A DNA stretch of 64,000 bases, from NCBI GenBank assembly GCA_000237975.1, contig CP003179.1, positions 1,860,001 to 1,924,000 on the forward strand. Reading direction: 5' to 3'. The DNA is from Sulfobacillus acidophilus DSM 10332 (GTDB lineage: Bacteria > Bacillota > Sulfobacillia > Sulfobacillales > Sulfobacillaceae). Below are positions 1-64,000 of this stretch, piece by piece (position 1 is the stretch's first letter; each line of letters begins with the position of its first letter). The notes beneath the pieces were generated by a model. That model did no database searches. It saw nothing but the letters and a program-made list of their open reading frames with translations, and was not told the DNA's origin. Both the position numbers and the translations under genes were made by a program.

Positions 1-492
1 CAATAATTTCCGCCGGCCAAACTTGCGACCCATGAAAAATGCCATCGCATCGGTAATCCAGATGACCACAAAAAAACCAAACGTTAATCGCCGACCATGG
101 TCGAGCGTACGCAACAGCAGCAAAAAGCTTAGTAACACCCCGACATAAAGACTGGCCCAAGTTGTGGTCATGGCGCCTTCGAAACTGTTGGCCTCCCGCC
201 CTAGTACCACCGCCGCCAGAACGGTGGCGGTCAATCCCGCCACGAGTACCGGTAATAAGGGCCAATGGGCCGCTTGGGCAAAAATGGCAGCCCAAGCCCA
301 GAGGGCGCCAATGCGGGGAAAAAAGACCAAGGTACGGCTTCGGAACATATGGTCCATCTCATAAATCCCGACGGTCGACAAAATGGCGGTGGCGATGGCG
401 AGCACCCAACCTCCCCAATAAATGAGCGCCAACATAATGGGAATTCCGATAGCCGCCGTAATTACCCGGCGCTTTAACACGTTAGTTGCCAT
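1..492 (-). CDS. cdsA: Phosphatidate cytidylyltransferase (partial, 3' end beyond window)
   Basis: Makes CDP-diacylglycerol from phosphatidate and CTP, the first committed step to membrane phospholipids; an integral membrane enzyme. The reading frame starts at ATG 492 (MATNVLKRRVITAAIG) and stays open to the window edge, about 164 residues. It is strongly hydrophobic with several membrane segments. Close to the edge it reads WITDAMAFFMGRKFG, which fits the Asp/Gly-Arg-Lys region leading into the CdsA signature. The start lies 11 bases inside the 3' end of uppS, so the two are translationally coupled. uppS followed by cdsA is the standard Firmicute order. The C-terminal catalytic part is not visible here. 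Confidence 0.85.
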   Translation of the reverse strand, partial: MATNVLKRRVITAAIGIPIMLALIYWGGWVLAIATAILSTVGIYEMDHMFRSRTLVFFPRIGALWAWAAIFAQAAHWPLLPVLVAGLTATVLAAVVLGREANSFEGAMTTTWASLYVGVLLSFLLLLRTLDHGRRLTFGFFVVIWITDAMAFFMGRKFGRRKLL

Positions 493-1249
493 CCCCCCCG
501 AGGCCGCCGAACCGGCGTTGACGGCGCTGATAAGCCTCTAGTGCTTGATGGAGATCGCCCGGGCCGAAATCGGGCCATAAGGTATCGGTCACATAAATTT
601 CGGCGTACGCCATCTGCCATAGAAGAAAATTGGATAATCGCAACTCCCCGCTCGACCGAATCACCAAATCCGGGTCGGGCAGCCCCGCGGTATCGAGGTA
701 TCGATTGAGCGTCGCCTCATCCAATCGGGTCGCAGTCGGTTCGGCGGCACGCCAGCGATTGACCGCCCGAACAATTTCGTCCCGCGCCCCATAGTTAAGG
801 GCCAAGTTGAGAACCAAGCGATTTTCTTCCGCCGTTTCGGCCGCAGCTTTTTGGAGCGCGGCCTGGCACCGTTCCGGCAACGCGTCAATGGCCCCGATGG
901 TTCGAATTTGCACGCCTTCGGCTTTTAATTCAGCCGTTTCTGACGCTAAAAATTCCACCAAGAGATCCATCAACGCCTCCACTTCTTCCGCCGGCCGACG
1001 CCAATTTTCGGTCGAAAACGCGTAGACCGTTAAGACTTCGATGCCTAAGCGGGCGGCCTCTTTCACAATAGGCTTGAGGGCCTTGACACCTTCCCGGTGT
1101 CCGTACGCCCGGTTCAGACCGCGCTGCCAGGCCCATCGGCCGTTTCCGTCCATAATAATCGCGATATGACGGGGGATGGGAGACGTGAAAGATCGTAAGG
1201 CCGAATCCGACATGTGGCGGGCCTCCACTTCGTCGCCCCCTTTCCCCAT
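482..1249 (-). CDS. uppS: Isoprenyl transferase (undecaprenyl diphosphate synthase)
   Basis: Condenses isopentenyl diphosphate units onto farnesyl diphosphate in cis, giving the C55 lipid carrier for peptidoglycan and other wall polymers; cytosolic and membrane-associated. The family's first block is clear near residue 30 (HIAIIMDGNGRWA, then GHREG), followed by FSTENWRRP. The C-terminal block contains DLVIRSSGELRLSNFLLWQ and AEIYVTDTLWPDF, including the substrate-binding Arg-Ser-x-Gly-Glu. At 255 residues the length is normal. An internal Met at residue 13 (MSDSALRSF) is an alternative start. It lies between frr and cdsA in the conserved operon. Confidence 0.96.
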   Translation of the reverse strand: MGKGGDEVEARHMSDSALRSFTSPIPRHIAIIMDGNGRWAWQRGLNRAYGHREGVKALKPIVKEAARLGIEVLTVYAFSTENWRRPAEEVEALMDLLVEFLASETAELKAEGVQIRTIGAIDALPERCQAALQKAAAETAEENRLVLNLALNYGARDEIVRAVNRWRAAEPTATRLDEATLNRYLDTAGLPDPDLVIRSSGELRLSNFLLWQMAYAEIYVTDTLWPDFGPGDLHQALEAYQRRQRRFGGLGGDGN

Positions 1250-1807
1250 TTATGGTGTAAGAATATCGCGTTCACGCGATTCGGCGACCTGTTCGAGTTC
1301 TTTAATATAATGGTCGGTCAACTTTTGGACGTCGTTTTGTCCCCGACGCTCGTCGTCTTCCGTAATCACGTGGTCTTTTTGTGCTTTTTTAAGCGCGTCG
1401 ACCGCGTCCCGGCGGATGTTACGGACGGCGACTTTTTCGTCTTCGAGTTGGCGGCGCAACTGCTTGACTAAATCCCGCCGCCGCTCTTCGGTTAAAGGCG
1501 GTACCGAAACCCGGATGAGGGTGCCGTCGACGCGGACGGACACGCCTAAATCCGCTTTCAGAATCGCTTTTTCTATGGCACTCAAAGCGCTTTTATCAAA
1601 CGGCTGTACCACCAACACCCGCGGCTCGGGAACGGAAATGCTGGCTAAATGGGAAAGTGCCATGGAAGACCCATAATAGTCCACCGTGACGCGCTCCAAT
1701 AGTGCCGGATGGGCCCGACCCGCTCGCATCCCCATGACCTCGCGGGTGAAATTCTCCAGCGTCTTTTTCATCCGGTCTTCGGCATCATTCAGGATCTCTT
1801 TCAGCAC
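1250..1807 (-). CDS. frr: Ribosome recycling factor
   Basis: With EF-G it splits the post-termination ribosome. I place the start at GTG 1807 rather than a further upstream Met: GGGAGGAG sits six bases before it, and the product then begins [18 protein letters not shown], the usual RRF N-terminus, with the family's usual 185 residues. The conserved [20 protein letters not shown] block and the C-terminal long helix ([20 protein letters not shown]) are present. With this start the gene overlaps the end of pyrH by 23 bases, so it should be coupled to it. Confidence 0.96.
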
Positions 1808-2531
1808 GGTTGTCTCCTCCCACGTAGGTGCCAATCGGTTCGCCCAAAACCACTTTCAAAATGTTGCCGTAGGTGTTTAAGTTAAACACCACAATCGGAA
1901 TATTGTTGTCCATGCATAAGGACGTGGCGGTGGCGTCCATCACCCGCAAATTTTCCTTCAAAACATCGATATAATGAATTTCGTCGAGTTTCTTGGCTTC
2001 GGGATGGGTCCGGGGATCCATGTCATAGACTCCGGCCTCTTTGGTCGCTTTCAACATCACGTCCGCTTCGATTTCGGCGGCCCGCAGAGCGGCGGTGGTA
2101 TCCGTAGAGAAATACGGATTACCGTTACCCGCGGCAAAAATCACGACCCGGCCCTTTTCTAAATGGGTAATGGCGCGACGGCGGATAAAGGGTTCGGCCA
2201 CTTCTTTCATTTCGATGGCCGTTTGAACGCGGACGACCACGCCGTGCTTTTCCAAGGCATCCATGAGAGCTAGGGCGTTAATGACGGTGGCCAACATGCC
2301 CATGTAATCGGCCGTAGCCCGATCCATGCCCTTTTGCGAGCCGGACTGGCCGCGCCAAATGTTACCGCCGCCCACCACCACGGCCACTTGTACGCCCAAT
2401 TGCTGAACATCTTTGATCTGCCGTGCGATACTGTCGACCACAATGGGATCAATACCAAAGCCGGCGGCCCCGGCCAAGGCTTCTCCGGATATTTTGAGCA
2501 CGATGCGACGATATTTCGGTTGTCTGGGCAC
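1785..2531 (-). CDS. pyrH: UMP kinase
   Basis: Phosphorylates UMP to UDP in pyrimidine nucleotide synthesis; a hexameric cytosolic enzyme of the amino-acid-kinase fold. N-terminal [15 protein letters not shown], the glycine-rich [13 protein letters not shown] and the [20 protein letters not shown] block are all diagnostic. The family usually ends shortly after GEPIGT; here about a dozen extra residues ([13 protein letters not shown]) follow because the frame runs into the start of frr. At 248 residues it is slightly long for that reason. It follows tsf after a gap of about 50 bases. Confidence 0.96.
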
Positions 2532-2583
2532 GTCTAACTCCCCTTGCTCTGCGCTTTTGGATCAATAGAAGGCGCCGGGTCGC

Positions 2584-3213
2584 CTAAGGGGCAACCGGCG
2601 CTGGTGTGGAGTCCGTTCCGAGCTCTTCTCCCCGCTCAAATCGGGCAAAGCGACGGACCGTGATTTGTTCGCCCAGCCGAGCGATATGTTCTTTGATGAG
2701 TTGGTCGACCGTTAGGTCGGGATTTTTCACAAACGGCTGATCCAACAGGCAGACTTCTTGATAAAACTTTTCAATCCGCCCGGCAACCATTTTTTCGACG
2801 ATGTGAGCCGGCTTTCCTTCATTTTGGGCTTGAGCCGCCAACACTTCCCGTTCGTGGGCCAAAACCGCCTCCGGCACTTCCTGTCGGGTTACGTACAACG
2901 GGCGCGCCGCGGCAATATGCATGGCCACATCGTGGGCCAAATTGCGGAAGTCCTGGGTGTTGGCGACAAAGTCCGTCTCGCAGTTAATTTCCAACAATAC
3001 GCCGATGCGCCCTTGTAAATGGATGTAACTCTCAATCAACCCTTCGCTGGTCGTCCGTCCGGCCTTTTTGGCCGCCGCCGCCAATCCCCGCTCCCGCAGG
3101 ATGTCAATCGCCCGCTCCATGTTACCGTTGGCTTCTTCTAAAGCCTTTTTGCATTCCATCATGCCTGCGCCGGTGCGTTCCCGAAGCGCCTTCACGTCTT
3201 GCGCTGAAATCAC
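2584..3213 (-). CDS. tsf: Elongation factor Ts
   Basis: Nucleotide exchange factor for EF-Tu. The N-terminal UBA-like domain ([19 protein letters not shown], then [19 protein letters not shown]) is canonical and the core has [11 protein letters not shown]. At 209 residues it belongs to the short class of EF-Ts with a reduced C-terminal region, as in many thermophiles and Firmicute relatives. It lies downstream of rpsB, separated by a strong hairpin that probably sets the ratio of the two products. Confidence 0.96.
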
Positions 3214-3270
3214 GCCATTTCCTCCTCAATGGTGTTGTTGCCAAAAATTGTGGCGGGTTCGCCTCAGAAA

Positions 3271-3294
3271 GAAGGCGACCTTCCGGTCGCCTTC
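3271..3294 (-). terminator. Hairpin between rpsB and tsf (attenuator/terminator)
   Basis: A perfect 10-bp stem GAAGGCGACC / GGTCGCCTTC with a GGAA tetraloop on the minus strand, followed by TTTCT. It sits just after the rpsB stop and before tsf. A partial terminator would lower tsf relative to rpsB; it could also be an RNA-processing site. The structure is seen directly; the role is inferred. Confidence 0.6.
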
Positions 3295-3308
3295 GGGTAG
3301 TACCGGGG

Positions 3309-4067
3309 TTATAACGCTTCGGCTTCCGGTTCCGGTATTTCCGTGGCCAGCCCCTCGGTAGCGGGCGTCGCTTCGCTCAGCACTTCGCCTTGCCGACCCT
3401 CAATGAGGGCATCGGCAATTTTTCCGGTTAAAAGGCGCACGGCACGAATCGCGTCGTCGTTACCCGGGATCACGTAGTCGACTTCGTCGGGATCACAGTT
3501 GGTGTCGACAATTGCGACAATCGGGATCCCCAATTTCCGCGCTTCGGTAACGGCAATGTGCTCCTTACGGGGATCCACCACGAATAGCGCCGCGGGCAAT
3601 TCCCGCATGCCTTCGATACCCCCGAGATACTTTTCCAATTTGGCCTTTTGGCGAGACAAGGCACTGACTTCTTTTTTAGGCAAGCGCTCCCACTGACCGG
3701 ACGCCTCTTGCTCCTTGAGTTCGGCTAGACGCTTGACCCGCCGCTTAATCGTGTCGAAGTTGGTCAGCATGCCGCCCAACCAACGTTGATTGACGTAATA
3801 ATCGCCGGAGCGCCGAGCTTCTTCCATGACGGCTTCTTGGGCTTGCTTTTTGGTACCCACAAACAGCATCCGTCCACCGGACATCCCAATTTGACGCACA
3901 AAATTGTAGGCTTCATCCACCTTGCGGACTGTTTTTTGGAGGTCAATGATATAAATCCCGTTACGCTCGGTAAAAATATATGGCTTCATCTTGGGGTTCC
4001 AGCGCCGGGTTTGGTGGCCGAAATGCACGCCCGCTTCCAGTAATTGCTTCATCGAGACAACAGACAT
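3309..4067 (-). CDS. rpsB: 30S ribosomal protein S2
   Basis: Small-subunit ribosomal protein, here 252 residues. I take ATG 4067 as start because AGGAGG lies 11 bases upstream and the product then begins [27 protein letters not shown], the normal S2 N-terminus; an open extension to 4148 adds residues without family character. Further S2 blocks are [44 protein letters not shown] and [20 protein letters not shown]. The C-terminus is a short acidic tail ([12 protein letters not shown]). First gene of the operon running to cdsA. Confidence 0.97.
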
Positions 4068-4170
4068 AAAATGCACATCCTCCTGGTTAGCCTCCGCAGT
4101 TCGACGAGATAAAGCACCAGGGTTGAACTGCGTGCTAGATTTAGCCATCTCAGGTGAGATCGCCTAGCGC

Positions 4171-4200
4171 AGTATAGCATACCTCGCCTAGCCACAGCAA
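4171..4200 (-). promoter_or_regulatory. Putative SigA promoter of the rpsB operon
   Basis: On the minus strand TTGCTG (4195-4200) is followed after 18 bases by TATACT (4171-4176), about 100 bases before the rpsB start codon. One mismatch in the -10 hexamer and two in the -35. The position at the head of the operon supports it. Confidence 0.5.
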
Positions 4201-4213
4201 GCCGGGAGCCTTT

Positions 4214-4687
4214 TCAGGCGTGGCCTAGGCGGATTCGTACCGGAACCGGTAAAGGTCCTAACCGGACCCATACCGGAACCCCTCCGACATTTTGTAAGAT
4301 TTGCCGAATCACGTCTGGGGTTATAACCTCTCCCGGACGGATTTGCCGCACCAAGGTGGTCGCTAATCGGGTTTGGACAAAGGCCACCAGTTGGTCCGCC
4401 ACCCCTTTCTGCCAGGCGTCGGGTACGGTGATTTGAATCCCGCCGACATTCAATGCCGTTTGACGAAGCGCCTTCACGATATCACCTTTTAGCGCCGGGG
4501 TCGCCTTTTGAACCACCGCGGCTTGCCAAGCGGGCCATACCGGGGTCACGGCGGTGACGACCAGGGTGCGTAAACGGGGTATTTCCCGCGGCGGAACGGT
4601 GACCGTCAGACCATATCCGTAAACCAACAAGAGTTCCAGCATAAGTAATAGGCTGGCCCCGCCAATCCAATGACGCCATCGTGGCAC
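4214..4687 (-). CDS. Hypothetical membrane-anchored protein
   Basis: I do not recognise a family. GTG 4687 follows AAGGGGATAGG; the 157-residue product has one N-terminal membrane segment (WIGGASLLLMLELLLVYGYG) and then an exported, soluble domain of about 125 residues that is rich in Val, Pro and Thr and has no cysteine. It could be a small exported anchor or binding protein. It ends just before the rpsB promoter and probably forms its own transcription unit. Confidence 0.55.
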   Translation of the reverse strand: MPRWRHWIGGASLLLMLELLLVYGYGLTVTVPPREIPRLRTLVVTAVTPVWPAWQAAVVQKATPALKGDIVKALRQTALNVGGIQITVPDAWQKGVADQLVAFVQTRLATTLVRQIRPGEVITPDVIRQILQNVGGVPVWVRLGPLPVPVRIRLGHA

Positions 4688-4803
4688 GGCCCTATCCCCT
4701 TTTGCGCGTTACCGACTACTACCAGTATGACAAATGCCGGGCCGCTTCATAATATGCCTGACGTTTTCGGACACGTTCAGGACAGAGAAGGAGGAACACC
4801 GTT

Positions 4804-5967
4804 ATGACACCAAAAGGCCGAATATGGGGTGCCGTGGCCCTACTATCCCTATTGGCGGCCGGTTGCGGCAGCGGCCAACCGTCGGCCCAGCCGAAACCCC
4901 ACAATAATGTCAAAACCACCAAAAAGGCACCCATGGTGGCCAGTCAGAATAAATCGCCTCGACGGACACTGAAAGTGATCGCGTTTTATGATCAAACGAT
5001 GGCCAAAGTTCCCCCGGACCCGTTTTATCTGTTAAAAGCCCATCCCGGATTGGTCGACTATGTCGCGCCGTTTTGGTACGAGGCGGCGGCCGACGGCAGT
5101 ATCATTGCCAAGCCGGAGGGCAACGCGGCCGCCGCGGCGGCCGCCGATCATTTGCCGTTAATGCCGCTTGTGAATAACGCCGGAGGGACCGATGCGTTTT
5201 TACACAGCGCGAGCACCCGTACCACTCTCGTGAATAATCTGGTTCAACTCATTAAAAACCATCACTATGCGGGTCTGAATATCGACTTTCAGCAATTGCA
5301 ACCGGCCGACCGTCAAGCGTTAACCGCATTTATGACGCAGTTGTACCATGCCTTGCCGCCCCATGTGGCATTGTCCATGTCGGTCGTGCCGTTAACCAAT
5401 CTTAATGGAGCCAGTTCGGCCTACGACTACCAAGCCTTAAGCCCGATGGTGAGCGCGATGGTGTTGATGGCTTATGACCGTCATGGCGACGGCACCCCGC
5501 CCGGACCGGTCAGTCCGTACCCTTGGGTGGTGCAATCGGTCAATCGTGCCCTGAACGCCGGTATCCCCCGGCAGAAGTTATATTTAGGTATCGCGAACTA
5601 CGGGTATTTATGGACGGATCATTCGACGCATGCGCAAACGATTCCGCTGAAGGTGATGTACCAACATAAGTACGGAAAGTTTGTCTGGAATCCGACCTAT
5701 AAGGAAGCCTACGATAGCTATACCGTCAATGGGGTTCCCCACGTCATATGGTTTGTCAACGACCAAGGCGCGGTCGATCGGATTAAATTGGCCGAAAAAG
5801 ATCATTTGGGCGGGGTGGCGTTTTGGCGGATCGGGTATGAAGATGCCAAATGGTGGAACGCGGTCGCGGCGGCCTTAAACCATCAATCGGTAGCCGCCGC
5901 CATGCGCCCGAAAGTCTCTCCCCAACATCCGCTCCACCATCAACCCAAGAAAGCCCATCATCATTAA
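4804..5967 (+). CDS. GH18-like lipoprotein lacking the catalytic glutamate
   Basis: Glycoside hydrolase family 18-type TIM-barrel of the YaaH/YdhD/SleL kind, which in spore formers cut peptidoglycan or chitin-like polymers. The first 20 residues are a lipoprotein signal (LSLLAAGCGSG, Cys21 lipidated), followed by a low-complexity linker. Barrel signatures: LKVIAFYDQT, VDYVAPFWYE, GLNIDFQQL and MVLMAYDRHG, with LYLGIANYGYLW later. In the family the motif ends DxDxE; here D161-F-Q163 replaces the proton-donor Glu by Gln (codon CAG at 5290-5292). Tyr and Asp of the later MAYD motif remain. The C-terminus is histidine-rich (HHQPKKAHHH). It may therefore bind rather than cut glycans. SD GGAGG precedes ATG 4804. 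Confidence 0.8.
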   Translation: MTPKGRIWGAVALLSLLAAGCGSGQPSAQPKPHNNVKTTKKAPMVASQNKSPRRTLKVIAFYDQTMAKVPPDPFYLLKAHPGLVDYVAPFWYEAAADGSIIAKPEGNAAAAAAADHLPLMPLVNNAGGTDAFLHSASTRTTLVNNLVQLIKNHHYAGLNIDFQQLQPADRQALTAFMTQLYHALPPHVALSMSVVPLTNLNGASSAYDYQALSPMVSAMVLMAYDRHGDGTPPGPVSPYPWVVQSVNRALNAGIPRQKLYLGIANYGYLWTDHSTHAQTIPLKVMYQHKYGKFVWNPTYKEAYDSYTVNGVPHVIWFVNDQGAVDRIKLAEKDHLGGVAFWRIGYEDAKWWNAVAAALNHQSVAAAMRPKVSPQHPLHHQPKKAHHH

Positions 5968-5973
5968 AAACCC

Positions 5974-6004
5974 GGAGGGCGGGGGTTCCCCGCCCTTCCT
6001 TTAT
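5974..6004. terminator. Bidirectional rho-independent terminator
   Basis: GGAGGGCGGGG (from 5974) pairs with CCCCGCCCTTCC across a short GTT-containing loop with one bulge. CCTTTAT follows on the plus strand and GGGTTTTTAAT on the minus strand, so it can end both the GH18-like gene and the converging miaB. Confidence 0.8.
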
Positions 6005-6008
6005 GGGT

Positions 6009-7397
6009 TTAAACCATCGGCAATGCCATTCGCCGTTTATTTACCAAAGCCGGTAAAGGCGGTCCGACAACTTCGCCGGTGAGATAGAAGGTTTTAGCCT
6101 GGGTAATACGAACCGGCACGAATTGGTCGACGAGATCCACCGCCGGATCGCGATCCAATAAAACCACTTTGTTGTGATGGGAACGAGCCGTCCACACATG
6201 CGGGTCCTTGCGGCTGACCCCTTCAACCAACACGATGTCGCGGCGCCCGATCAATGCTTGATTAGCTTCCAGGCTGATTTGGTATTGCAGCTCCATCAGT
6301 CGGTTGAGCCGATCTTTCTTCACCGTGTTTGGTACCGGATCCCGCGCCTCCCAGCGCGCGGCCGGTGTCCGCTCGCGCGGCGAATACAAAAAGGTGAACG
6401 CCGAATCAAATCGGACTTGGCGGACCAAGTCGAGGGTTTCTTCAAAATCCGCTTCGGTTTCCCCCGGAAAACCGACAATGATGTCGGTTGTTAGGGAGAC
6501 GTCGGGGATAGCCTTTTTAATCCGGGCCACCAGATCGAGATAGCTCTCTTTGGTATATTTCCGGTTCATCCGCTTTAAAATCGGATTGCTGCCCGATTGC
6601 ACCGGCAAATGGAGATGCCGTGTAATCTTTTGGGAAGCGGCAATGGTGTCGATTAACTTCTGGCTGAAATCTTTCGGATGAGACGTCATATACCGAAGCC
6701 AACGAATCCCCTCAATGGGTTCCAATGCCGCCAATAAGTCGGCTAAATCAACCGCCGGATCCAAATCGTGGCCGTACGAATTGACGTTTTGGCCCAGGAC
6801 GGTGACATCTTGGTACCCTTCTTGCGCCAACGCCTCCACCTCGGCGCGAATCGCCGCAATTTCCCGGGATCGCTCACGTCCTCGGGTGAAGGGGACAATG
6901 CAATAGGTGCAAAACTTGTCACACCCATAAATGATGTTCACAAACGCGCGTACACCTTCTGCCCGATGTGAGGGGAGGTGTTCGACCACCTCGCCGGCAC
7001 TTTGCCAGACATCGATCACCATTTCGTCCTGCTGCTCGACCTGGTCCAGCAGTTTCGGCAACTCATGCAGATTGTGCGTACCAAAAACCAGATCGACATG
7101 GGACGCGTATTTCTTCAACCACGCAATCGTGCCGGCTTCCTGGGCCATACAGCCGGCTACCGCCAATTTAAGATCGGGCCGGGCGTCTTTTAATTGACGC
7201 AATTGGCCGATATAGCCCAACGCGTGTTGTTCGGCGGTTCCCCGCACGGCACAGGTATTGACGATAATCAAGTCGGCCTCTTTGTCCGAGGAGGCCATTT
7301 GAAAGCCCATTTGGTCCAACTGCCCGGCCATAATTTCCGAATCGCGCTCGTTCATCTGGCAGCCATAGGTTTTAATAAAATAGCGCGGTTCTCCCAT
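6009..7397 (-). CDS. miaB: tRNA-2-methylthio-N6-dimethylallyladenosine synthase
   Basis: Radical-SAM methylthiotransferase acting on i6A37 of tRNAs that read UNN codons. The start at ATG 7397 is chosen because GGAGGG lies six bases upstream; the product is 462 residues. Order of domains: UPF0004 domain with cluster cysteines in YFIKTYGCQMNERDS, NTCAVRG and AGCMAQ; radical-SAM motif CDKFCTYCIVPFTRGRERS; C-terminal TRAM domain (about residues 375-440). Length and all six cluster cysteines fit MiaB. No neighbour of related function (no mutS/mutL here). Confidence 0.96.
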   Translation of the reverse strand: MGEPRYFIKTYGCQMNERDSEIMAGQLDQMGFQMASSDKEADLIIVNTCAVRGTAEQHALGYIGQLRQLKDARPDLKLAVAGCMAQEAGTIAWLKKYASHVDLVFGTHNLHELPKLLDQVEQQDEMVIDVWQSAGEVVEHLPSHRAEGVRAFVNIIYGCDKFCTYCIVPFTRGRERSREIAAIRAEVEALAQEGYQDVTVLGQNVNSYGHDLDPAVDLADLLAALEPIEGIRWLRYMTSHPKDFSQKLIDTIAASQKITRHLHLPVQSGSNPILKRMNRKYTKESYLDLVARIKKAIPDVSLTTDIIVGFPGETEADFEETLDLVRQVRFDSAFTFLYSPRERTPAARWEARDPVPNTVKKDRLNRLMELQYQISLEANQALIGRRDIVLVEGVSRKDPHVWTARSHHNKVVLLDRDPAVDLVDQFVPVRITQAKTFYLTGEVVGPPLPALVNKRRMALPMV

Positions 7398-7495
7398 CTT
7401 ATGCCCTCCTTTCTTGCCTTCGCTCTCCAAGTCTCTAATAGGGCATTGTATCACGGATCGGGAAGGGCCGACGAGGCCAGATCCTAGCATCGCTG

Positions 7496-8281
7496 CTAGG
7501 GCCCGGTCGTCGCTTGGATATGATGGAGCAGCTGCCAGGATGCGGCATTGGCGGGATCTTCGGTTAAGGCCTGTTCCAAATTATTTTGAGCTTCGGAGAC
7601 GTCTCCGAACACCAAATCACCGCGAGCCAAATCATAGTACGGCTGCCACCACCCGGGATCGGTCGCTTGGGCATCCACAAAATACTGCATGGCATCCGCC
7701 CAATCCCCTTCTCCCGCCAGCACCCGACCAAAGGCATCGAATGTCGGGGCCTGGTTCCCTCCGACCAATTGGGCGGTTTCGGCTTGCTGCCAGGCGACGG
7801 CCCACTGTTTTTGCGTGACGGCCAGAAACGCCAACCCGTCCCACGCTTGCCATTCGCCCGGATTTCGGGCCAGGGCCTGACGATATTCCTGGCCGGCGAA
7901 CCGGAGATGGCCCAGATTTTGATCCAATTGCGCGAGCAACAGCCAATTCTCGGCGTTTCCCGGTTCCACTTGGCAGGCTTGCTGCAATTCTTGGCGTGCG
8001 GCCGTCGGATTACCCGATTCCAAAAATAATTGGGCCAATCGCCGGAGCCCCGGTACATAGCGAGGATTTTGGGCTAAGACCGTTTCCTCGTCATGAATGG
8101 CTTGGCCAATATTTTGCTCGACGGCCGCTTGCCGTTCTTCGACAGCCTGTTGATAGCCGAGGCTGAGACGGGATAATCCGCCGGTCGGCGGAACCAGATA
8201 GGTACTCGAACCACACCCGCTCAAGACGATGCTCAACATCGTCAATCCGAAAGCCCATAATAAGGGCGAGCGCTTGGTCAT
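7496..8281 (-). CDS. TPR-repeat lipoprotein
   Basis: Protein of 261 residues with a lipoprotein signal ([12 protein letters not shown]) followed by about five tetratricopeptide-like helical repeats, for example [20 protein letters not shown] and [20 protein letters not shown]. Such proteins act as outer-face scaffolds; substrate unknown. The start ATG 8281 overlaps the stop of the NUDIX gene as ATGA, so the two are coupled; a Met three codons upstream is an alternative. Confidence 0.75.
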
Positions 8282-8703
8282 AAAGCCCATCCGAGATAGG
8301 TCTGGACGGGAGGATTATTGACTAGACAGCGCTCCATTCCAGGCGCCAAGGGATGCTGCCGAAGTTCGTCGCGATTCATCCAGGCGAGTTCGGCCGCATC
8401 GGAACGTGCAGTCAGGCTGCCCCCGATCGCGGATACGGCGAAATCCAATACGACATAGTGCGCTTCCCCGAGGATTTCGGTAAAACACAGCAACGGGCCG
8501 ACTTCGACCCAGAGCCCGGTTTCCTCCCGAAACTCCCGTATCAGCGCGTCTTCCAACGACTCGCGCCATTGGACTTTACCGCCGGGAAAAGCCCATTCGC
8601 CCGCTGCCGGCGGACGCCCTCGTTTAGCCAATAAAACCCGTCCGTCGGGCCGGCGGAGAATGCCGGCCACTCCAATTTTAGGGCTCTTCAACGTTTCGGA
8701 CAT
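8278..8703 (-). CDS. NUDIX hydrolase
   Basis: Hydrolyses a nucleoside diphosphate linked to another group; substrate not predictable with certainty. The Nudix box is complete: G-G-K-x5-E-x7[14 protein letters not shown] near residues 41-63. The N-terminus ([20 protein letters not shown]) and 141-residue length resemble MutT/ADP-ribose pyrophosphatase-like housecleaning enzymes. It overlaps the preceding YpmA-like gene by 26 bases and the following TPR gene by 4, so all three form one operon. Confidence 0.88.
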
Positions 8704-8869
8704 CGTAAACGGTTAATTCCCATTCCTCGTCAAATTGTCTGAGACCAAAAATTAACCCTTGGCCTTTCAGCGATTGGTTTAGAAACGTAACCACCTGGTG
8801 TGGCGTAAACCCTTTAAAACGCTTTTGCGCTAAAAGCGTTAATTTCTCGTGTGCGGCGGATACTTTCAT
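8678..8869 (-). CDS. YpmA-like protein (DUF4264 type)
   Basis: Small protein of 63 residues. I place the start at ATG 8869, behind GGGGTGG, because only the part from there ([20 protein letters not shown]) resembles a known family; the open extension upstream does not. The centre, [20 protein letters not shown], followed by ELTVYDV, matches my memory of the Bacillus YpmA family (short proteins of unknown function, with FLN-x-LK-x3-L-FGL). It begins the operon with the NUDIX and TPR genes. Confidence 0.6.
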
Positions 8870-9026
8870 GACACGCCACCCCATTTCATTTTTCCCCGTT
8901 ATTATACCAAGTTCCTCACCGTTCTGTGTGCCATTCGGCGATCCAACGTCTCCAGATGTCGTCATCGGCGTTAGTTTTGATATCGGAACACACCATCTCC
9001 CTAACATGCCCAGCACCCCGCGCCGA

Positions 9027-9033
9027 CATACTA
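9027..9033 (+). promoter_or_regulatory. Possible SigG/SigF -10 element for SASP
   Basis: CATACTA, 30 bases before the SASP start, equals the forespore sigma -10 pattern CATnnTA. I could not find a convincing matching -35, so this is tentative. Confidence 0.3.
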
Positions 9034-9063
9034 GTCCTGCACTAATTTGAGGAGGTGACACCG

Positions 9064-9276
9064 ATGGCACGAAAAAACCCGTCTTTACTGAGTGAAAACG
9101 CTCGGGATCGCTTTAAATATGAAGTGGCGGAGGAATTAGGTCTTTTAGATACGATTGAAGAAAAAGGTTGGGCCGATATCCCGACCCGGGAGCTCGGGCG
9201 CATTGGTGGGAAAATCGGCGGCAATATGGTGAAAGTGATGATTCGTTATGCCGAATCGCGGATTGAAGACGAGTAA
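9064..9276 (+). CDS. Small acid-soluble spore protein, alpha/beta type
   Basis: DNA-binding protein that coats and protects spore DNA. ATG 9064 follows GAGGAGGTGA, giving 70 residues. The two family blocks are visible: FKYEVAEELGL and TRELGRIGGKIGGNMVKVMI, corresponding to the KYEIA-ELGV and REAGSVGG-x-TKRLV motifs; the Glu-Ile/Leu germination-protease site is not exact. A separate terminator follows, so it is monocistronic. A second SASP gene is at 29.8 kb. Confidence 0.9.
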   Translation: MARKNPSLLSENARDRFKYEVAEELGLLDTIEEKGWADIPTRELGRIGGKIGGNMVKVMIRYAESRIEDE

Positions 9277-9285
9277 GTGAAACGC

Positions 9286-9316
9286 GCCAGGGGGCATGAT
9301 CCCCCCTGGCATTTTA
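9286..9316 (+). terminator. Rho-independent terminator after SASP
   Basis: GCCAGGGGG pairs with CCCCCTGGC around CATGATC, followed by ATTTTAT. Confidence 0.8.
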
Positions 9317-9362
9317 TGTTAAAGTTGACCTATTAGCCCGATAAGACGTTAGGAGACGAGCG

Positions 9363-10604
9363 ATGGATATTGCCGATTGCCGCGAATTTTTCCCTAGTGT
9401 GACGACTCCCTTGCCCGGTGGACGATTGCCGATTTATCTCGACGGGCCGGGCGGTAGTCAGGTACCCGCGTCGGTGGTGACGGCAATGACCGGGTATTAT
9501 TTGTCATCCAACGCCAATACCCATGGGGCGTTTTGGACCAGCCGGTTGACCGACCGGACGATCACGGAAGCGCGTCTCGCGGCGGCGGATTTCCTGGGCG
9601 CTTCGTCGCCCGAGACCATCTCGTTCGGCCAAAATATGACGACGTTAAATTTTTTGTTAAGCGAAGCGATTGCGGGCACCCTCAAGCCGGGAGACGAAAT
9701 TGTGGTGACCGAGCTGGATCACGAAGCCAATGTCGCACCCTGGCTCCGACTGCAAGATCGGGGCATTCGGGTGCGGCAGATCCCGCTAAGGGATGATGGA
9801 CGGCTCGATTCGGACGCTTGGGCCCACACCCTCTCGTCCCGCACAAAATTAGTGGCGCTCGGATGGGCATCCAATGCGTTGGGTACGGTCAATCCGGTGG
9901 CGGAAATCCGGCAATGGACTCGCCAGGTTGGCGCTTGGCTGTTAATTGACGCGGTACACTGGGCACCTCATGGACCGATTGATGTGGGGGCACTCGAGCC
10001 GGATTTCCTCTTATGTTCATCCTACAAATTTTTTGGACCGCATGTGGGCATTCTATATTCCGCGCCCGGTCGGTTGGAGGCATTGCCGACTTTGCGGGTG
10101 CGTACTCAAAATCCCCATCCCCCGTATCGCATCGAAACCGGCACCTTGAATCACGCGGCACTGGCGGGAGTGACCGGCGCGATTAATTTTATCGCCGCCT
10201 GCGGTCAAGCGGGCGAAACCCGGCGGGACCGGCTGCAGGATGCGATGAAGCGCATCTATGCCTACGAACATCGGCTGGTGGCCGATTTATACCAAGAACT
10301 TCTGAATATCCCGGGGATTCGGGTCTATGGCCCGCCGGTCGACGATAACCCCCGAACCCCCACCCTGAGCTTCACCGTCGACGGCTGTCACAGCGCCGAG
10401 GTGGCGAGCCTATTGGCGGCCGAAGACATCTATGTATGGGACGGGGATTTTTATGCATTGGGGGTTTTGACCCATTACGGCCTTCAGGATCAAGGCGGTT
10501 TGGTCCGTATCGGACTCGCTCCCTATAATACCGCAGAGGAGATTACGCGCACGGTCGAGGTATTGGCGCAAATAGCCTCGGCTAGGGGGTCAAAACGACC
10601 TTAA
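9363..10604 (+). CDS. Class-V aminotransferase / cysteine-desulfurase-like protein
   Basis: PLP-dependent fold-type I enzyme, 413 residues. The N-terminus (IYLDGPGGSQVP, then SSNANTHGAFWTS) and the PLP-lysine segment LLCSSYKFFGPHVG fit the SufS-like branch often called cysteine desulfurase-like (TIGR01976). ELDHEANVAPW and LLIDAVHWAPH hold the cofactor-binding His and Asp. The mobile-loop catalytic Cys of true desulfurases is not evident near the C-terminus (VRIGLAPYNTAEEI), so sulfur transfer is unproven. SD AGGAG precedes ATG. No isc/suf genes lie nearby. Its 3' end overlaps the converging dehydrogenase by 23 bases. Confidence 0.82.
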   Translation: MDIADCREFFPSVTTPLPGGRLPIYLDGPGGSQVPASVVTAMTGYYLSSNANTHGAFWTSRLTDRTITEARLAAADFLGASSPETISFGQNMTTLNFLLSEAIAGTLKPGDEIVVTELDHEANVAPWLRLQDRGIRVRQIPLRDDGRLDSDAWAHTLSSRTKLVALGWASNALGTVNPVAEIRQWTRQVGAWLLIDAVHWAPHGPIDVGALEPDFLLCSSYKFFGPHVGILYSAPGRLEALPTLRVRTQNPHPPYRIETGTLNHAALAGVTGAINFIAACGQAGETRRDRLQDAMKRIYAYEHRLVADLYQELLNIPGIRVYGPPVDDNPRTPTLSFTVDGCHSAEVASLLAAEDIYVWDGDFYALGVLTHYGLQDQGGLVRIGLAPYNTAEEITRTVEVLAQIASARGSKRP

Positions 10605-11760
10605 TGGCGTCGCGCTGGGTAATCCGGGCAAAGGCCTCCCGGTAGTCGGCTAAGGGAAACCGATGAGTCACCAGGGCTTCTAACGGCTGCTGCATTAACG
10701 TGAGGAGCGAGACGACCGTGTGAAACGTGTCTGTTCCGCTCGGGCCGTAACCGTAGGATCCGATCAAGCGAAGGCGGCGAAACCAAAGAGGCGTAAAATC
10801 CAATGCCACATGTCCCGCCCCGCCCAACAACAAGACTTGTCCATCGGGGCGTGTAAGGGTCATTCCCTGTTCGACGGCTTGGGCGGATCCCGCCGTGACG
10901 ACCGTCAGGTCAAAGCCCCGCGGTCGGTATGCCGGAGCGCCCCACATCCCGGGACTGGGCTGTCCGGTAATGGCGTCCAAAGTCCGGTCGGGACCCGGCA
11001 ACACCGTTTGGGCGCCCATGAGGCGAGCCAATTCCGCTTGTCGCGGATAACGACTAAAAGCCACCAACTCAACCGACGGGTAGAGGGTACGGATGAAGGC
11101 CAACGCCAATAACCCTAAAGGTCCGGTGCCAATCACGAGCACGGTGGATACCGGTTCCCAATGAACGCGCCGAAGCCCCGCTAAAACAATGGCGGCCGGC
11201 TCGACCAAGACCGCTCGTTCGAGCGCAAACGATTCGGGCACCGGCACCAGTTGATCGGCGGGTGCCCACATTTTTTGAGACCAGCCGCCGGGTAGACGTT
11301 GGTGATAGCCGAGTAAAATCCCGGGTCCTAGCCCGGGATCGGCCCGCCGTAGACAATCGTCTCGCCGACCGTCTTGACAGGCTTCACAAAGCGGTAACCC
11401 CCTGGCTTGGCATCCGAGCGTGGGATCGACGGCCACCCGTTGTCCATATAGGGGATGGCCCGGCTCGATCACCTCAGCCACGATTTCATGCCCCAAAACC
11501 GCCGGAAACGACGTGACAGGCGCCAGGTAGGGTGAACTATGACCCCGCAACAAGGCCAGGTCCGACCCGCAGATCCCGGTCATCAGCGGGCGAAGCGCGA
11601 CCCAATGGTCCGGCAACATCGGCTGATCGACAGCCAGCGGCTCCCACCGTAAATTGGCGGTCAACCATCGTTGACCCATCCGAGGCACACTGCGTTGGAG
11701 CAGAACCCGTCCGAGACGTAAATAATAGCGTAAAGCCATGGGTTGGGTAGATTCGGCCAC
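10582..11760 (-). CDS. Zinc-dependent medium-chain dehydrogenase
   Basis: Alcohol/polyol dehydrogenase of the MDR superfamily. Catalytic-zinc residues are visible in MTGICGSDLALLRGH and FPAVLGHEIVAEV, and a structural-zinc set as C-x7-C-x2-C-x7-C around LPLCEACQDGRRDDC. The nucleotide-binding glycine motif is VLVIGTGPLGLLAL. Substrate unknown. AGGAGG lies seven bases before GTG 11760, which I prefer; an ATG two codons upstream is only one base from it. Confidence 0.85.
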   Translation of the reverse strand: MAESTQPMALRYYLRLGRVLLQRSVPRMGQRWLTANLRWEPLAVDQPMLPDHWVALRPLMTGICGSDLALLRGHSSPYLAPVTSFPAVLGHEIVAEVIEPGHPLYGQRVAVDPTLGCQARGLPLCEACQDGRRDDCLRRADPGLGPGILLGYHQRLPGGWSQKMWAPADQLVPVPESFALERAVLVEPAAIVLAGLRRVHWEPVSTVLVIGTGPLGLLALAFIRTLYPSVELVAFSRYPRQAELARLMGAQTVLPGPDRTLDAITGQPSPGMWGAPAYRPRGFDLTVVTAGSAQAVEQGMTLTRPDGQVLLLGGAGHVALDFTPLWFRRLRLIGSYGYGPSGTDTFHTVVSLLTLMQQPLEALVTHRFPLADYREAFARITQRDAIKVVLTP

Positions 11761-11862
11761 GGTCATACCTCCTAGCATTTGTTTTCATGATAACAATTGA
11801 AGGACGAGCGATTCGATTCCGACGGCCGAATTCCAGGAAAAAGCTCGCCCGAACGCTTCCGC

Positions 11863-12030
11863 CTAGGGCTCGTCCTGTCGCATATACTCCGGTCGCGGCG
11901 TCCAACAGCGGAATTTCCAGCGAGGACGGGTTTCCCACCCGAGGCGGCGGCAGATAAACCGATGGGGGGCCACATGTCGAATCCAAACACAGGTCGCGCA
12001 AAAGTGCACATCACGAGACGTCAACCGCAT
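11863..12030 (-). CDS. Small Cys-rich protein, 55 residues
   Basis: Frame from ATG 12030 to TAG 11863, preceded by AAGGTGG. The product begins MRLTSRDVHFCATCVWIR and has a C-x2-C pair at residues 11-14, then Cys in FICRRLGWETRP and Cys-Trp in KFRCWTPRPEY. The spacing (C-x2-C, about 14 residues, C, about 14, C-W-x-P) looks like a metal-binding knuckle, and I believe similar short proteins occur in other Firmicutes. Its start lies 20 bases inside the end of the MFS gene, so it is likely co-translated with it. Function unknown. Confidence 0.6.
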   Translation of the reverse strand: MRLTSRDVHFCATCVWIRHVAPHRFICRRLGWETRPRWKFRCWTPRPEYMRQDEP

Positions 12031-13219
12031 TCGCCACCTTCTTGATTGATGGGGGGATGGCGCGCGCCATGAGAAGGGCGGAGACGGCGCCGAGGCCGGC
12101 CAACATGACCCAGGGCAAAATCGGCAGCGCCAAGGATTCGCCGAGGGAGACCAGTAGACCGCCTACGGCGTTACCCAGGGACCCGCCAATGCCCAACGAG
12201 AGCCGACTAAAACCGTAATAGCGCCCAAAAGCGGCCGGATCGGCGAGTTCCGCCGTCAATTGGTATAACGCCGGATTCACCAGCATGGAGGCGCCGGCAA
12301 ACAAAATCATGGTGATGAAAAGACTGTCGAGGGTCACGCGGCTCAGTATCCCGCTGGCCATCGCGATCCCCCCGCCGGCGAGGCCGCCCACCAAAGCCCA
12401 CGACTGGGGCCAATGGCGCGTTTTGCGGCTGACCCAGGGTTGCAATAAAACCACAGTCCCGGAATACACCCCCAATAGCCAGCCAATCAACGCCGAGGGC
12501 CCGTGTTGGGCCATGACGGTTAACGGTACCAAAATCGTCAGTTGGCTATTTAACAAATAATAGCCGGAGGCAATCAGGGTAATTTGGACAAACGGCCGAT
12601 GACGGAGCACCGCTGACCATCCGGGCGCCTCGGTCCCCGGCTTCGGTCGCCGGCCCAAGGCCAGCGGATAAAATCGCCAGGTCATAACCCCGGCGAAGAA
12701 AAACAAGAGGCCGGCTAGCCACGCAACGATCGCAAATTGAATGGATAAAAGATAGGCTCCGACCACGGGGCCTAATATCATGCCGGTGTTTCCAAAGACG
12801 ACGCGCCAGCTATAGATTTCCGCCCGTTGTCGGTCGGATACCGATGCCGCCAAAGCCGCCGCATCGGCCGGCCCAAATAAGGCGCCGCCAAGTCCGGACA
12901 ATACGCTGGCCAGAAGAATGCCTGTCACCGAGTGCAGCACGCCAAATAAGATAAAGCCTACCGCCCGGATTTCCATCCCGAGGACGACGGCAGTGCGATA
13001 TCCGAGCCGATCTCCCCATTGTCCGCCAAACGGCGCTAGCCCCTGCTGACTTAGTTGCCGGACGGCTAAAATGACTCCGGCTTGCCATGCCGGCCAACCG
13101 AGCTCATGGGTGAGATAGACGGCAATGAGCGGGACTAACAGGTAAAACCCCAAATTACTGACAAACGAGTCCAATAATAATGCCCAGATGCCTTGTGGCC
13201 ACTCTTTGACGTTCCCCAC
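12011..13219 (-). CDS. MFS transporter
   Basis: Major facilitator with about 12 membrane segments, 402 residues from GTG 13219 (GGGGAGG eight bases upstream). The loop after helix 2 reads GGQWGDRLGYRTAV, the MFS G-x3-D-R-x-G-R/Y motif, and PADAAALAASV lies near helix 4. Probably a drug or small-molecule proton antiporter; substrate unknown. Divergent from the amino-acid permease gene 75 bases away and followed by the overlapping 55-residue Cys-rich gene. Confidence 0.85.
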   Translation of the reverse strand: MGNVKEWPQGIWALLLDSFVSNLGFYLLVPLIAVYLTHELGWPAWQAGVILAVRQLSQQGLAPFGGQWGDRLGYRTAVVLGMEIRAVGFILFGVLHSVTGILLASVLSGLGGALFGPADAAALAASVSDRQRAEIYSWRVVFGNTGMILGPVVGAYLLSIQFAIVAWLAGLLFFFAGVMTWRFYPLALGRRPKPGTEAPGWSAVLRHRPFVQITLIASGYYLLNSQLTILVPLTVMAQHGPSALIGWLLGVYSGTVVLLQPWVSRKTRHWPQSWALVGGLAGGGIAMASGILSRVTLDSLFITMILFAGASMLVNPALYQLTAELADPAAFGRYYGFSRLSLGIGGSLGNAVGGLLVSLGESLALPILPWVMLAGLGAVSALLMARAIPPSIKKVANAVDVS

Positions 13220-13294
13220 GGACCAGGCCTCCCCGTTTGATTGTAACGAAAAAGCGGGGTATAAAAACCCCTCTTGGGGGCGCATTTTAGCAGC

Positions 13295-14722
13295 ATGAAA
13301 ACCATTAAACGCCATCCGTCAGCCAATAAACCGACAGAAACCCGCTTGGTCGCACGCCAATACGGCGCCGGTCCACGGGCGAAACCCCCAAAACATTTAA
13401 CCGCCGGCACCCTCTCTTTGATGACGGTCGGCGGCATTATGGGCTCCGGCCTCTTTTTAGCCAGCGGCCCCGCCATCCGCTTGGCCGGACCGGCGATATT
13501 GGTGGCCTATTTGATTGGGGTCACGATTATGGCCTTGGAGGTCACCGCCTTGGCGGAAATGGCGGCCGCCGATCATGAACGGGGCTCCTTTTTGGCCTTT
13601 GCCCACCACGCCCTCGGTGAGGGCTATGCCTTTGTCGGCGGGTGGATTTTTTGGTTCTCCAGTATTTTAAATCTGGCCGCCGAGGCCACGGCGGGAGCGC
13701 TGTTTACACGGGTGTGGTTTCCCGGCATCCCGGTGTTCATTTTCGCGATGGCCTATGCCGCCATCATCACCGGCATTAACTTTTTGACCGTTAAGGGGTT
13801 TAGCCGGGTCGAATCCATCATGTCGTACGTCAAAATCGGCGCGACGGCACTCTTTATCATCGTCGCGTTTCTTGCCATTTTTCATCTGATACCGGCGGCC
13901 GGCCCCCATGGACCGCAGTTATGGTGGCGCCGTCCCGGCTTTTTCCCGCATGGGTGGTCGGGTGTAGCCGCCTCGATGGTGCTGGTGCTTTTCTCCATGT
14001 CGGGGACGGGGGTCTTAGGGCTGGCCGCGCCGAACCTGAAACATCCGGAACACGTGATGGGCCACACCATTCGGACCACGGTAATCACCATTTACCTGTT
14101 ATATGGTCTCTCCGCCTTGGCGTTGACCGGGATGACCTGGTGGGCGCATATGCCCACCACCAAAAGTCCCTTTACCGTCGCCTTGGGGCATTTGCCGTGG
14201 GGCTGGCCGATGGAAGTGTTCAATGTCATTATTTTGGTCGCGGTGCTCAGTGCCATGAATGCCGGGCTTTTTGCCACCAACCGGGTGCTGGCCACTTTGG
14301 GGCGGATTCATGCCGCGCCCACCGGTGTGGCACGCGAATCTTCCGGTATTCCCCGTCGCGCCAACCTCATTTCCGGCATCCTGTTGATCCTCTTCAGCGG
14401 GTTGGCTTATTTTCTCCCGCGGACCGCGTATACTTACCTGGTCACCGCGACGGGATTTCAAGCGCTCTTTATTTGGATCCTCATTGTCGTCACCGAAATC
14501 TACTACCGCCCCAAATTATTAGCCCAGGGACACCGGCTAGAATTTCGCATGCCGGGATATCCCTGGACATCTTGGTTGGCGGTGCTGTTAATGGTGGGGG
14601 TGATTGCGACCGCCCCCTTAGCTCCCCACGAACTGATTCCCCTCGGACTCGGGCTATTTGTGGTTCTTTTGCTGGTAGGCATCTATTGGGTGCGGGCGCG
14701 AAACCGCGCTGAAAGCCATTAA
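13295..14722 (+). CDS. APC-family amino acid permease
   Basis: Amino acid/proton symporter with about 12 membrane segments, 475 residues. The first helix carries the APC signature MTVGGIMGSGLFLASGPAI, close to the amino acid transporter (AAT) branch that includes LysP and GabP. ATG 13295 is chosen over a TTG seven codons upstream; the SD (GGGGG) is distant. Substrate unknown. Its stop overlaps by four bases with the stop of a second, converging APC permease. Confidence 0.85.
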   Translation: MKTIKRHPSANKPTETRLVARQYGAGPRAKPPKHLTAGTLSLMTVGGIMGSGLFLASGPAIRLAGPAILVAYLIGVTIMALEVTALAEMAAADHERGSFLAFAHHALGEGYAFVGGWIFWFSSILNLAAEATAGALFTRVWFPGIPVFIFAMAYAAIITGINFLTVKGFSRVESIMSYVKIGATALFIIVAFLAIFHLIPAAGPHGPQLWWRRPGFFPHGWSGVAASMVLVLFSMSGTGVLGLAAPNLKHPEHVMGHTIRTTVITIYLLYGLSALALTGMTWWAHMPTTKSPFTVALGHLPWGWPMEVFNVIILVAVLSAMNAGLFATNRVLATLGRIHAAPTGVARESSGIPRRANLISGILLILFSGLAYFLPRTAYTYLVTATGFQALFIWILIVVTEIYYRPKLLAQGHRLEFRMPGYPWTSWLAVLLMVGVIATAPLAPHELIPLGLGLFVVLLLVGIYWVRARNRAESH

Positions 14723-16125
14723 AGTGCGGCGTTGGTTTCCGCCGCGGTTCGGTTAAAGTAGGCCCGGCCTCGACTCCAATAAATGCCAAGCGGTATTAGC
14801 CCGACGGCCAGGGCCCCCAAACCAATCATTAAGGTGGTCAAGGGCAACGATAAGATCGATTGAAATAACACCCAAAACATGAAGAGGCCGCCGACGAAAG
14901 GCCAGAGTCCGGCCAGGACGAAATCTTTCAATGATCGGGTGAGTCGTCGACGGTAGGCGAACACGACCGCAATTCCGGCTAAGCCATAATAGACGGCAAT
15001 TTGGAGCCCAATCGCATTAATGGCATCGGTCATGACCGAATTTACGGAACCAATCAGATTGGAGGTCACGAAAAGTCCTAACGCCAGACCGGTCACGACC
15101 AGGCTCGCAACCCAGGGCGTTCGCCAACGGGAGTGGATCCGCGCGAAAATCGGCGGTAAGGTACCGTCCCGGCCCATCGCAAAGAGTGACCGGGTCACTT
15201 GTAAAAGGGTCGTCTCGAGCGTGGCGACCGTCGACAACATGACGGCTAGGGTTAACAGTTTTCCGCCCGGTCCCGGCCACACCGCTTGGCCCAATGCCGT
15301 TAAGACGTTGGCGCTATTGGCATTGATGGCGGCGGTCGAGAGGGTCAAATTGGTCCCCAGGGTAAACACTTCAAAGAGCAAAAAGACCACGATCACGCCC
15401 CAGATGCCTCCAAGACCCGGCGTGTGGAGAGCATTTTGGGTTTCTTCGTTAAGATTGGCGCTGACATCCCAGCCCCAATAGTAAAAGGCGGCCACCAACG
15501 CGCCGGCGGCAAACCCGGACAGTCCGTGAAAATGGGTCGGGCTCAGCCAAGCCCAACGAAATGGGGTGACTGCGTGACGGGTCGCGTGAGCCATCGCCAA
15601 ACCGGCAAATACCATCAAAATGGCTATTTCGACCAGGGACAAGATCCATTGGGTTTTAGCCGTCATCCGCATGCCCATCATAACCAACAAGGACATGACC
15701 AAAAACCACAAAGAACCGACAGCGGTCACCAACCCTGTGTGTGTCGCCCAGGCCGGATTCACCAACGCGAGGGTTACGGAACCGGCCGGCAGGGAGCCGG
15801 CGACCATAAAGAGTGTGGCGGAAACCAACAAAGCCCAACCCGCGAGATAGCCGAGCGCCGGATGCAGGGCCCGCCCCACCCAAGCGTAACTGGCTCCGGC
15901 ATTGGCTTCGGTTCGGCCTAGGTAATTAAAAGCCATGGCGATGCCAAACATGGGGATGCCGCAATAAAGGAGCGCAGCCGGCCCCTCCAATCCCACCGCC
16001 CCGACCAGCACCGCGGTGGACGCGGCTAATGAATAAGCCGGGGCACTGCCCGCTATGGCCATAATGACGGCGTCAAATCGATTCAACACGTTCTTGTCAA
16101 GTCCCATGGCCGGACGCATGGCCAT
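14719..16125 (-). CDS. APC-family amino acid permease (second)
   Basis: Membrane transporter of 468 residues with about 12 helices. The N-terminus FDAVIMAIAGSAPAYSLAAS and the following GIAMAFNYLGRTEANAGASYAWVG are typical of the APC branch that carries amino acids, ethanolamine or polyamines. It differs clearly from the neighbouring permease, so the pair is not a recent duplication. ATG 16125 follows AGGAGG at ten bases. Substrate unknown. Confidence 0.85.
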   Translation of the reverse strand: MAMRPAMGLDKNVLNRFDAVIMAIAGSAPAYSLAASTAVLVGAVGLEGPAALLYCGIPMFGIAMAFNYLGRTEANAGASYAWVGRALHPALGYLAGWALLVSATLFMVAGSLPAGSVTLALVNPAWATHTGLVTAVGSLWFLVMSLLVMMGMRMTAKTQWILSLVEIAILMVFAGLAMAHATRHAVTPFRWAWLSPTHFHGLSGFAAGALVAAFYYWGWDVSANLNEETQNALHTPGLGGIWGVIVVFLLFEVFTLGTNLTLSTAAINANSANVLTALGQAVWPGPGGKLLTLAVMLSTVATLETTLLQVTRSLFAMGRDGTLPPIFARIHSRWRTPWVASLVVTGLALGLFVTSNLIGSVNSVMTDAINAIGLQIAVYYGLAGIAVVFAYRRRLTRSLKDFVLAGLWPFVGGLFMFWVLFQSILSLPLTTLMIGLGALAVGLIPLGIYWSRGRAYFNRTAAETNAAL

Positions 16126-16435
16126 TACCTTTCAGCCTCCTAAATGTCAGTTATCGCAAAAGTCGAGCCGCACTCCACATGTGGCAGGCGGCCTAACTTA
16201 AGGCAGAATGACACTAGTAGACCGTATGGCATAGGCCTTCGTCAAGACTTTTCGGGCTGGAAAAATCGCGCACTCTGGGGTCCCGACGGTGATGTCCGGC
16301 GTGGCCGACGGGTCCAACGTGACGAGCTTCCCGACCGGGTTTTAAATCGGCGTGAGGCCTTCTACGACCTTTCGGGCGCCTCAGGGTTTTGTGGTAAAAT
16401 CGGGAACGGCGAACTAATCAGAAAGGCGGCACAGC
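16126..16435. other. 310-base intergenic region between divergent genes
   Basis: Separates the second APC permease from fhs. Just before fhs there is TGTGGTAAAATCGG, a possible extended -10, without a clear -35. I looked for a tetrahydrofolate or other riboswitch and found no convincing conserved core; no small gene is supported. Confidence 0.4.
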
Positions 16436-18091
16436 ATGACCACGACAACTCCTCCCCGTTCCATGCACGAGTTGACCCGATATTTAGGGCTAGGTTCCGA
16501 GGATTGGATTCCCTATGGACGCGATAAGGCGAAAATCCCCTTATCGGTGATTTACCGGCAACCGCGTCGGGCAAAAATGGTTTTGGTGACGGCAACCAAC
16601 CCGACGCCGGCCGGTGAAGGGAAAACCACGCTCACCATCGGTTTGTCGCAAGCCTTTCAGCACCTCGGGTTAAAGGCGGCGGCGGCTTTACGGGAGCCTT
16701 CGCTCGGTCCGGTGTTTGGTATGAAAGGCGGCGCCACCGGCGGCGGGAAGTCTCAACTGATTCCGGCCCAAGACATTAACCTTCACTTTACGGGGGATTT
16801 TCACGCCATCTCGTCGGCCCATAATTTGTTGGCTGCCCTCATTGACAATGAACTGTATCAAGGCCACCGATTGTCGGCCAAGCTCCGGGCCACCGATATC
16901 ACCTGGAAACGGGTGATGGATATGAATGATCGGGCGTTACGCGACATTGTCACCGGTTTGGGGCCGGGTAACGGAGTGCCTCGGCAAAGCGGGTTTGATA
17001 TCACGGCGGCGTCGGAGGTCATGGCGGTTCTCTGCTTGGCGCGCGACGCGGAGGATTTAATCCGTCGTTTGGGGCGCATCGTGATCGGCTGGAGTGCCGA
17101 CGGACCCGCCACAGTGGACGATTTAGGCGCGGCCCCCGCCATGGCTGCCCTTCTGAAAGATGCGTTAATGCCCAATCTGGTCCAAACGACGGAAGGTGTC
17201 CCGGCGTTCGTCCATGGGGGGCCCTTTGCCAACATTGCGCATGGAACAAATAGCCTTTTGGCCACCGAGGCGGCTTTGCGGTATGCCGATATTATGGTGA
17301 CGGAAGCCGGATTTGGCGCCGATTTGGGTGCCGAAAAGTTCATGGATATAGTCGCTCCGGTTCTCGAAGCGGCCCCGGACGCGGTGGTGCTGGTAACCAC
17401 GTTGCGATCTTTAAAATATCAAGGAGGCGCTCCCGTCCAGGAGGCCAGCCGGCCCCAGCCCGACTTTTTGGCGCGTGGTTGGGCCAACTTGGAGCGTCAT
17501 ATCGATAATTTACGCCAATATCACGTGCCGGTGATTGTCGCCATCAACCGATTCGCCGCCGACACGCCCGCCGAGCTAAACTGGCTCACCCGCCAATTAG
17601 ATTTACGGCAGATTCCCGCCGGCATTGCCGACGTATTCGGAGCCGGCGGCGTCGGCGGACAAGAACTGGCGCAGACGGTGTTGCGAACTATGGCCGCGTC
17701 GTCCAACGAATTCCGGCCGTTATATGATTCGACGTTGCCCCTAACCGAAAAAATCGAACGGATCGCGACCCGCATTTACCGGGCCCGTTCTGTCGAGTTG
17801 AGTACGACCGCTCGCCGCAAACTCAAAACGTACGAGTCTTGGGGCATGGGCGACCTCAGCGTGTGCATTGCCAAAACTCCCTACTCCTTTAGTGACGATC
17901 CGGCGGAACGCGGAGCTCCCGAGAATTTTGTATTCCATGTCCGGGATGTTGAACTGGCACGAGGTGCCGGGTATATTGTACCCTTGGCCGGCACCATGGT
18001 CCGCATGCCCGGTCTCCCTAAAGAGCCGGCCGCCTATCGCATCAAGGTTGATCCGGCCAGCGGCGACGTGGGAGGACTCATGGAGTCATGA
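16436..18091 (+). CDS. fhs: Formate-tetrahydrofolate ligase
   Basis: Makes 10-formyl-THF from formate, THF and ATP, feeding purine and fMet synthesis. The ATP-binding loop is NPTPAGEGKTTLTIGL near residue 60. Other family blocks: REPSLGPVFGMKGGATGGG, GDFHAISSAHNLLAA and TEAGFGADLGAEKFMDI. At 551 residues it is complete. The start ATG 16436 lies behind AAAGGCGG. Its stop overlaps the start of the next gene as ATGA, so the two act as a unit. Confidence 0.97.
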   Translation: MTTTTPPRSMHELTRYLGLGSEDWIPYGRDKAKIPLSVIYRQPRRAKMVLVTATNPTPAGEGKTTLTIGLSQAFQHLGLKAAAALREPSLGPVFGMKGGATGGGKSQLIPAQDINLHFTGDFHAISSAHNLLAALIDNELYQGHRLSAKLRATDITWKRVMDMNDRALRDIVTGLGPGNGVPRQSGFDITAASEVMAVLCLARDAEDLIRRLGRIVIGWSADGPATVDDLGAAPAMAALLKDALMPNLVQTTEGVPAFVHGGPFANIAHGTNSLLATEAALRYADIMVTEAGFGADLGAEKFMDIVAPVLEAAPDAVVLVTTLRSLKYQGGAPVQEASRPQPDFLARGWANLERHIDNLRQYHVPVIVAINRFAADTPAELNWLTRQLDLRQIPAGIADVFGAGGVGGQELAQTVLRTMAASSNEFRPLYDSTLPLTEKIERIATRIYRARSVELSTTARRKLKTYESWGMGDLSVCIAKTPYSFSDDPAERGAPENFVFHVRDVELARGAGYIVPLAGTMVRMPGLPKEPAAYRIKVDPASGDVGGLMES

Positions 18092-18561
18092 GCTTGTCTT
18101 CGGATAGCTGGTCTCGGATCTTGACCCGTATCAGTGCTCCCCGCCCATCCTGGGCCGCGGGGAGCACCTTGGCTCTCAGCGGGGCCTTAGCGGCCGCCCT
18201 GGTATTGAAAGTCGCGCGCGTCTTAGGCGAGGACACGGGATTGGACACCCTTCCCGAGGAGTTAGGACAAATGGCGCTCGACGATGCCGTCCTGGCTCCG
18301 ACGGCCGGTAACGATGCGTTAGAAGCGATGCGAGCGGCCGCACTCCACGGTGTGACGGAGGTGGCACGGCTGATGCCGGTCGTCCGTTCCCGAAAACCGT
18401 GGCTGTTGCCGGATTTAGAGGCCGCCCGCTTGTTATTCGGCGCTTTATACCGGGGCGCCTCCGAGGTCCTGGCTTTTAATAAGCCGGGAACACCGCCTCA
18501 CGGACCCCAAGACGAGCTTCAGTCAGCATGGGACACCGTTTGGCAGGCCACCCGACTCTAG
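18088..18561 (+). CDS. Cyclodeaminase/cyclohydrolase-family protein
   Basis: All-helical protein of 157 residues related to formimidoyl-THF cyclodeaminase and methenyl-THF cyclohydrolase FchA. The N-terminal region (ISAPRPSWAAGSTLALSGALAAALV) matches the P-x-G-G-G-S-x-A-A-x-x-G-A-L block of that family, although the triple Gly is degenerate (WAAGS). It is shorter than the usual ~200 residues. Translational coupling to fhs supports a role in interconverting one-carbon THF forms, with 10-formyl-THF as the shared compound. Activity is inferred. Confidence 0.7.
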   Translation: MSLSSDSWSRILTRISAPRPSWAAGSTLALSGALAAALVLKVARVLGEDTGLDTLPEELGQMALDDAVLAPTAGNDALEAMRAAALHGVTEVARLMPVVRSRKPWLLPDLEAARLLFGALYRGASEVLAFNKPGTPPHGPQDELQSAWDTVWQATRL

Positions 18562-20288
18562 AGACGTTCGCGTCGGGGCCTCCCCCATCGTCTTCGGCGT
18601 CGGCCGGATATGAGGAGCACCATGCCGCTCAAACCGATCACCAATCCCTTGGCCCACACAACCAGGTGAGACGCTTCATAAAACCAAGCCGCCAAGACCA
18701 GCCAAATGGCCACCAGCGCCCTAAAGGCGCTCCGGGCCCACTCGGACAAAGTGTCCAGCCGACTTAACACAGGGGTTATTTCCGGCTGGGTGGTCATTCG
18801 ACCGTCTTCTATTTGCCGAAGTACCCGTTCCAGCCGTCCGGGCCATTGGCTCCAACGCCCCACCTGGTCCGATAGCCAGCCGCCCGCTAAGAGAACGGCA
18901 GAAGCGACCGGTTCATCCAGCCTCTCCGCCAGCTGATCTAACCAGCGGGTCCAACCGGCCCGCTGCCCCCGACGTGCCCGCTGCACCCAAGGAAGCACCT
19001 GTTCGGTCAGCACCCGGCTCCATTCGCGATCGGGATCGAGGGTTTCGACCAGTCCAAACAACATGCCTAACGCCCGCCCCAAAAAGAGATAGAGGGCGGG
19101 AAAACGTAAGGGTTCCTCGTAAAGAAACGTTTGCAAGGCCTGCACGGCCTGGTCCCGCTGGGGGCCGGGCGCCAGCGGCGTACCCATCAGCTCTCCCATA
19201 AATAGACGTAGGGCCCGGGTTAATTGGGTCATATTGGCCCATGGCTCCAAAAACCCTAACATCTGTAGGGCATACGCCACGTCTTCGGGACGGTTTTGGG
19301 TAATGGCGCGTAAGAGGTCGGAAACCGCTTGGCGTTCGGATGGCCCAATGCGCGCCATCATGCCGAAATCCAAAAAGATGAGGTGGCCTTCCTGGTCCGT
19401 CAGCAGGTTGCCCGGATGGGGATCAATATGGACCAGACCATCCACCAAGATTTGTTGGAGGTACGCATCGATGATGTGGGTGGCCAACCGGGTCGGATCG
19501 AGGCCCACATCGAGCAGTTGGGCGCGATTGGTCAATTTGATCCCCGGAACATACGTCATGACCAGCACCCGAGCACGCGTCCATTCGGTGATGACGTCGG
19601 GGACTCGAACCGTCGGGTGATCCCGGAAATTGTCACGAAACCGGGTGAGATGAGCCGCCTCCTGGACATAATCCAATTCCTCGCCGACCAACTTTTCGAA
19701 TTCATCCAATAGCGCGGTGACCCGTAATCGGCGGCCCACGGTCGTGGTCCGTTCCATCACGCCCATAATGATTCGGAGAGCCCGTAAATCGATAGCCGCT
19801 AATACGGGGATGTCCGGTCGCTGAACTTTTACCGCAACCGCTTGGCCGGTAGCCCGCAGTCGGGCAAAATGGACCTGTCCGAGGGAGGCGGCAGCCATCG
19901 GCTCTGGTTGCAAATCCAGCAGAACCGTAGCCCAGTCGGTTTGCCATTCCTGTCGTAAAAGACTTTGAATGGCCTCAAACGGAGCCGGCGGCACTTCATC
20001 TTGTAGGCTTTGCAGTTCGTGGACGAAGGCCGCAGGTAAAATGTCGCTGCGGGCGCTGAGAAATTGGCCCACTTTAATAATGAGTCCCCCGAGGGCCAAA
20101 GCCGTCTCTCGAAGTCTGATCCCACCGGCTTTAAAGAGGGCTTGGATACGCTGATCTTTTTCCACCGCGGGTAAGGCGCTTCGTTCGAGCCGTCGAATGG
20201 TCCGACTATCCCGCCAATAACTGAGCGCAAGTCGGAAAATGGCGGCGCTTCGGCGGACGGGGTGCATCGGATAATTTGGCGTGGTCAC
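18558..20288 (-). CDS. AarF/ABC1/UbiB-family atypical kinase
   Basis: Membrane-associated ATPase/kinase-like protein of 576 residues; relatives support quinone or lipid metabolism. Signatures: the KxGQ motif in LIKVGQFLSARSDILP, the Ala-rich loop AAASLGQVHFARL, the VKVQRPDI lysine, and the catalytic HIDPHPGNLL with IFLDFGMMARI. Two hydrophobic segments at the C-terminus anchor it. The GTG start overlaps the stop of the small upstream gene (GTGA). Its 3' end overlaps the converging cyclodeaminase-like gene by four bases. Confidence 0.92.
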   Translation of the reverse strand: MTTPNYPMHPVRRSAAIFRLALSYWRDSRTIRRLERSALPAVEKDQRIQALFKAGGIRLRETALALGGLIIKVGQFLSARSDILPAAFVHELQSLQDEVPPAPFEAIQSLLRQEWQTDWATVLLDLQPEPMAAASLGQVHFARLRATGQAVAVKVQRPDIPVLAAIDLRALRIIMGVMERTTTVGRRLRVTALLDEFEKLVGEELDYVQEAAHLTRFRDNFRDHPTVRVPDVITEWTRARVLVMTYVPGIKLTNRAQLLDVGLDPTRLATHIIDAYLQQILVDGLVHIDPHPGNLLTDQEGHLIFLDFGMMARIGPSERQAVSDLLRAITQNRPEDVAYALQMLGFLEPWANMTQLTRALRLFMGELMGTPLAPGPQRDQAVQALQTFLYEEPLRFPALYLFLGRALGMLFGLVETLDPDREWSRVLTEQVLPWVQRARRGQRAGWTRWLDQLAERLDEPVASAVLLAGGWLSDQVGRWSQWPGRLERVLRQIEDGRMTTQPEITPVLSRLDTLSEWARSAFRALVAIWLVLAAWFYEASHLVVWAKGLVIGLSGMVLLISGRRRRRWGRPRRERL

Positions 20289-20485
20289 GAATCGATAAAT
20301 TCCTCCGGTGGCGGCGGTGTGGTCCGAACCCGCCAGGTTTCTCGTAGTTTATATTGCATTTCACGTCGTCTGCGGGCTCTCTCAGGGGTTTTGGCCCATC
20401 TCCGGGCCGGCAACCAAAGCCCTAACCCGATCAGCAGCCAACTCCACCGCGAAAGCCAACGCCGAAATAGCCATCCCCCCACCAC
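20285..20485 (-). CDS. Small membrane protein, 66 residues
   Basis: GTG 20485 follows GGGGAGG at five bases and opens a frame that ends in a GTGA overlap with the AarF-type gene, so it is probably its translational partner. One membrane segment (WSWLLIGLGLWLPA) is followed by a basic, arginine-rich stretch and a proline-rich end (TTPPPPEEF). No family recognised. Longer starts to 20611 are possible but have a poorer SD. Confidence 0.5.
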   Translation of the reverse strand: MVGGWLFRRWLSRWSWLLIGLGLWLPARRWAKTPERARRRREMQYKLRETWRVRTTPPPPEEFIDS

Positions 20486-20624
20486 AAATCCCTCCCCCCT
20501 TATTGCGCACATCATACCACTTTTAGGATGTTGTCGGGCGACCCGACCCGTCACGTATGATATACTCACGTGGTGTCCGGCTTGACCGGGTAGATTGAGT
20601 AAATTCGGCAAGGGATGTGATGAA

Positions 20625-21491
20625 ATGGCCTTATGGTTTCGGGAGTCGGCCTCCCCCGCACACCGTCTGGAATGGAAAATCCGTCAGGAGTTATACTCGG
20701 GACAATCCCCGTTTCAGTCCATTCAAGTTCTCGACACGGAACAATTTGGCCCATCCTTGGTCTTGGACGGTATCATGCAAACCACCACCGGGGATGAATT
20801 CATCTATCACGAAATGCTCGCCTATGTGCCGCTGTTAGCCCATCCGCATCCGCGGCGGGTGTTGATCATTGGCGGGGGCGACGGTGGGTTGGCGCGCGAA
20901 GTGCTGAAAGTCCCTGGGGTCGAAGAGGTGGTTCTGGTCGAAATCGATCCGGTGGTGGTCGAGGTCGCCCGCCGGTTTTTACCCCAGCATACGGTGGCCC
21001 TCGACGATCCACGCCTGACCCTGATTCATGCGGACGGCGCCGCCTATCTAACCGATCAAAAAACCGAACCTTTTGATGTGATTTTGGTTGATTCGACCGA
21101 TCCTGAAGGCGATGGACCGGGGACGGTTCTTTATACGCCCGCATTTCATCAAGCGCTCTATGAGGGGTTGGCGGACGACGGGTTATATGTTCAACAGACG
21201 GGAGCCGCGTTTTATAATCCCGAGGTCGTTGAACAGGTATCCCATAGTGTCGTAACCCGGTTTCCTTTATGCCGCGTCTATTGGTGCACCGTGCCCACGT
21301 ATCCGGGAGCGCTTTTCACCTTTACGTCCGGCTCCAAACGGTATGACATTCAAAAGCCATCGACACCCTTAACCTGGCCGACCCGATGGTATACGCCCCA
21401 AATCCATCAACTGGCGTTTGCTTTACCCCCCTATTTAAGCCAGCGTCTGCCGGAGACGGTGGTAACCGCACAAAAAGGCCCTAACGCATAA
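20625..21491 (+). CDS. speE: Spermidine synthase (polyamine aminopropyltransferase)
   Basis: Transfers an aminopropyl group from decarboxylated SAM to putrescine, releasing methylthioadenosine. The dcSAM-binding glycine loop is LIIGGGDGGLAREVLK, preceded by LVLDGIMQTTTGDEFIYHEML; the catalytic Asp block is VILVDSTDPEGDGPGTVLYT. 288 residues, full length. ATG 20625 is favoured by AAGGGATG upstream. The matching speD and the MTA-recycling enzymes sit 23 kb away in one operon. It converges on a flavin amine oxidase with an 11-base overlap. Confidence 0.95.
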   Translation: MALWFRESASPAHRLEWKIRQELYSGQSPFQSIQVLDTEQFGPSLVLDGIMQTTTGDEFIYHEMLAYVPLLAHPHPRRVLIIGGGDGGLAREVLKVPGVEEVVLVEIDPVVVEVARRFLPQHTVALDDPRLTLIHADGAAYLTDQKTEPFDVILVDSTDPEGDGPGTVLYTPAFHQALYEGLADDGLYVQQTGAAFYNPEVVEQVSHSVVTRFPLCRVYWCTVPTYPGALFTFTSGSKRYDIQKPSTPLTWPTRWYTPQIHQLAFALPPYLSQRLPETVVTAQKGPNA

Positions 21492-22755
21492 AGAACCTGA
21501 CAAGACGCGGCGTCCATCGGCCGAGCGGTAATCGGGGAAGCCGGGAAATATCCAGCTCGGCCGCCGTTTTGGCCCAAAACGGCGGCAGCCGGCCTTCCTG
21601 CCCGGCCACGCGGTGGGCCAAGATCCAGCCAAATTCGGTGGTCAAAGCCACCCCGTGGCCGGTAAACCCTCCGGCAAACCAAAAGCCGGCCGGGGTCCGT
21701 CCCATCCGGGGAACGCGATCCCAGCTAATCGCGATCGGTCCCTCCCATCGGTGGTAAACCCCTATACCGGATAAATCGGGGAACAGTTGCACCAGATCCC
21801 GATATAAGGGATCGGCCGCCGTACCGGGACGGTCGGTAGGGCGGGCCCGCCCGCCGAAGACTAACCGACGATCCGGCGTCAGACGAAAATAGCTTAAATT
21901 CGGTTTGTTGTCCGACACGGTCGGCAGAGACGACGGCCAATCCGCAGGTAACGGCTCGGTGACGAGAACGGCACTGGTGACGGGTAAAATATGCGACTCG
22001 AGCCAGCGGGACCCGGGCAGTAGATAGGCGTTGGTGGCCACCACGACTTCGTCCGCCCTTAACACGCCTTGGCGTGTGCGAACTTCATACCCGCTTTGAC
22101 GGCGCCGGATATCGATCACCGGGCTCCGTTCAAATATCAAGACGCCCTGACGAGCGGCTGCTTGTGCCAATCCGGTGACATAACGGTAGGGCTGAATGTG
22201 GTAGCTGCCCGGATCAAAGAGCCCGCCACGGTAGGCGCTTGTGCGAATACGTTCTTCGACCCGCCGGGCGTCCCACCACTCAACCGGTTCATAGCACGCT
22301 TGATGTTGCAGCCAGTCCCATTCACGCCGTAACCGATCCACGTCGTCTTTGCTCCAACACGCTTCTAAATGCCCGACCTGAGCTAAGCCGGCATCGATGT
22401 CTTCCCTTTCCACCAGCGAAACGACGCGATGAACCGCGTCCAACGCCATGTCCCATAACGCTCGGGCCGTCTCGTCACCCCAGCGGGTGCGGAGATCCAC
22501 CATATCGGACGGCCACCCGGTCAAGAGCTGGCCGCCGTTTCGTCCGCTGGCGCCCCACCCCACGCGATCTTTTTCCACCAAGGCTACACGGATTCCGAGC
22601 TGACGGAGGTAATAGGCGGTCGCCACAGCCGTGAAACCGGCACCGACGACCGCCACCTCGACGGTTTGGCTATCCTCCAAGGGTGCATAAGTGGGGGCTT
22701 CGGTATAAGCGATCTGCCAATATGACGGACGGTCTGACCCTAAGGTGTCCCTCAC
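21481..22755 (-). CDS. FAD-dependent amine/amino-acid oxidoreductase (DadA/PuuB type)
   Basis: DAO-family flavoprotein of 424 residues. Dinucleotide fold VAVVGAGFTAVATAYYLRQ and the VGWGASGRNGGQLLTG block (FAD contact) are clear; the C-terminal block FAGGFTGHGVALTTEFG binds the isoalloxazine. The N-terminal PSYWQIAYTEAP is typical of gamma-glutamylputrescine oxidase and related enzymes. Position beside speE suggests a polyamine substrate, but the genes converge and are not co-transcribed, so this is a guess. It follows the NDH-2-like gene by 26 bases on the same strand. Confidence 0.82.
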   Translation of the reverse strand: MRDTLGSDRPSYWQIAYTEAPTYAPLEDSQTVEVAVVGAGFTAVATAYYLRQLGIRVALVEKDRVGWGASGRNGGQLLTGWPSDMVDLRTRWGDETARALWDMALDAVHRVVSLVEREDIDAGLAQVGHLEACWSKDDVDRLRREWDWLQHQACYEPVEWWDARRVEERIRTSAYRGGLFDPGSYHIQPYRYVTGLAQAAARQGVLIFERSPVIDIRRRQSGYEVRTRQGVLRADEVVVATNAYLLPGSRWLESHILPVTSAVLVTEPLPADWPSSLPTVSDNKPNLSYFRLTPDRRLVFGGRARPTDRPGTAADPLYRDLVQLFPDLSGIGVYHRWEGPIAISWDRVPRMGRTPAGFWFAGGFTGHGVALTTEFGWILAHRVAGQEGRLPPFWAKTAAELDISRLPRLPLGRWTPRLVRFFMR

Positions 22756-22781
22756 CGATTAACCCGTCTCCCCTGTCTGAT

Positions 22782-23882
22782 TTAAAAAGGCCAGCCCCGG
22801 CCGAATAAACGGGCCAGTTTGAGCCGGTATTGCTGAAACGACAGGTTTTTTAACGTGCGCGCCGACGATCCCCGTACCGGAATACCGCCTCGAATCACCC
22901 ACCCGACACCGATGCCCGTATCGAGCGAAATCAACATCCCGCGCAAAGAAGGCCGGAACGGGGGCAAGAGGGGTTCACCGGCCAGCGCTAACGTCACCTG
23001 TCGTCCCACATAATCCCCCGCCAACGAGGCTAATTGGGCGGTTTGAGGCACCATTTCTCCGTCGACCTCGACCCGCCATAGGTCGCCGGCCACAAAAATG
23101 CGTTCGGTGAGCCGGCCTTGGTCGGATACCCGAGGGTACCCCCGGGAGTCCAACGGGAGGTCGGTTGTCTCCCGTAACCAGGGCGGAGGGGCAATGCCAC
23201 CCGCCCAGATCAACACGTCATAGTGAAGTTCGTCCCGTTCCAAGACGAGGGTGGTATCCTCCACGCGCACCAGCTTTTGCCCTAAAATCACTTTCACGCC
23301 GGCCCGTACTAACCGCTCTTTCGCGTATTGGGCCAACCCGACGCCCAACGCCGGAAGGAGTCGGGGTGCCCCTTCGATCAACCAGACGTCATGATCAGGG
23401 GCTAAGATCCCGGCCACTTCCACCCCGGTCAGTCCCCCGCCCACCACCACGATGCGTTGATCTTGGGCATATTTCAACTGATCCTTGATAACCCGGGTAT
23501 CCCAGGCATTGCGTAACGGTAACGACTTTTCGCGTAAACCCGGGATTGGCGGATATGCTGTCACCGATCCCATCGCCAAGACCAGCCAATCGAATCCGAG
23601 CTTTTCCCCGCTATCCAAAACCACAAATTGTTCTTGCGCGGATATTCCTACCACGCGGCGTTGCAGATGGATAATTCCGGTATCTCGTAAGAGCTCGCCG
23701 TACGAGACAATGTGTTCCTCAATCGGATCATGTTGGCGTAAGGCCTCCGGTAGCTCCGGAATCAATTCGTGACCGGTACCCGGATCAATCAGGAGAATCT
23801 CGCGTTCACCGGATAGCTGTCGGAGCTCACTCAAAGCTGCTAAACCGGCATAGCCCCCGCCGATTACGATGATTCGCTCCAC
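22782..23882 (-). CDS. NDH-2-like FAD/NAD(P) oxidoreductase
   Basis: Two-dinucleotide-domain flavoprotein of 366 residues. FAD-binding IIVIGGGYAGLAALSEL at the N-terminus, NAD(P)-binding RIVVVGGGLTGVEVAGIL in the middle, and C-terminal FAD-contact RIFVAGDLWRVEV. This arrangement is that of type II NADH dehydrogenases or of sulfide:quinone-type relatives; SQR redox cysteines are absent, so NDH-2-like is the better label. GTG 23882 follows AGGAG at eight bases. It heads a two-gene unit with the amine oxidase. Confidence 0.8.
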   Translation of the reverse strand: MERIIVIGGGYAGLAALSELRQLSGEREILLIDPGTGHELIPELPEALRQHDPIEEHIVSYGELLRDTGIIHLQRRVVGISAQEQFVVLDSGEKLGFDWLVLAMGSVTAYPPIPGLREKSLPLRNAWDTRVIKDQLKYAQDQRIVVVGGGLTGVEVAGILAPDHDVWLIEGAPRLLPALGVGLAQYAKERLVRAGVKVILGQKLVRVEDTTLVLERDELHYDVLIWAGGIAPPPWLRETTDLPLDSRGYPRVSDQGRLTERIFVAGDLWRVEVDGEMVPQTAQLASLAGDYVGRQVTLALAGEPLLPPFRPSLRGMLISLDTGIGVGWVIRGGIPVRGSSARTLKNLSFQQYRLKLARLFGRGWPF

Positions 23883-23978
23883 GGCTATCTCTCCTCATTT
23901 GAGTGATAGCGTAAGTGTAACAAAAGATACCGTCCCTATCATCTTTGTCGCCCCAATCACCAAAAATTCTGTTCGCGG

Positions 23979-25244
23979 TTAGGACTGTTGAGCCCAGATT
24001 TGGGCCACGGTTTCAAAAACGAAATGACGCGCCTGAAGGCGGGCCAGCAGCGACGGCCATTGGTCGTAGGGACCGGCGAACAGCAGAATTTCGTTGGGAT
24101 GACCGGTTAACCAGGCTGCCGCCCGGGAGGGCGAAGGCGCCCACCATACCTGATTGGCGGCCATTGCAGTCAAATTTAATTGAGCGGCCCGCGTCGTGAC
24201 GGTCGCGTTCGGCGTCTCGGGGAAAATCACATAGTTGGCGGGGGAACCGGTTAGACGGCGGAGCACCTGATCACTCCAGGTCAGCTCTTGAGTCACCCCC
24301 CACCCGGGCAATTGATCGAGATTGGCCCCGCTATAGCCCCCGATGTCTAGTTCGTTACCGGCTTGGGCAAGCCGATGAATAAGTTCGGGGTGGGTCACGG
24401 CCCATTGGCCGGTCACCGCCACATCCACGGCCATATGGAAATGACGCTCGGCATTCAGTAGTCCGTCCACGCCGGCCGTGTTCGGATTCCACCAAACCAG
24501 GCAGGCGACCGGTCGCAAATTACTGTAGACCCCACTGGTTGAAGGCAAACTTGGAGGGGGAGTTGGTGCGGACGTGGTCGGGACGGAGGACACAGGCGCC
24601 GGTTGAGCGGGCGGGGCCGACGGCTTCGGAAGAGATACCGTCCAATGAATCGGTTGGCCAACCCATAAGGTGCTGCCATGCACCTGGTTGGCGGCAGAAA
24701 ATGCGGACTCCGGCAATTGTGCGGCAAACGCCAATTGGCTCCACGAATCGCCTGCCTCTGCCCGGTAGGGCCACTGATGGAGACGGGTGACTCGAACCGC
24801 CGACAGATGCGCCAAGGTCAACCAGTCTCCCGGCGTCCAAGCCGAGGACGACGATAGGCCGGCTGCCGCCGCCCAAGCGGGCCAAGCCTTCGAGACGGGT
24901 TTTTGGGCGAATTGCGGCCAGATCGCCAAATCGGCGGCCAGTGCCGCGGTTTGGGCAGGGGTAGGGGTTTTTTCCGCTCCCAGTTCCGTGACGGCTCGGG
25001 ACAATCGGGACGTCAACGACGTCGTGCCGGGATGGGTGGTGACAAAAAGGCTCAAAGCCGTCAGCGTCTGGGGATTCATCCGCCCGGTGACCGCACCCGC
25101 CGAATAACCCAATACGCCGAGCAATGCTTGCACTTCTGCTACGGCATACCCATGGCTGGCCGGAGTGACGGATGCATTGGCCGGTGTTGCCTGGGCCAAT
25201 GCGGTTAAGGTTAACAGGGTTTTTAATACGATTTGGGATACCAT
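23979..25244 (-). CDS. Exported protein: peptidoglycan-binding-like region plus degenerate polysaccharide deacetylase domain
   Basis: 421 residues with a signal peptide (LKTLLTLTALAQATPANA). Residues ~30-70 (VAEVQALLGVLGYSAGAVTGRMNPQTLTAL) look like a peptidoglycan-binding type 1 repeat; ~150-205 (GDSWSQLAFAAQLPESAFSAANQV then LWVGQPIHW) resembles a LysM unit. A Pro/Ser linker follows. The C-terminal ~190 residues follow the NodB deacetylase pattern (VTGQWAVTHPELIHRLAQAG, then ELTWSDQVLRRLTG) but the metal ligands are gone: the usual GHEIGNHT is NELDIGGYSG, and the N-terminal DDG is lost. Likely a wall- or spore-binding pseudo-enzyme. Confidence 0.65.
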   Translation of the reverse strand: MVSQIVLKTLLTLTALAQATPANASVTPASHGYAVAEVQALLGVLGYSAGAVTGRMNPQTLTALSLFVTTHPGTTSLTSRLSRAVTELGAEKTPTPAQTAALAADLAIWPQFAQKPVSKAWPAWAAAAGLSSSSAWTPGDWLTLAHLSAVRVTRLHQWPYRAEAGDSWSQLAFAAQLPESAFSAANQVHGSTLWVGQPIHWTVSLPKPSAPPAQPAPVSSVPTTSAPTPPPSLPSTSGVYSNLRPVACLVWWNPNTAGVDGLLNAERHFHMAVDVAVTGQWAVTHPELIHRLAQAGNELDIGGYSGANLDQLPGWGVTQELTWSDQVLRRLTGSPANYVIFPETPNATVTTRAAQLNLTAMAANQVWWAPSPSRAAAWLTGHPNEILLFAGPYDQWPSLLARLQARHFVFETVAQIWAQQS

Positions 25245-25310
25245 ACCGATGATTGGGCCTCCTATTTCCAGGATGCACCAATATCGGCCGGTTTATTCAT
25301 GGTGTGCCGA

Positions 25311-25664
25311 CTAATCGGCTAAGCGGGCCAAGACGCCGCCCACGGTACCCATGGTGAGGGCGACGGCCAAGGACAACCAGATATGCGTAGCCGAGGCTAA
25401 TTGGAAGGTTTCCGCCATGACGGTACCGACCAACGTCAGCGTAACGGCCGCCAAGGCGCCATGAAGCCACGCCGCCGTTTCGGCAATTTTACCCGCGATC
25501 CAACCCGCCGCCAACGCGGTCACGGCGCTGCCCACCCACACCAAGCGGATTTGCCAACTTTGAGCGATGCCGATATGATAATCGATCAGCGCCAACACAA
25601 TCGCCAGCCCCAGCGCGACTGCTACGCCGGCCAGTGCGCCTTCTAAAATGGCTCGAACGCTCAC
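25311..25664 (-). CDS. TIGR04086/YrzE-like membrane protein
   Basis: Small integral membrane protein of 117 residues with four hydrophobic segments, for example GALAGVAVALGLAIVLALID. The pattern of short Gly/Ala-rich helices and GWIAGKIAETAAWLHGALAA matches the Firmicute family TIGR04086 (YrzE), often found in spore formers; function unknown. GTG 25664 follows GGAGG at seven bases; the frame extends upstream to 25757 without family similarity. Confidence 0.6.
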   Translation of the reverse strand: MSVRAILEGALAGVAVALGLAIVLALIDYHIGIAQSWQIRLVWVGSAVTALAAGWIAGKIAETAAWLHGALAAVTLTLVGTVMAETFQLASATHIWLSLAVALTMGTVGGVLARLAD

Positions 25665-25717
25665 CGCCACCCCTCCCCTAAGACAAGGTATGCGAGGGGT
25701 GGCAAGCGTATGTCCGG

Positions 25718-26689
25718 CTAACCGCCGGACGAAAAACTTCCGGGGGTAATCCGCCACATGACCGTCACCGCATGTTGACCGGTGCTGTTAGACGGTGCCA
25801 GAATCATCTCGCCGGGGGTTAGCCCGCGGGTGACAACGACATGATTGATACCGACGAGTCCGAGAGTCACCGGTACTTGCGTCCCCCCGGGCCGCGTGAC
25901 GACCCACCCGGTTCCCTTGGCGTGCACCGCATCGATGGGCACCACTAGGCCGGTTTCTTTTTGGGCTTGAATTGCGACCGCGGCCGACATCCCGAGATAC
26001 GGAAGCGGTTGATGCGTGGTATTCAGGTGAATGGTCACCGGATAACTTACGACCCCGCTCGCGGAACCGGCGACCGGCGATCGGCTCACGGCCGATACCG
26101 TTCCGGTATAGCGGAGGTCGGGTTCACCGGGGAAAATGAGAGTGACCGATTGACCCGTTTGGATCGCCGGGATGTCCAACTCCGAGGCATTGGCGGTGAC
26201 CTCAATGTCTTGCGGATTGGCGATGGTGATCGATTGGGCGGTCGCCGTGGTCGAGACGGTTTGACCGCCGAAGTTCCCTCGACCAAACCTGCCCCCTCCC
26301 CCGCCGCTCGTGCTCGTGCTCGCGCTGTTGGGTAACAATTGTCCCACGGCCAGGGAGGAAGCGACCACCGTGCCGTTCATCGGACTGGTCAACGTTTGGC
26401 CATTGGCCAGGGTGGCCAGCACCGTCCCGGCGGAAACCGTTTGACCGACGTGCACGGCCAGATTGGTCACGACCGTGGGGCGCCCGGTATAGCTGACGCT
26501 CACTTCTTCCGGGGAAGTCACGGTACCCGCCAAGTACACGGTCTTGACGACGGTGCCACGGCTTACGGGCACCCCACTCAGGCTCGCGGCCTGAACGGAT
26601 CCCAGCGCGTAAAGCCCGAATCCCAGCGATAAGCCGACGGCCCCCACTCCGACGATTCGCGTCACAGGTGATATCGTGCGGTTCCTCAT
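25718..26689 (-). CDS. Periplasmic-adaptor-type (HlyD/MacA-like) subunit, second in operon
   Basis: Membrane-fusion-like protein of 323 residues: N-terminal membrane anchor (VGAVGLSLGFGLYALGS), barrel-sandwich hybrid halves (GTVVKTVYLAGTVTSPEEVS and SPMNGTVVASSLAVGQLL), beta-barrel, and C-terminal region ending in VTVMWRI. No long coiled-coil hairpin, as expected for a single-membrane organism. A short Ser/Gly-rich stretch (SASTSTSGGGGGRFGRG) lies between the lipoyl-like halves and the barrel. Last gene of the exporter operon, 20 bases after the permease. Confidence 0.8.
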   Translation of the reverse strand: MRNRTISPVTRIVGVGAVGLSLGFGLYALGSVQAASLSGVPVSRGTVVKTVYLAGTVTSPEEVSVSYTGRPTVVTNLAVHVGQTVSAGTVLATLANGQTLTSPMNGTVVASSLAVGQLLPNSASTSTSGGGGGRFGRGNFGGQTVSTTATAQSITIANPQDIEVTANASELDIPAIQTGQSVTLIFPGEPDLRYTGTVSAVSRSPVAGSASGVVSYPVTIHLNTTHQPLPYLGMSAAVAIQAQKETGLVVPIDAVHAKGTGWVVTRPGGTQVPVTLGLVGINHVVVTRGLTPGEMILAPSNSTGQHAVTVMWRITPGSFSSGG

Positions 26690-26709
26690 CGTATCGTCCT
26701 CTTTCTAGA

Positions 26710-27906
26710 TTATTCCCATCGCAAGGCTTCCGCGGGACGCATGCGAGCAGCCCGTGAGGCGGGCCATATGCCAAACACGATGCCGACCAACAGGGCGAAA
26801 CCTAGAGCCACGAGCGCAATGGACGGTTGAATCGCACTCGGCAAATGAAAACTTTGCGTCATGATTCGCGAAAAGAGCACACCGGCGGCCAGTCCTATCA
26901 ACCCGCCAATCAGGGAGAGCAAAACGGCTTCAATCAAGAACTGCACCAAAATATCCATCGGCGATGCCCCGATCGCTTTGCGAATGCCGATTTCTCGGGT
27001 CCGTTCACTGACGGAGACCAACATAATGTTCATGATGCCGATTCCCCCGACGACCAACGAAATGCCGGCCACACCGCCCAATAAGACGGTCGTCACTTGG
27101 GAAACGGCATTTAACGTGGACAGAATCTGGGATTGCGCGGTTACGCTAAAATTGCCGCTACTGCCCAGCCAATCCAACAGTTGTTGGTTAAGGTGATTTT
27201 CGACGGCGGTCACATTGGCCTTAGGGGCCGCCGATAACTCAATCGTCGTCACCGTGGCGGGTCCGAACAGGCGTTCCGCGGTAGTCCAGGGAATCTCCGC
27301 AAAATTGTCTTGACTTTGTCCGAAACTGGTCCCTTTGGGTTGGTACACGCCGATGACGGTAAAAGGGACTCCATTAATGGTCATCATATCGCCGACCGGA
27401 TCGCGCTGACCAAATAAGGTTGTAGCGGCTTGGTTGCCGAGAACGACGACGGGATTATCCGCTTGAATGTCGAGCGGCGACAAATTCCGGCCCAGATCCA
27501 CCTGGTAATTCAAAATCTGGCTGTAGGAAGGGGTGGTGCCGATGACATTCACACTGGTGCTGGTGTCCCCCACCGCGGCCGTTCCGCTTCCTGTCATGAC
27601 GGGCGCCACCGCCTGAATACCCGGTAGATGCGCCAGCGTTAACGCTTGATTCATCGAGACGGGGGGGACAGGCGTCGGTTGAGTCTGATTGGCGGTTTGA
27701 AAGGGGTTGGATCCGATGGAAGCCACAATCAAGTTGGATCCCAATCCTTGAATATTAGACGTGATTGCAGCTTGAGCCCCTTTGCCCAAGGCGACTAAGG
27801 CCAACACGGCGCCTACACCAATAATGACGCCCAACATGGTCAGAAGCGAGCGGAGCTTTTGCGTCCAGAGACTACGTAACGCGACTTCAATAGCTTGTCT
27901 AATCAT
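26710..27906 (-). CDS. MacB-like ABC transporter permease (FtsX fold)
   Basis: 398 residues with one N-terminal helix (LRSLLTMLGVIIGVGAVLALVALG), a large extracellular MacB_PCD domain (~50-260) and three C-terminal helices including VVGGIGIMNIMLVSVSERTREIG, the hallmark of the family. It uses energy from the cytosolic ATPase to move the outer domain mechanically, exporting peptides or other molecules. Starts as ATGA overlap with the ATPase gene. Confidence 0.9.
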   Translation of the reverse strand: MIRQAIEVALRSLWTQKLRSLLTMLGVIIGVGAVLALVALGKGAQAAITSNIQGLGSNLIVASIGSNPFQTANQTQPTPVPPVSMNQALTLAHLPGIQAVAPVMTGSGTAAVGDTSTSVNVIGTTPSYSQILNYQVDLGRNLSPLDIQADNPVVVLGNQAATTLFGQRDPVGDMMTINGVPFTVIGVYQPKGTSFGQSQDNFAEIPWTTAERLFGPATVTTIELSAAPKANVTAVENHLNQQLLDWLGSSGNFSVTAQSQILSTLNAVSQVTTVLLGGVAGISLVVGGIGIMNIMLVSVSERTREIGIRKAIGASPMDILVQFLIEAVLLSLIGGLIGLAAGVLFSRIMTQSFHLPSAIQPSIALVALGFALLVGIVFGIWPASRAARMRPAEALRWE

Positions 27907-28592
27907 GCTGACACCTGTCTATCCCCGATAATTCGGCCGTCTTGAATTTCCACAACCCGTTGACCCCAACCGGCCACCTTGACATCGTGGGTAATCAACA
28001 CAATGGTATGTCCTTCTCGGTGAAGGGATTGCAGGAGCTCCAACACGTCCTGACCGGTTGGGGTATCGAGATTGCCGGTCGGCTCATCCGCGAGAATTAA
28101 TGGCGGATCGGTGACTAAGGCCCGCGCAATCGCGACCCGCTGCTGTTGCCCGCCGGACAACTGATTGGGCCGATATTGCATGCGGTGCCCCAGACCGACA
28201 CGTTCGAGCGCTTGGCGGGCACGCTCCAATCGCAGGCGGCCGTCGACCCGTTGATATAAGAGCGGTAACGCGACGTTTTCAATCGCCGTCAAGGTGGGCA
28301 GCAGATTAAAACTTTGGAACACAAACCCGATTTTTTGGCGACGAATGGGGGTCAGAGCGGCCTCCCCCAACCGCGAAAGCGGTTGGTCTTCAAACCAATA
28401 TTCGCCCGCCGAGGGGAGATCGAGGCACCCCAGAATATGCATCAACGTTGATTTACCGGACCCGGAGGGGCCCATGATCGTCACATACTCTCCCGATTGA
28501 ACGGTTAAATCGATCCCGTGTAAGACTTCTAGGACCTCGGCACCGAGACGATAAGACTTTTTAACCTCTTGTAACCGGATCAGGGCATTCAT
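27903..28592 (-). CDS. ABC transporter ATPase (MacB/LolD type)
   Basis: 229-residue nucleotide-binding subunit. Walker [17 protein letters not shown]-loop [11 protein letters not shown], signature [15 protein letters not shown], Walker [12 protein letters not shown] and switch His in VLITHD are intact. Overlaps its neighbours by four bases on both sides (ATGA), so adaptor 1, ATPase and permease are made in fixed ratio. Confidence 0.95.
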
Positions 28593-29656
28593 GTCCTAGC
28601 CCCCCCTCGTCCGAATCCGCCGCCGAGTCGCGCCAGGCCGCCTCCAAATCCAAATCCCAGTCGTCCGGTGCGACTCGTCGTTGTCGCGGCCGGATTCGGA
28701 ATCAAAATCTGCTGGTTCGCGCTGAGCCCGCTCAGAATTTCGGTATCGCTCCCGTTCGTCAACCCGACTTCGACCGGAACCGGTACGGGGATGGTTTGCG
28801 CGATAAGACGCTGGCGAAAGCTGCCCCCTCCGCCGGTAAAACCTCCGCTGCCGAAACCACCGCCTCCTGCGCCAAAACTCCCCCCGCCGAATCCCCCGCC
28901 TCCGAAGCCGCCAAACGTCGGCGGCGTTAGGCTTTTTTCAGGTACCAGCACTTCATCGGTCCCGTTGACGGTTTGAATGGCGGCCGTCGGTACGTACAAA
29001 GCATTGGATACGCTTCCGGTGTGTATCGTCGCGTTAGCGTCCATGCCGAGGAGGATACCGGAGGGATTTTGGATCGTGACGGTTACCGGAAACACCACGA
29101 CTCCGCTGGTGTTGGCGGTCCCCAATTCACCGACGGTACTGACGGTCCCCGCATAGCTTTGATTAGGGAAGGCAGGAAACGTCAAGGTCACGCTATCGCC
29201 GGTCTTGACTTGGGTAATGCTTTCTTCCGGCACCTCGAGGGTCACTTGCAACGGACTTAGATTGGCTACCGTGACCAAAACCTGGCCCGCACTGACATAG
29301 TCGCCGCCGGCCACCGCCACGTTAACCACCGTTCCGCTAATGGGCGTCGTGACGGTCGTACCATTACTCAGAGTGGCCACGGTCGCACCTGATGCCACGT
29401 TTTGGCCGAGATGGACATTCATTTGGCTGACCGCAGCCGCCGTAGGCGATTCGATTGCCGCCTCGCTGGTCGCGGTGACGGTTCCGGTGGCGCTCACGGC
29501 GCCTTGGAAAGCCCCTTCTTGTACGGTTTGGACAAAATATGCCGGGGTCGTTTGGGTCGACGAGGCCTCTGCCGGCCGCCCATGATAAACCCACAAAACG
29601 CCGCCGACGACAAGGACCGCGGCGCCAATTCCGATATATGTGCGGCGTGTAGCCAT
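28589..29656 (-). CDS. Periplasmic-adaptor-type subunit with Gly-rich insert, first in operon
   Basis: 355 residues. N-terminal anchor (YIGIGAAVLVVGGVLWVYHG), barrel-sandwich halves (QGAVSATGTVTATSEAAIE and TTPISGTVVNVAVAGGDYV) and a beta-barrel as in RND/MacA adaptors. Near residue 245-285 it carries a repeat made almost only of Gly, Phe and Ser (FGGFGGGGFGGGSFGAGGGG and onward), and the C-terminus is again Gly-rich (FGFGGGLARLGG). These look like disordered spacers, perhaps reaching through a thick wall. SD AAGGAG precedes ATG 29656. It is only distantly similar to the second adaptor. Confidence 0.82.
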   Translation of the reverse strand: MATRRTYIGIGAAVLVVGGVLWVYHGRPAEASSTQTTPAYFVQTVQEGAFQGAVSATGTVTATSEAAIESPTAAAVSQMNVHLGQNVASGATVATLSNGTTVTTPISGTVVNVAVAGGDYVSAGQVLVTVANLSPLQVTLEVPEESITQVKTGDSVTLTFPAFPNQSYAGTVSTVGELGTANTSGVVVFPVTVTIQNPSGILLGMDANATIHTGSVSNALYVPTAAIQTVNGTDEVLVPEKSLTPPTFGGFGGGGFGGGSFGAGGGGFGSGGFTGGGGSFRQRLIAQTIPVPVPVEVGLTNGSDTEILSGLSANQQILIPNPAATTTSRTGRLGFGFGGGLARLGGGFGRGGART

Positions 29657-29744
29657 TGTGTTATCTCCTTAACCCAAAATCCATGACTAACCCGTCAGCG
29701 AGTTATTGAGGACAGGGTAAGGCAAAAATGTTACCAAATTATTG

Positions 29745-29775
29745 CGAAAACCCCTCGCGGGCCATCCGCGAGGGG
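29745..29775 (-). terminator. Rho-independent terminator after SASP 2
   Basis: On the minus strand CCCCTCGCGG pairs perfectly with CCGCGAGGGG around ATGGC, followed by TTTTCGC. It closes the SASP gene and separates it from the exporter operon. Confidence 0.85.
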
Positions 29776-29780
29776 ACTTC

Positions 29781-30002
29781 TTACGATTCGGTTTGCGAGT
29801 CGTGCGCGAGGTCGGCCTCCGCTCGTTTAATTAAACGGCGGACCATATGACCGCCGATTGCCCCCACTTCCCGTGTGGTCATATTGCCCCAACCTTCGCG
29901 GGCAATTTTCTCCTCGAGTCCGAGGTCTTCGGCAACTTCATATTTGAGCTGATCAAGCGCCCGCTCGGATTTGGGAAGAAGCGGACGATGGGTATGGGCC
30001 AT
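29781..30002 (-). CDS. Small acid-soluble spore protein, alpha/beta type (second)
   Basis: 73 residues from ATG 30002 behind GGGGAGGTG. Family blocks: LKYEVAEDLGLEEKI and TREVGAIGGHMVRRLIKRAE. Compared with the first SASP it has an extended acidic tail (DLAHDSQTES). Protects spore DNA; expected to be expressed in the forespore, but I find no clear SigG promoter. Confidence 0.9.
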   Translation of the reverse strand: MAHTHRPLLPKSERALDQLKYEVAEDLGLEEKIAREGWGNMTTREVGAIGGHMVRRLIKRAEADLAHDSQTES

Positions 30003-30045
30003 TACCACCACCTCCCCGAGGGTAGTCTGGCCAAATTCCTTAACT

Positions 30046-30813
30046 TTAGCCCCACCGTTCGGGTACCGAAACTTCGGGCAATCGGGCCAATAACGACTCG
30101 TTGACCCAATTCATGGATAAGGGCGTCAAGGTAATAAACCCCCGATGGTGAAGGGCCACATCGGTTTCCTCTTCATCCAGCCGATCGATGCGTTCGCCCG
30201 ATATCCAATAATATTCTCGCCCATGAGGATCTTGGCCTTTTTGAAATTCATTGGCATAATCCCGTTGCCCCAACGGAGCTCCTTTCATCACGCGCGGGCG
30301 ACCATGGCGGGGATCCGGAAAATTGATGTTATAGAGGGTCCCCGGGGGCGGCGGTACAAAGTCCGGACCGGTAATCCACCAGCGAATAAACTGGGCGGCC
30401 CATTCAAACGCCGCGTCGTGCCCGTTATCGAGCGAAAGCGCCATCGCCGGCACCCCGAGCAACATCGCTTCCACCGCGGCGGAGACGGTTCCGGAGTAGA
30501 ACACGTCTTTGCCCAAGTTGGATCCTTGGTTAATGCCCGACAAAACCAAGTCCGGCGCCTCGTCCAGCAACGCGCCGATACCCAATTTGACACAATCCGC
30601 CGGGGTTCCGTTCACCCGCCATCCATAACTGGAGGGACTCCAATCCACCCGACGGGGATATAAGGGTTTATGCATGGTAATCGCATGACCGGAGGCGCTG
30701 CGTTGGCCTTCGGGAGCCACTACCACGACCTGGCCGAGCGGTTCAAGTACCCGCCGTAAAATCGTTAGACCCGTCGCGTAAAATCCGTCATCATTACTCA
30801 GCAAAATGCGCAT
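30046..30813 (-). CDS. surE: 5'/3'-nucleotidase SurE
   Basis: Metal-dependent phosphatase acting on nucleoside monophosphates. Starts at ATG 30813 (GAGGAA four bases upstream), product MRILLSNDDGFYATGL with the Asn-Asp-Asp metal motif at residues 7-9; further blocks VVAPEGQRSASGHAIT and DLVLSGINQGSNLGKDVFYSGTVSAA are diagnostic. 255 residues. Starts 20 bases inside the end of the dinG-like gene, so it is co-translated with it. Confidence 0.95.
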   Translation of the reverse strand: MRILLSNDDGFYATGLTILRRVLEPLGQVVVVAPEGQRSASGHAITMHKPLYPRRVDWSPSSYGWRVNGTPADCVKLGIGALLDEAPDLVLSGINQGSNLGKDVFYSGTVSAAVEAMLLGVPAMALSLDNGHDAAFEWAAQFIRWWITGPDFVPPPPGTLYNINFPDPRHGRPRVMKGAPLGQRDYANEFQKGQDPHGREYYWISGERIDRLDEEETDVALHHRGFITLTPLSMNWVNESLLARLPEVSVPERWG

Positions 30814-33505
30814 GCTGTTCCTCCCAAAAAGCGGTGATCCGTTCCGGCAACGACGCGATCGGCAAATTGACCCAGGGAACAGCCGGTAACGCCTGCAAAA
30901 ACGTCGCGGCATAGCGCGTCCGGGTCGGCTGAATGCGAGGATCAAACACCACCACCACTCCGCGATCGGACTTGGTACGAATCAGGCGACCAAACCCCTG
31001 TTGGAAGCGGATGATCGCATCGGGTAAAGAACGCGTCCAAAAGGGAGATTTCCCCTGCTGGCGAATCCGCTCATGGCGGGCTTCCTCTAACGGCTCGCCC
31101 GGCGCCCGAAAAGGCAGGCGTGCAAGAACCACGATTTCCAGCGCTTGTCCCGGGATATCCACGCCTTCCCAAAGGCTCGCCGTGCCAAGCAATACGGACC
31201 GCCCGTTTTGCCGAAACTGTTCCACAATCAGTCGCGGTGGACCATCGATACCTTGTGCCAGAGTCTGAATCCCCTGTTCTTCCAACGGCGCGCGAATACG
31301 CCAGGCTAATTGACCGACACTCCGATTGGAGGTGAGCAGCACCAGCATGCGTCCACCGCGAATCGGAGCGGTTTGGATAAGAAAGGCCGCCAGCGCATCC
31401 CAATATTCGGGTTCGCGCGGATCCGGCGCATCTTGGGCCAAGAATAGGCGGGCCTGATGGTCCCAATCAAATGGGGACGGCACCGAAACCGTGGCCAAGC
31501 GGGACGGATCAATCCCGAGCCATTCGGCCAAATACGGCGTTCGGCCGGAAAGCCCCAAAGTCGCCGAGGTTAAGGTGGCACTTGTTACCGTCTGCCATAA
31601 ATGCCGGTCGAGTAAGGGGCCGATTTCAACCCAGCTCCATCGCAATGTCACCTCCGGGTTCCCGTCGGACCATTGATGGATTTCCCACCAGGACACCCGC
31701 TCGTCATCGATTTGACCCCATCGGCTCAGATTGTGAGCCGTTTCGGGAAAATCTTTCAACCACTGGGCCAGCCGCCATAAGGCGCGGTCGTCGCTCAAAT
31801 GCGCACCATATCGACTCTCCAACTCGGCCAGGAGTGTTTGCACACCGCCATCGGCTTCCGCCAGCGTGTCAAGAAGGCGATTCCATTGGCGTTCTGTGTC
31901 CCGGGTTTGCCACAGTTGCCGGCGTTCACGATCTAAGCGGACCATACGCGTATCATATTCCGACGGGGGTGATTCGACGACCAGCAATTGGGCCCATTCT
32001 CCCAGCGATTGGCCCAGTTGTTGGAATTGGTGTTGCAGATCGTAGAATAGCGGCAACAGATCAGGATGCCATTGGGCTCGTTGGGCGATGGCCGACCTCC
32101 CCTCGAACATCTCCCGGAGTTGCTTTAACCAACGATATATCGGAAACTCAAAGCCGAATCCGCGTTCCACCACTTCTCCCAAATGATGGGCTTCATCGAT
32201 GATGACATGCGAAAACTCCGGGAGAGCGCGGCCCGTCATTAAATGGGCGACTAACAGCGCATGGTTGACAATCAGGACATGGCTCGACTCGGCATCCCGT
32301 CGTGACCGGCGCATAAAACACGGGCCCGCATAGGGGCAACGAGGGCCGATGCAGTGATCCATATCCACCTCCACCTCGCGCCAGAGCGCGTCCCAGGTGG
32401 CGTTTCCGGCCGTATCGCTCCCGTCTCCGCGGTCGGTCACCGCGATATAGGTTAAAAGACGTGCCAAGGCCCAGCGCCGCTCCGCCGCTTCCCCTAGAAC
32501 ATGCCAGTCGTCACGCACCTGGTGAGCCCGTAAAAGACATAGATAGCGACCGCGGCCCTTGAGCAATACCGCTCGGGCGGGCAGTCCTTGGGATGCGAGG
32601 GGCCAATCTCGCTGCCATAATTGTTCCTGTAATGCCAAAGTATGGGTGGCGACGACCACCCGCGTCCCGTTCGTCAGGGCCTGACGTAGGGCGGGAATCA
32701 GATAGGCGAGGCTTTTGCCCGTGCCGGTCCCGGCCTGGGCCAAAAGAATTTCCCCTTCGCGCATCGCCTGGTCCACCCGTTGGAGAATGGCGAGTTGTTC
32801 CGGCCGATGGTCCCAACGAACATCGGGACCCACGTGTTGCCCCAACTCGTGTAGCCGTTGGGCGACGTCCCAATTCACGGGCACCGGATCCGGCATCGGG
32901 TCCGGTTCGGGCTCCGGGGACGGATGATCCAACGGCGACAGCACGTCATCCTCGGGACCTGGAGACGAAGAAATAGCCCACCAGTGCCATTCCGACCCTA
33001 AAATCCGTGCCAAATCCGTTTGGGTGGAAACGGGTAATCGGCCGAGAGCCCGGCGAATCTCGTGAAGCAAGGTTTCGGTTAAGTCTACATCCGTTTCGGC
33101 GTCGTGCAAATCGCCGATGGCCTCCGGGAAAAAGTCCGCCAGTCGGTAATGCGTGCGCGTCGGAAACGCAATGCGGGCCCACTCTAACGTGTCGATCCAC
33201 TGCTTGACCCGAACGCCCTGCCTTTCTAAAAAAGCGAGATCAAATCGCACATTATGGCCGACTACGGTTGTTTCCGACAACCAGGGGATAACCTCCGGCA
33301 ATACGACGGCTAAAGGCGGAGCCTGACGGATAGCGTCCAAATCCGCTCGCGTGAGCCGGCGTATCGGTTCCGGAATCGCAACCCCTGGATTAATCCACGT
33401 CGTCCAGCGACGGCCATCGGAATGGCGCAGGGCTATTTGAAAAATTTGATCGCGGGCCGGGCCCACACCGGTGGTTTCCAAATCCAATACGACATAAGGC
33501 TCCAT
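30794..33505 (-). CDS. dinG: DinG-like helicase with N-terminal DEDD exonuclease
   Basis: About 903 residues. Residues 1-170 are a DnaQ-type 3'-5' exonuclease (VVLDLETTGVG, VGHNVRFDLAFLER, HDAETDVDLT). Residues ~225 onward form an XPD/DinG superfamily 2 helicase: Walker A AQAGTGTGKSLAYLIP, DEAH box VIIDEAHHLGE, and late motifs GTASLWEGVDIPG and QGFGRLIRTKSDRG. Four cysteines (GRYLC, then DHCIGPRCPYAGPC) fit the [4Fe-4S] site. This exonuclease fusion is the usual Firmicute form. Starting Met at 33505 behind GAGG. Confidence 0.94.
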   Translation of the reverse strand: MEPYVVLDLETTGVGPARDQIFQIALRHSDGRRWTTWINPGVAIPEPIRRLTRADLDAIRQAPPLAVVLPEVIPWLSETTVVGHNVRFDLAFLERQGVRVKQWIDTLEWARIAFPTRTHYRLADFFPEAIGDLHDAETDVDLTETLLHEIRRALGRLPVSTQTDLARILGSEWHWWAISSSPGPEDDVLSPLDHPSPEPEPDPMPDPVPVNWDVAQRLHELGQHVGPDVRWDHRPEQLAILQRVDQAMREGEILLAQAGTGTGKSLAYLIPALRQALTNGTRVVVATHTLALQEQLWQRDWPLASQGLPARAVLLKGRGRYLCLLRAHQVRDDWHVLGEAAERRWALARLLTYIAVTDRGDGSDTAGNATWDALWREVEVDMDHCIGPRCPYAGPCFMRRSRRDAESSHVLIVNHALLVAHLMTGRALPEFSHVIIDEAHHLGEVVERGFGFEFPIYRWLKQLREMFEGRSAIAQRAQWHPDLLPLFYDLQHQFQQLGQSLGEWAQLLVVESPPSEYDTRMVRLDRERRQLWQTRDTERQWNRLLDTLAEADGGVQTLLAELESRYGAHLSDDRALWRLAQWLKDFPETAHNLSRWGQIDDERVSWWEIHQWSDGNPEVTLRWSWVEIGPLLDRHLWQTVTSATLTSATLGLSGRTPYLAEWLGIDPSRLATVSVPSPFDWDHQARLFLAQDAPDPREPEYWDALAAFLIQTAPIRGGRMLVLLTSNRSVGQLAWRIRAPLEEQGIQTLAQGIDGPPRLIVEQFRQNGRSVLLGTASLWEGVDIPGQALEIVVLARLPFRAPGEPLEEARHERIRQQGKSPFWTRSLPDAIIRFQQGFGRLIRTKSDRGVVVVFDPRIQPTRTRYAATFLQALPAVPWVNLPIASLPERITAFWEEQHAHFAE

Positions 33506-33608
33506 GCATCCCGTCCTCACTCTGGGCTTTCTCTTAGTGTAACACGGGTATGTCGGATAAGGCTGTCGGGCATCTTAACCGTAATCCCAGCGAAAAGAGG
33601 CGATTCCT

Positions 33609-33947
33609 ATGGATGAACGGAATATTTTAGCAACCTTCACCGACTACGAGCGGGCCGAACAATGCCAAAAAGCCCTCCATCAGGCCGGATTTGCCATCGT
33701 GCAAATTGATCAGGTGAGTTCGGAAGATCCCGATCGGTTAAACCAGTTAACCACGATGCCGATGGTGGAATGGGGCCGTTACGGCTATCAACCCGACACG
33801 CTGGACGATAAATGGACGGCGGCATCATCTTGGGATAATCCGGAAGGCCTCATCTGGGGAGAATCTTGGCTCTTAACCGCGGTCGTGCCGGAATCCCGCG
33901 GTGATGAAGCCGAACATCTTATCCGGCAATTCGGCGGGCACATTTAG
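33609..33947 (+). CDS. Hypothetical 112-residue protein
   Basis: Short acidic soluble protein with SD AGAGGCG and ATG 33609. N-terminal NILATFTDYERAEQCQKALHQAGF and C-terminal TAVVPESRGDEAEHLIRQFGGHI look like one ferredoxin-like alpha-beta unit similar to proteins related to general stress protein 17M; this is a weak impression. No operon partner; it borders the decayed region to its right. Confidence 0.6.
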   Translation: MDERNILATFTDYERAEQCQKALHQAGFAIVQIDQVSSEDPDRLNQLTTMPMVEWGRYGYQPDTLDDKWTAASSWDNPEGLIWGESWLLTAVVPESRGDEAEHLIRQFGGHI

Positions 33948-34037
33948 GGGATCACCCGGTTCCCTATTAAAACCCCGAGGAGCCCTTCTACTATTCCAGT
34001 AGATCGATTCCTTAATACGTGACTTAGTGAGGGCGTT

Positions 34038-34249
34038 ATGTACATGGTGAATAAAACCATCACGCAGGTTTGGCCGATGTCCGCCTCACGGCGTCGCTCC
34101 TCACTCTCCTTCACCGACGAGGATCGTGCCTACTTGAAACAGCGGGCGCACAACCACTCGGCGCGATTGCGGACCGACTGCAGATGGCCCGTAATGCCGT
34201 GCGCCGGTGCGTCGGGAAAGCGCTCGCTCTGGGGCCCCGCCAAGCGTGA
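34038..34249 (+). pseudogene. Remnant of IS630-like transposase N-terminus
   Basis: Frame from ATG 34038 reads SLSFTDEDRAYLKQRA, like the start of IS630-type transposases. The similarity then continues in another frame from about 34157 (LGAIADRLQMARNAVRRCVG), a helix-turn-helix of the I-A-x-x-L-x-x-x-x-x-x-V-x-R-W type, until TGA 34247. So there is at least one frameshift and the catalytic DDE part is missing. No terminal inverted repeats found. The assignment rests on short matches only. Confidence 0.4.
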
Positions 34250-34479
34250 AGGATGTGGGCTTGGCCCCGGAATTTTGGTTCGGAATCGGTGGGCTGATTC
34301 TGCAGCGCACCCCCTTCTGCGTTTGGAATAGCCGTTCTCCAAGGATCGAAGCCCCGGCGACAGCATTCGCCTAGCCTCGGGCCAACAATTCGGCATAATT
34401 TATTCAAGAGAAACCTATGTATGATTTTTGTCTTTTAGATTAACGAAAACCTATTGTTTTCATCAACCGCCGTCCAGGT

Positions 34480-34745
34480 TGTTCAGCTAGGAGGTGTTTG
34501 ATCACACGATCGGCACGACCGTCTTGGCCCTAGGCTGGTGATTTTTACGGGACCTATTGGCTCATCCGAATCGTGTGGTGGCGGAGGCCGAATTAATTGC
34601 TCATTTGTGGCCTGGGGAAGCGTATCAAACCACTGCTGACCTCTATCGGCATATCTACCCCATTTCACAGGATCTGGAACCCGATCCCCGTCACCCGCGC
34701 TTCCCGCTGACCCGGCGTGAGAGAGGGTACCTGTTCGTAGTCCCC
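34480..34745 (+). pseudogene. Fragment of an OmpR/PhoB-type winged-helix DNA-binding domain
   Basis: The frame gives FLRDLLAHPNRVVAEAELIA, then HLWPGEA, TTADLYRHIY and LEPDPRHPRF followed by RERGYLF, which matches the C-terminal DNA-binding domain of response regulators or SARP-type regulators from the first helix to the wing. It is interrupted by an in-frame TGA before the first helix (LALGW-stop-FLRDLL). No receiver domain is left upstream. A decayed gene. Confidence 0.6.
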
Positions 34746-35005
34746 CCGCCCCAGTACTTAAATCGGAACGTCAGCTGAACATCCCCCAGAAGAAAAGCGG
34801 AAGATGAGTGGCAGACTGTTGTCGGTTCCCTGTCGGGCTCGCTCGAGGAGATGGCGGTTTTTAAGTACAAGAAGCGCCGCTCTACGCCCTGCAAAGACTT
34901 GAAGGTTATCGCCACCTATTATTTGAAGGTCCCGTCTAAGCAAACAGGAACCGCCAGAGCAAACTGGCAACGTGGTCCATGGAGATCGGCTGCGCACGGA
35001 ACTGC
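34746..35005. other. Decayed stretch without recognisable gene
   Basis: Open frames exist on both strands but none has a ribosome site or a family pattern that I recognise. One short frame near 34880-34935 (LYALQRLEGYRHLLFEGPV) looks protein-like but has no start and ends in a stop, so it may be another fragment. The region lies between pseudogene remnants. Confidence 0.4.
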
Positions 35006-35236
35006 TCACCGACACATATCGGCCCCACCCGGCGCGGCGCATCTACGGTGCATCATCGGCTCCTCATGAAGGCGGTGAAACGCCGGATTGCGGAACTCCG
35101 ATTTCGCCAGGTGATCCGGATCCGCTATCCCCAAATCGATTAAATCGTTGTGTACCAATGCCATTTTCTCAATCAAAACTCCGAGTTCATGTGGTGGACC
35201 AAAGTCCACCATTTCCATACGTTTCGCCAATTTCAT
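35006..35236 (-). pseudogene. Fragment resembling the N-terminus of a class I aminotransferase
   Basis: From ATG 35236 the frame reads MKLAKRMEMVDFGP and then NDLIDLGIADPDHLAKSEF, similar to the L-AKR-x start and VIDLGIGDPD block of class I/II aminotransferases such as LL-diaminopimelate aminotransferase. It loses similarity after about 50 residues and ends at 35006; the PLP-binding core is absent. Probably a truncated remnant. Confidence 0.4.
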
Positions 35237-35284
35237 TCGAATAGCTCCCCAAAACCAGGATAACAAACATTGTCCTGTTATCGG

Positions 35285-35734
35285 TCACTTTCCCTTTCCT
35301 TTCGATTGCCCTAGATACTTCTTGAATCCCACCATGGCATCACTGACGTACCCGGCTCGTTTGAACAAGGCATGGCCCCCATGTCTCTCCGCACCGCTCA
35401 CCAACATGATCTTGGTGCAGTGTCTCGCGCGGCAAACGGTTTCAATATGGTGCAATAAACGCATGCCGACTCCTTTCCGACGGTGGCGACTGTCCACGAT
35501 CACGTTTTCTACGACAGCAAAGGGCTGGTTATTAAACATTGCATCCATGCAAATTCCGAGTTGCGCAGTTCCCAGTACCAAGCCCGAGTCATCACAAACA
35601 AACAGAAAGTTGTCGTCGTCTTTGAGAAAACGTTCAATTTGAGTCGACGTTACCAAAACGTTACGGGAAACCAATTCTTCATAGAGTGATTGCAATGCAT
35701 TGCGATCACTAGCAAGCGCCTCACGGATTACCAC
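35285..35734 (-). CDS. GNAT-family N-acetyltransferase
   Basis: Acetyl-CoA-dependent transferase of 149 residues; substrate unknown. Acetyl-CoA-binding segment VENVIVDSRHRRKGVGMRLLHHIE (R/Q-x-x-G-x-G/A motif), preceding strand VLGTAQLGICMDAM, and late ALFKRAGYVS are typical. The GTG start 35734 lies four bases after the stop of the preceding small gene. Base composition is visibly poorer in G+C than in the surrounding operons, suggesting recent acquisition. Confidence 0.8.
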   Translation of the reverse strand: MVIREALASDRNALQSLYEELVSRNVLVTSTQIERFLKDDDNFLFVCDDSGLVLGTAQLGICMDAMFNNQPFAVVENVIVDSRHRRKGVGMRLLHHIETVCRARHCTKIMLVSGAERHGGHALFKRAGYVSDAMVGFKKYLGQSKGKGK

Positions 35735-35737
35735 CGT

Positions 35738-35995
35738 TCACCAGCTCTCTTTCATATGCGGCACAGCCCACAAGCCTTTTTTGAGACCACTAAGCAGTCC
35801 ATCTACCATGACTAAACTAAACTTTCTAAACCAGTATGTGTAAGGGGGTGCAGTTTCCGGAAACCTTATTTTCGTTTCTACAACCTCTTCTCCTGGTTTA
35901 ATGAGAACGGGACAGTATTGATTGTCATAAGTAACACCAATGTCGTTTCCAGCACTGATCATAGCCGACATAAACCAGAAAAACAGCGTTCGCAT
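35738..35995 (-). CDS. Hypothetical 85-residue protein coupled to the GNAT gene
   Basis: ATG 35995 behind TAGGAGT. Begins with a hydrophobic stretch (TLFFWFMSAMISAGNDIG) and has an aromatic-rich middle (PPYTYWFRKFSLVMVDGLL). Family not recognised. It ends three bases before the GNAT start, so the two are one unit with shared, AT-richer composition. Confidence 0.5.
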   Translation of the reverse strand: MRTLFFWFMSAMISAGNDIGVTYDNQYCPVLIKPGEEVVETKIRFPETAPPYTYWFRKFSLVMVDGLLSGLKKGLWAVPHMKESW

Positions 35996-36224
35996 AAGAA
36001 TACTCCTATAATGGGTTGTGGAATAACGGACTTACACAAGTAATAAGGCTTAGAACCCATTCGGAAGTGTTCATTGCGCCCCCAGGTCGAGTCCATGTTC
36101 CTCGATCGGGGCTGTAGATGCCGAGTCGTCCGCTGACCGAAATCATCCTGGGCAACCCATGAAATCCCCTATTCCACCGGATATAACGCAGTTTAACGCG
36201 TTTTCGTTACAGTAGCCAAAATTC

Positions 36225-37022
36225 CTAAGAGGATCGAAACGACGCGGCAATCGTAATCGCTTGCGGAATGCCGTGAGCCGCATCGGCGGTCGATCCGTCA
36301 ACGCCACCATATATAAACCACGTCATCGTGCCTTGCGTCCAAGAAATCTCGAGAAGGTTCTGGGATAAATCCACCGCCACGAGCCCCGTATGGTGAACCC
36401 AGCCCCGGGGGGCCTGTTCCAGCGCGTGAATCAGAATCCGTGTCACCGCGATTTCCTGCGACGCGCTACCTCCCCGCACCTCCACGATCCACGGGCCCAT
36501 ATTCGTCACCGCCGCGTCGGGCCACACGGCCGTATAGACCCGGCCGACCAAGACAGTCTGGGGTTGCTGACCGGCAACGCCTCCAAAGGCGCCGTACACC
36601 GTGGGCGTCAACACGCCCATGGGCATCGCCAGCGGCGTCGGGCCTTGTCGCGGTCGCCACTGAGCGCCCCCAAACGTCCAGGAGGCAGAACCATTGTCAA
36701 AATCGACCGTAATGGAATAGGCCGATGCCGGGAGAAAAAATCCCGCCCCGCTGGTCACCACATGGGACGCAACGGCTTCCGCTGTCGAAGAAATCGTGAA
36801 AGCCGGCCAGATCGTCGGCGCGGCCAAGGGCATCGCGGTCCGTTGGCGGACCCATTGTAAGGCCCGATTGACGGGCGGATAGGCGGTATGTGGAATCCCG
36901 GTTAACGGCGAGTGGGCCGGACTTCCGGCTATGGGGGCGGCGGGGCCACAACCCGCTAATCCCGTGAGGCCGACCGCCAAGAGGGTGCCGGCTGCGATGA
37001 CCCGCGGACCATACCGCCACAT
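36225..37022 (-). CDS. Hypothetical lipoprotein
   Basis: 265 residues with a lipoprotein signal (LLAVGLTGLAGCGPAAP). The mature part is rich in Ala, Thr, Val and Trp with beta-strand character, and contains no further motif that I recognise. ATG 37022 behind GGGAGGG. It is intact although it sits between the decayed patch and a broken primase-like gene. Confidence 0.55.
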   Translation of the reverse strand: MWRYGPRVIAAGTLLAVGLTGLAGCGPAAPIAGSPAHSPLTGIPHTAYPPVNRALQWVRQRTAMPLAAPTIWPAFTISSTAEAVASHVVTSGAGFFLPASAYSITVDFDNGSASWTFGGAQWRPRQGPTPLAMPMGVLTPTVYGAFGGVAGQQPQTVLVGRVYTAVWPDAAVTNMGPWIVEVRGGSASQEIAVTRILIHALEQAPRGWVHHTGLVAVDLSQNLLEISWTQGTMTWFIYGGVDGSTADAAHGIPQAITIAASFRSS

Positions 37023-37094
37023 GAGTAACCCTCCCGCCGGGGATCCGTTAAGAACAATGATAGCAAAACCCGCTATCGGCGGGACGCCGTCGGG

Positions 37095-37540
37095 TCAAAA
37101 AAGGGGCGTGAACAGCACCGGCACTCGGGCGACCAACGCATTATCCAACCCTTTCGGCCCGGACCAGACCGCGCGGGACCACGGAATCCCCTGCTGCGCC
37201 AAGGCCTCTCAAAACGCGCCACGTGTTGCGCGACCTGGGCACCGTCGCCGGATTCGGATCGTCGTCGAACGCAATCACGACTTGAGTAGGCTTAAGACCG
37301 CCAGCGGCTCCAACGCCTTGCTCCAGGGGCTCACCCCGGGGATGCCAATCACCGGCATCCTGAGACATTGACCGGCCACAATTCCTTTAACGGCCCATTC
37401 GTCACCCGGACCACCGAAACCGGCCCCATGCAGTACATCGGCTGGCGTGGGCCAACGGGACTGCTCGCGGCCGGCGATGATATGACGGTGCAATTTGCGT
37501 TCAATAGTTTTATCGGCAATCTGACCGCCGCGCGCAAAGC
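37095..37540 (-). pseudogene. Decayed DUF3854 (Toprim-like primase) gene
   Basis: Four short pieces in different frames follow one another in the right order: SSPAASSPVGPRQPMYCMG with NGPLKE (like SSP...WITEGPLK), then MPVIGIPGVSPWSKALEPLA, then PTQVVIAFDDDPNPATV, then GLDNALVARVPV before TGA 37095. Together they trace a DUF3854 domain, a Toprim-type fold found in phage- and plasmid-borne primase-like proteins. At least three frameshifts make it non-functional. Remnant of a mobile element. Confidence 0.65.
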
Positions 37541-37603
37541 GCATTAAACTTGGCGGATAACTGGTGGGGAGTGGCGGCGGTACCGGAAAATATTGCGGGC
37601 GTG

Positions 37604-38749
37604 TCACGGTGACCCCGGTGCTGTCGAGTCCTCCGTCGGATTAGGATGAGGCCGGAAATATACCGGATTACTATAAATCCAAACCGCACGACGCCCGGCT
37701 TTACGGAGGACGACCCGCCATACGCCGGGCGCCGCGACCGGGATGGTGAAAATCGTGGTTTGCATTCGGTTGACGCGCACCCCGTTATGCCACACTTCCC
37801 AATCGGCTACGACCGGCGACAGGCCCCATAAGGACCACCCGGGTTCCCAAACGACTTCGCCCCCCATCGGCACAACGTTTCCGTTGGGGTGTCGACCACC
37901 AAAACGAAAACCACGTTCGGACCCCTCGAAGCCGTTGACGATCGCGACCGTTCCCTCACGAAGCGCCGCCACCAACAACTGTTCGTCCTGATTCCAATCC
38001 TCGCCGTTCAAGGGCCGGGTGAGATAAAAATGGGTTCTCACCGTGGCAAAACTCGCCGAATAGCTGAATATCGGCCAAGACCCCCAACGCGTGCGCCACC
38101 GAATGCCGTGGGCATCCACTCCGCCAATGCCGACCACCCGTTGTTGTTGGCCCAGCGTATCCCACAGTTGGAGGGTCTTGAAGGGAGCGGCATCCACCGC
38201 GCGGCTCAACCGCCATCCCCAGCGCAAAAGCGCCAGTCCGTCCGTAATGACTTCCGAACATCGGGACAAATGGTTCATGACCTCAAGGCCGGTAAACCCC
38301 GTTACCGTTCGATCGGTCCAATGATAGGCGGGTAAACCCAGTAAGGGGTTGCCGAGATCATCCGGATGGGCGATAAATCCGACGCCGTGTTGACCGGCAA
38401 CGTTTCGGATAATGTCAGCCAGGGGGCCTTCCGGCCCTATTGGTTGCCGAATCCCGAAAGCCAGGTAATGATTGGTGGGCGGGGTGATTTCTTCGCCCAC
38501 CAGACATAAAACATGTTCGCGATAGCCCGGGACCTCGCCGAGAACGTTATGGTCGGTGACCCAGAGGATATCCAGTCCTCGTTGATGCGCCCATTTCACT
38601 ATTTTATCGAGGGATTCGCTCCCGTCCGAATAACGCGTATGAACATGTAACGCCGCCCGATATTCATAGAACTGAAAGGGATCAATCGCCAGTCCCCGCT
38701 CCCCGCCTTTCCATAAATCGCCCGTGCGCGCTAGCCAACCGCTCGCCAT
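37604..38749 (-). CDS. PHP-domain metal-dependent phosphoesterase
   Basis: 381 residues; hydrolase of the polymerase/histidinol-phosphatase fold, substrate unknown. Metal residues are visible as ALHVHTRYSDGSESLDKIV, LWVTDHNVLGEV, GEEITPP, FIAHPDD and GIGGVDAHGIRW. The C-terminal ~90 residues (WHNGVRVNRMQTTIFTIPVA) form a beta-rich extension. Start uncertain: ATG 38749 lies within the end of the thioesterase gene and no good SD is visible. Last gene of the SAM/MTA operon, probably not metabolically linked. Confidence 0.8.
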   Translation of the reverse strand: MASGWLARTGDLWKGGERGLAIDPFQFYEYRAALHVHTRYSDGSESLDKIVKWAHQRGLDILWVTDHNVLGEVPGYREHVLCLVGEEITPPTNHYLAFGIRQPIGPEGPLADIIRNVAGQHGVGFIAHPDDLGNPLLGLPAYHWTDRTVTGFTGLEVMNHLSRCSEVITDGLALLRWGWRLSRAVDAAPFKTLQLWDTLGQQQRVVGIGGVDAHGIRWRTRWGSWPIFSYSASFATVRTHFYLTRPLNGEDWNQDEQLLVAALREGTVAIVNGFEGSERGFRFGGRHPNGNVVPMGGEVVWEPGWSLWGLSPVVADWEVWHNGVRVNRMQTTIFTIPVAAPGVWRVVLRKAGRRAVWIYSNPVYFRPHPNPTEDSTAPGSP

Positions 38750-39095
38750 CCAATGTCGACACGATCGCCTCGGCTTCCAGGATACGGCGTTTGACAGCGG
38801 TTAACCAACCGTGAATGCGCACGGTTTGGCCAATGCCCACGGGCCGGTGATAGCGGACGGTCAATTCGGCCGTCAGCGGCCAGACGTGATGGGCTTGATG
38901 AATGGCGTGCCACATGGCATCGTCCAGGAGACCGGCCAAAATGCCGCCATGGACATATCCCGAAAATCCTTGATAGGGCGGCTGAATCGCCGTTTCCGCC
39001 CATACCCCCCGGTCGTCGGCATGAAAAGTCACCTGCAGTCCAGGCGCTTTCGCGCCACAGACAAAACAGACATTATCCTCCCAGTTAAATTCCAT
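38682..39095 (-). CDS. PaaI-type hotdog thioesterase
   Basis: 137 residues. Hotdog fold with HGGILAGLLDDAMWHAIHQ, the HGG-x7-D/E active-site helix of PaaI/YbgC-like acyl-CoA thioesterases. N-terminal CFVCGAKAPGLQVTFH contains a C-x2-C pair found in the subfamily with C-x-x-C near the start. ATG 39095 (GAAGGTGA upstream) overlaps the end of mtaD by 11 bases. Confidence 0.82.
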   Translation of the reverse strand: MEFNWEDNVCFVCGAKAPGLQVTFHADDRGVWAETAIQPPYQGFSGYVHGGILAGLLDDAMWHAIHQAHHVWPLTAELTVRYHRPVGIGQTVRIHGWLTAVKRRILEAEAIVSTLDGERLASAHGRFMERRGAGTGD

Positions 39096-40398
39096 GGGAT
39101 TCACCTTCAACTAACCATTTCAATGCGGCCCCGCGATCGCGGGCCTCTTTGATCACCGCCATTTCGTCAAAGCGCGTAATAATGCCGTCGGCCAGCAAAA
39201 TCTCGCCGTTGACCACCGTATAGTCGACATCGGCCCCGACCGCGGCATAGACCACATTGGCAACCGGATCCCACTCGGGCACCATATGATCTGACCGTCC
39301 CCGCACGGCAATTAAATCGGCCGGAGCGCCCGGCGTCAACTGGCCGCCGGGATGCCCCAGAACCGCCGCCGTTCCCCGGGTGGCCGCCCACAGCGCTTGG
39401 TAGGCCGTAAAGGCGTCCGGTCGTTGGTTCTGAAGTTTTTGCATCCACGCCATCGCCTTCATTTCTTGAAACATGTCCAGCGTATTGGTCGAGGCGGCGC
39501 CGTCGGTACCGAGCCCAACCGGAATCCGGTGCTCTTGTAATAACCGATAGGGCATGATCCCGTTTCCCAGTTTGGCATTGGAGACGGGGCAGGCGATGAC
39601 GCCGCCGCCGGTAAGCCGGGTAAGCCAGGGCATGTCGGCTTCCGTAATTTGGACACCGTGGGCAATGAGGGTGGGCACCGAAAAAAGCCCGGCATCATAG
39701 GCGATTTGAATGGGCGATTTTCCGTATAGCCGCATCATGTCGCGAACCTCCTGCGGAGATTCGGACAAATGGATATGTACGGCCAATCCATCCGCCCGAG
39801 CCGCTTCGGCCACTTTCTCCAAGTAGGCGGGGGGACACGTATAGGGGGCATGGGGACCCAACATGGGAACGATGCGCCCATCCCCCCGCTCTCGCCAGCG
39901 GCGCGCAAATTCCCGCGACCAGGCCAGCTTCTCTTCCCCGGGATCGTCGAAACCGACCAATCCCCGGCTGATCCAGCCCCGTAGTCCGCTATCCCGAACC
40001 GCTTCGGCGACTCGATCCACTTCAAAGTACATGTCGGCAAATCCGACCGTGCCCGAGCGGATCATTTCGGCCGCGGCTAAGAGGGTCCCGAGGTAAATGT
40101 CGTCCGGCGTGAGCTTGGCTTCCACGGGCCAAATATGTTGGCGTAACCACTCTTCTAACGGGCTGTCGTCGGCCATCCCCCGCAAGAGCGACATGGCCGC
40201 ATGGTTATGGCCGTTTAATAATCCCGGCAACACCAGATGATCGGGCGCATAAATTTCCTGGTCAACCGGGGAGTGATCACTGTCCCCCGGGCCAACCGAG
40301 AGAATCACGCCGTCTTCCCAGGTCACTTGGCCCGGGTGATGTATGGTGGCGTGATCATCCATCGTAAGGACGTAATCCCCTATCAGGCGATAGCGCAT
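39085..40398 (-). CDS. mtaD: 5-methylthioadenosine/S-adenosylhomocysteine deaminase
   Basis: Amidohydrolase of 437 residues that deaminates MTA and SAH to the inosine forms. Metal site blocks: LLNGHNHAAMSLLRGMADD with WPVEAKL (typical of MtaD/TrzA-like enzymes), IHLSESPQEV, HGVQITEADM and GLGTDGAASTNTLDMFQEM. Neighbours mtnP and ahcY act on the same compounds, which supports this over a guanine or chlorohydrolase role. Confidence 0.88.
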   Translation of the reverse strand: MRYRLIGDYVLTMDDHATIHHPGQVTWEDGVILSVGPGDSDHSPVDQEIYAPDHLVLPGLLNGHNHAAMSLLRGMADDSPLEEWLRQHIWPVEAKLTPDDIYLGTLLAAAEMIRSGTVGFADMYFEVDRVAEAVRDSGLRGWISRGLVGFDDPGEEKLAWSREFARRWRERGDGRIVPMLGPHAPYTCPPAYLEKVAEAARADGLAVHIHLSESPQEVRDMMRLYGKSPIQIAYDAGLFSVPTLIAHGVQITEADMPWLTRLTGGGVIACPVSNAKLGNGIMPYRLLQEHRIPVGLGTDGAASTNTLDMFQEMKAMAWMQKLQNQRPDAFTAYQALWAATRGTAAVLGHPGGQLTPGAPADLIAVRGRSDHMVPEWDPVANVVYAAVGADVDYTVVNGEILLADGIITRFDEMAVIKEARDRGAALKWLVEGESHGI

Positions 40399-40418
40399 GA
40401 CCGACCGCTCCCTTCTTT

Positions 40419-41657
40419 TTAATATTGACTCAGATAGGCTTTCTGCTCCGGGGTCAGGTGGTCAATCGCAATGCCGAGGGCCTCTAACCGGATTTGGGCC
40501 ACCCAGGCATCGACCGCCGGATCAACCGGGTAGACGCCGGGGGCTCGCGGATGGCTTAGCAAATTTTCCAACGACAGAGCCTGAAGTCCGAAAGTCAAGT
40601 CCATGATTTCCGCCGGATGGCCGTCACCCGCGGCCAAATTGACCAGCCGTCCTTCGGCCAAAAGCCATAAAATCCGCCCGTCCGGCATGCGGTACCCGGT
40701 GATCTCCGGGGTTCGACCGGGTACCGTGTCGACCGCCAAGCTCCGTAATCCCCGCACATCGACCTCGACGTCGAAATGTCCGGCGTTGGCCAAAATGGCA
40801 CCATGTTTCATCCGCGCAAAGTGGTCGGCATGAATAACATGGGTGTTGCCGGTGACCGTAATAAAGTAGTCCCCTAGGGGCGCCGCCTGGTGCATGGTCA
40901 TCACCTGGTGCCCGTCCATAATCGCTTCATTAGCCCGGACCGGATTAATTTCCGTTACAATCACTCGGGCTCCTAACCCTCGTGCGCGCTCGGCCACGCC
41001 TTTGCCGCACCAGCCATAACCGGCTACGACCACGGTTTTGCCGGCCACCACGAGATTCGTGGTACGGACGATGCCGTCCCATGTCGATTGACCCGTGCCG
41101 TATCGGTTATCGAATAAATGTTTCATATCGGCATCATTGACCAAAATCATGGGGTAGAGGAGCTTACCGGCTTTGGCCAACGCTTTGAGGCGGGTGACGC
41201 CGGTGGTGGTTTCTTCGGCTCCGCCCCGAACCTGGTCGGCGAGCGCCCGGCGATTGGTATGCAGACGTTCCGTCAATTCCCCGCCGTCATCGATGATGAG
41301 GGTGGGCTCAATATCCAACACCCGTTGGTGCAATTGGTCAAATTCGTCGGCATTGGCGCCTCGAAACGCATGTACCGTCACGCCCCGTTCCGCCAAAGCG
41401 GCCGCGACGTCGTCTTGGGCGGTTAACGGGTTGGAACTGGTGATGCTGACGGTGGCACCGCCAATATGTAACAGCTCGGCCAGCACGGCGGTTTTAGCCT
41501 CCAAGTGGAGCGATATGGCAATCCGTTGCCCTTGAAAAACCGGCGTATGGCGGTAGCGTTCGCGAATTTTGGCTAAAATCGGCATCCGGTCGATAACCCA
41601 ATCCATTTTCCGGTGCCCGCTCTCAGCCAACGCGGGATTTTTTAACGTGTGGTTCAT
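40419..41657 (-). CDS. ahcY: Adenosylhomocysteinase
   Basis: Cleaves SAH to homocysteine and adenosine, removing the inhibitor of methyltransferases. 412 residues from ATG 41657 (GGAGGTG, six bases). NAD-binding VVVAGYGWCGKGVAERARG, substrate block HLFDNRYGTGQSTWDGI and C-terminal LTPEQKAYLSQY are canonical. The shorter length is the form without the ~40-residue insert, as in archaea and thermophilic bacteria. Confidence 0.96.
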   Translation of the reverse strand: MNHTLKNPALAESGHRKMDWVIDRMPILAKIRERYRHTPVFQGQRIAISLHLEAKTAVLAELLHIGGATVSITSSNPLTAQDDVAAALAERGVTVHAFRGANADEFDQLHQRVLDIEPTLIIDDGGELTERLHTNRRALADQVRGGAEETTTGVTRLKALAKAGKLLYPMILVNDADMKHLFDNRYGTGQSTWDGIVRTTNLVVAGKTVVVAGYGWCGKGVAERARGLGARVIVTEINPVRANEAIMDGHQVMTMHQAAPLGDYFITVTGNTHVIHADHFARMKHGAILANAGHFDVEVDVRGLRSLAVDTVPGRTPEITGYRMPDGRILWLLAEGRLVNLAAGDGHPAEIMDLTFGLQALSLENLLSHPRAPGVYPVDPAVDAWVAQIRLEALGIAIDHLTPEQKAYLSQY

Positions 41658-41672
41658 CGGGTTCACCTCCAA

Positions 41673-42464
41673 TTAAGGGATTAAAGGCATTTCAGGCGTC
41701 GGGCAATCACAGGCATAAGTCTCGGCCAGACGGGGCAGACCCTCGGCCAATAATTGGCGAAGTCGCTCCGATTGCTGCTTCATCACGTCTAAGACTTCTT
41801 GATGGGTCAAGGGTTGACCGGCCAACCCGGCGGCATAGTTGGTGACGAGGGCGATGGCGGTATAACACATCCCGGCTTCCCGCGCCAACACCACCTCCGG
41901 CACACCTGTCATACCCACCACATCGCCGCCTAAGAGTTTAAATGCCCGGATCTCGGCCGCCGATTCAAAGCGGGGCCCCTCGGTGGTGACGTAGACGCCT
42001 CCGTTGACCAGCGGGATACCCCACTTAGCGGCCGAGAGGCTCAGGCGATGGCGGGAAGCGCCACAATAGGGTTCGGTCATGTCCGTGTGGACCACGCCCG
42101 CCTCACCTCCCTCAAAAAAGGTGGACGGACGACTCTTGGTAAAATCCAAAAACTGATCGACCAACACAAAGTGTCCGGGGGCCATGGCCTGGTTTAACGA
42201 TCCGACCGCCGCCGTGGCTACCACCCGATCGACGCCTAACGCTTTTAATGCCCAAATATTCGCGCGGTAATTGACCCGATGCGGCGGTAAGGCGTGACCC
42301 GTGCCATGACGGTTTAAAAAGATGATCGAGAGGTCGGGAGCACTGGCCAATCGCCCACGGGTGACGAGCGCCTCTCCGTATGGAGTGGCCACCGATTCCG
42401 TGTGGGCGTCCAGCATCCAGGCGGGATCGTAGACCCCGGTTCCTCCAATGACTGCAACGTTCAT
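41673..42464 (-). CDS. mtnP: S-methyl-5'-thioadenosine phosphorylase
   Basis: Phosphorolyses MTA, the by-product of spermidine synthesis, to adenine and methylthioribose-1-phosphate. 263 residues: VIGGTGVYD, FLNRHGTGHALPPHRVNYR, VVATAAVGSLNQAM and GPRFESAAEIRAFKLLGGDVVGMTGVPE fit the MTAP/PNP family II. Starts as ATGA overlap with the phosphoesterase gene. Closely spaced with ahcY (15 bases). Confidence 0.95.
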   Translation of the reverse strand: MNVAVIGGTGVYDPAWMLDAHTESVATPYGEALVTRGRLASAPDLSIIFLNRHGTGHALPPHRVNYRANIWALKALGVDRVVATAAVGSLNQAMAPGHFVLVDQFLDFTKSRPSTFFEGGEAGVVHTDMTEPYCGASRHRLSLSAAKWGIPLVNGGVYVTTEGPRFESAAEIRAFKLLGGDVVGMTGVPEVVLAREAGMCYTAIALVTNYAAGLAGQPLTHQEVLDVMKQQSERLRQLLAEGLPRLAETYACDCPTPEMPLIP

Positions 42465-43273
42465 AAGGTGCCCCTTTCTTGCCCTGGTGCCCGTAAAATG
42501 ACACGAATCATTTCCGGACGGGCCAGGAATCGAATCGGCAGCTCCGAGGTGCCGAGTCCACGGCTCGTGATCAGAACCGGCTTGCCCGGAGCCATTTTTA
42601 AGCCGGCGACATAACGGTCCGGCACATGATTATGTCGAATCGGTGCCCCCCAAAACGGTAAGGCGACCTGGCCGCCATGGGTGTGTCCGGCCAGAATTAA
42701 CTGCACCCGCTCAATGCCCGGTAAATTCCAGGCATCCGGCCGATGAGACAACAGTATCACGGGTGACCGCCAGGAATCCAGTTGCTGCCGGACTTGATCC
42801 CAAGCGGGTTGCCCTTTGACCAAATCAGGAATTCCGGCCAATATGAGGTGCGCACGCCCTCGCCGCAACACCACGACCCGGTTATCGAGCAAATGCACGC
42901 CCGGGTGCCAGGGGTCGACCTGCATGCGGCCCTTCCGATAGTCATGGTTGCCGGATACGTAAAACACGCCTTCGGGCGCGGCTAAGCGTTCTAAATGGGC
43001 CGCTAATCGGCGACGCGGCCGGGTCGGGGAATATAAATCACCCGTGATCGCCAGCGCATGACACGCTTTTTGCCAAGCCAAAAAGCGCGGATGCGAAAAA
43101 ACATCCACCCGCCCATGTAAGTCGGACAGGTGGATGAGCGAAAAACCATCAAATTCCGGAGCCAAACCAGGTATGGTCACCTGATACTCGGACGCTTGAA
43201 TCCAGTACGGCTCGATGAATACGGCATATCCGGCCACCGCCACAAGGGCGAGGCCCGCCCAGGCGGCACCCAT
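42461..43273 (-). CDS. YkuE-type metallophosphoesterase
   Basis: Calcineurin-like phosphoesterase of 270 residues with an N-terminal membrane anchor (GAAWAGLALVAVAGYAVFIE). Metal motifs in order: SLIHLSDLHGRVD, ALAITGDLYSP, YVSGNHDYRKG, ILLSHRPD and LILAGHTHGGQVALPFWG. The active site faces outward. Substrate unknown; lipid or nucleotide headgroups in relatives. ATG 43273 lies four bases after the ndk stop. Confidence 0.88.
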   Translation of the reverse strand: MGAAWAGLALVAVAGYAVFIEPYWIQASEYQVTIPGLAPEFDGFSLIHLSDLHGRVDVFSHPRFLAWQKACHALAITGDLYSPTRPRRRLAAHLERLAAPEGVFYVSGNHDYRKGRMQVDPWHPGVHLLDNRVVVLRRGRAHLILAGIPDLVKGQPAWDQVRQQLDSWRSPVILLSHRPDAWNLPGIERVQLILAGHTHGGQVALPFWGAPIRHNHVPDRYVAGLKMAPGKPVLITSRGLGTSELPIRFLARPEMIRVILRAPGQERGTL

Positions 43274-43277
43274 CAGC

Positions 43278-43691
43278 TTACACCAGTTCCTCCGGCTGAA
43301 AATAGAGTCCGATCTCGCGTTCCGCGGATTCCGGGCTATCCGAGCCATGCACCACGTTTTCCGTAATTTCAAGCCCGAAGTCGCCCCGAATCGTGCCCGG
43401 CACGGCTTTGGCAGGGTCTGTAGCCCCCATCAACGTCCGTGCCACCGTCACGGCCTCCCGGCCTTCAAACACCATCGGCACGGCAGGACCGGAGGTAATG
43501 AATTGAATCAATTCCCCGTAAAACGGCTTTTCCCGATGTTCGGCATAGTGTTGAGCCGCTAATTCCGGACTTACGCGAATCAACTTCATGGCTTTTAAGG
43601 TGAGGCCTTTCGCTTCAAAGCGACGAATCACTTCACCAACCAATCCCCGACGTACACCGTCGGGTTTAACCATGACAAAGGTTCGAGACAC
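43278..43691 (-). CDS. ndk: Nucleoside diphosphate kinase
   Basis: Balances NTP pools by phosphotransfer via an active-site histidine. 137 residues from GTG 43691, seven bases after GGGAGG; TTG two codons upstream is too close to the SD. Blocks: [41 protein letters not shown] and [17 protein letters not shown] with the catalytic His. Placed between speD and the phosphoesterase. Confidence 0.97.
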
Positions 43692-43709
43692 CGACAAACC
43701 TCCCGTCGT

Positions 43710-44084
43710 TTACACCGCAGCTTTTTGATTCGCTTCGACTAAGACACCCCGCAAGGTTTCCGAGGCGGTAAAATTTTGGGCGCGGAACTGTTCGACGATA
43801 TAGTTACAGGCATCCCAGGGGTTGACAGAATCGCCGCAGGTGAAAACATCCACCGCCGCATACCCATATTCTGGCCACGTGTGCACAGCTAAATGCGATT
43901 CCGAAATGACCACCACACCACTCACCCCTTGCGGGCTAAATTTGTGAAAGGCCACCTCTCGAACCTCGGCACCGGCTTTCAGTGCCGCGTTTACCATAAT
44001 TTCCTCGACAGCCACCCGATCATTCAGCACGTCGCTGTCACATCCGTGGATTTCTGCCAAAATGTGTCGACCCAATGCGTTCAT
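43710..44084 (-). CDS. speD: S-adenosylmethionine decarboxylase proenzyme
   Basis: Pyruvoyl enzyme making decarboxylated SAM for SpeE. 124 residues, the short bacterial/archaeal class. Self-cleavage site is in [20 protein letters not shown], between Glu62 and Ser63; the Cys in [13 protein letters not shown] completes the active site. First gene of the operon that goes on to mtnP and ahcY, so synthesis and by-product recycling are co-expressed. Confidence 0.97.
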
Positions 44085-44154
44085 CGCATTCCCAACCCCC
44101 TTTTGAAGGAATTGAGCTCGTCCTTCACAGATACCTGTCCGACGGCCATGGACT

Positions 44155-44182
44155 ATTGTATCAAATAAGTCGCTTGTGTCAA
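44155..44182 (-). promoter_or_regulatory. SigA promoter of speD operon
   Basis: Minus strand TTGACA (44177-44182), 16 bases, TACAAT (44155-44160), about 70 bases before the speD start. A perfect -35 and a -10 with one mismatch. Confidence 0.75.
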
Positions 44183-44245
44183 CAAATTTATGCGTTTTCT
44201 CGCGAAAAGGCGTGATATTCTTTTACTTCTTCCAGCTTGTCTCGC

Positions 44246-45027
44246 TCATTCTTCGTTTTTTATCAAATTGCTCAGTGTTCCAACGCCTTGGACGGTCACA
44301 GAGACCTCGTCCCCATCCTCCAACGGCCCAATACCCTCGGGGGTTCCCGTAAACAGGAGATCTCCCGGCTCCAACGTCATAAACCGGCTGGCTTCCCACA
44401 ATAAGGTCTCGACGTCGAAAATCATGGCATCCGTGGAAGACTGTTGCCGAACCGTCCCGTTGACCGTCGTTTCGAGAATGCGGCCTCGCCAGTCCATGCC
44501 TAAGGTGACCCAGGGGCCGACCGGCGCGAAGGTGTCAAACCCTTTGGCCCGCGTCCATTGCCCGTCGGTACGCTGTAAATCGCGGGCCGTCACGTCATTG
44601 CCGACGGTAATCCCCAGCATTGCCGGCTTGACATCGGCCGGGCGAGCGCCGCGGGCCAGCTGACGCCGATGACCACCACCAGTTCCCCTTCGTAATCGAC
44701 TCGGCCCACCCCGGTCGGGCGTCGTATAATCCCTTGATGCCCCAGACCGGCACTCACGGGTTTCAAAAAAAAGAGAGGCTTGTCCGGCACCTGATTGCCC
44801 AATTCGGCCGCATGCGCGCGATAATTGCGTCCGACACAAAGAATGCTCCGGGGTTCTGTCGGTGTTAACCAGGTCACCTGATCGGCGGATACGACCACTC
44901 CGGTAGGGTGTGCCGTTTCCTGCCACCAGTTGCCGTTATAAAGTGCCAGCCCCTGATCCGTTACGTGGACCGACCAGGTCCGTCCTAGCCAAAAAACGCG
45001 CCCCCAACGCTCCCCCACCGTGCTCAT
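44246..45027 (-). pseudogene. FAH-family hydrolase broken by one frameshift
   Basis: Fumarylacetoacetate hydrolase family (2-oxohept-3-ene-dioate hydratase/acylpyruvase type). The first frame from ATG 45027 gives SILCVGRNYRAHAAELGNQ, then PLFFLKPVSA and VDYEGELVVVIG; the similarity continues in another frame with ARGARPADVKPAMLGITVGNDVTARDLQ and LLFTGTPEGIGPLEDGDEV to the stop at 44246. Continuity is lost at 44664-44667, where one missing base (GGCGTCAG instead of GG-N-CGTCAG) would join them. All metal ligands (E-E, D) are present, so this is either a very recent mutation or a sequencing error. It follows the SRPBCC gene by an ATGA overlap. Confidence 0.85.
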
Positions 45028-45461
45028 TTTTGCAGTTCCTCGCGAATGGCTTGGAGCATGGCGCGGGCATTGTCACGGATGGCAATTTTGGCTACCGGGT
45101 TTAACAAAGACGCCAACATCGGGATGCCGAACTCAAATTCGGTTAATAATGCCACTTCCGTCTGGCCTTCGGGCGTCGGAGTCAAGGCCCAATATCCCTG
45201 AAAGGTTTTGAGGTCTCCCTTCACCTGATGGTATGTAATGCGGCCTTCCGCAGGATAAAATTCGTCTCGTTCGACCCATCGAAAACGGGCCCCTTGTAAT
45301 TTCGCCACCCATTCGGAGAGAGTGTACCCGTCGCCCCGTTCGATAATGGTGATCGATTCGACGGTCTTCATAAACCGGGGAAAAGCGGCCATGTCGCTTA
45401 ATATCGCAAAGACGTGGTCCGGACTCGCCGGAACCACTTCACGCACTTCTACGCTCGGCAT
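45024..45461 (-). CDS. SRPBCC/polyketide-cyclase-like protein (Coq10 type)
   Basis: 145 residues of the START-like fold. PASPDHVFAILSDMAAFPRFMKTVESI, followed by EFEFGIPMLASLLNPVAKIAIRDNARAML, are typical of the cyclase/dehydrase family that binds hydrophobic ligands such as quinones. Function here unknown. Middle gene of the unit aminotransferase-SRPBCC-FAH. Confidence 0.8.
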   Translation of the reverse strand: MPSVEVREVVPASPDHVFAILSDMAAFPRFMKTVESITIIERGDGYTLSEWVAKLQGARFRWVERDEFYPAEGRITYHQVKGDLKTFQGYWALTPTPEGQTEVALLTEFEFGIPMLASLLNPVAKIAIRDNARAMLQAIREELQK

Positions 45462-45482
45462 CGGTATCCGTTCCTTTCTCTA

Positions 45483-46727
45483 TCAGTCCAAATCCGCCAT
45501 CAGGAGAGCGACCTGGGCTAAACTGTCTTCTAATCGTCCCAGGACTTGTTGCAATAGATCCCGGCTAATCACCAGAGGAGGCATTAATCGAATCACGCGC
45601 TCGTTATTTAACGTATACACGGCTAATATCCGGCGCTGGAAAAGTTCCGACATGAGGGCGCCGGCGGCACCGGGTCCGGTGAGTTCCATACCGATCATGA
45701 GGCCTCGGCCTCGAACCTCGTGAATGACGGTCGGATAGGTTTCGGCCAATTTTTTCAATTCCCCTAAGAACCACTGACCGACCTCATGCGCACGCTCCGG
45801 CAACTGTTCGTCGATAATCACGTTGATGGATTCCAATGCCACACGGGCGGCTAAGGGATTGCCCCCAAAGGTCGAGGTATGGATGAGGGGGCTACTCTCA
45901 AAAAACTCCCAAGCGCGGGGGCGACCGACGACTGCGCCGATGGGGACAATTCCGCCGCCGAGGGCCTTGGCCAAGCAGAGATAGTCCGGCACCACGCCTT
46001 CGGCATATTCCGTGGCAAATAACCGGCCGGTCCGACCCAGCCCGGTTTGCACCTCGTCGACAATCATGAGGGCTCCAACTTGGTCGCAGAGAGCCCGAAT
46101 CCCCGCTAAATAGCCGTCCGGGGGCACAATGACCCCGCCTTCCCCTTGAATCGGCTCCACCACCACCGCCGCTACCTGATCGGACATGACTTGCGCCAAT
46201 GCGTCCAAGTCGCCGAAGGGCACGTGTACGACATCCGGCACTAAAGGCGCAAAGGGTTTCTGATATAACTCTCGACCGGAAACCGACAAGGACCCCAGGG
46301 TCTTTCCGTGAAAGGCATTGATCATGGCCACGAGCTTGGTCCGCCCGGTACTAATGCGGGCAAATTTAATCGCCGCTTCGACGGCTTCCGTCCCGCTATT
46401 GCAAAAGAAGCTATATTGCAAATCCCCGGGTGTAACCTCCGCCAATCGCCGGGCGAGTTGGATTGCCGGCGGGCTTATTAACACCCGAGAGGAAAGAGGC
46501 ATCTGTTCGATTTGTTCATGTGCGGCCGCCACGATCCGGGGATGGCGATAGCCGGGGCCAAATACGCCATAACCGCCGGCACAATCGATGTACTCGGTTC
46601 CTTCCTCGTCCACCACTACCGCCCCGGTGGCGGTGACCTCCTGATGGTCGAGCCCCATAAAACGAAAGGTCCGGGCCAATCCCGGGTTCATATAGCGTTC
46701 CATTAGGGTCAATAAATCGTCCGCCAT
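45483..46727 (-). CDS. Class III aminotransferase (ornithine/putrescine/GABA type)
   Basis: PLP enzyme of 414 residues. FCNSGTEAVEAAIKFAR, NAFHGKTLGSLSVSG, VEPIQGEGGVIVPP, IVDEVQTGLGRTGRLF and the PLP lysine in LCLAKALGGGIVPIGA are complete. Sequence features do not fix the substrate; presence of SpeD/SpeE and the DAO flavoprotein in the window makes putrescine or ornithine plausible. ATG 46727 behind GGAGG. Confidence 0.88.
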   Translation of the reverse strand: MADDLLTLMERYMNPGLARTFRFMGLDHQEVTATGAVVVDEEGTEYIDCAGGYGVFGPGYRHPRIVAAAHEQIEQMPLSSRVLISPPAIQLARRLAEVTPGDLQYSFFCNSGTEAVEAAIKFARISTGRTKLVAMINAFHGKTLGSLSVSGRELYQKPFAPLVPDVVHVPFGDLDALAQVMSDQVAAVVVEPIQGEGGVIVPPDGYLAGIRALCDQVGALMIVDEVQTGLGRTGRLFATEYAEGVVPDYLCLAKALGGGIVPIGAVVGRPRAWEFFESSPLIHTSTFGGNPLAARVALESINVIIDEQLPERAHEVGQWFLGELKKLAETYPTVIHEVRGRGLMIGMELTGPGAAGALMSELFQRRILAVYTLNNERVIRLMPPLVISRDLLQQVLGRLEDSLAQVALLMADLD

Positions 46728-46794
46728 TTTTAGCCTCCATTACCGCATATCGTCGTTCCTCCAAAGGATACGCGACCGACCCCTCAAAATCCTG

Positions 46795-47667
46795 CTACAG
46801 CCAGCGCCGACGCCGAAAAAGCCAGAGCAGCAACCCGGCAATGATTAAAATGAGGGCCAGGACGCCATAAAATCCGTACCGATGATGGCTAAACGGCAAT
46901 TCGTCGAAGTTCATGCCATAGAGCGCCGCCACCAGCGATCCCGGCAAAAGCACAGTGGTGGCTAACGTAAGGGTTTTGACCACTTCGTTCAGCCGATTGG
47001 AGACGGACGACATGTACAAATCCACGATGGAGGTCATCATTTCGCGGTACGTATCCACCGTATCAAAGACGCGTAGCATTTGATCATAAATATCCACGCC
47101 ATAAAAAGCGGAGGACGACGGATGAGTGCTCCAATAGCGAACCAGCCGCAAAATGGCGTCGCGTTCGGACGCCATTTGCCGGCGAGCTTGTAAGATTTGA
47201 TGACGCAAAGAAAAAATCCTATCGGCCAACGCTTGGGATTGCGGGAGCGTGAGCGTATCCCGTTCGACGCGGGCCATGGCATCACTTACGTCATCCAAAA
47301 AGGGAAACAGCGATCCCAAGAGTTCGTCCAAAATCTCGAGCGCACAGCGTTCGACCGATTGAGTCCATGACGGCTTTTGGTCCCATTCGATTTGCAGGCG
47401 ACGGATAAAATCCTGGGGATCAGGACTCCAACTCAGAATCTCGTTGTCTTTAATCCGTAAAATAAAGGGCGAGACGTGCACTTTTTGACTGTCTCGGATA
47501 AATCGAAAGGTTAATAACCGAATGCCAAATCCCTGAGGCATTTCGCGAAACTGCGCCCTCATCACGCCCTCGTCGTCGCGAGGCCCCAAGGGAAGTCCGT
47601 CCGGCATCGGTCCCCAGTGATGCCGCCACTCCACCCGGTCGTTTTGTAAGCTGAATTGATCCGTCAT
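46795..47667 (-). CDS. CorA-family divalent cation transporter
   Basis: 290 residues. Large cytosolic helical domain with DFIRRLQIEWDQKP and LFPFLDDVSDAMARVERDTL, then two C-terminal helices joined by the pore signature LYGMNFDELPF (Gly-Met-Asn). Transports Mg2+ or Co2+/Zn2+. ATG 47667 (GGGGTGG) preferred over a GTG 13 codons upstream. Confidence 0.92.
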   Translation of the reverse strand: MTDQFSLQNDRVEWRHHWGPMPDGLPLGPRDDEGVMRAQFREMPQGFGIRLLTFRFIRDSQKVHVSPFILRIKDNEILSWSPDPQDFIRRLQIEWDQKPSWTQSVERCALEILDELLGSLFPFLDDVSDAMARVERDTLTLPQSQALADRIFSLRHQILQARRQMASERDAILRLVRYWSTHPSSSAFYGVDIYDQMLRVFDTVDTYREMMTSIVDLYMSSVSNRLNEVVKTLTLATTVLLPGSLVAALYGMNFDELPFSHHRYGFYGVLALILIIAGLLLWLFRRRRWL

Positions 47668-47890
47668 CGGTGCCACCCCGTTAGAGAGCGTGCCCCACAC
47701 CGTCACCGCCTAGTAGGAGGATAAAAAGTTGGGGATTCGCTCGATTCGACACCCCCCACACCAAGTCGGCGACGCTTCACGGGCCCATTTATCCGTCTCG
47801 TCGACAGATTTACTATGGTCGAGCTCGGGCGCGGTTTTTGCGGGAGCGACCTGAAACGGGTCGGCTAATGATGATTTGTCAATTATGAAC

Positions 47891-47920
47891 GGGAAAAGAA
47901 AAAAGCTCCCGGACGGGAGC
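47891..47920 (-). terminator. Terminator after tRNA-Pro
   Basis: Minus strand GCTCCCG pairs with CGGGAGC around TC, followed by TTTTTTCTTTT. Confidence 0.85.
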
Positions 47921-47925
47921 CGAAT

Positions 47926-48002
47926 TGGTCGGACTGGCGGGATTTGAACCCACGACCTCTACCACCCCAAGGTAGCGCGCTACCAAACTGCGCCACAGCC
48001 CG
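47926..48002 (-). tRNA. tRNA-Pro (GGG anticodon)
   Basis: 77 bases with encoded CCA. Acceptor CGGGCTG / CAGTCCG (one G-U pair), D arm GCGC-AGTTTGGTA-GCGC, anticodon stem CTACC / GGTAG with loop TTGGGGT (anticodon GGG, proline codon CCC/CCU), T arm GTGGG-TTCAAAT-CCCGC. Confidence 0.96.
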
Positions 48003-48217
48003 ATGGCTTTTCTATTCTAACAAACGGATCGGCAAAATTCAAGCGCGCGCATAACGAATCCCATTCGGGGATTACTAAGTCTCGAGACGCGAAAAATCCG
48101 ATGGTTGTCCTCTGCGACTATTGCAGAGGTTGACGGTAGCAGGATTTTCCGGCGGCGACGTCGAATCGTGTATAGGCGTTAAGCGAATTGGATAACTTGC
48201 GCAGGAGGGAAAATCTG

Positions 48218-49939
48218 ATGAAATCGCGCCGGCTTGCTCTTGCAGCCAGCCTCACCACTGCGGTGGCGTTGGCGGCCGCCGGGTGTGGCTCAACGAGCCA
48301 AACCCCCAGTTCTACCCCGTCAACTCCGCAATCGGGCGGGACGATTGTCTACGCGCTGCCGCCCCAAACAAACTTAAATTGGTATATTCCCATCGTAAAC
48401 TCGGGCTACGACAGCCTCTACAATTTTCAGTTGATCTACCAGCTTTATAAGCCCTTAATTTATATCGGTTCGAATTACGCGATTGACTGGGGATCTTCGA
48501 TTGCCAAAAACATCACCTACAACGCGCAAGGAACGGTTTACCACATTTTCTTGAATCCCAAGTGGACGTGGTCCAACGGCAAGCCGGTTACCTCGCAAGA
48601 CATCCTTTTTACCTGGAACGTGATTAAGGCGACCTCGGCACCAAATGCGCCCCAGCCCTGGCCCTATGTCATGGCGGGCGTCGGCGATATTCCTAATGGC
48701 GTTCAAAGCATTGTCGCGAACGGGCCGGACGAAGTCACGATTACTTTGAAACAACCCGCCAACCAAGAGTGGTTTATTTATAACGGTATTGCCCAGTTAA
48801 CGCCTATGCCGTCCGCGGTGTGGAATAAGTATCCCACCAATATCAGCCAAGAAATTACGTATTTGGGTCAACAAGGCACCAACCCTTCGTTTGACTCGGT
48901 GGTCGATGGACCCTACATGCTCAAGAATGCGGTATCGAGCCAATCGTGGACGCTGGTGCCGAATCCCCATTACGCCGGCCACAAAGCCTATGCCACGATT
49001 GTCATGGCGTACGAAGGGTCTAACGCCGCGGAATTTGCGGCGTTAAAAACCAACCAGGTCCAGGTTGGTTACTTGGATTTGTCGGAATATGGGGCGCGTA
49101 GCCAACTCACGAATGATCTCATTCGCCCGGGCTACCCTTTCGCCTACTTCGACATCGAACTTAATTTACACAAGAACGCCAAGAACAACTTAGGTCCGGT
49201 GTTCAACCAACTCTATGTGCGACAGGCATTAGAAATGGGTATTAACCAACAAGCCATCAACACCGATATTTATCACGGCTATGCACCGCCCCAATACGGG
49301 CCCATTCCGGTCTTACCGAAAACGCCCTTTTTGGATCCCAAACTAACCAAACCGCTCTACCCGTATAACCCCGCCGCCGGGAAAAAATTGTTGGAAGATT
49401 ACGGGTGGAAAATGGTTAACGGCGTCATGACCAAAAACGGGGTGCCGTTATCGTTTACCATGATCTATTCTAGCGGCAGCACGGCCTCCGATGAAATGAT
49501 GGCCCTTATCCAACAAGGCTGGAAACAAGAAGGGGTGAACGTCACGTTACAGCCCATTCCCTTTGCCAACCTGGAAGGGACCATTTCGGGAGCACCCAGC
49601 GGATGGGATGCGGCCGGCAGTCAGGGCATTATTTACGGCGGATCCTATCCCACCGGCGGGGAACTTTTTGGCACCGGGGGCGGTTTAAACAATATGGGCT
49701 TTAGCGACCCCACGGAAGATGCGCTCATCAAAGCGACCCATCAACCCTATCCGACCGCCGCCCAATCGATGAAAGCGTATTTGGCGTATGAAGATTACAC
49801 GGCCAAAGTATTACCGGTGCTATGGAACAACAACGTCGGAACCTTAATCGTGACGGCCAAAACGGTACACAATGCCTACAAGTACTCTAACCCGACCGTT
49901 GGTTACCCCCAATTTCAATATTGGTGGATTGCCCACTAG
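48218..49939 (+). CDS. Peptide ABC transporter substrate-binding lipoprotein (family 5)
   Basis: 573 residues. Lipoprotein signal with LAAAGCGSTS, then the SBP_bac_5 domain: VYHIFLNPKWTWSNGKPVTSQDILFTWNVI and DVNVT-type lobes with PLSFTMIYSSGSTASDEMMALIQQ. Binds peptides or similar small molecules outside the membrane. GGAGGG precedes ATG 48218 by eight bases. First of four importer genes; no ATPase gene follows. Confidence 0.92.
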   Translation: MKSRRLALAASLTTAVALAAAGCGSTSQTPSSTPSTPQSGGTIVYALPPQTNLNWYIPIVNSGYDSLYNFQLIYQLYKPLIYIGSNYAIDWGSSIAKNITYNAQGTVYHIFLNPKWTWSNGKPVTSQDILFTWNVIKATSAPNAPQPWPYVMAGVGDIPNGVQSIVANGPDEVTITLKQPANQEWFIYNGIAQLTPMPSAVWNKYPTNISQEITYLGQQGTNPSFDSVVDGPYMLKNAVSSQSWTLVPNPHYAGHKAYATIVMAYEGSNAAEFAALKTNQVQVGYLDLSEYGARSQLTNDLIRPGYPFAYFDIELNLHKNAKNNLGPVFNQLYVRQALEMGINQQAINTDIYHGYAPPQYGPIPVLPKTPFLDPKLTKPLYPYNPAAGKKLLEDYGWKMVNGVMTKNGVPLSFTMIYSSGSTASDEMMALIQQGWKQEGVNVTLQPIPFANLEGTISGAPSGWDAAGSQGIIYGGSYPTGGELFGTGGGLNNMGFSDPTEDALIKATHQPYPTAAQSMKAYLAYEDYTAKVLPVLWNNNVGTLIVTAKTVHNAYKYSNPTVGYPQFQYWWIAH

Positions 49940-50045
49940 TGTCGGTCGACTTGCCGGGATCTCGCCAGGGATCCCGGTTTTCTTTTGACACGATGAAGCG
50001 TCTTCAGTACCATAACCCCTGCAAATATGGTAGGGCGTGAGAACG

Positions 50046-51296
50046 ATGAAACGGATTGTTACGGGTTGGTTTGTTTTGACATGGGGGATCATGGCTTTGG
50101 TGAGCGGTTGCGGTACCCCACCATTGCTTCACCCACCCCGCCTTTTTCACACCGAAATTACGATCTATACGCCGCCGGTTACGGCCATTAGTCCGTTAGC
50201 GGCCGAATCCGTAGGCGATCAAGCGTTTTGTCAAATGGTGTATGGCACCTTGGTGACCTTGTCTCCGACCGGAACGCCGGAACCCGAACTGGCCAACACA
50301 TGGACAATGACGGACGGCGGGCGGGTGTGGCTGATCCATCTAAATCCGTACGCCAAATGGTGGAGCGGCCGACCCGTGGCGGCCAACGACGTCGTGTGGT
50401 CCTTGGCCCTCTATCGATCGCGACATCTGCCCTGGGTATCTCCTGCGCTCGACCAAATTACGGCAATGCGCGCCGTGACGCCCACCGAAGTGCTGATCCA
50501 TCTCAACCGGCCCGATCCGGCATTCATGGTGACGTCGTTATCACCCTTAGGCCATGCGTGGGTTTTGCCGGCATTTTTGTTGGACCGTTTGCCGCCCACA
50601 AAATTAGACGCCTCGGATTATTTAACCAACGTGAATGATTTGGTGGGTATGGGGCCGTTTCGCCCCTATCGCTGGAGTGCGGCCGGAATCCGATGGACGG
50701 CCAACCCGCATTACTTTTTGGGTGCCCCACACGTACGACAGTTACATTGGGTGTGGAGACCTTCGAGCCTTTCGACGGCCCAGTTGGCCTTTATATTCGA
50801 TCCGTCCAGGCGACCGCCGGGGTTTCACGAATACCGAGCCCCCGGATACTGGGCTTTACAGCCGACCCATCCGACGGCTTTCAATCAATTGAAATCACTC
50901 TCCACCCTCATCCGGCAAACCGTCCCGCCGCAACTGGCGGTACCGCAATCGGGGCCCATCGCCCATGGGGTCCTCTATCATGGGAAGAGCCGAGGTCGGC
51001 CCCTCGTTCTTTCCGTGGCCAAACCCGAGGGGCCTCTCAGCTGGTCGATCATGTCGGCGGTCCAGGCTTTACGGGCACACGGTATCACCGTTCGGTGGGC
51101 CAATGCGGCTACCGTGGCCGATTATCGCCTGATTTGGGTGCCGATCACTCCCACAGAATCCGGCGCGCGTTGGGCGACTGGGGCGCCACTGAGTTTCGGG
51201 CTTTTGTTTATGCGCCAAACCGCCGCCGTAACCGGTGTTGTGGCCGATCGATGGGATTGGTGGTACCACGTTTATGCCTGGCGACATGTGCGCTAA
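50046..51296 (+). CDS. Second, short family-5 substrate-binding lipoprotein
   Basis: 416 residues with lipobox (ALVSGCGTPP). TLSPTG-type opening (VTLSPTGTPEPELANTWTMTDGG, WLIHLNPYAKWWSGRPVAANDVVW) marks SBP_bac_5, but the protein is about 150 residues shorter than its neighbour: the region after about residue 240 diverges and the second lobe is strongly reduced. May bind differently or act as an accessory. ATG 50046 lies three codons after a GTG. Confidence 0.75.
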   Translation: MKRIVTGWFVLTWGIMALVSGCGTPPLLHPPRLFHTEITIYTPPVTAISPLAAESVGDQAFCQMVYGTLVTLSPTGTPEPELANTWTMTDGGRVWLIHLNPYAKWWSGRPVAANDVVWSLALYRSRHLPWVSPALDQITAMRAVTPTEVLIHLNRPDPAFMVTSLSPLGHAWVLPAFLLDRLPPTKLDASDYLTNVNDLVGMGPFRPYRWSAAGIRWTANPHYFLGAPHVRQLHWVWRPSSLSTAQLAFIFDPSRRPPGFHEYRAPGYWALQPTHPTAFNQLKSLSTLIRQTVPPQLAVPQSGPIAHGVLYHGKSRGRPLVLSVAKPEGPLSWSIMSAVQALRAHGITVRWANAATVADYRLIWVPITPTESGARWATGAPLSFGLLFMRQTAAVTGVVADRWDWWYHVYAWRHVR

Positions 51297-51459
51297 CCGC
51301 GAGGCTTGCTCCCTATGGGGTTCCGACAAAATTGGCATCCATGCCACCACTTTACTTTCCGTTTTCAATGGTTTGGCCGTACAATAAGATTGGATTAAAC
51401 CGAATTCATAGGGAATATTCGCACAGCGTGCGAGTTCCCCTGGTTAAAGGAGGAGGACC

Positions 51460-52347
51460 ATGCAAAATCCCGTGGTCACCCCGGCCGAGGCCGTCGAACG
51501 CGAGCCGGTGTTTAGCTATCAAGGCCGTGTGTGGCGCCGGTTTTGGCGCAATCCGATGACCATCGCCGGGGTTCTAGGGCTGGTCTTCTTGGTTTTGTTG
51601 TCGTTCGTGGGACCGCTTTTTTATCCGGTCAATCCCATACAGCCCCACCTGACCGCGGTCTTACAACCGCCGAGCGCCCAATTTCCGTTAGGCACGGATG
51701 GGTTGGGTCGGGATGAATTAGCGCGCTTAATGGTCGGGGGTCAATCGTCCTTGATTGTGGGCTTTGCCGCCGCCATAGTGGCCATGGCGTTTGGCACCGT
51801 TTACGGCATGGTCGCCGCATTATCCAATAAATGGCTCGACTCCCTTTTAATGCGGATTGTGGACATTTTGTTGTCCATTCCTTCGTTATTTGTACTGTTG
51901 TTTTTGGATTCCGTATTTCAACCGAGTGTCTTGCTGATGGTATTCATTATTGCCTCCACCTCGTGGCTCGGCGTCGCACGCTTAGTACGGGCGGAAGTGT
52001 TAAGCATTAAGACCCGCACCTATGTGGAAGCCGCCCAATCCATCGGTGCCGGCACCTGGCGGATTATGCGGATCTATCTCATTCCTAATTTTCTCGGAAC
52101 CGTATTGGTGGCGGTAACGTTTGGGATTGCCGACGCGATTATTACCGTCGCCACATTAAGTTTTTTGGGCCTCGGGCTTCCGCCGCCGGCCCCCAACTGG
52201 GGCGGTGATTTGGCCACCGCCATGAGCTATATGTACCAAAACAGTTGGTGGCTGATTTACCCGCCGGGCCTTGCCATCTTACTGGCGGAACTCTCCATCA
52301 ACTTCTTGGGCGACGCCTTGCGGCAGGCCTTTGATACCCGGCTCTAG
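51460..52347 (+). CDS. DppC/OppC-type ABC permease
   Basis: 295 residues, six helices. N-terminal OppC segment (WRRFWRNPMTIAGVLGLVFLVLL), then HPLGTDGLGRDE-like FPLGTDGLGRDELARLM, and the EAA loop EAAQSIGAGTWRIMRIYLIPN for docking to an ATPase. AAAGGAGGAGG is directly upstream of ATG 51460. Follows the short SBP after 163 bases. Confidence 0.93.
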   Translation: MQNPVVTPAEAVEREPVFSYQGRVWRRFWRNPMTIAGVLGLVFLVLLSFVGPLFYPVNPIQPHLTAVLQPPSAQFPLGTDGLGRDELARLMVGGQSSLIVGFAAAIVAMAFGTVYGMVAALSNKWLDSLLMRIVDILLSIPSLFVLLFLDSVFQPSVLLMVFIIASTSWLGVARLVRAEVLSIKTRTYVEAAQSIGAGTWRIMRIYLIPNFLGTVLVAVTFGIADAIITVATLSFLGLGLPPPAPNWGGDLATAMSYMYQNSWWLIYPPGLAILLAELSINFLGDALRQAFDTRL

Positions 52348-52359
52348 TGGAGGTGAACC

Positions 52360-53313
52360 ATGACCCGTTATATTATCCGTCGATTATTGGAAGCCGTTCC
52401 GGCCATTCTAGGAGTCACGATTATCAGCTTTATCTTGCTGCATATTGTGCCCGGCAACCCGGTTCGGTTGCTGTTGGGTCAGCGTTATACCCCCCAACGG
52501 GCGGCCATTTTAGCCCATAGTTTAGGCTTAAACAAACCGCTGTGGCAACAATATCTGATTTGGCTGTGGGATGCCCTACACGGCAACTTTCAATATTCCT
52601 ATGTCTATGACAAACCGGTGTTTACTCTTATTTGGCAGACACTTCCGCATACATTGGAGCTGGTGGCCACCGCGATTATATTGGCCCATATCGTGTCGAT
52701 TTTTCTCGGCACGTTGCAAGCCTACTATGCCGATAGCTGGCTCGACCGCATTTTGACCGTGGTCACCTATTTCTTATATTCCATGCCGACGTTTTGGATC
52801 GGTATTTTGGTGATTGAGTTCTTTGCCATTAACCTCGGGTGGTTCCCCTCCGGCGGGATTACCAGTCCGACGAACCCAAATCCCGGGTTTTGGTCCTATG
52901 TCTATCATTTGGTATTGCCTAGCCTTACCCTGATCGTGACCACGGTAGCCGGCTGGGGCCGATATATGCGCTCGTCGATGCGTGAAACCTTGATTCAAGA
53001 TTACATTCGCACCGCCCGGGCCAAGGGAAATTCCGAATTTCGGGTGCTGTTCATCCATGCGCTCCGGAATTCCGTGTTGCCGTTAATTACACTGTTCGGG
53101 CTATCGTTGCCCAACCTGTTCGGCGGCGCGTTGGTGACGGAGGAAATTTTCAACTATCCCGGTATGGGACTCTTATATTGGGACGCCGCCAACGACCGCG
53201 ACTATCCGGTATTGCTGGCCATCATCGTATTTCTTGGTTTTATCACGATTCTGGGCAATCTGATTGCCGACCTGCTGTACAGTATGGTCGACCCCCGCAT
53301 TACCTATAACTGA
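52360..53313 (+). CDS. DppB/OppB-type ABC permease
   Basis: 317 residues, six helices. RRLLEAVPAILGVTIISFILLHIVPGNPVRLLLG is the family N-terminus and TARAKGNSEFRVLFIHALRNSVLPLITL the EAA loop. Ends in ADLLYSMVDPRITY. Follows DppC after 12 bases. Order C before B is inverted relative to the usual dpp/opp operons. Confidence 0.93.
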   Translation: MTRYIIRRLLEAVPAILGVTIISFILLHIVPGNPVRLLLGQRYTPQRAAILAHSLGLNKPLWQQYLIWLWDALHGNFQYSYVYDKPVFTLIWQTLPHTLELVATAIILAHIVSIFLGTLQAYYADSWLDRILTVVTYFLYSMPTFWIGILVIEFFAINLGWFPSGGITSPTNPNPGFWSYVYHLVLPSLTLIVTTVAGWGRYMRSSMRETLIQDYIRTARAKGNSEFRVLFIHALRNSVLPLITLFGLSLPNLFGGALVTEEIFNYPGMGLLYWDAANDRDYPVLLAIIVFLGFITILGNLIADLLYSMVDPRITYN

Positions 53314-53330
53314 CCTATCGCCAGCCAAGA

Positions 53331-53360
53331 AAGCCCGGGGAAAGCGGCCCGGGCTTTTTT
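53331..53360. terminator. Terminator between importer genes and spoIVA
   Basis: AAGCCCGGG pairs with CCCGGGCTT around GAAAGCGG, followed by TTTTTTG on the plus strand. The converging spoIVA ends 16 bases further on. Confidence 0.85.
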
Positions 53361-53375
53361 GCCGCTTGCCGACGT

Positions 53376-54854
53376 CTAAATGATAATGCAAATAAGTCCG
53401 CCGGAGCCTTCGTTGATAATCCGGGTCAGCGTTTCCTGCAATTTCTCCTGGGCATTTTCGGGCATCTTAAAGAGCTTCGATTGGATCGACTCGCGGACCA
53501 AATCATGCAGGGACTTCCCGAACAAGTTGGTTTCCCAAAGTCGTTTCGGATCGTCCTCGAATTGCTCCATCAGGTACTGCACCAATTCGTCGGCTTGGCG
53601 TTCGGTGCCAATTATGGGGGTAATCTCCGTTTCGATGTCCGCCCGAATCATATGGATCGACGGGGCCGTCGCTTTTAATCGGACGCCAAACTGGGCTCCC
53701 TTGCGAATCGGTTCCGGTTCCCCCAGATTCAGTTCATCTAATGTCGGCGCGACCATCCCATAACCGGTCGCCCGCACATCTCGAACCGCTTCCTCCACTT
53801 TATCCCATTCGCGTTTGGCCACCACGTACTCGCGCCACAACTTGATAATATCGCCGCGGGTCGCGACGTGTCGGTCGGCTAATTCCCCTAACACGCGATA
53901 GTAGAGATTGTCGTCGGCGCCCAGTTGAATTTCCGCTTGCCCACTGCCGAGATCCATATGCACTAAGCGAACGTCCTGCATGTATTCATAACTCATCAAA
54001 AAATTGACGGCGGCTTCGACGTCCCGAAGCCGGTGAATCATCGTGCGTGCTTCTTCCGTGGCCTGGTCGACCTGCTTTCTAAGCCAATGGCTGCCGGGGA
54101 GAGCCTCGACCCAATCGACTAATTGAAACAAAATGCTGGAGACGGGAAACTCGTAAAGGACTTGCTCCAACAGGTGGGCGATGTCTTCTTGGCGTAAATC
54201 GAGACAGTTCACGGGAATCACGGGCACATCGTAGTTCTCCGAGAGCTCTTGCGCCAGTAATACGGTGTCTTCGGCGTAGGGCATGGCAGTATTTAATACC
54301 ACGACGAAGGGCTTACCAAGCTCCTTTAATTCTTCGATAACCCGCGCTTCCGCCTCTCGATAGGCATCGCGCGGCAAATCGCCGAAGCTTCCGTCGGTCG
54401 TCACCACCAACCCGATCGTCGAATGGTCCGTAATGACTTTACGGGTACCGATTTCGGCTGCCTCTTCGAACGGCATAGGCTCGTCGGACCACGGCGTGTT
54501 GACCATCCGTGCGCCCTCTTCTTCGGTATAGCCTAAAGCGCCCGGGACGGCATAGCCAACACAGTCCACTAATCGGGCCCGAAACGCAATGGCGTCGTTG
54601 AGCTGAATTTCCACTCCGTCATCGGGAATGAATTTCGGCTCGGTGGTCATAATGGTGCGGCCGGTACCGCTTTGCGGTAACGAGTCGACCGCCCGTTCAC
54701 GCTCATTGGGATCGTCAATGGCGGGTAAGATCATGCGTTCCATGAACCGCTTGATTAAGGTGGACTTGCCGGTGCGGACCGGGCCCACGACGCCAATATA
54801 TACATCGCCTCCGGTTCGTTCGGCTAAATCCTTAAACAGGTCAAACTTCTCCAT
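53376..54854 (-). CDS. spoIVA: Stage IV sporulation protein A
   Basis: Coat morphogenetic ATPase that polymerises around the forespore. 492 residues, with Walker A VGPVRTGKSTLIKRFME, switch region PQSGTGRTIMTTEPKFIP and a long middle and C-terminal region as in the Bacillus protein. Ends GSGGLICIII, the conserved hydrophobic tail that binds SpoVM-marked membrane in relatives. Behind a SigE-type promoter. Confidence 0.97.
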   Translation of the reverse strand: MEKFDLFKDLAERTGGDVYIGVVGPVRTGKSTLIKRFMERMILPAIDDPNERERAVDSLPQSGTGRTIMTTEPKFIPDDGVEIQLNDAIAFRARLVDCVGYAVPGALGYTEEEGARMVNTPWSDEPMPFEEAAEIGTRKVITDHSTIGLVVTTDGSFGDLPRDAYREAEARVIEELKELGKPFVVVLNTAMPYAEDTVLLAQELSENYDVPVIPVNCLDLRQEDIAHLLEQVLYEFPVSSILFQLVDWVEALPGSHWLRKQVDQATEEARTMIHRLRDVEAAVNFLMSYEYMQDVRLVHMDLGSGQAEIQLGADDNLYYRVLGELADRHVATRGDIIKLWREYVVAKREWDKVEEAVRDVRATGYGMVAPTLDELNLGEPEPIRKGAQFGVRLKATAPSIHMIRADIETEITPIIGTERQADELVQYLMEQFEDDPKRLWETNLFGKSLHDLVRESIQSKLFKMPENAQEKLQETLTRIINEGSGGLICIII

Positions 54855-54914
54855 TCTGTCGGTTCCCTCCCTTGTCTACCAGGGTTGGCGCCGGTCCTCG
54901 CCTGTCCCGGGATC

Positions 54915-54944
54915 ACCCTATGAATGACAGTAGCAAGATATGAC
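54915..54944 (-). promoter_or_regulatory. SigE-type promoter of spoIVA
   Basis: Minus strand GTCATATC (54937-54944), 14 bases, CATAGGGT (54915-54922), about 60 bases before the spoIVA start. It resembles the mother-cell SigE consensus kTCATATT / CATACAnT with 13-15 spacing. spoIVA is a SigE-regulon gene in Bacillus. Confidence 0.65.
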
Positions 54945-55012
54945 GGAAGGGACCGATTAATGCCAACCATTGGTAGCCGCAATCGCTGAAACGGAGATTT
55001 TTTTACTTTAAT

Positions 55013-55041
55013 TTCACAAGTCACTCGCAAATTGTTATAAT
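55013..55041 (+). promoter_or_regulatory. SigA promoter of yceI-like gene
   Basis: TTCACA (55013-55018), 17 bases, TATAAT (55036-55041), 66 bases before the ATG of the YceI-family gene. Perfect -10, one mismatch in the -35. Confidence 0.7.
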
Positions 55042-55106
55042 AGATGCGGAAAGGTTATCGCACCTGACCCCCTATCATACCCATGTCGGGAAGGAGTGAT
55101 GGTTTT

Positions 55107-55649
55107 ATGGCATCTAACACTTGGGGCACTTGGGAAATTGACCCCTCCCACAGCACCGCCGAATTTCGTATTCGCCATTTAATGATTTCCACCGTCCGCG
55201 GACGGTTTTCGGATTTTAGCGGACAAATCGTGGGCGATCCGGCAGACCTGACGACCGCCAAAGCCACGTTAACCATCGATGTGGCCAGCGTTGATACACG
55301 GCAGCCCGATCGGGACAACGACCTGCGGTCGGCCAATTTCTTCGATGTCGCCAATTATCCGCAAATGACCTTCGAAAGCACCCAGATTAAGAAAATCGGG
55401 GAGAATACTTATGAAGTAACCGGCCCCTTGACCATTCACGGGGTGACGCACGAGGTTCCCGTCAAAGTGGAATTCCTCGGATTTTCCAAGGATCCCTGGG
55501 GCGGTGAACGCGCCGGTTTTACCGCCTCCACCAAGATTAACCGCAAAGACTTCGGATTGACCTGGAATGCCGCGTTAGAAACCGGCGGAGTGCTGGTCGG
55601 CGAAGAAGTGACCATTGAAGTCGAATTGGAAACGGTTAAAAAGGCTTAA
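55107..55649 (+). CDS. YceI-family lipid-binding protein
   Basis: 180 residues forming a lipocalin-like barrel that binds polyisoprenoid or lipid ligands; found cytosolic or periplasmic. WEIDPSHSTAEFRIRHLMISTVRGRF, RDNDLRSANFFDVANYPQMTFES and TIHGVTHEVPVKVEFLG are diagnostic. No signal peptide. ATG 55107 chosen by AAGGAG upstream. Confidence 0.93.
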   Translation: MASNTWGTWEIDPSHSTAEFRIRHLMISTVRGRFSDFSGQIVGDPADLTTAKATLTIDVASVDTRQPDRDNDLRSANFFDVANYPQMTFESTQIKKIGENTYEVTGPLTIHGVTHEVPVKVEFLGFSKDPWGGERAGFTASTKINRKDFGLTWNAALETGGVLVGEEVTIEVELETVKKA

Positions 55650-55662
55650 TCTCATACCGAGA

Positions 55663-55691
55663 GACGCGGGAGGGTCCAACCGTCCCGCGTC
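55663..55691. terminator. Hairpin between convergent yceI-like gene and der
   Basis: GACGCGGGA pairs with TCCCGCGTC, followed on the plus strand by TTATG. Weak T-tract but well placed for both genes. Confidence 0.55.
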
Positions 55692-57008
55692 TTATGCTTC
55701 TTGTCCCTCTCCCCGGCGGCGAGCGCGCCATGTCAGACGAATAGGGCTTGAGGTGAATCCAAAGGCCTCTCGCAGGCGATGTTCAATATAGCGTTCGTAA
55801 CTAAAATGGACAAGTTCCGGATCATTGACAAAAAGCACAAAATGGGGCGGCCGAGTACCGACTTGCGTGGCGTAGTAGATTTTCAGTTGGCGTCCCTTTT
55901 TGGTCGGCGGTGGACTCAAATGGATAGCTTCGTCAATCAGCCGGTTCAACGCATGGGTGGTTACCCGGGTGCAATATCCGTCATAGGCGGCTTCAATAGC
56001 GGGCCATAAGTCCTCTAAATGCCAGCCGGTCAGGACCGAGATCGGCAGCACCGTGGCGTAGCTTAGAAAAGGCAATTGTTCTTTGACCCGGGTTTGCAAC
56101 GGGACGGTCGAGCCTTTAACCAAATCGGCTTTATTTAAGAGCACCACCGCCGCCTTATGATGGGTGGCAATTTGGCCGGCAATCCGTTGATCTTGGCCTA
56201 AAAGACCTTCCGCCGCATTTAACATCAAAAGGACTACGTCGGCTTCCCGAATGGCCGCCAAGGATCGTTGGACCGTTTTCTGCTCTAACGCTTCGTCAAT
56301 CCGGCTGGGCCGCCGTAATCCCGCGGTATCCAAAAATAAATAGGAACGGCCGTCATGCTCTACCAACGAATCGACGACATCCCGCGTCGTTCCCGCAATC
56401 GGGGTCACCAACGTCCGTTCGGTACCCGAAATCCAGTTCAATAACGAAGACTTGCCGACATTCGGACGGCCGGCAATCGCGATACGGACCGGAGCCGTCT
56501 CCGGCGACGCCTCGGTCGGCGGAGAATCCGGCAGATTATCGACAATCCGGTCCAATAAGTCGCCGATCCCTTGCCCATGCACCGCCGATACCAAGAGGGG
56601 CTCTCCGAAGCCCAGTTGGTAGAACTCCCCTAAAAGGGGCTTCCCTTCGGCTTTATTCACGGCCAATATCACGGGCTTGCGACTACGACGCAACCGGTCG
56701 GCCACGTCCTGATCCGCGGCCGTAACTCCCGCCTGGCCATCCACGACGAAGACCAGCACATCGGCCTCTTGAATCGCTTGTTCGGTTTGTTCACGCGTCA
56801 TCGTCAACAGCGACTCTTGGGTATCTTCCCAAATACCGCCGGTGTCGACCATGGTAAACGTGCGACCGTTCCAATCGGTCTCCTGATATAACCGATCGCG
56901 GGTCACCCCTTCAAAATCCTCGACAATCGCGCGTCGCGACTCGGTGATTCGGTTAAACAGAGCCGATTTACCCACATTGGGCCGCCCCACTAACGCAACG
57001 ATAGGCAT
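55692..57008 (-). CDS. der: Ribosome-associated GTPase Der (EngA)
   Basis: Double GTPase needed for 50S assembly. 438 residues: first G domain GRPNVGKSALFNRI, second GRPNVGKSSLLNWI with NKADL, and a C-terminal KH-like domain ending in RLTWRARRRGEGQEA. In the first domain the base-specificity motif reads NKAE instead of NKxD. The gene follows the YphA-like membrane gene in the same operon, as in Bacillus. Confidence 0.97.
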   Translation of the reverse strand: MPIVALVGRPNVGKSALFNRITESRRAIVEDFEGVTRDRLYQETDWNGRTFTMVDTGGIWEDTQESLLTMTREQTEQAIQEADVLVFVVDGQAGVTAADQDVADRLRRSRKPVILAVNKAEGKPLLGEFYQLGFGEPLLVSAVHGQGIGDLLDRIVDNLPDSPPTEASPETAPVRIAIAGRPNVGKSSLLNWISGTERTLVTPIAGTTRDVVDSLVEHDGRSYLFLDTAGLRRPSRIDEALEQKTVQRSLAAIREADVVLLMLNAAEGLLGQDQRIAGQIATHHKAAVVLLNKADLVKGSTVPLQTRVKEQLPFLSYATVLPISVLTGWHLEDLWPAIEAAYDGYCTRVTTHALNRLIDEAIHLSPPPTKKGRQLKIYYATQVGTRPPHFVLFVNDPELVHFSYERYIEHRLREAFGFTSSPIRLTWRARRRGEGQEA

Positions 57009-57029
57009 TATTTTCCTCCCTTGCCAACC

Positions 57030-57632
57030 TTATCGAAGCACTGGTTGATTATCCCCGGCCCGCTCGTCGGGGTCAAGGGGGAGATTTCGGTGCAATATCC
57101 ACCCGACCGCCCACGCACTCAAGGTGGCGAAGTAGAGCATGGCCGTAGTGTGTCGGCCAATGGACAGTTGGTGGAGGCCGTGATGCCACCAAAGCCCTAA
57201 TCCGGCCCCTGACGCGGCCGTCATCGACGCTTCTCCGGCATCCCCGACACTGACCGCGGCAAAGAGGCCCCAACTGACCCCTTCCAGCGGCACGATAGGC
57301 AGCCACTGCGCTTCTTGGCTGGTATACGGGACCCACTGGGCCAATCCCCCGACGAATAGGGCTAACAGGGCGGCGAGCAGCCAGGCTCGGTAAGATCCGT
57401 AGCGTAATAAAAATCCCCAGGCGACGGCGGTCAAGAGGAGAAACCCCAGATCAAGGCGGACCCCCTGGTCCGAAACCCGGATCCCCACCCACCCCAAAAT
57501 CCCGATGAGCCAACCTAAACCGACTAACCACCGTGTCGGCATGCCCCGGCGCCGCCATATGGTTTGCCCCCAGCCGAAGGTCGCCAACACGTGGGCTGCC
57601 GCCCAAAGACTCATAGCCCATAACACGCTCAC
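57030..57632 (-). CDS. YphA-like integral membrane protein
   Basis: 200 residues with about six membrane segments and no soluble domain. Length and position directly upstream of der match YphA of Bacillus. No enzymatic motif. GTG 57632 is chosen by AAAGGCGGG and by the match to the usual length; the frame is open to 57719. Confidence 0.6.
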   Translation of the reverse strand: MSVLWAMSLWAAAHVLATFGWGQTIWRRRGMPTRWLVGLGWLIGILGWVGIRVSDQGVRLDLGFLLLTAVAWGFLLRYGSYRAWLLAALLALFVGGLAQWVPYTSQEAQWLPIVPLEGVSWGLFAAVSVGDAGEASMTAASGAGLGLWWHHGLHQLSIGRHTTAMLYFATLSAWAVGWILHRNLPLDPDERAGDNQPVLR

Positions 57633-57791
57633 ATGCGTCCCGCCTTTAATGTTCTGGTAGATGATGTTCCCCAAACCGTCTCGGGTCATACAAATGGCAT
57701 GTTCTGGAACACCCGGCAAATCCTAGGCATATGTTAAGAGTGTCCCGTCTGTAACACTCCTTCCTCTAATCCAACCACCCGGAGTTATTCC

Positions 57792-57828
57792 GGCCGCCTG
57801 CCGGCTCCCGCCAAGCCGGCGGGTGGCC
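57792..57828. repeat. Imperfect inverted repeat in regulatory region
   Basis: GGCCGCCTGCCGGC and GCCGGCGGGTGGCC, separated by nine bases and matching with two differences (G-U in RNA). It lies in the divergent promoter region between the YphA-like gene and the XRE regulator gene. It could be an operator or an RNA hairpin; no T-tract follows. Confidence 0.4.
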
Positions 57829-57926
57829 CTCCGGGATCGGCGAGAGAATTTGCCCCCTATAGCAGGGAAACTTTGAACGTGTCGCGAATTAATACGACAA
57901 CAAACGGGGGACGAGGGGGGCGACCG

Positions 57927-58781
57927 ATGAGTGCGCATCGCCAGTGGGGAGCCCGGGTGCGTCAACTCCGGGAGGCCAAACACTGGTCTCAGCAGCAGTT
58001 AGCCCAGAAACTCAAAGTATCCCAAAAACATCTCTCGCGCTTGGAACACGGAGATGTCTTGCAGGTGGAACGCGATCTGCTGATTCGCATCGCGGAGGTT
58101 TTAGGCGATCCGTTGGCCTCGGGGGAACTTAATCAGTGGCTTTATGGGTTTGGCTACCGCCCCCATGTCCTGCCCCAGTTGCCGCTCCCGCCCGATTATC
58201 AGAGTCTTTTGGACGCGTATTTGCCGTATCCCGCGTCCATCATTGATGTGGGCTGGTTTATCCGTTATTGGAATCGCGCCATGGAACGTTTTTACCGGAT
58301 GCCCAACGGACATCTTAAAGGGCTGGGCCAAAACTGGCTGGTGCAATATTTTCATCCTCAGGGGGTTTTGCGGCACACCTATTCGTCCGAATCCATTCGG
58401 CGGGTATTGGGACGTCTTTTCTGGGAATGGTATGCCTATTACGACGAGCCGTGGAATCGCGATTTGCGACAAGCCTTGGAAAAATTGCTGGGATTGACCT
58501 GGGAAGGCTTGATCGAACAATATCGGTTGCCGATTCCTCCGGTTCCGCCCCCATGGGATGAGCCGGTCTGGTTACGCCAAGGACCCGGGCTCTCGCCGTT
58601 GCGGTTTCGGGCCGTCTATGCCCGGGTGCCGCATCGACCGGATTTACGCATTACCGTCTATGAACCGGATGAGCCCTTAGCCCGTGCGTGGTGTGAACGA
58701 GACGGCTCATCGCGTCTCTATCGTGTATCAACGGAGGAAATCAAGTGGCCTCACTCAACGGAGACTTGGCCCGTCGGTTAA
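57927..58781 (+). CDS. XRE-family regulator with MmyB-like ligand domain
   Basis: 284 residues. N-terminal helix-turn-helix (VRQLREAKHWSQQQLAQKLKVSQKHLSRLEHG, residues ~8-40), then a linker (PPDYQSLLDAYLPYPASIID) and a PAS-like MmyB domain marked by WFIRYWNRAMERFY and YYDEPWNRDLRQALE. It probably senses a small, hydrophobic ligand. ATG 57927 behind ACGAGGGGGG. Ends inside the start of the Sec-containing AhpF-like gene (37-base overlap), so it may control that gene. Confidence 0.82.
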   Translation: MSAHRQWGARVRQLREAKHWSQQQLAQKLKVSQKHLSRLEHGDVLQVERDLLIRIAEVLGDPLASGELNQWLYGFGYRPHVLPQLPLPPDYQSLLDAYLPYPASIIDVGWFIRYWNRAMERFYRMPNGHLKGLGQNWLVQYFHPQGVLRHTYSSESIRRVLGRLFWEWYAYYDEPWNRDLRQALEKLLGLTWEGLIEQYRLPIPPVPPPWDEPVWLRQGPGLSPLRFRAVYARVPHRPDLRITVYEPDEPLARAWCERDGSSRLYRVSTEEIKWPHSTETWPVG

Positions 58782-59353
58782 GCCGGATCCGCCGTCCGCT
58801 CACCCTGCGATTGGTCGGCCCCGATGGCGTGTCCCGGCAGGCTATCCGAGAGGTGTGGGAGGGAATCGTCCCGGCGACGGTGACGATACGGGAGGAGACG
58901 GGTATTCCGCTCCATATGACGTTACACGACGCCGAACAGTCTTTAGGTGTCCGGTTTTGGGGTATTCCCGGCGGATTTGTCCTCGAGTCGGTCGTGTACG
59001 CCCTCGAACTTTTGGGGGACTTACGCCCCCCGCTCCACGACTCTCAAGCCGAAAAGGTGTTGTCGGCGTTGCCCGCTACGCTCTCTCTCGAACTCTATGT
59101 CGGCGCTACGTGAGCGTTTTGTCACCAGATGGTCCATCTGGTAACTGACGTATCGCGGCTCACGCCCCGTATCCGGTGTGACATTATTCCGGTTGAGCAA
59201 TTTACCGAAAAAAGCCAAGCGGCAGGGATACGCAAAACGCCCACGCTGTTCGATCCGACAACCGGCCAAGCGTTAGTCGCCAACGTCCCCATGCGCCATT
59301 TGGTCGGATGGCTCTATCAAACCGCGTGGACGGCGGCTATGTCCGATATTTAA
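58745..59353 (+). CDS. Selenoprotein: stand-alone AhpF N-terminal-like thioredoxin-fold protein
   Basis: GTG 58745 (GGAGGAAATCAA upstream) opens a frame that meets an in-frame TGA at 59111-59113 and continues in the same frame to 59353. Read as selenocysteine (codon 123) the product has 202 residues and the redox motif U-A-F-C (123-126). It follows the N-terminal domain of AhpF (double thioredoxin fold; E. coli redox pair near 129-132): SLGVRFWGIPGGFVLESVV matches GVRFVGSP-x-GHEFTSLV, LELYVGAT precedes the motif like ETYYSLS, and RKTPTLFD holds the cis-Pro. A hairpin after the TGA fits a SECIS. Expected to reduce a peroxiredoxin; the flavin part of AhpF is missing, so the electron source is unknown. 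A genuine stop at 122 would leave a half protein. Confidence 0.85.
59121..59145 (+). promoter_or_regulatory. SECIS-like hairpin after the UGA of the AhpF-like gene
   Basis: ACCAGAT (59124-59130) pairs with ATCTGGT (59136-59142); G-T/A-C extends it with one mismatch. Apical loop GGTCC begins 17 bases after the UGA. The E. coli fdhF SECIS has a GGUC apical loop about 18 bases after its UGA, and bacterial SECIS models ask for a G in the first two loop bases. Confidence 0.75.
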
Positions 59354-59624
59354 CGTAGACGCGGCGAATGCCGTGAAAATAGACCGCCACCGGTCCGTCC
59401 CCACCCGGATTCGGATAGATTTCGCCGGTAGGCCGATAGCCGTCCGGCGGCGCGTCCAACACCCGCTGATAGCGGGCGGTCCATCCTATCGTAAAAAGCC
59501 AAAACACGACGCCGGCCAAAAGCAAGTACACGCCCACCGCCGTCACGTGGAGTACACCGAAAAAGAGTGCGGATCCTAACAGTGCGACGGTACCAATGCC
59601 TTGCACCAGCTTTTTATCTACCAT
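59337..59624 (-). CDS. Small two-helix membrane protein
   Basis: 95 residues. Two adjacent membrane segments (VALLGSALFFGVLHVTAVGVYLLLAGVVFWLF) and a polar C-terminal tail (PTGEIYPNPGGDGPVAVYF). Family not recognised. AGGAGG lies seven bases before ATG 59624, and the gene begins 23 bases after the stop of the Sec peroxiredoxin, so it belongs to the same transcript. Its end overlaps the converging AhpF-like gene by 17 bases. May place the redox pair at the membrane. Confidence 0.55.
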   Translation of the reverse strand: MVDKKLVQGIGTVALLGSALFFGVLHVTAVGVYLLLAGVVFWLFTIGWTARYQRVLDAPPDGYRPTGEIYPNPGGDGPVAVYFHGIRRVYVKYRT

Positions 59625-59647
59625 GGCGGGCCCTCCTCGATATCTGG

Positions 59648-60109
59648 TTATCTGGTATTCGGTGGCGCTAGCTCTTGCAGGCGATCCAAAACCGCCTGAT
59701 AGTGTTCCGGATTGCCGGCTTGAAACGTCCGATTTTCGAACACCGGGCCCTCTTGAGAGGTGAGCACAAATACCGAACGCCGGGCGATGCCGCGGGTCTC
59801 GTCATAAACGCCATATTGAACCGCAATTTGCCGCATCCAATCCGAAGCGAGGGGAAACGGCAATCCGCCGAGACTCCTCTGAAAAATGTCCAGCGCATAA
59901 ATGTGGTCCGTACTCACACCGACCAATTGGGCGCCGACCGCTTGGATCACGGGGTAGTGCGTCTTCCAGACGACTAGCTCCTGCGTTCACCCACCGGTGA
60001 ACGCCATGGGAAAAAACGCCACCACCAGCGGGCCCTGACCGAGGACGGTCCGTGTATTAAAGTCGCCTTGGGTTGAATTTGCTTGAAAATGCCACGCATT
60101 CGCTTCCAC
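59648..60109 (-). CDS. Selenoprotein: peroxiredoxin with Sec as peroxidatic residue
   Basis: GTG 60109 (GGAGG eight bases before it, directly after the cysK stop) starts a frame with an in-frame TGA at 59987-59989 (codon 41) that continues to 59648, 153 residues in all. Around it the product reads VVAFFPMAFTGG-U-TQEL, an exact P-x3-T-x2-C/U peroxiredoxin active site. Downstream LVGVSTDHIYALDIFQR, FPLASDW and the catalytic Arg in GIARRSVFVL complete an AhpC/Bcp-type fold of normal length. There is no cysteine in the whole protein, so it is a 1-Sec peroxiredoxin needing an external reductant, perhaps the AhpF-like partner. A SECIS-like hairpin follows the UGA. Translation from the GTG at 59950 alone would give an N-terminally truncated, inactive protein. 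Confidence 0.88.
59955..59976 (-). promoter_or_regulatory. SECIS-like hairpin after the UGA of the peroxiredoxin gene
   Basis: Minus strand TAGTCGTC pairs with GACG-(C)-ACTA (one bulged C); apical loop TGGAA, or GGA if T-A pairs, begins 18 bases after the UGA. Position and G in the loop fit bacterial SECIS rules. The stem is shorter and less perfect than in the AhpF-like gene. Confidence 0.65.
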
Positions 60110-61045
60110 CTACAACGCCTCCGTCTCCGTTTGAAAAATATTGGCCAGATAGTTGCGGCCGGTATCCGGCAACAAGGCGACCACCCACCCCGGTCGTTCA
60201 ACCGTTTCGGCCACTTGTAACGCCACGTGTACCATGGCTCCGGACGATCCGCCCACCAAAAGCCCTTCTTCCCGTGCCAATCGGCGGGCCATTGCAAACG
60301 CATTGTCATCGGAGACGGCAATCCAGCGGTCAACCACTTCCGGATCGAGGGTATCGGGATAATAGTCCTCCCCCATCCCTTCAATCTTAAATGGAGCGAC
60401 GGGACCGGTGAAAATCGAACCGACCGGATCGGCACCGACAATTTGGATACCGGGATCTTGTTCTTTGAGAAAACGGCCGATACCGGTAATGGTGCCGCCG
60501 GTACCGGCACCCGCGACGACCGCGGCAATGTGGCCTCCGGTATCCCGCCAAATTTCCGGGCCCGTGGTGTCGTAATGGGCCTCGGGGTTGGCCGCATATA
60601 AAAATTGCCCCATGTAGGCTCCCCCCGGAATTTCGTCGGCCAACCGACGAGCCACCGCTTGGTAGTGGTGGGGATCGTCTTTGGGAACATCCGGCACGAC
60701 AGTCACCTGAGCCCCATAGGCTTTCAAAATCCGGATTTTATCCGGACTCATTTTGTCCGGAACGACAAACCAGCTCCGATAGCCCATGACCGCGGCGGCC
60801 ATGGCCAACGCAATGCCGGTATTGCCGGCCGTCGCTTCCACCAATGTTCCTCCCGGTTTGAGACGGCCATCGGCTTCCGCTTGCCGGATCAGGCGAACAG
60901 CAACGCGGTCTTTAATGGAACCGCCGGGATTGACGGCCTCCAATTTCACCGCGACGGGCCGCGGCGATCCCTCTGCAATGCGATTTAACCGGATCAACGG
61001 CGTATTGCCGATTGCCTCCAATACACTGGATAACACGCGTTCCAC
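60110..61045 (-). CDS. cysK: Cysteine synthase (O-acetylserine sulfhydrylase) family
   Basis: PLP beta-replacement enzyme of 311 residues. PLP lysine in EAVNPGGSIKDRVAVRL, substrate loop EATAGNTGIALAM, phosphate loop GAGTGGTITGIGRFLKE, and late GGSSGAMVHVAL. Makes cysteine from O-acetylserine and sulfide; the related cystathionine beta-synthase or CysM cannot be excluded (GMGEDYYPDTLDPEV). GTG 61045. Its stop TAG abuts the GTG of the Sec peroxiredoxin, so the two are coupled. Confidence 0.9.
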   Translation of the reverse strand: MERVLSSVLEAIGNTPLIRLNRIAEGSPRPVAVKLEAVNPGGSIKDRVAVRLIRQAEADGRLKPGGTLVEATAGNTGIALAMAAAVMGYRSWFVVPDKMSPDKIRILKAYGAQVTVVPDVPKDDPHHYQAVARRLADEIPGGAYMGQFLYAANPEAHYDTTGPEIWRDTGGHIAAVVAGAGTGGTITGIGRFLKEQDPGIQIVGADPVGSIFTGPVAPFKIEGMGEDYYPDTLDPEVVDRWIAVSDDNAFAMARRLAREEGLLVGGSSGAMVHVALQVAETVERPGWVVALLPDTGRNYLANIFQTETEAL

Positions 61046-61261
61046 GCGCCTTCGGCCACCCTTTCGGTAAAATGGTTCGATTGCTCGTCCTTAGGCTTTC
61101 TGGGTTCATTGTACCATGCTCATCGGCGAGGCCTCGTCAATTCCTCGGCAATGATGAATGCAAAAGGCGGCATTTAGAAAAACTTCAGCATGAGGGACAG
61201 GAATTTTGCCGTGGGTCGCGAATTATTGCATTACACAAAGCGACCGGCTAAAGGGAGTGAC

Positions 61262-61540
61262 ATGATGAGTCAATCGCCGCGCCACCGCCAATGGGCTGTT
61301 GCATTGCTAATCGGCGCGACCCTTTTAACCGGGGGCCAGGTGCAGTCCGGCCCGTCCCCTACCGCATTGCGCCGGTTTTTGGCGGTCGATAACTCGTCCC
61401 ATGTTATTACCGTCGTCACGGACGGCCAAACGGAAGTGGCCGGACCCTGTTATTTTGGTGCCGGCACCCGGGTGCGCATCTATGGCGTACGCCAGGGACA
61501 GTCGACCATTCGCGCCAACCGCATCGAGATGCTTGATTAA
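61262..61540 (+). CDS. Hypothetical small exported protein
   Basis: 92 residues. Basic start and one hydrophobic segment (WAVALLIGATLLTGGQV), then a short beta-rich domain (VITVVTDGQTEVAGPCYFGAGTRVRIYG) like a small barrel. No family assigned. AAAGGGAG precedes ATG 61262; ATG one codon later is equally possible. 26 bases before the DHH gene. Confidence 0.55.
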   Translation: MMSQSPRHRQWAVALLIGATLLTGGQVQSGPSPTALRRFLAVDNSSHVITVVTDGQTEVAGPCYFGAGTRVRIYGVRQGQSTIRANRIEMLD

Positions 61541-61566
61541 CGTCCAGAAATGAGGCTAGACGTCCC

Positions 61567-62445
61567 GTGACCGAAACCGGCTGGTTAATTACCCATGACC
61601 GTTGTCTTGACGGCGCGACCGCCGCCTTGCTGGCGGAAGCGGCCAGTCTGCATCCGCTTTTTGTCGAACCGGACCGCGTGGTGCCGGCAATTGCCGGTCT
61701 GGCCTCGGATAAACCGTTATATTTAGCCGACGTATCGATACCCCTATCGGCTTGGGACACGTATGGCGAGCGCATCACCTGGCTATTGGACCATCACCAG
61801 TCGGCCCTGCGGCTGGCGGCCAAACCCCGGGTAACGATCGACCTGAGTCGATCGGGTGCGCATCTTTGGTATGACTTTGTCGTCGAGCAAGGTTGGGTCA
61901 AACCCTCGGACCGCTGGCAACGGTTGGTCTACGCGGTGGAACGCTATGATTTGTGGAAACCGCGTCACGCGGCCGGCGAAAACCTAAATCGCCTGTTTCA
62001 CGCCAACGGATGGGATTGGTATCGTCAGCGATTTTCCGCCGGCTGGGTTCCCTATACCCCCGCCGAAGCCGACCAATTGGCTCATCTTATTGCAGAAGAG
62101 CGCGCCTATGTGGCTCGTCATGTGAAAGACGCCGAATGGCGGGCGTTGGCCGACGGACTTCGATTAGCGGGGGTGGTCCTGGATAGTGAGGGTCCCGTCA
62201 ACCAAGTCTCCCACCAACTGATTGAACGGGGCGCCGACCTCGTTCTGACCATTAAACCCGACGGCCGCATTTCCGCCCGCAGCTCGTCGCGGGTCGACGC
62301 GGCGAAAGTCATGGAGGCAAACTTTCAAGGAGGCGGCCATGCGCGGGCCGCCGGAGGCCGATTGCCCGCCGGCGAACCGTCTCCGACCGCCTTACAAGAG
62401 GCGCTCGACACCATCGCCGCCTATCTCAAGTCCGCACCTGAATGA
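61567..62445 (+). CDS. DHH-family phosphoesterase
   Basis: 292 residues. Metal sites in THDRCLDGATAALLAEA (D-x-D variant) and WLLDHHQSALRL (DHH motif); C-terminal DHHA1 domain FQGGGHARAAGGRLP. Likely hydrolyses short oligonucleotides or nucleotide phosphates as in NrnA-like proteins; exact substrate unknown. GTG 61567. Its end overlaps the converging quinone oxidoreductase. Confidence 0.85.
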   Translation: MTETGWLITHDRCLDGATAALLAEAASLHPLFVEPDRVVPAIAGLASDKPLYLADVSIPLSAWDTYGERITWLLDHHQSALRLAAKPRVTIDLSRSGAHLWYDFVVEQGWVKPSDRWQRLVYAVERYDLWKPRHAAGENLNRLFHANGWDWYRQRFSAGWVPYTPAEADQLAHLIAEERAYVARHVKDAEWRALADGLRLAGVVLDSEGPVNQVSHQLIERGADLVLTIKPDGRISARSSSRVDAAKVMEANFQGGGHARAAGGRLPAGEPSPTALQEALDTIAAYLKSAPE

Positions 62446-63415
62446 TCAACTTGCCGATGTTACGGTTGGCCTCCATTTTCTCGTGGGCCGATCCCACCTC
62501 ATCCCGGGAAAACACCTGGTCAATCACGGGCTTCAAGCGGCCGTCGGCCAGCCAAGGGCCCATCCGTTGGCCAAATCGTTGGACCAAGGTCATTTTTTGT
62601 TCCGGTGGGCGCGACCGGAGCGCCGTTCCGCGCACCGTCAACCGGCGACTTAAAAGCCATCCCAAATTGATGGCCGCCGTTGGCCCGCTGAGCGTGCCGA
62701 TGATGACCAAAATGCCTTCGGGCGCCAAGGCTTTCAGGTTGTCCTCAAGATAATCTTGCCCGACAAAATCGAGAACCGCGTCCACCCCTCGTCCGCCGCT
62801 CCACTCCTGCACCCGTTCGAGAAACTTCTCTTGCCGGTAATTTACCACTTTTTCCGCACCAAACGCGCGGGCGGCCTCCAGCTTTCGCTCCGACCCGGCG
62901 GTGGCCCACCCGGTGATCCCGCTTGCCCGCGCGATTTGTAAAGCCGCCGAGCCCACACCGGACGCTCCGGCGTGAACCAGCACGGTGTCCCCGGGCTGAA
63001 GCTCTGCCCGCTCAAATAAGGCGTCGTACGCCGTGAGAAACACTTCCGGAATAGCGGCGGCTTCAACAAACGAGAGGCGGTCGGGAATCGGCAACGCGAG
63101 TCGATAGGGCACAGTAACCCATTCTGCATAGCCTCCGCCGCTTAAAAGCGCCATCACCCGGTCGCCGGGTTGAAACCCCAATACCCGCTCGCCAACCGCC
63201 CGTACCACGCCCGCGCACTCAAGACCGGGAATTTCGTGTGTCGGCCGCGGTTCGGGAGGCGGATAGAGGCCGCGTCGTTGTAACAAATCGGCTCGATTGA
63301 CGCCTGCCGCATAGATTTCCACTAAGAGATCTTCGGGCCCGGGGACCGGGTCCGGCACCGATTGCCACTGGAGCACTTCCGGAGCGCCGTATCGATTGAG
63401 CACAATCGCCTTCAT
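62426..63415 (-). CDS. Zinc-less quinone oxidoreductase (MDR family)
   Basis: NADPH:quinone reductase/PIG3-like enzyme of 329 residues. GVNRADLLQRRGLYPPP and GLECAGVVRAVG mark the family; nucleotide loop VLVHAGASGVGSAALQIAR; no zinc ligands. Reduces quinones or activated alkenes. ATG 63415 behind GTAGGAGG. Confidence 0.9.
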   Translation of the reverse strand: MKAIVLNRYGAPEVLQWQSVPDPVPGPEDLLVEIYAAGVNRADLLQRRGLYPPPEPRPTHEIPGLECAGVVRAVGERVLGFQPGDRVMALLSGGGYAEWVTVPYRLALPIPDRLSFVEAAAIPEVFLTAYDALFERAELQPGDTVLVHAGASGVGSAALQIARASGITGWATAGSERKLEAARAFGAEKVVNYRQEKFLERVQEWSGGRGVDAVLDFVGQDYLEDNLKALAPEGILVIIGTLSGPTAAINLGWLLSRRLTVRGTALRSRPPEQKMTLVQRFGQRMGPWLADGRLKPVIDQVFSRDEVGSAHEKMEANRNIGKLIIQVRT

Positions 63416-63510
63416 ACTGGTCCTCCTACCGGGTTTGTTGTGCCATCTATGCTAACAAATCCGGCGAGGCGGCACCAGTGAAGAGCGACCTGGTACACTG
63501 AAGAACGGTG

Positions 63511-64000
63511 ATGCGCGTGTCCAAACAAAATGCCGGGTCATCGAACGCTTTTTCCCGTCAACTGTGGATTATGACGGTCGTGACCGGCACCGTTGTGGCG
63601 AATATTTATTATAATCAGCCTCTGTTAAATGTCATGGCCGCCAGCTTTCACGTTCCACGGGCGGCCACCGGCTTGGTGGCAACGGTAACCCAGTTAGGGT
63701 ACGCGTCGGGACTCTTCTTTTTTGTCCCCTGGGGGGACTATGTGAATCGTCGGCACTTGATTCTCTGGCTTTTGGGATTGTCGGCGGCGGCCTTGGCGGT
63801 CGCCGGACTGGCTCCCCGGTTAGCTTGGCTGAACGTGGCCAGCTATGCCATAGGCCTCACATCCGTGGTGCCCCAAATTCTGGTCCCGTGGGCGGCCGAC
63901 CTGGCACCGGCGGGTCAACGAGGGCGCGTGGTGGGACTCGTCATGTCCGGTTTATTAATGGGCGTGCTATTGGCCCGCACCGTCAGCGGGCTCTTGGCCG
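63511..64000 (+). CDS. MFS transporter (partial, runs off window)
   Basis: Frame from ATG 63511 stays open to the right edge, about 163 residues with five or more helices. N-terminal GTVVANIYYNQPLLNVMA and the loop PWGDYVNRRHLILW fit the MFS branch with NIYYNQPLL signature, usually drug/arabinose-efflux type. Substrate unknown. Confidence 0.82.
   Translation, partial: MRVSKQNAGSSNAFSRQLWIMTVVTGTVVANIYYNQPLLNVMAASFHVPRAATGLVATVTQLGYASGLFFFVPWGDYVNRRHLILWLLGLSAAALAVAGLAPRLAWLNVASYAIGLTSVVPQILVPWAADLAPAGQRGRVVGLVMSGLLMGVLLARTVSGLLA

Follow-up and report, generated by a model that had tools for sequence, protein, structure and literature searches.

A predicted selenocysteine-containing, AhpF N-terminal-like protein encoded near a predicted selenocysteine peroxiredoxin in Sulfobacillus acidophilus

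The window analyzed here is a stretch of 64,000 nucleotides of the Sulfobacillus acidophilus DSM 10332 genome (contig CP003179.1, positions 1,860,001 to 1,924,000), and the locus of interest comprises a regulator gene, a gene with an in-frame TGA and three genes on the opposite strand (Table 1). Readthrough translation of the TGA-bearing gene yielded one continuous frame of 202 codons followed by TAA, exactly as proposed in the initial annotation. The single interruption falls at residue 123 (ELYVGAT-U-AFC-HQMVHLV), i.e., at the position that opens the redox motif U-A-F-C, and automatic ORF calling stops the frame there, at 59113. The GTG start codon is located within the end of the upstream helix-turn-helix (HTH) gene, and the two genes overlap by 37 bp; they are therefore probably carried on one transcript and translationally coupled. 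A promoter scan of the sequence gave matches no more numerous than those in shuffled sequences, and terminator-like sites exceeded those in shuffles by a modest margin only.

Table 1. Genes and sequence features of the locus (positions are those of the window; counts refer to type-A loci, defined in the text).
Feature	Position	Strand	Remarks
HTH regulator with MmyB-like ligand-binding domain	57927..58781	+	Pfam HTH_31 1.3e-10, MLTR_LBD 1.8e-9; 14/23 type-A loci
Ribosome-binding site ggagg	58733..58737	+	7 nt before GTG 58745; read from the sequence
Predicted Sec-containing stand-alone AhpF-N/PDO-like protein (type A)	58745..59353	+	202 aa, Sec123, UAFC; readthrough translation, NCBIfam, 20 Sec and 3 Cys loci
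In-frame TGA, predicted selenocysteine codon	59111..59113	+	Relatives examined have TGA or a Cys codon at the aligned position
Bacterial SECIS hairpin	59124..59142	+	Stem 59124-59131 with 59135-59142, loop GTC 59132-59134; fold and covariation
Small conserved protein, 95 aa	59337..59624	-	Convergent with the Sec gene; 18/23 type-A loci
Sec-peroxiredoxin	59648..60109	-	PMAFTGGU (PxxxTxxU), TGA at complement of 59987-59989; Pfam AhpC-TSA 9e-20; 12/23 type-A loci
Cysteine synthase/cystathionine beta-synthase-like protein	60110..61045	-	NCBIfam, Pfam; 20/23 type-A loci

The small protein encoded convergently with this gene had no Pfam or NCBIfam match; its N-terminal half is hydrophobic. The peroxiredoxin gene beyond it carries a TGA at the peroxidatic position (FFPMAFTGG-U-TQE), is split by ORF callers, and represents a second predicted selenoprotein gene in the window that was absent from the initial annotation. 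Its product resembles the Sec-peroxiredoxin family (PxxxTxxU) in its AhpC-TSA domain and in the placement of Sec, but contains no Cys anywhere and scored 43.8 bits against the PrxU cut-off of 270.

The readthrough protein matched NCBIfam TIGR02187 (PDO_seleno_TRX) over residues 55-169 only, with an E-value of 3e-13 and a score of 49.5 bits, which is below the curated equivalog cut-off of 185. Significant matches to the same model were obtained for all 12 type-A members scanned (best E-value 1.8e-31). Homology to the AhpF N-terminal double thioredoxin fold had been proposed on both sides of the TGA, and was borne out by alignment to the AhpF model TIGR03140 (1.5e-12, residues 8-170) and by PDB chains of AhpF-like N-terminal proteins, which match across the TGA at 1e-10; the Pfam match by itself was sub-threshold. 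A profile built from the 12 branch members recovered structures of the protein disulfide oxidoreductase (PDO) and AhpF type, i.e., 1a8l (7e-27), 6il7 (4e-25) and 1hyu (5e-19), and covered both thioredoxin halves (1zyn 1-176, 2ywm 9-191), placing the branch in the double thioredoxin fold superfamily. A single-sequence AlphaFold2 model of the protein was of low confidence (pLDDT 58.6). Invariant in the 12 members are T122, residue 123 as U or C, C126 and P166, giving the motif Thr-(U/C)-x-x-Cys; P166 occupies what we read as the thioredoxin cis-Pro position.

These alignments also delimit the protein from its known counterparts. Like the N-terminal domain of AhpF (1hyu, 4o5q), it has one redox motif, located in its second half, but it is a stand-alone protein with Sec in place of Cys, and it ends at residue 202 without the FAD and NADPH domains, in agreement with the earlier statement that the flavin domains are missing. 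Archaeal PDOs (1a8l, 1j08) are likewise stand-alone double thioredoxin folds of similar length. They are defined by CxxC in both halves, however; 1a8l carries an additional N-terminal redox-motif half, whereas the first half of the window protein has no Cys before Sec123.

A search of the complete genome (3,557,831 bases, two contigs) detected all four genes of the selenocysteine machinery, on whose presence the initial annotation had made its reading depend: selA (551 bits), selB (339 bits, above cut-off), selC, for which the candidate tRNA-Sec was the top match and exceeded the gathering score (73 bits), and selD (357 bits; C1:1401608-1402540). The selD gene is itself interrupted by an in-frame TGA, consistent with a Sec-containing selenophosphate synthetase.

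No relative was found by tblastn of the genome contigs with the single protein; relatives were obtained through a whole-genome search, in which 47 of 61 genomes gave matches, mostly with exactly one internal TGA. In a broader set of 299 genomes of the phylum, roughly half of the matches that exceeded the TIGR02187 cut-off contained a TGA. The branch containing the window protein, which we term type A, comprises 23 homologous loci, with TGA in 20 and Cys in three at exactly the same position (e.g., FVAPT-U-AFC in one relative) and conservation on both flanks. The region after the TGA, loss of which in relatives had been named as grounds for abandoning the selenoprotein reading, is therefore conserved, and the gene has the hallmarks of bacterial selenoproteins: an in-frame UGA, flanking homology on either side of it and homologues with Cys at the same column. 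Phylogenetic analysis separated clade A (24 rows, 100/100 support), which holds the window protein, from clade B (30 rows), which contains the more typical family members, including a second copy in the S. acidophilus genome. A Cys form (L050), about 40% identical, is the sister of the window protein in the tree, and Cys forms arise at two separate places within clade A.

The gene neighbourhood also differs between the two types. The frequencies for type A given in Table 1 derive from a manual tally that includes the window, and are lower bounds because several contigs are short. The cysteine synthase, small protein, HTH and peroxiredoxin genes were all absent from the surroundings of the three type-B loci for which wide windows were available; glutaredoxin genes together with metallo-beta-lactamase-fold or DUF302 genes lie there instead.

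A hairpin with a GGTCC loop beginning 17 nt past the TGA had been proposed as a SECIS element, and was recovered as described; closure of the terminal G-C pair reduces the loop to GTC, at 18 nt. The hairpin lies just 3' of the UGA and has a G within its apical loop, as bacterial SECIS elements do. The 53-nt segment folded at -23.5 kcal/mol (z = -4.2 versus dinucleotide shuffles). When compared with synonymous recodings of its own peptide, however, the hairpin stood out only modestly (p = 0.04 for energy, p = 0.20 for stem length), since the palindrome is already written into the peptide QMVHL. The same control showed single genes to deviate only mildly, with the palindrome encoded by the peptide itself (QMVHL or RAVRL). 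Because the peptide accounts for part of the hairpin in each sequence, we did not rely on the single-gene z-score. Across 36 different Sec sequences, a stem of seven pairs is retained with a loop that begins with GU at a fixed distance of 18 nt past the UGA; 93.3% of pair cells are formed, versus 25-41% in slid controls, five of the seven pairs have changed on both sides, and the covariation score was matched by no shuffle. Pairing was lower in 12 Cys homologues than in the Sec sequences (p = 5e-7, in a test that ignores relatedness). The family-wide evidence thus makes a convincing case, at the level of sequence comparison, that the SECIS hairpin is real, and the recoding result is compatible with a SECIS constraint on the peptide that Cys homologues have abandoned more often.

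Together, the sel genes, the Sec/Cys column and the covariation support the initial interpretation of a Sec-containing stand-alone AhpF N-terminal-like protein, and the gene very probably encodes a selenoprotein that acts as a thioredoxin-like reductant. Were the TGA instead a genuine stop, it would mark a pseudogene, an error in sequencing or the end of a truncated, 122-residue protein, in keeping with where automatic ORF calling ends; against this stand the recurrence of TGA at this catalytic column in 20 loci of the branch, with Cys in others, the conserved downstream half, the covarying SECIS and the complete Sec machinery, and we consider it exceedingly improbable. Reading of the TGA as another amino acid (Trp or Cys), through a changed code or suppression, would draw on the fact that the frame is open whatever residue the codon specifies. 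This too is highly unlikely, given the presence of selC, selA, selB and selD and of the hairpin, and given that homologues exchange the TGA only with Cys codons. Both pseudogene and changed code were rejected because of this comparative evidence.

For the selenoprotein, we propose that SelB and Sec-tRNA would insert selenocysteine at UGA 59111, directed by the hairpin that starts about 10 nt downstream, as the comparative sequence data suggest. The product would be a small selenoprotein of double thioredoxin fold in which only the second half holds a redox motif, Sec123-x-x-Cys126. By analogy with its family, it would serve as a thiol/selenol-disulfide reductant in the manner of the isolated AhpF N-terminal domain: Sec would attack an oxidized partner, Cys126 would then resolve the bond, and recharging would fall to a putative thioredoxin-reductase-type flavoprotein encoded elsewhere. 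The conserved gene order suggests a peroxide- and thiol-stress module that may be controlled by the upstream MmyB-like regulator.

By established peroxiredoxin chemistry, a 1-Sec peroxiredoxin without an internal Cys that could resolve its selenenic acid requires an external reductant, and for the peroxiredoxin of the window the adjacent UxxC protein is the obvious candidate. Among peroxiredoxins beside type-A genes, TGA was present in all nine compared, the window's included, and seven of the nine were Cys-free; close homologues in the relatives searched had TGA in 22 of 22 cases, two of which have an additional stop within the aligned region. On the strength of this neighbourhood and conserved gene order, we tentatively regard the Cys-free 1-Sec peroxiredoxin as the most likely client. 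It is quite possible, though somewhat short of an even chance, that the two selenoproteins form a dedicated relay with its own MmyB-like regulator, in which the UxxC protein reduces the peroxiredoxin and QMVHL is conserved partly to spell the SECIS palindrome. Ten genomes, however, have a type-A gene without a close Sec-peroxiredoxin, and in other genomes the peroxiredoxin occurs without an adjacent type-A gene; the peroxiredoxin is therefore not obligate and the link not exclusive. These ten genomes would sit well with a selenoprotein whose main clients lie elsewhere, i.e., a general disulfide/persulfide reductant tied to cysteine and sulfur metabolism, as would the position of cysteine synthase as the most constant neighbour (20/23) and the metallo-beta-lactamase-fold, glutaredoxin and DUF302 genes adjoining a type-B paralogue. 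Set against such a role, which might well be correct but falls somewhat below an even chance, the adjacent peroxiredoxin is always a Sec form and usually Cys-free, and the known cysteine synthase reaction requires no reductant.

A 'homolog of AhpF, amino-terminal domain' was tabulated among bacterial selenoproteins in 2006, with members in Carboxydothermus and Symbiobacterium (PMC1794560), and the family is listed as predicted under 'Homolog of AhpF N-terminal domain (Grx-like)', TIGR02187, with UxxC (PMC9312934, PMC13188914); this kind of protein is thus known. With members of that family, e.g., ABB15282.1, the window protein shares the double thioredoxin fold, the lack of flavin domains, the UxxC motif and a prediction based on UGA plus homology. 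It differs in its score, in forming a separate, fully supported clade and in having its own gene neighbourhood. The Sulfobacillus literature that we searched mentions a Sec formate dehydrogenase (PMC4378227) and an increase of the Sec-peroxiredoxin PrxU on ore (PMC7409299), but not the AhpF-N-like selenoprotein family. The divergent type-A sister branch and its locus appear to be undescribed in the literature searched, whose coverage excludes many subscription papers, and what seems new is the neighbourhood of MmyB-like regulator, small gene, Cys-free Sec-peroxiredoxin and cysteine synthase. A divergent, regulator-linked branch is thereby added to a predicted selenoprotein family, in a lineage sparsely covered by the selenoprotein literature searched, and the conserved pairing of two predicted Sec proteins provides a concrete redox-partner candidate for the TIGR02187-type family. 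The genes flagged here are ones that standard annotation would label broken.

Further family members were observed in the same genome. The type-B Sec paralogue (L045:5665-6354; C1:1555664-1556353, minus strand) scored 184 bits against the TIGR02187 cut-off of 185, and adjoins genes for glutaredoxin, DUF302, a CsoR-type repressor and a metallo-beta-lactamase-fold protein that we read as persulfide-dioxygenase-like. A third TGA-bearing member (L090:7820-8416) has the motif TTPGUPRC, and about 6 kb from it lies another TGA peroxiredoxin (L090:1135-1626, PLAWTPVUTHE). Finally, a member at C1:1719365-1719991 (minus strand; L091) carries CAHS in place of U/CxxC, and has therefore lost the resolving Cys.
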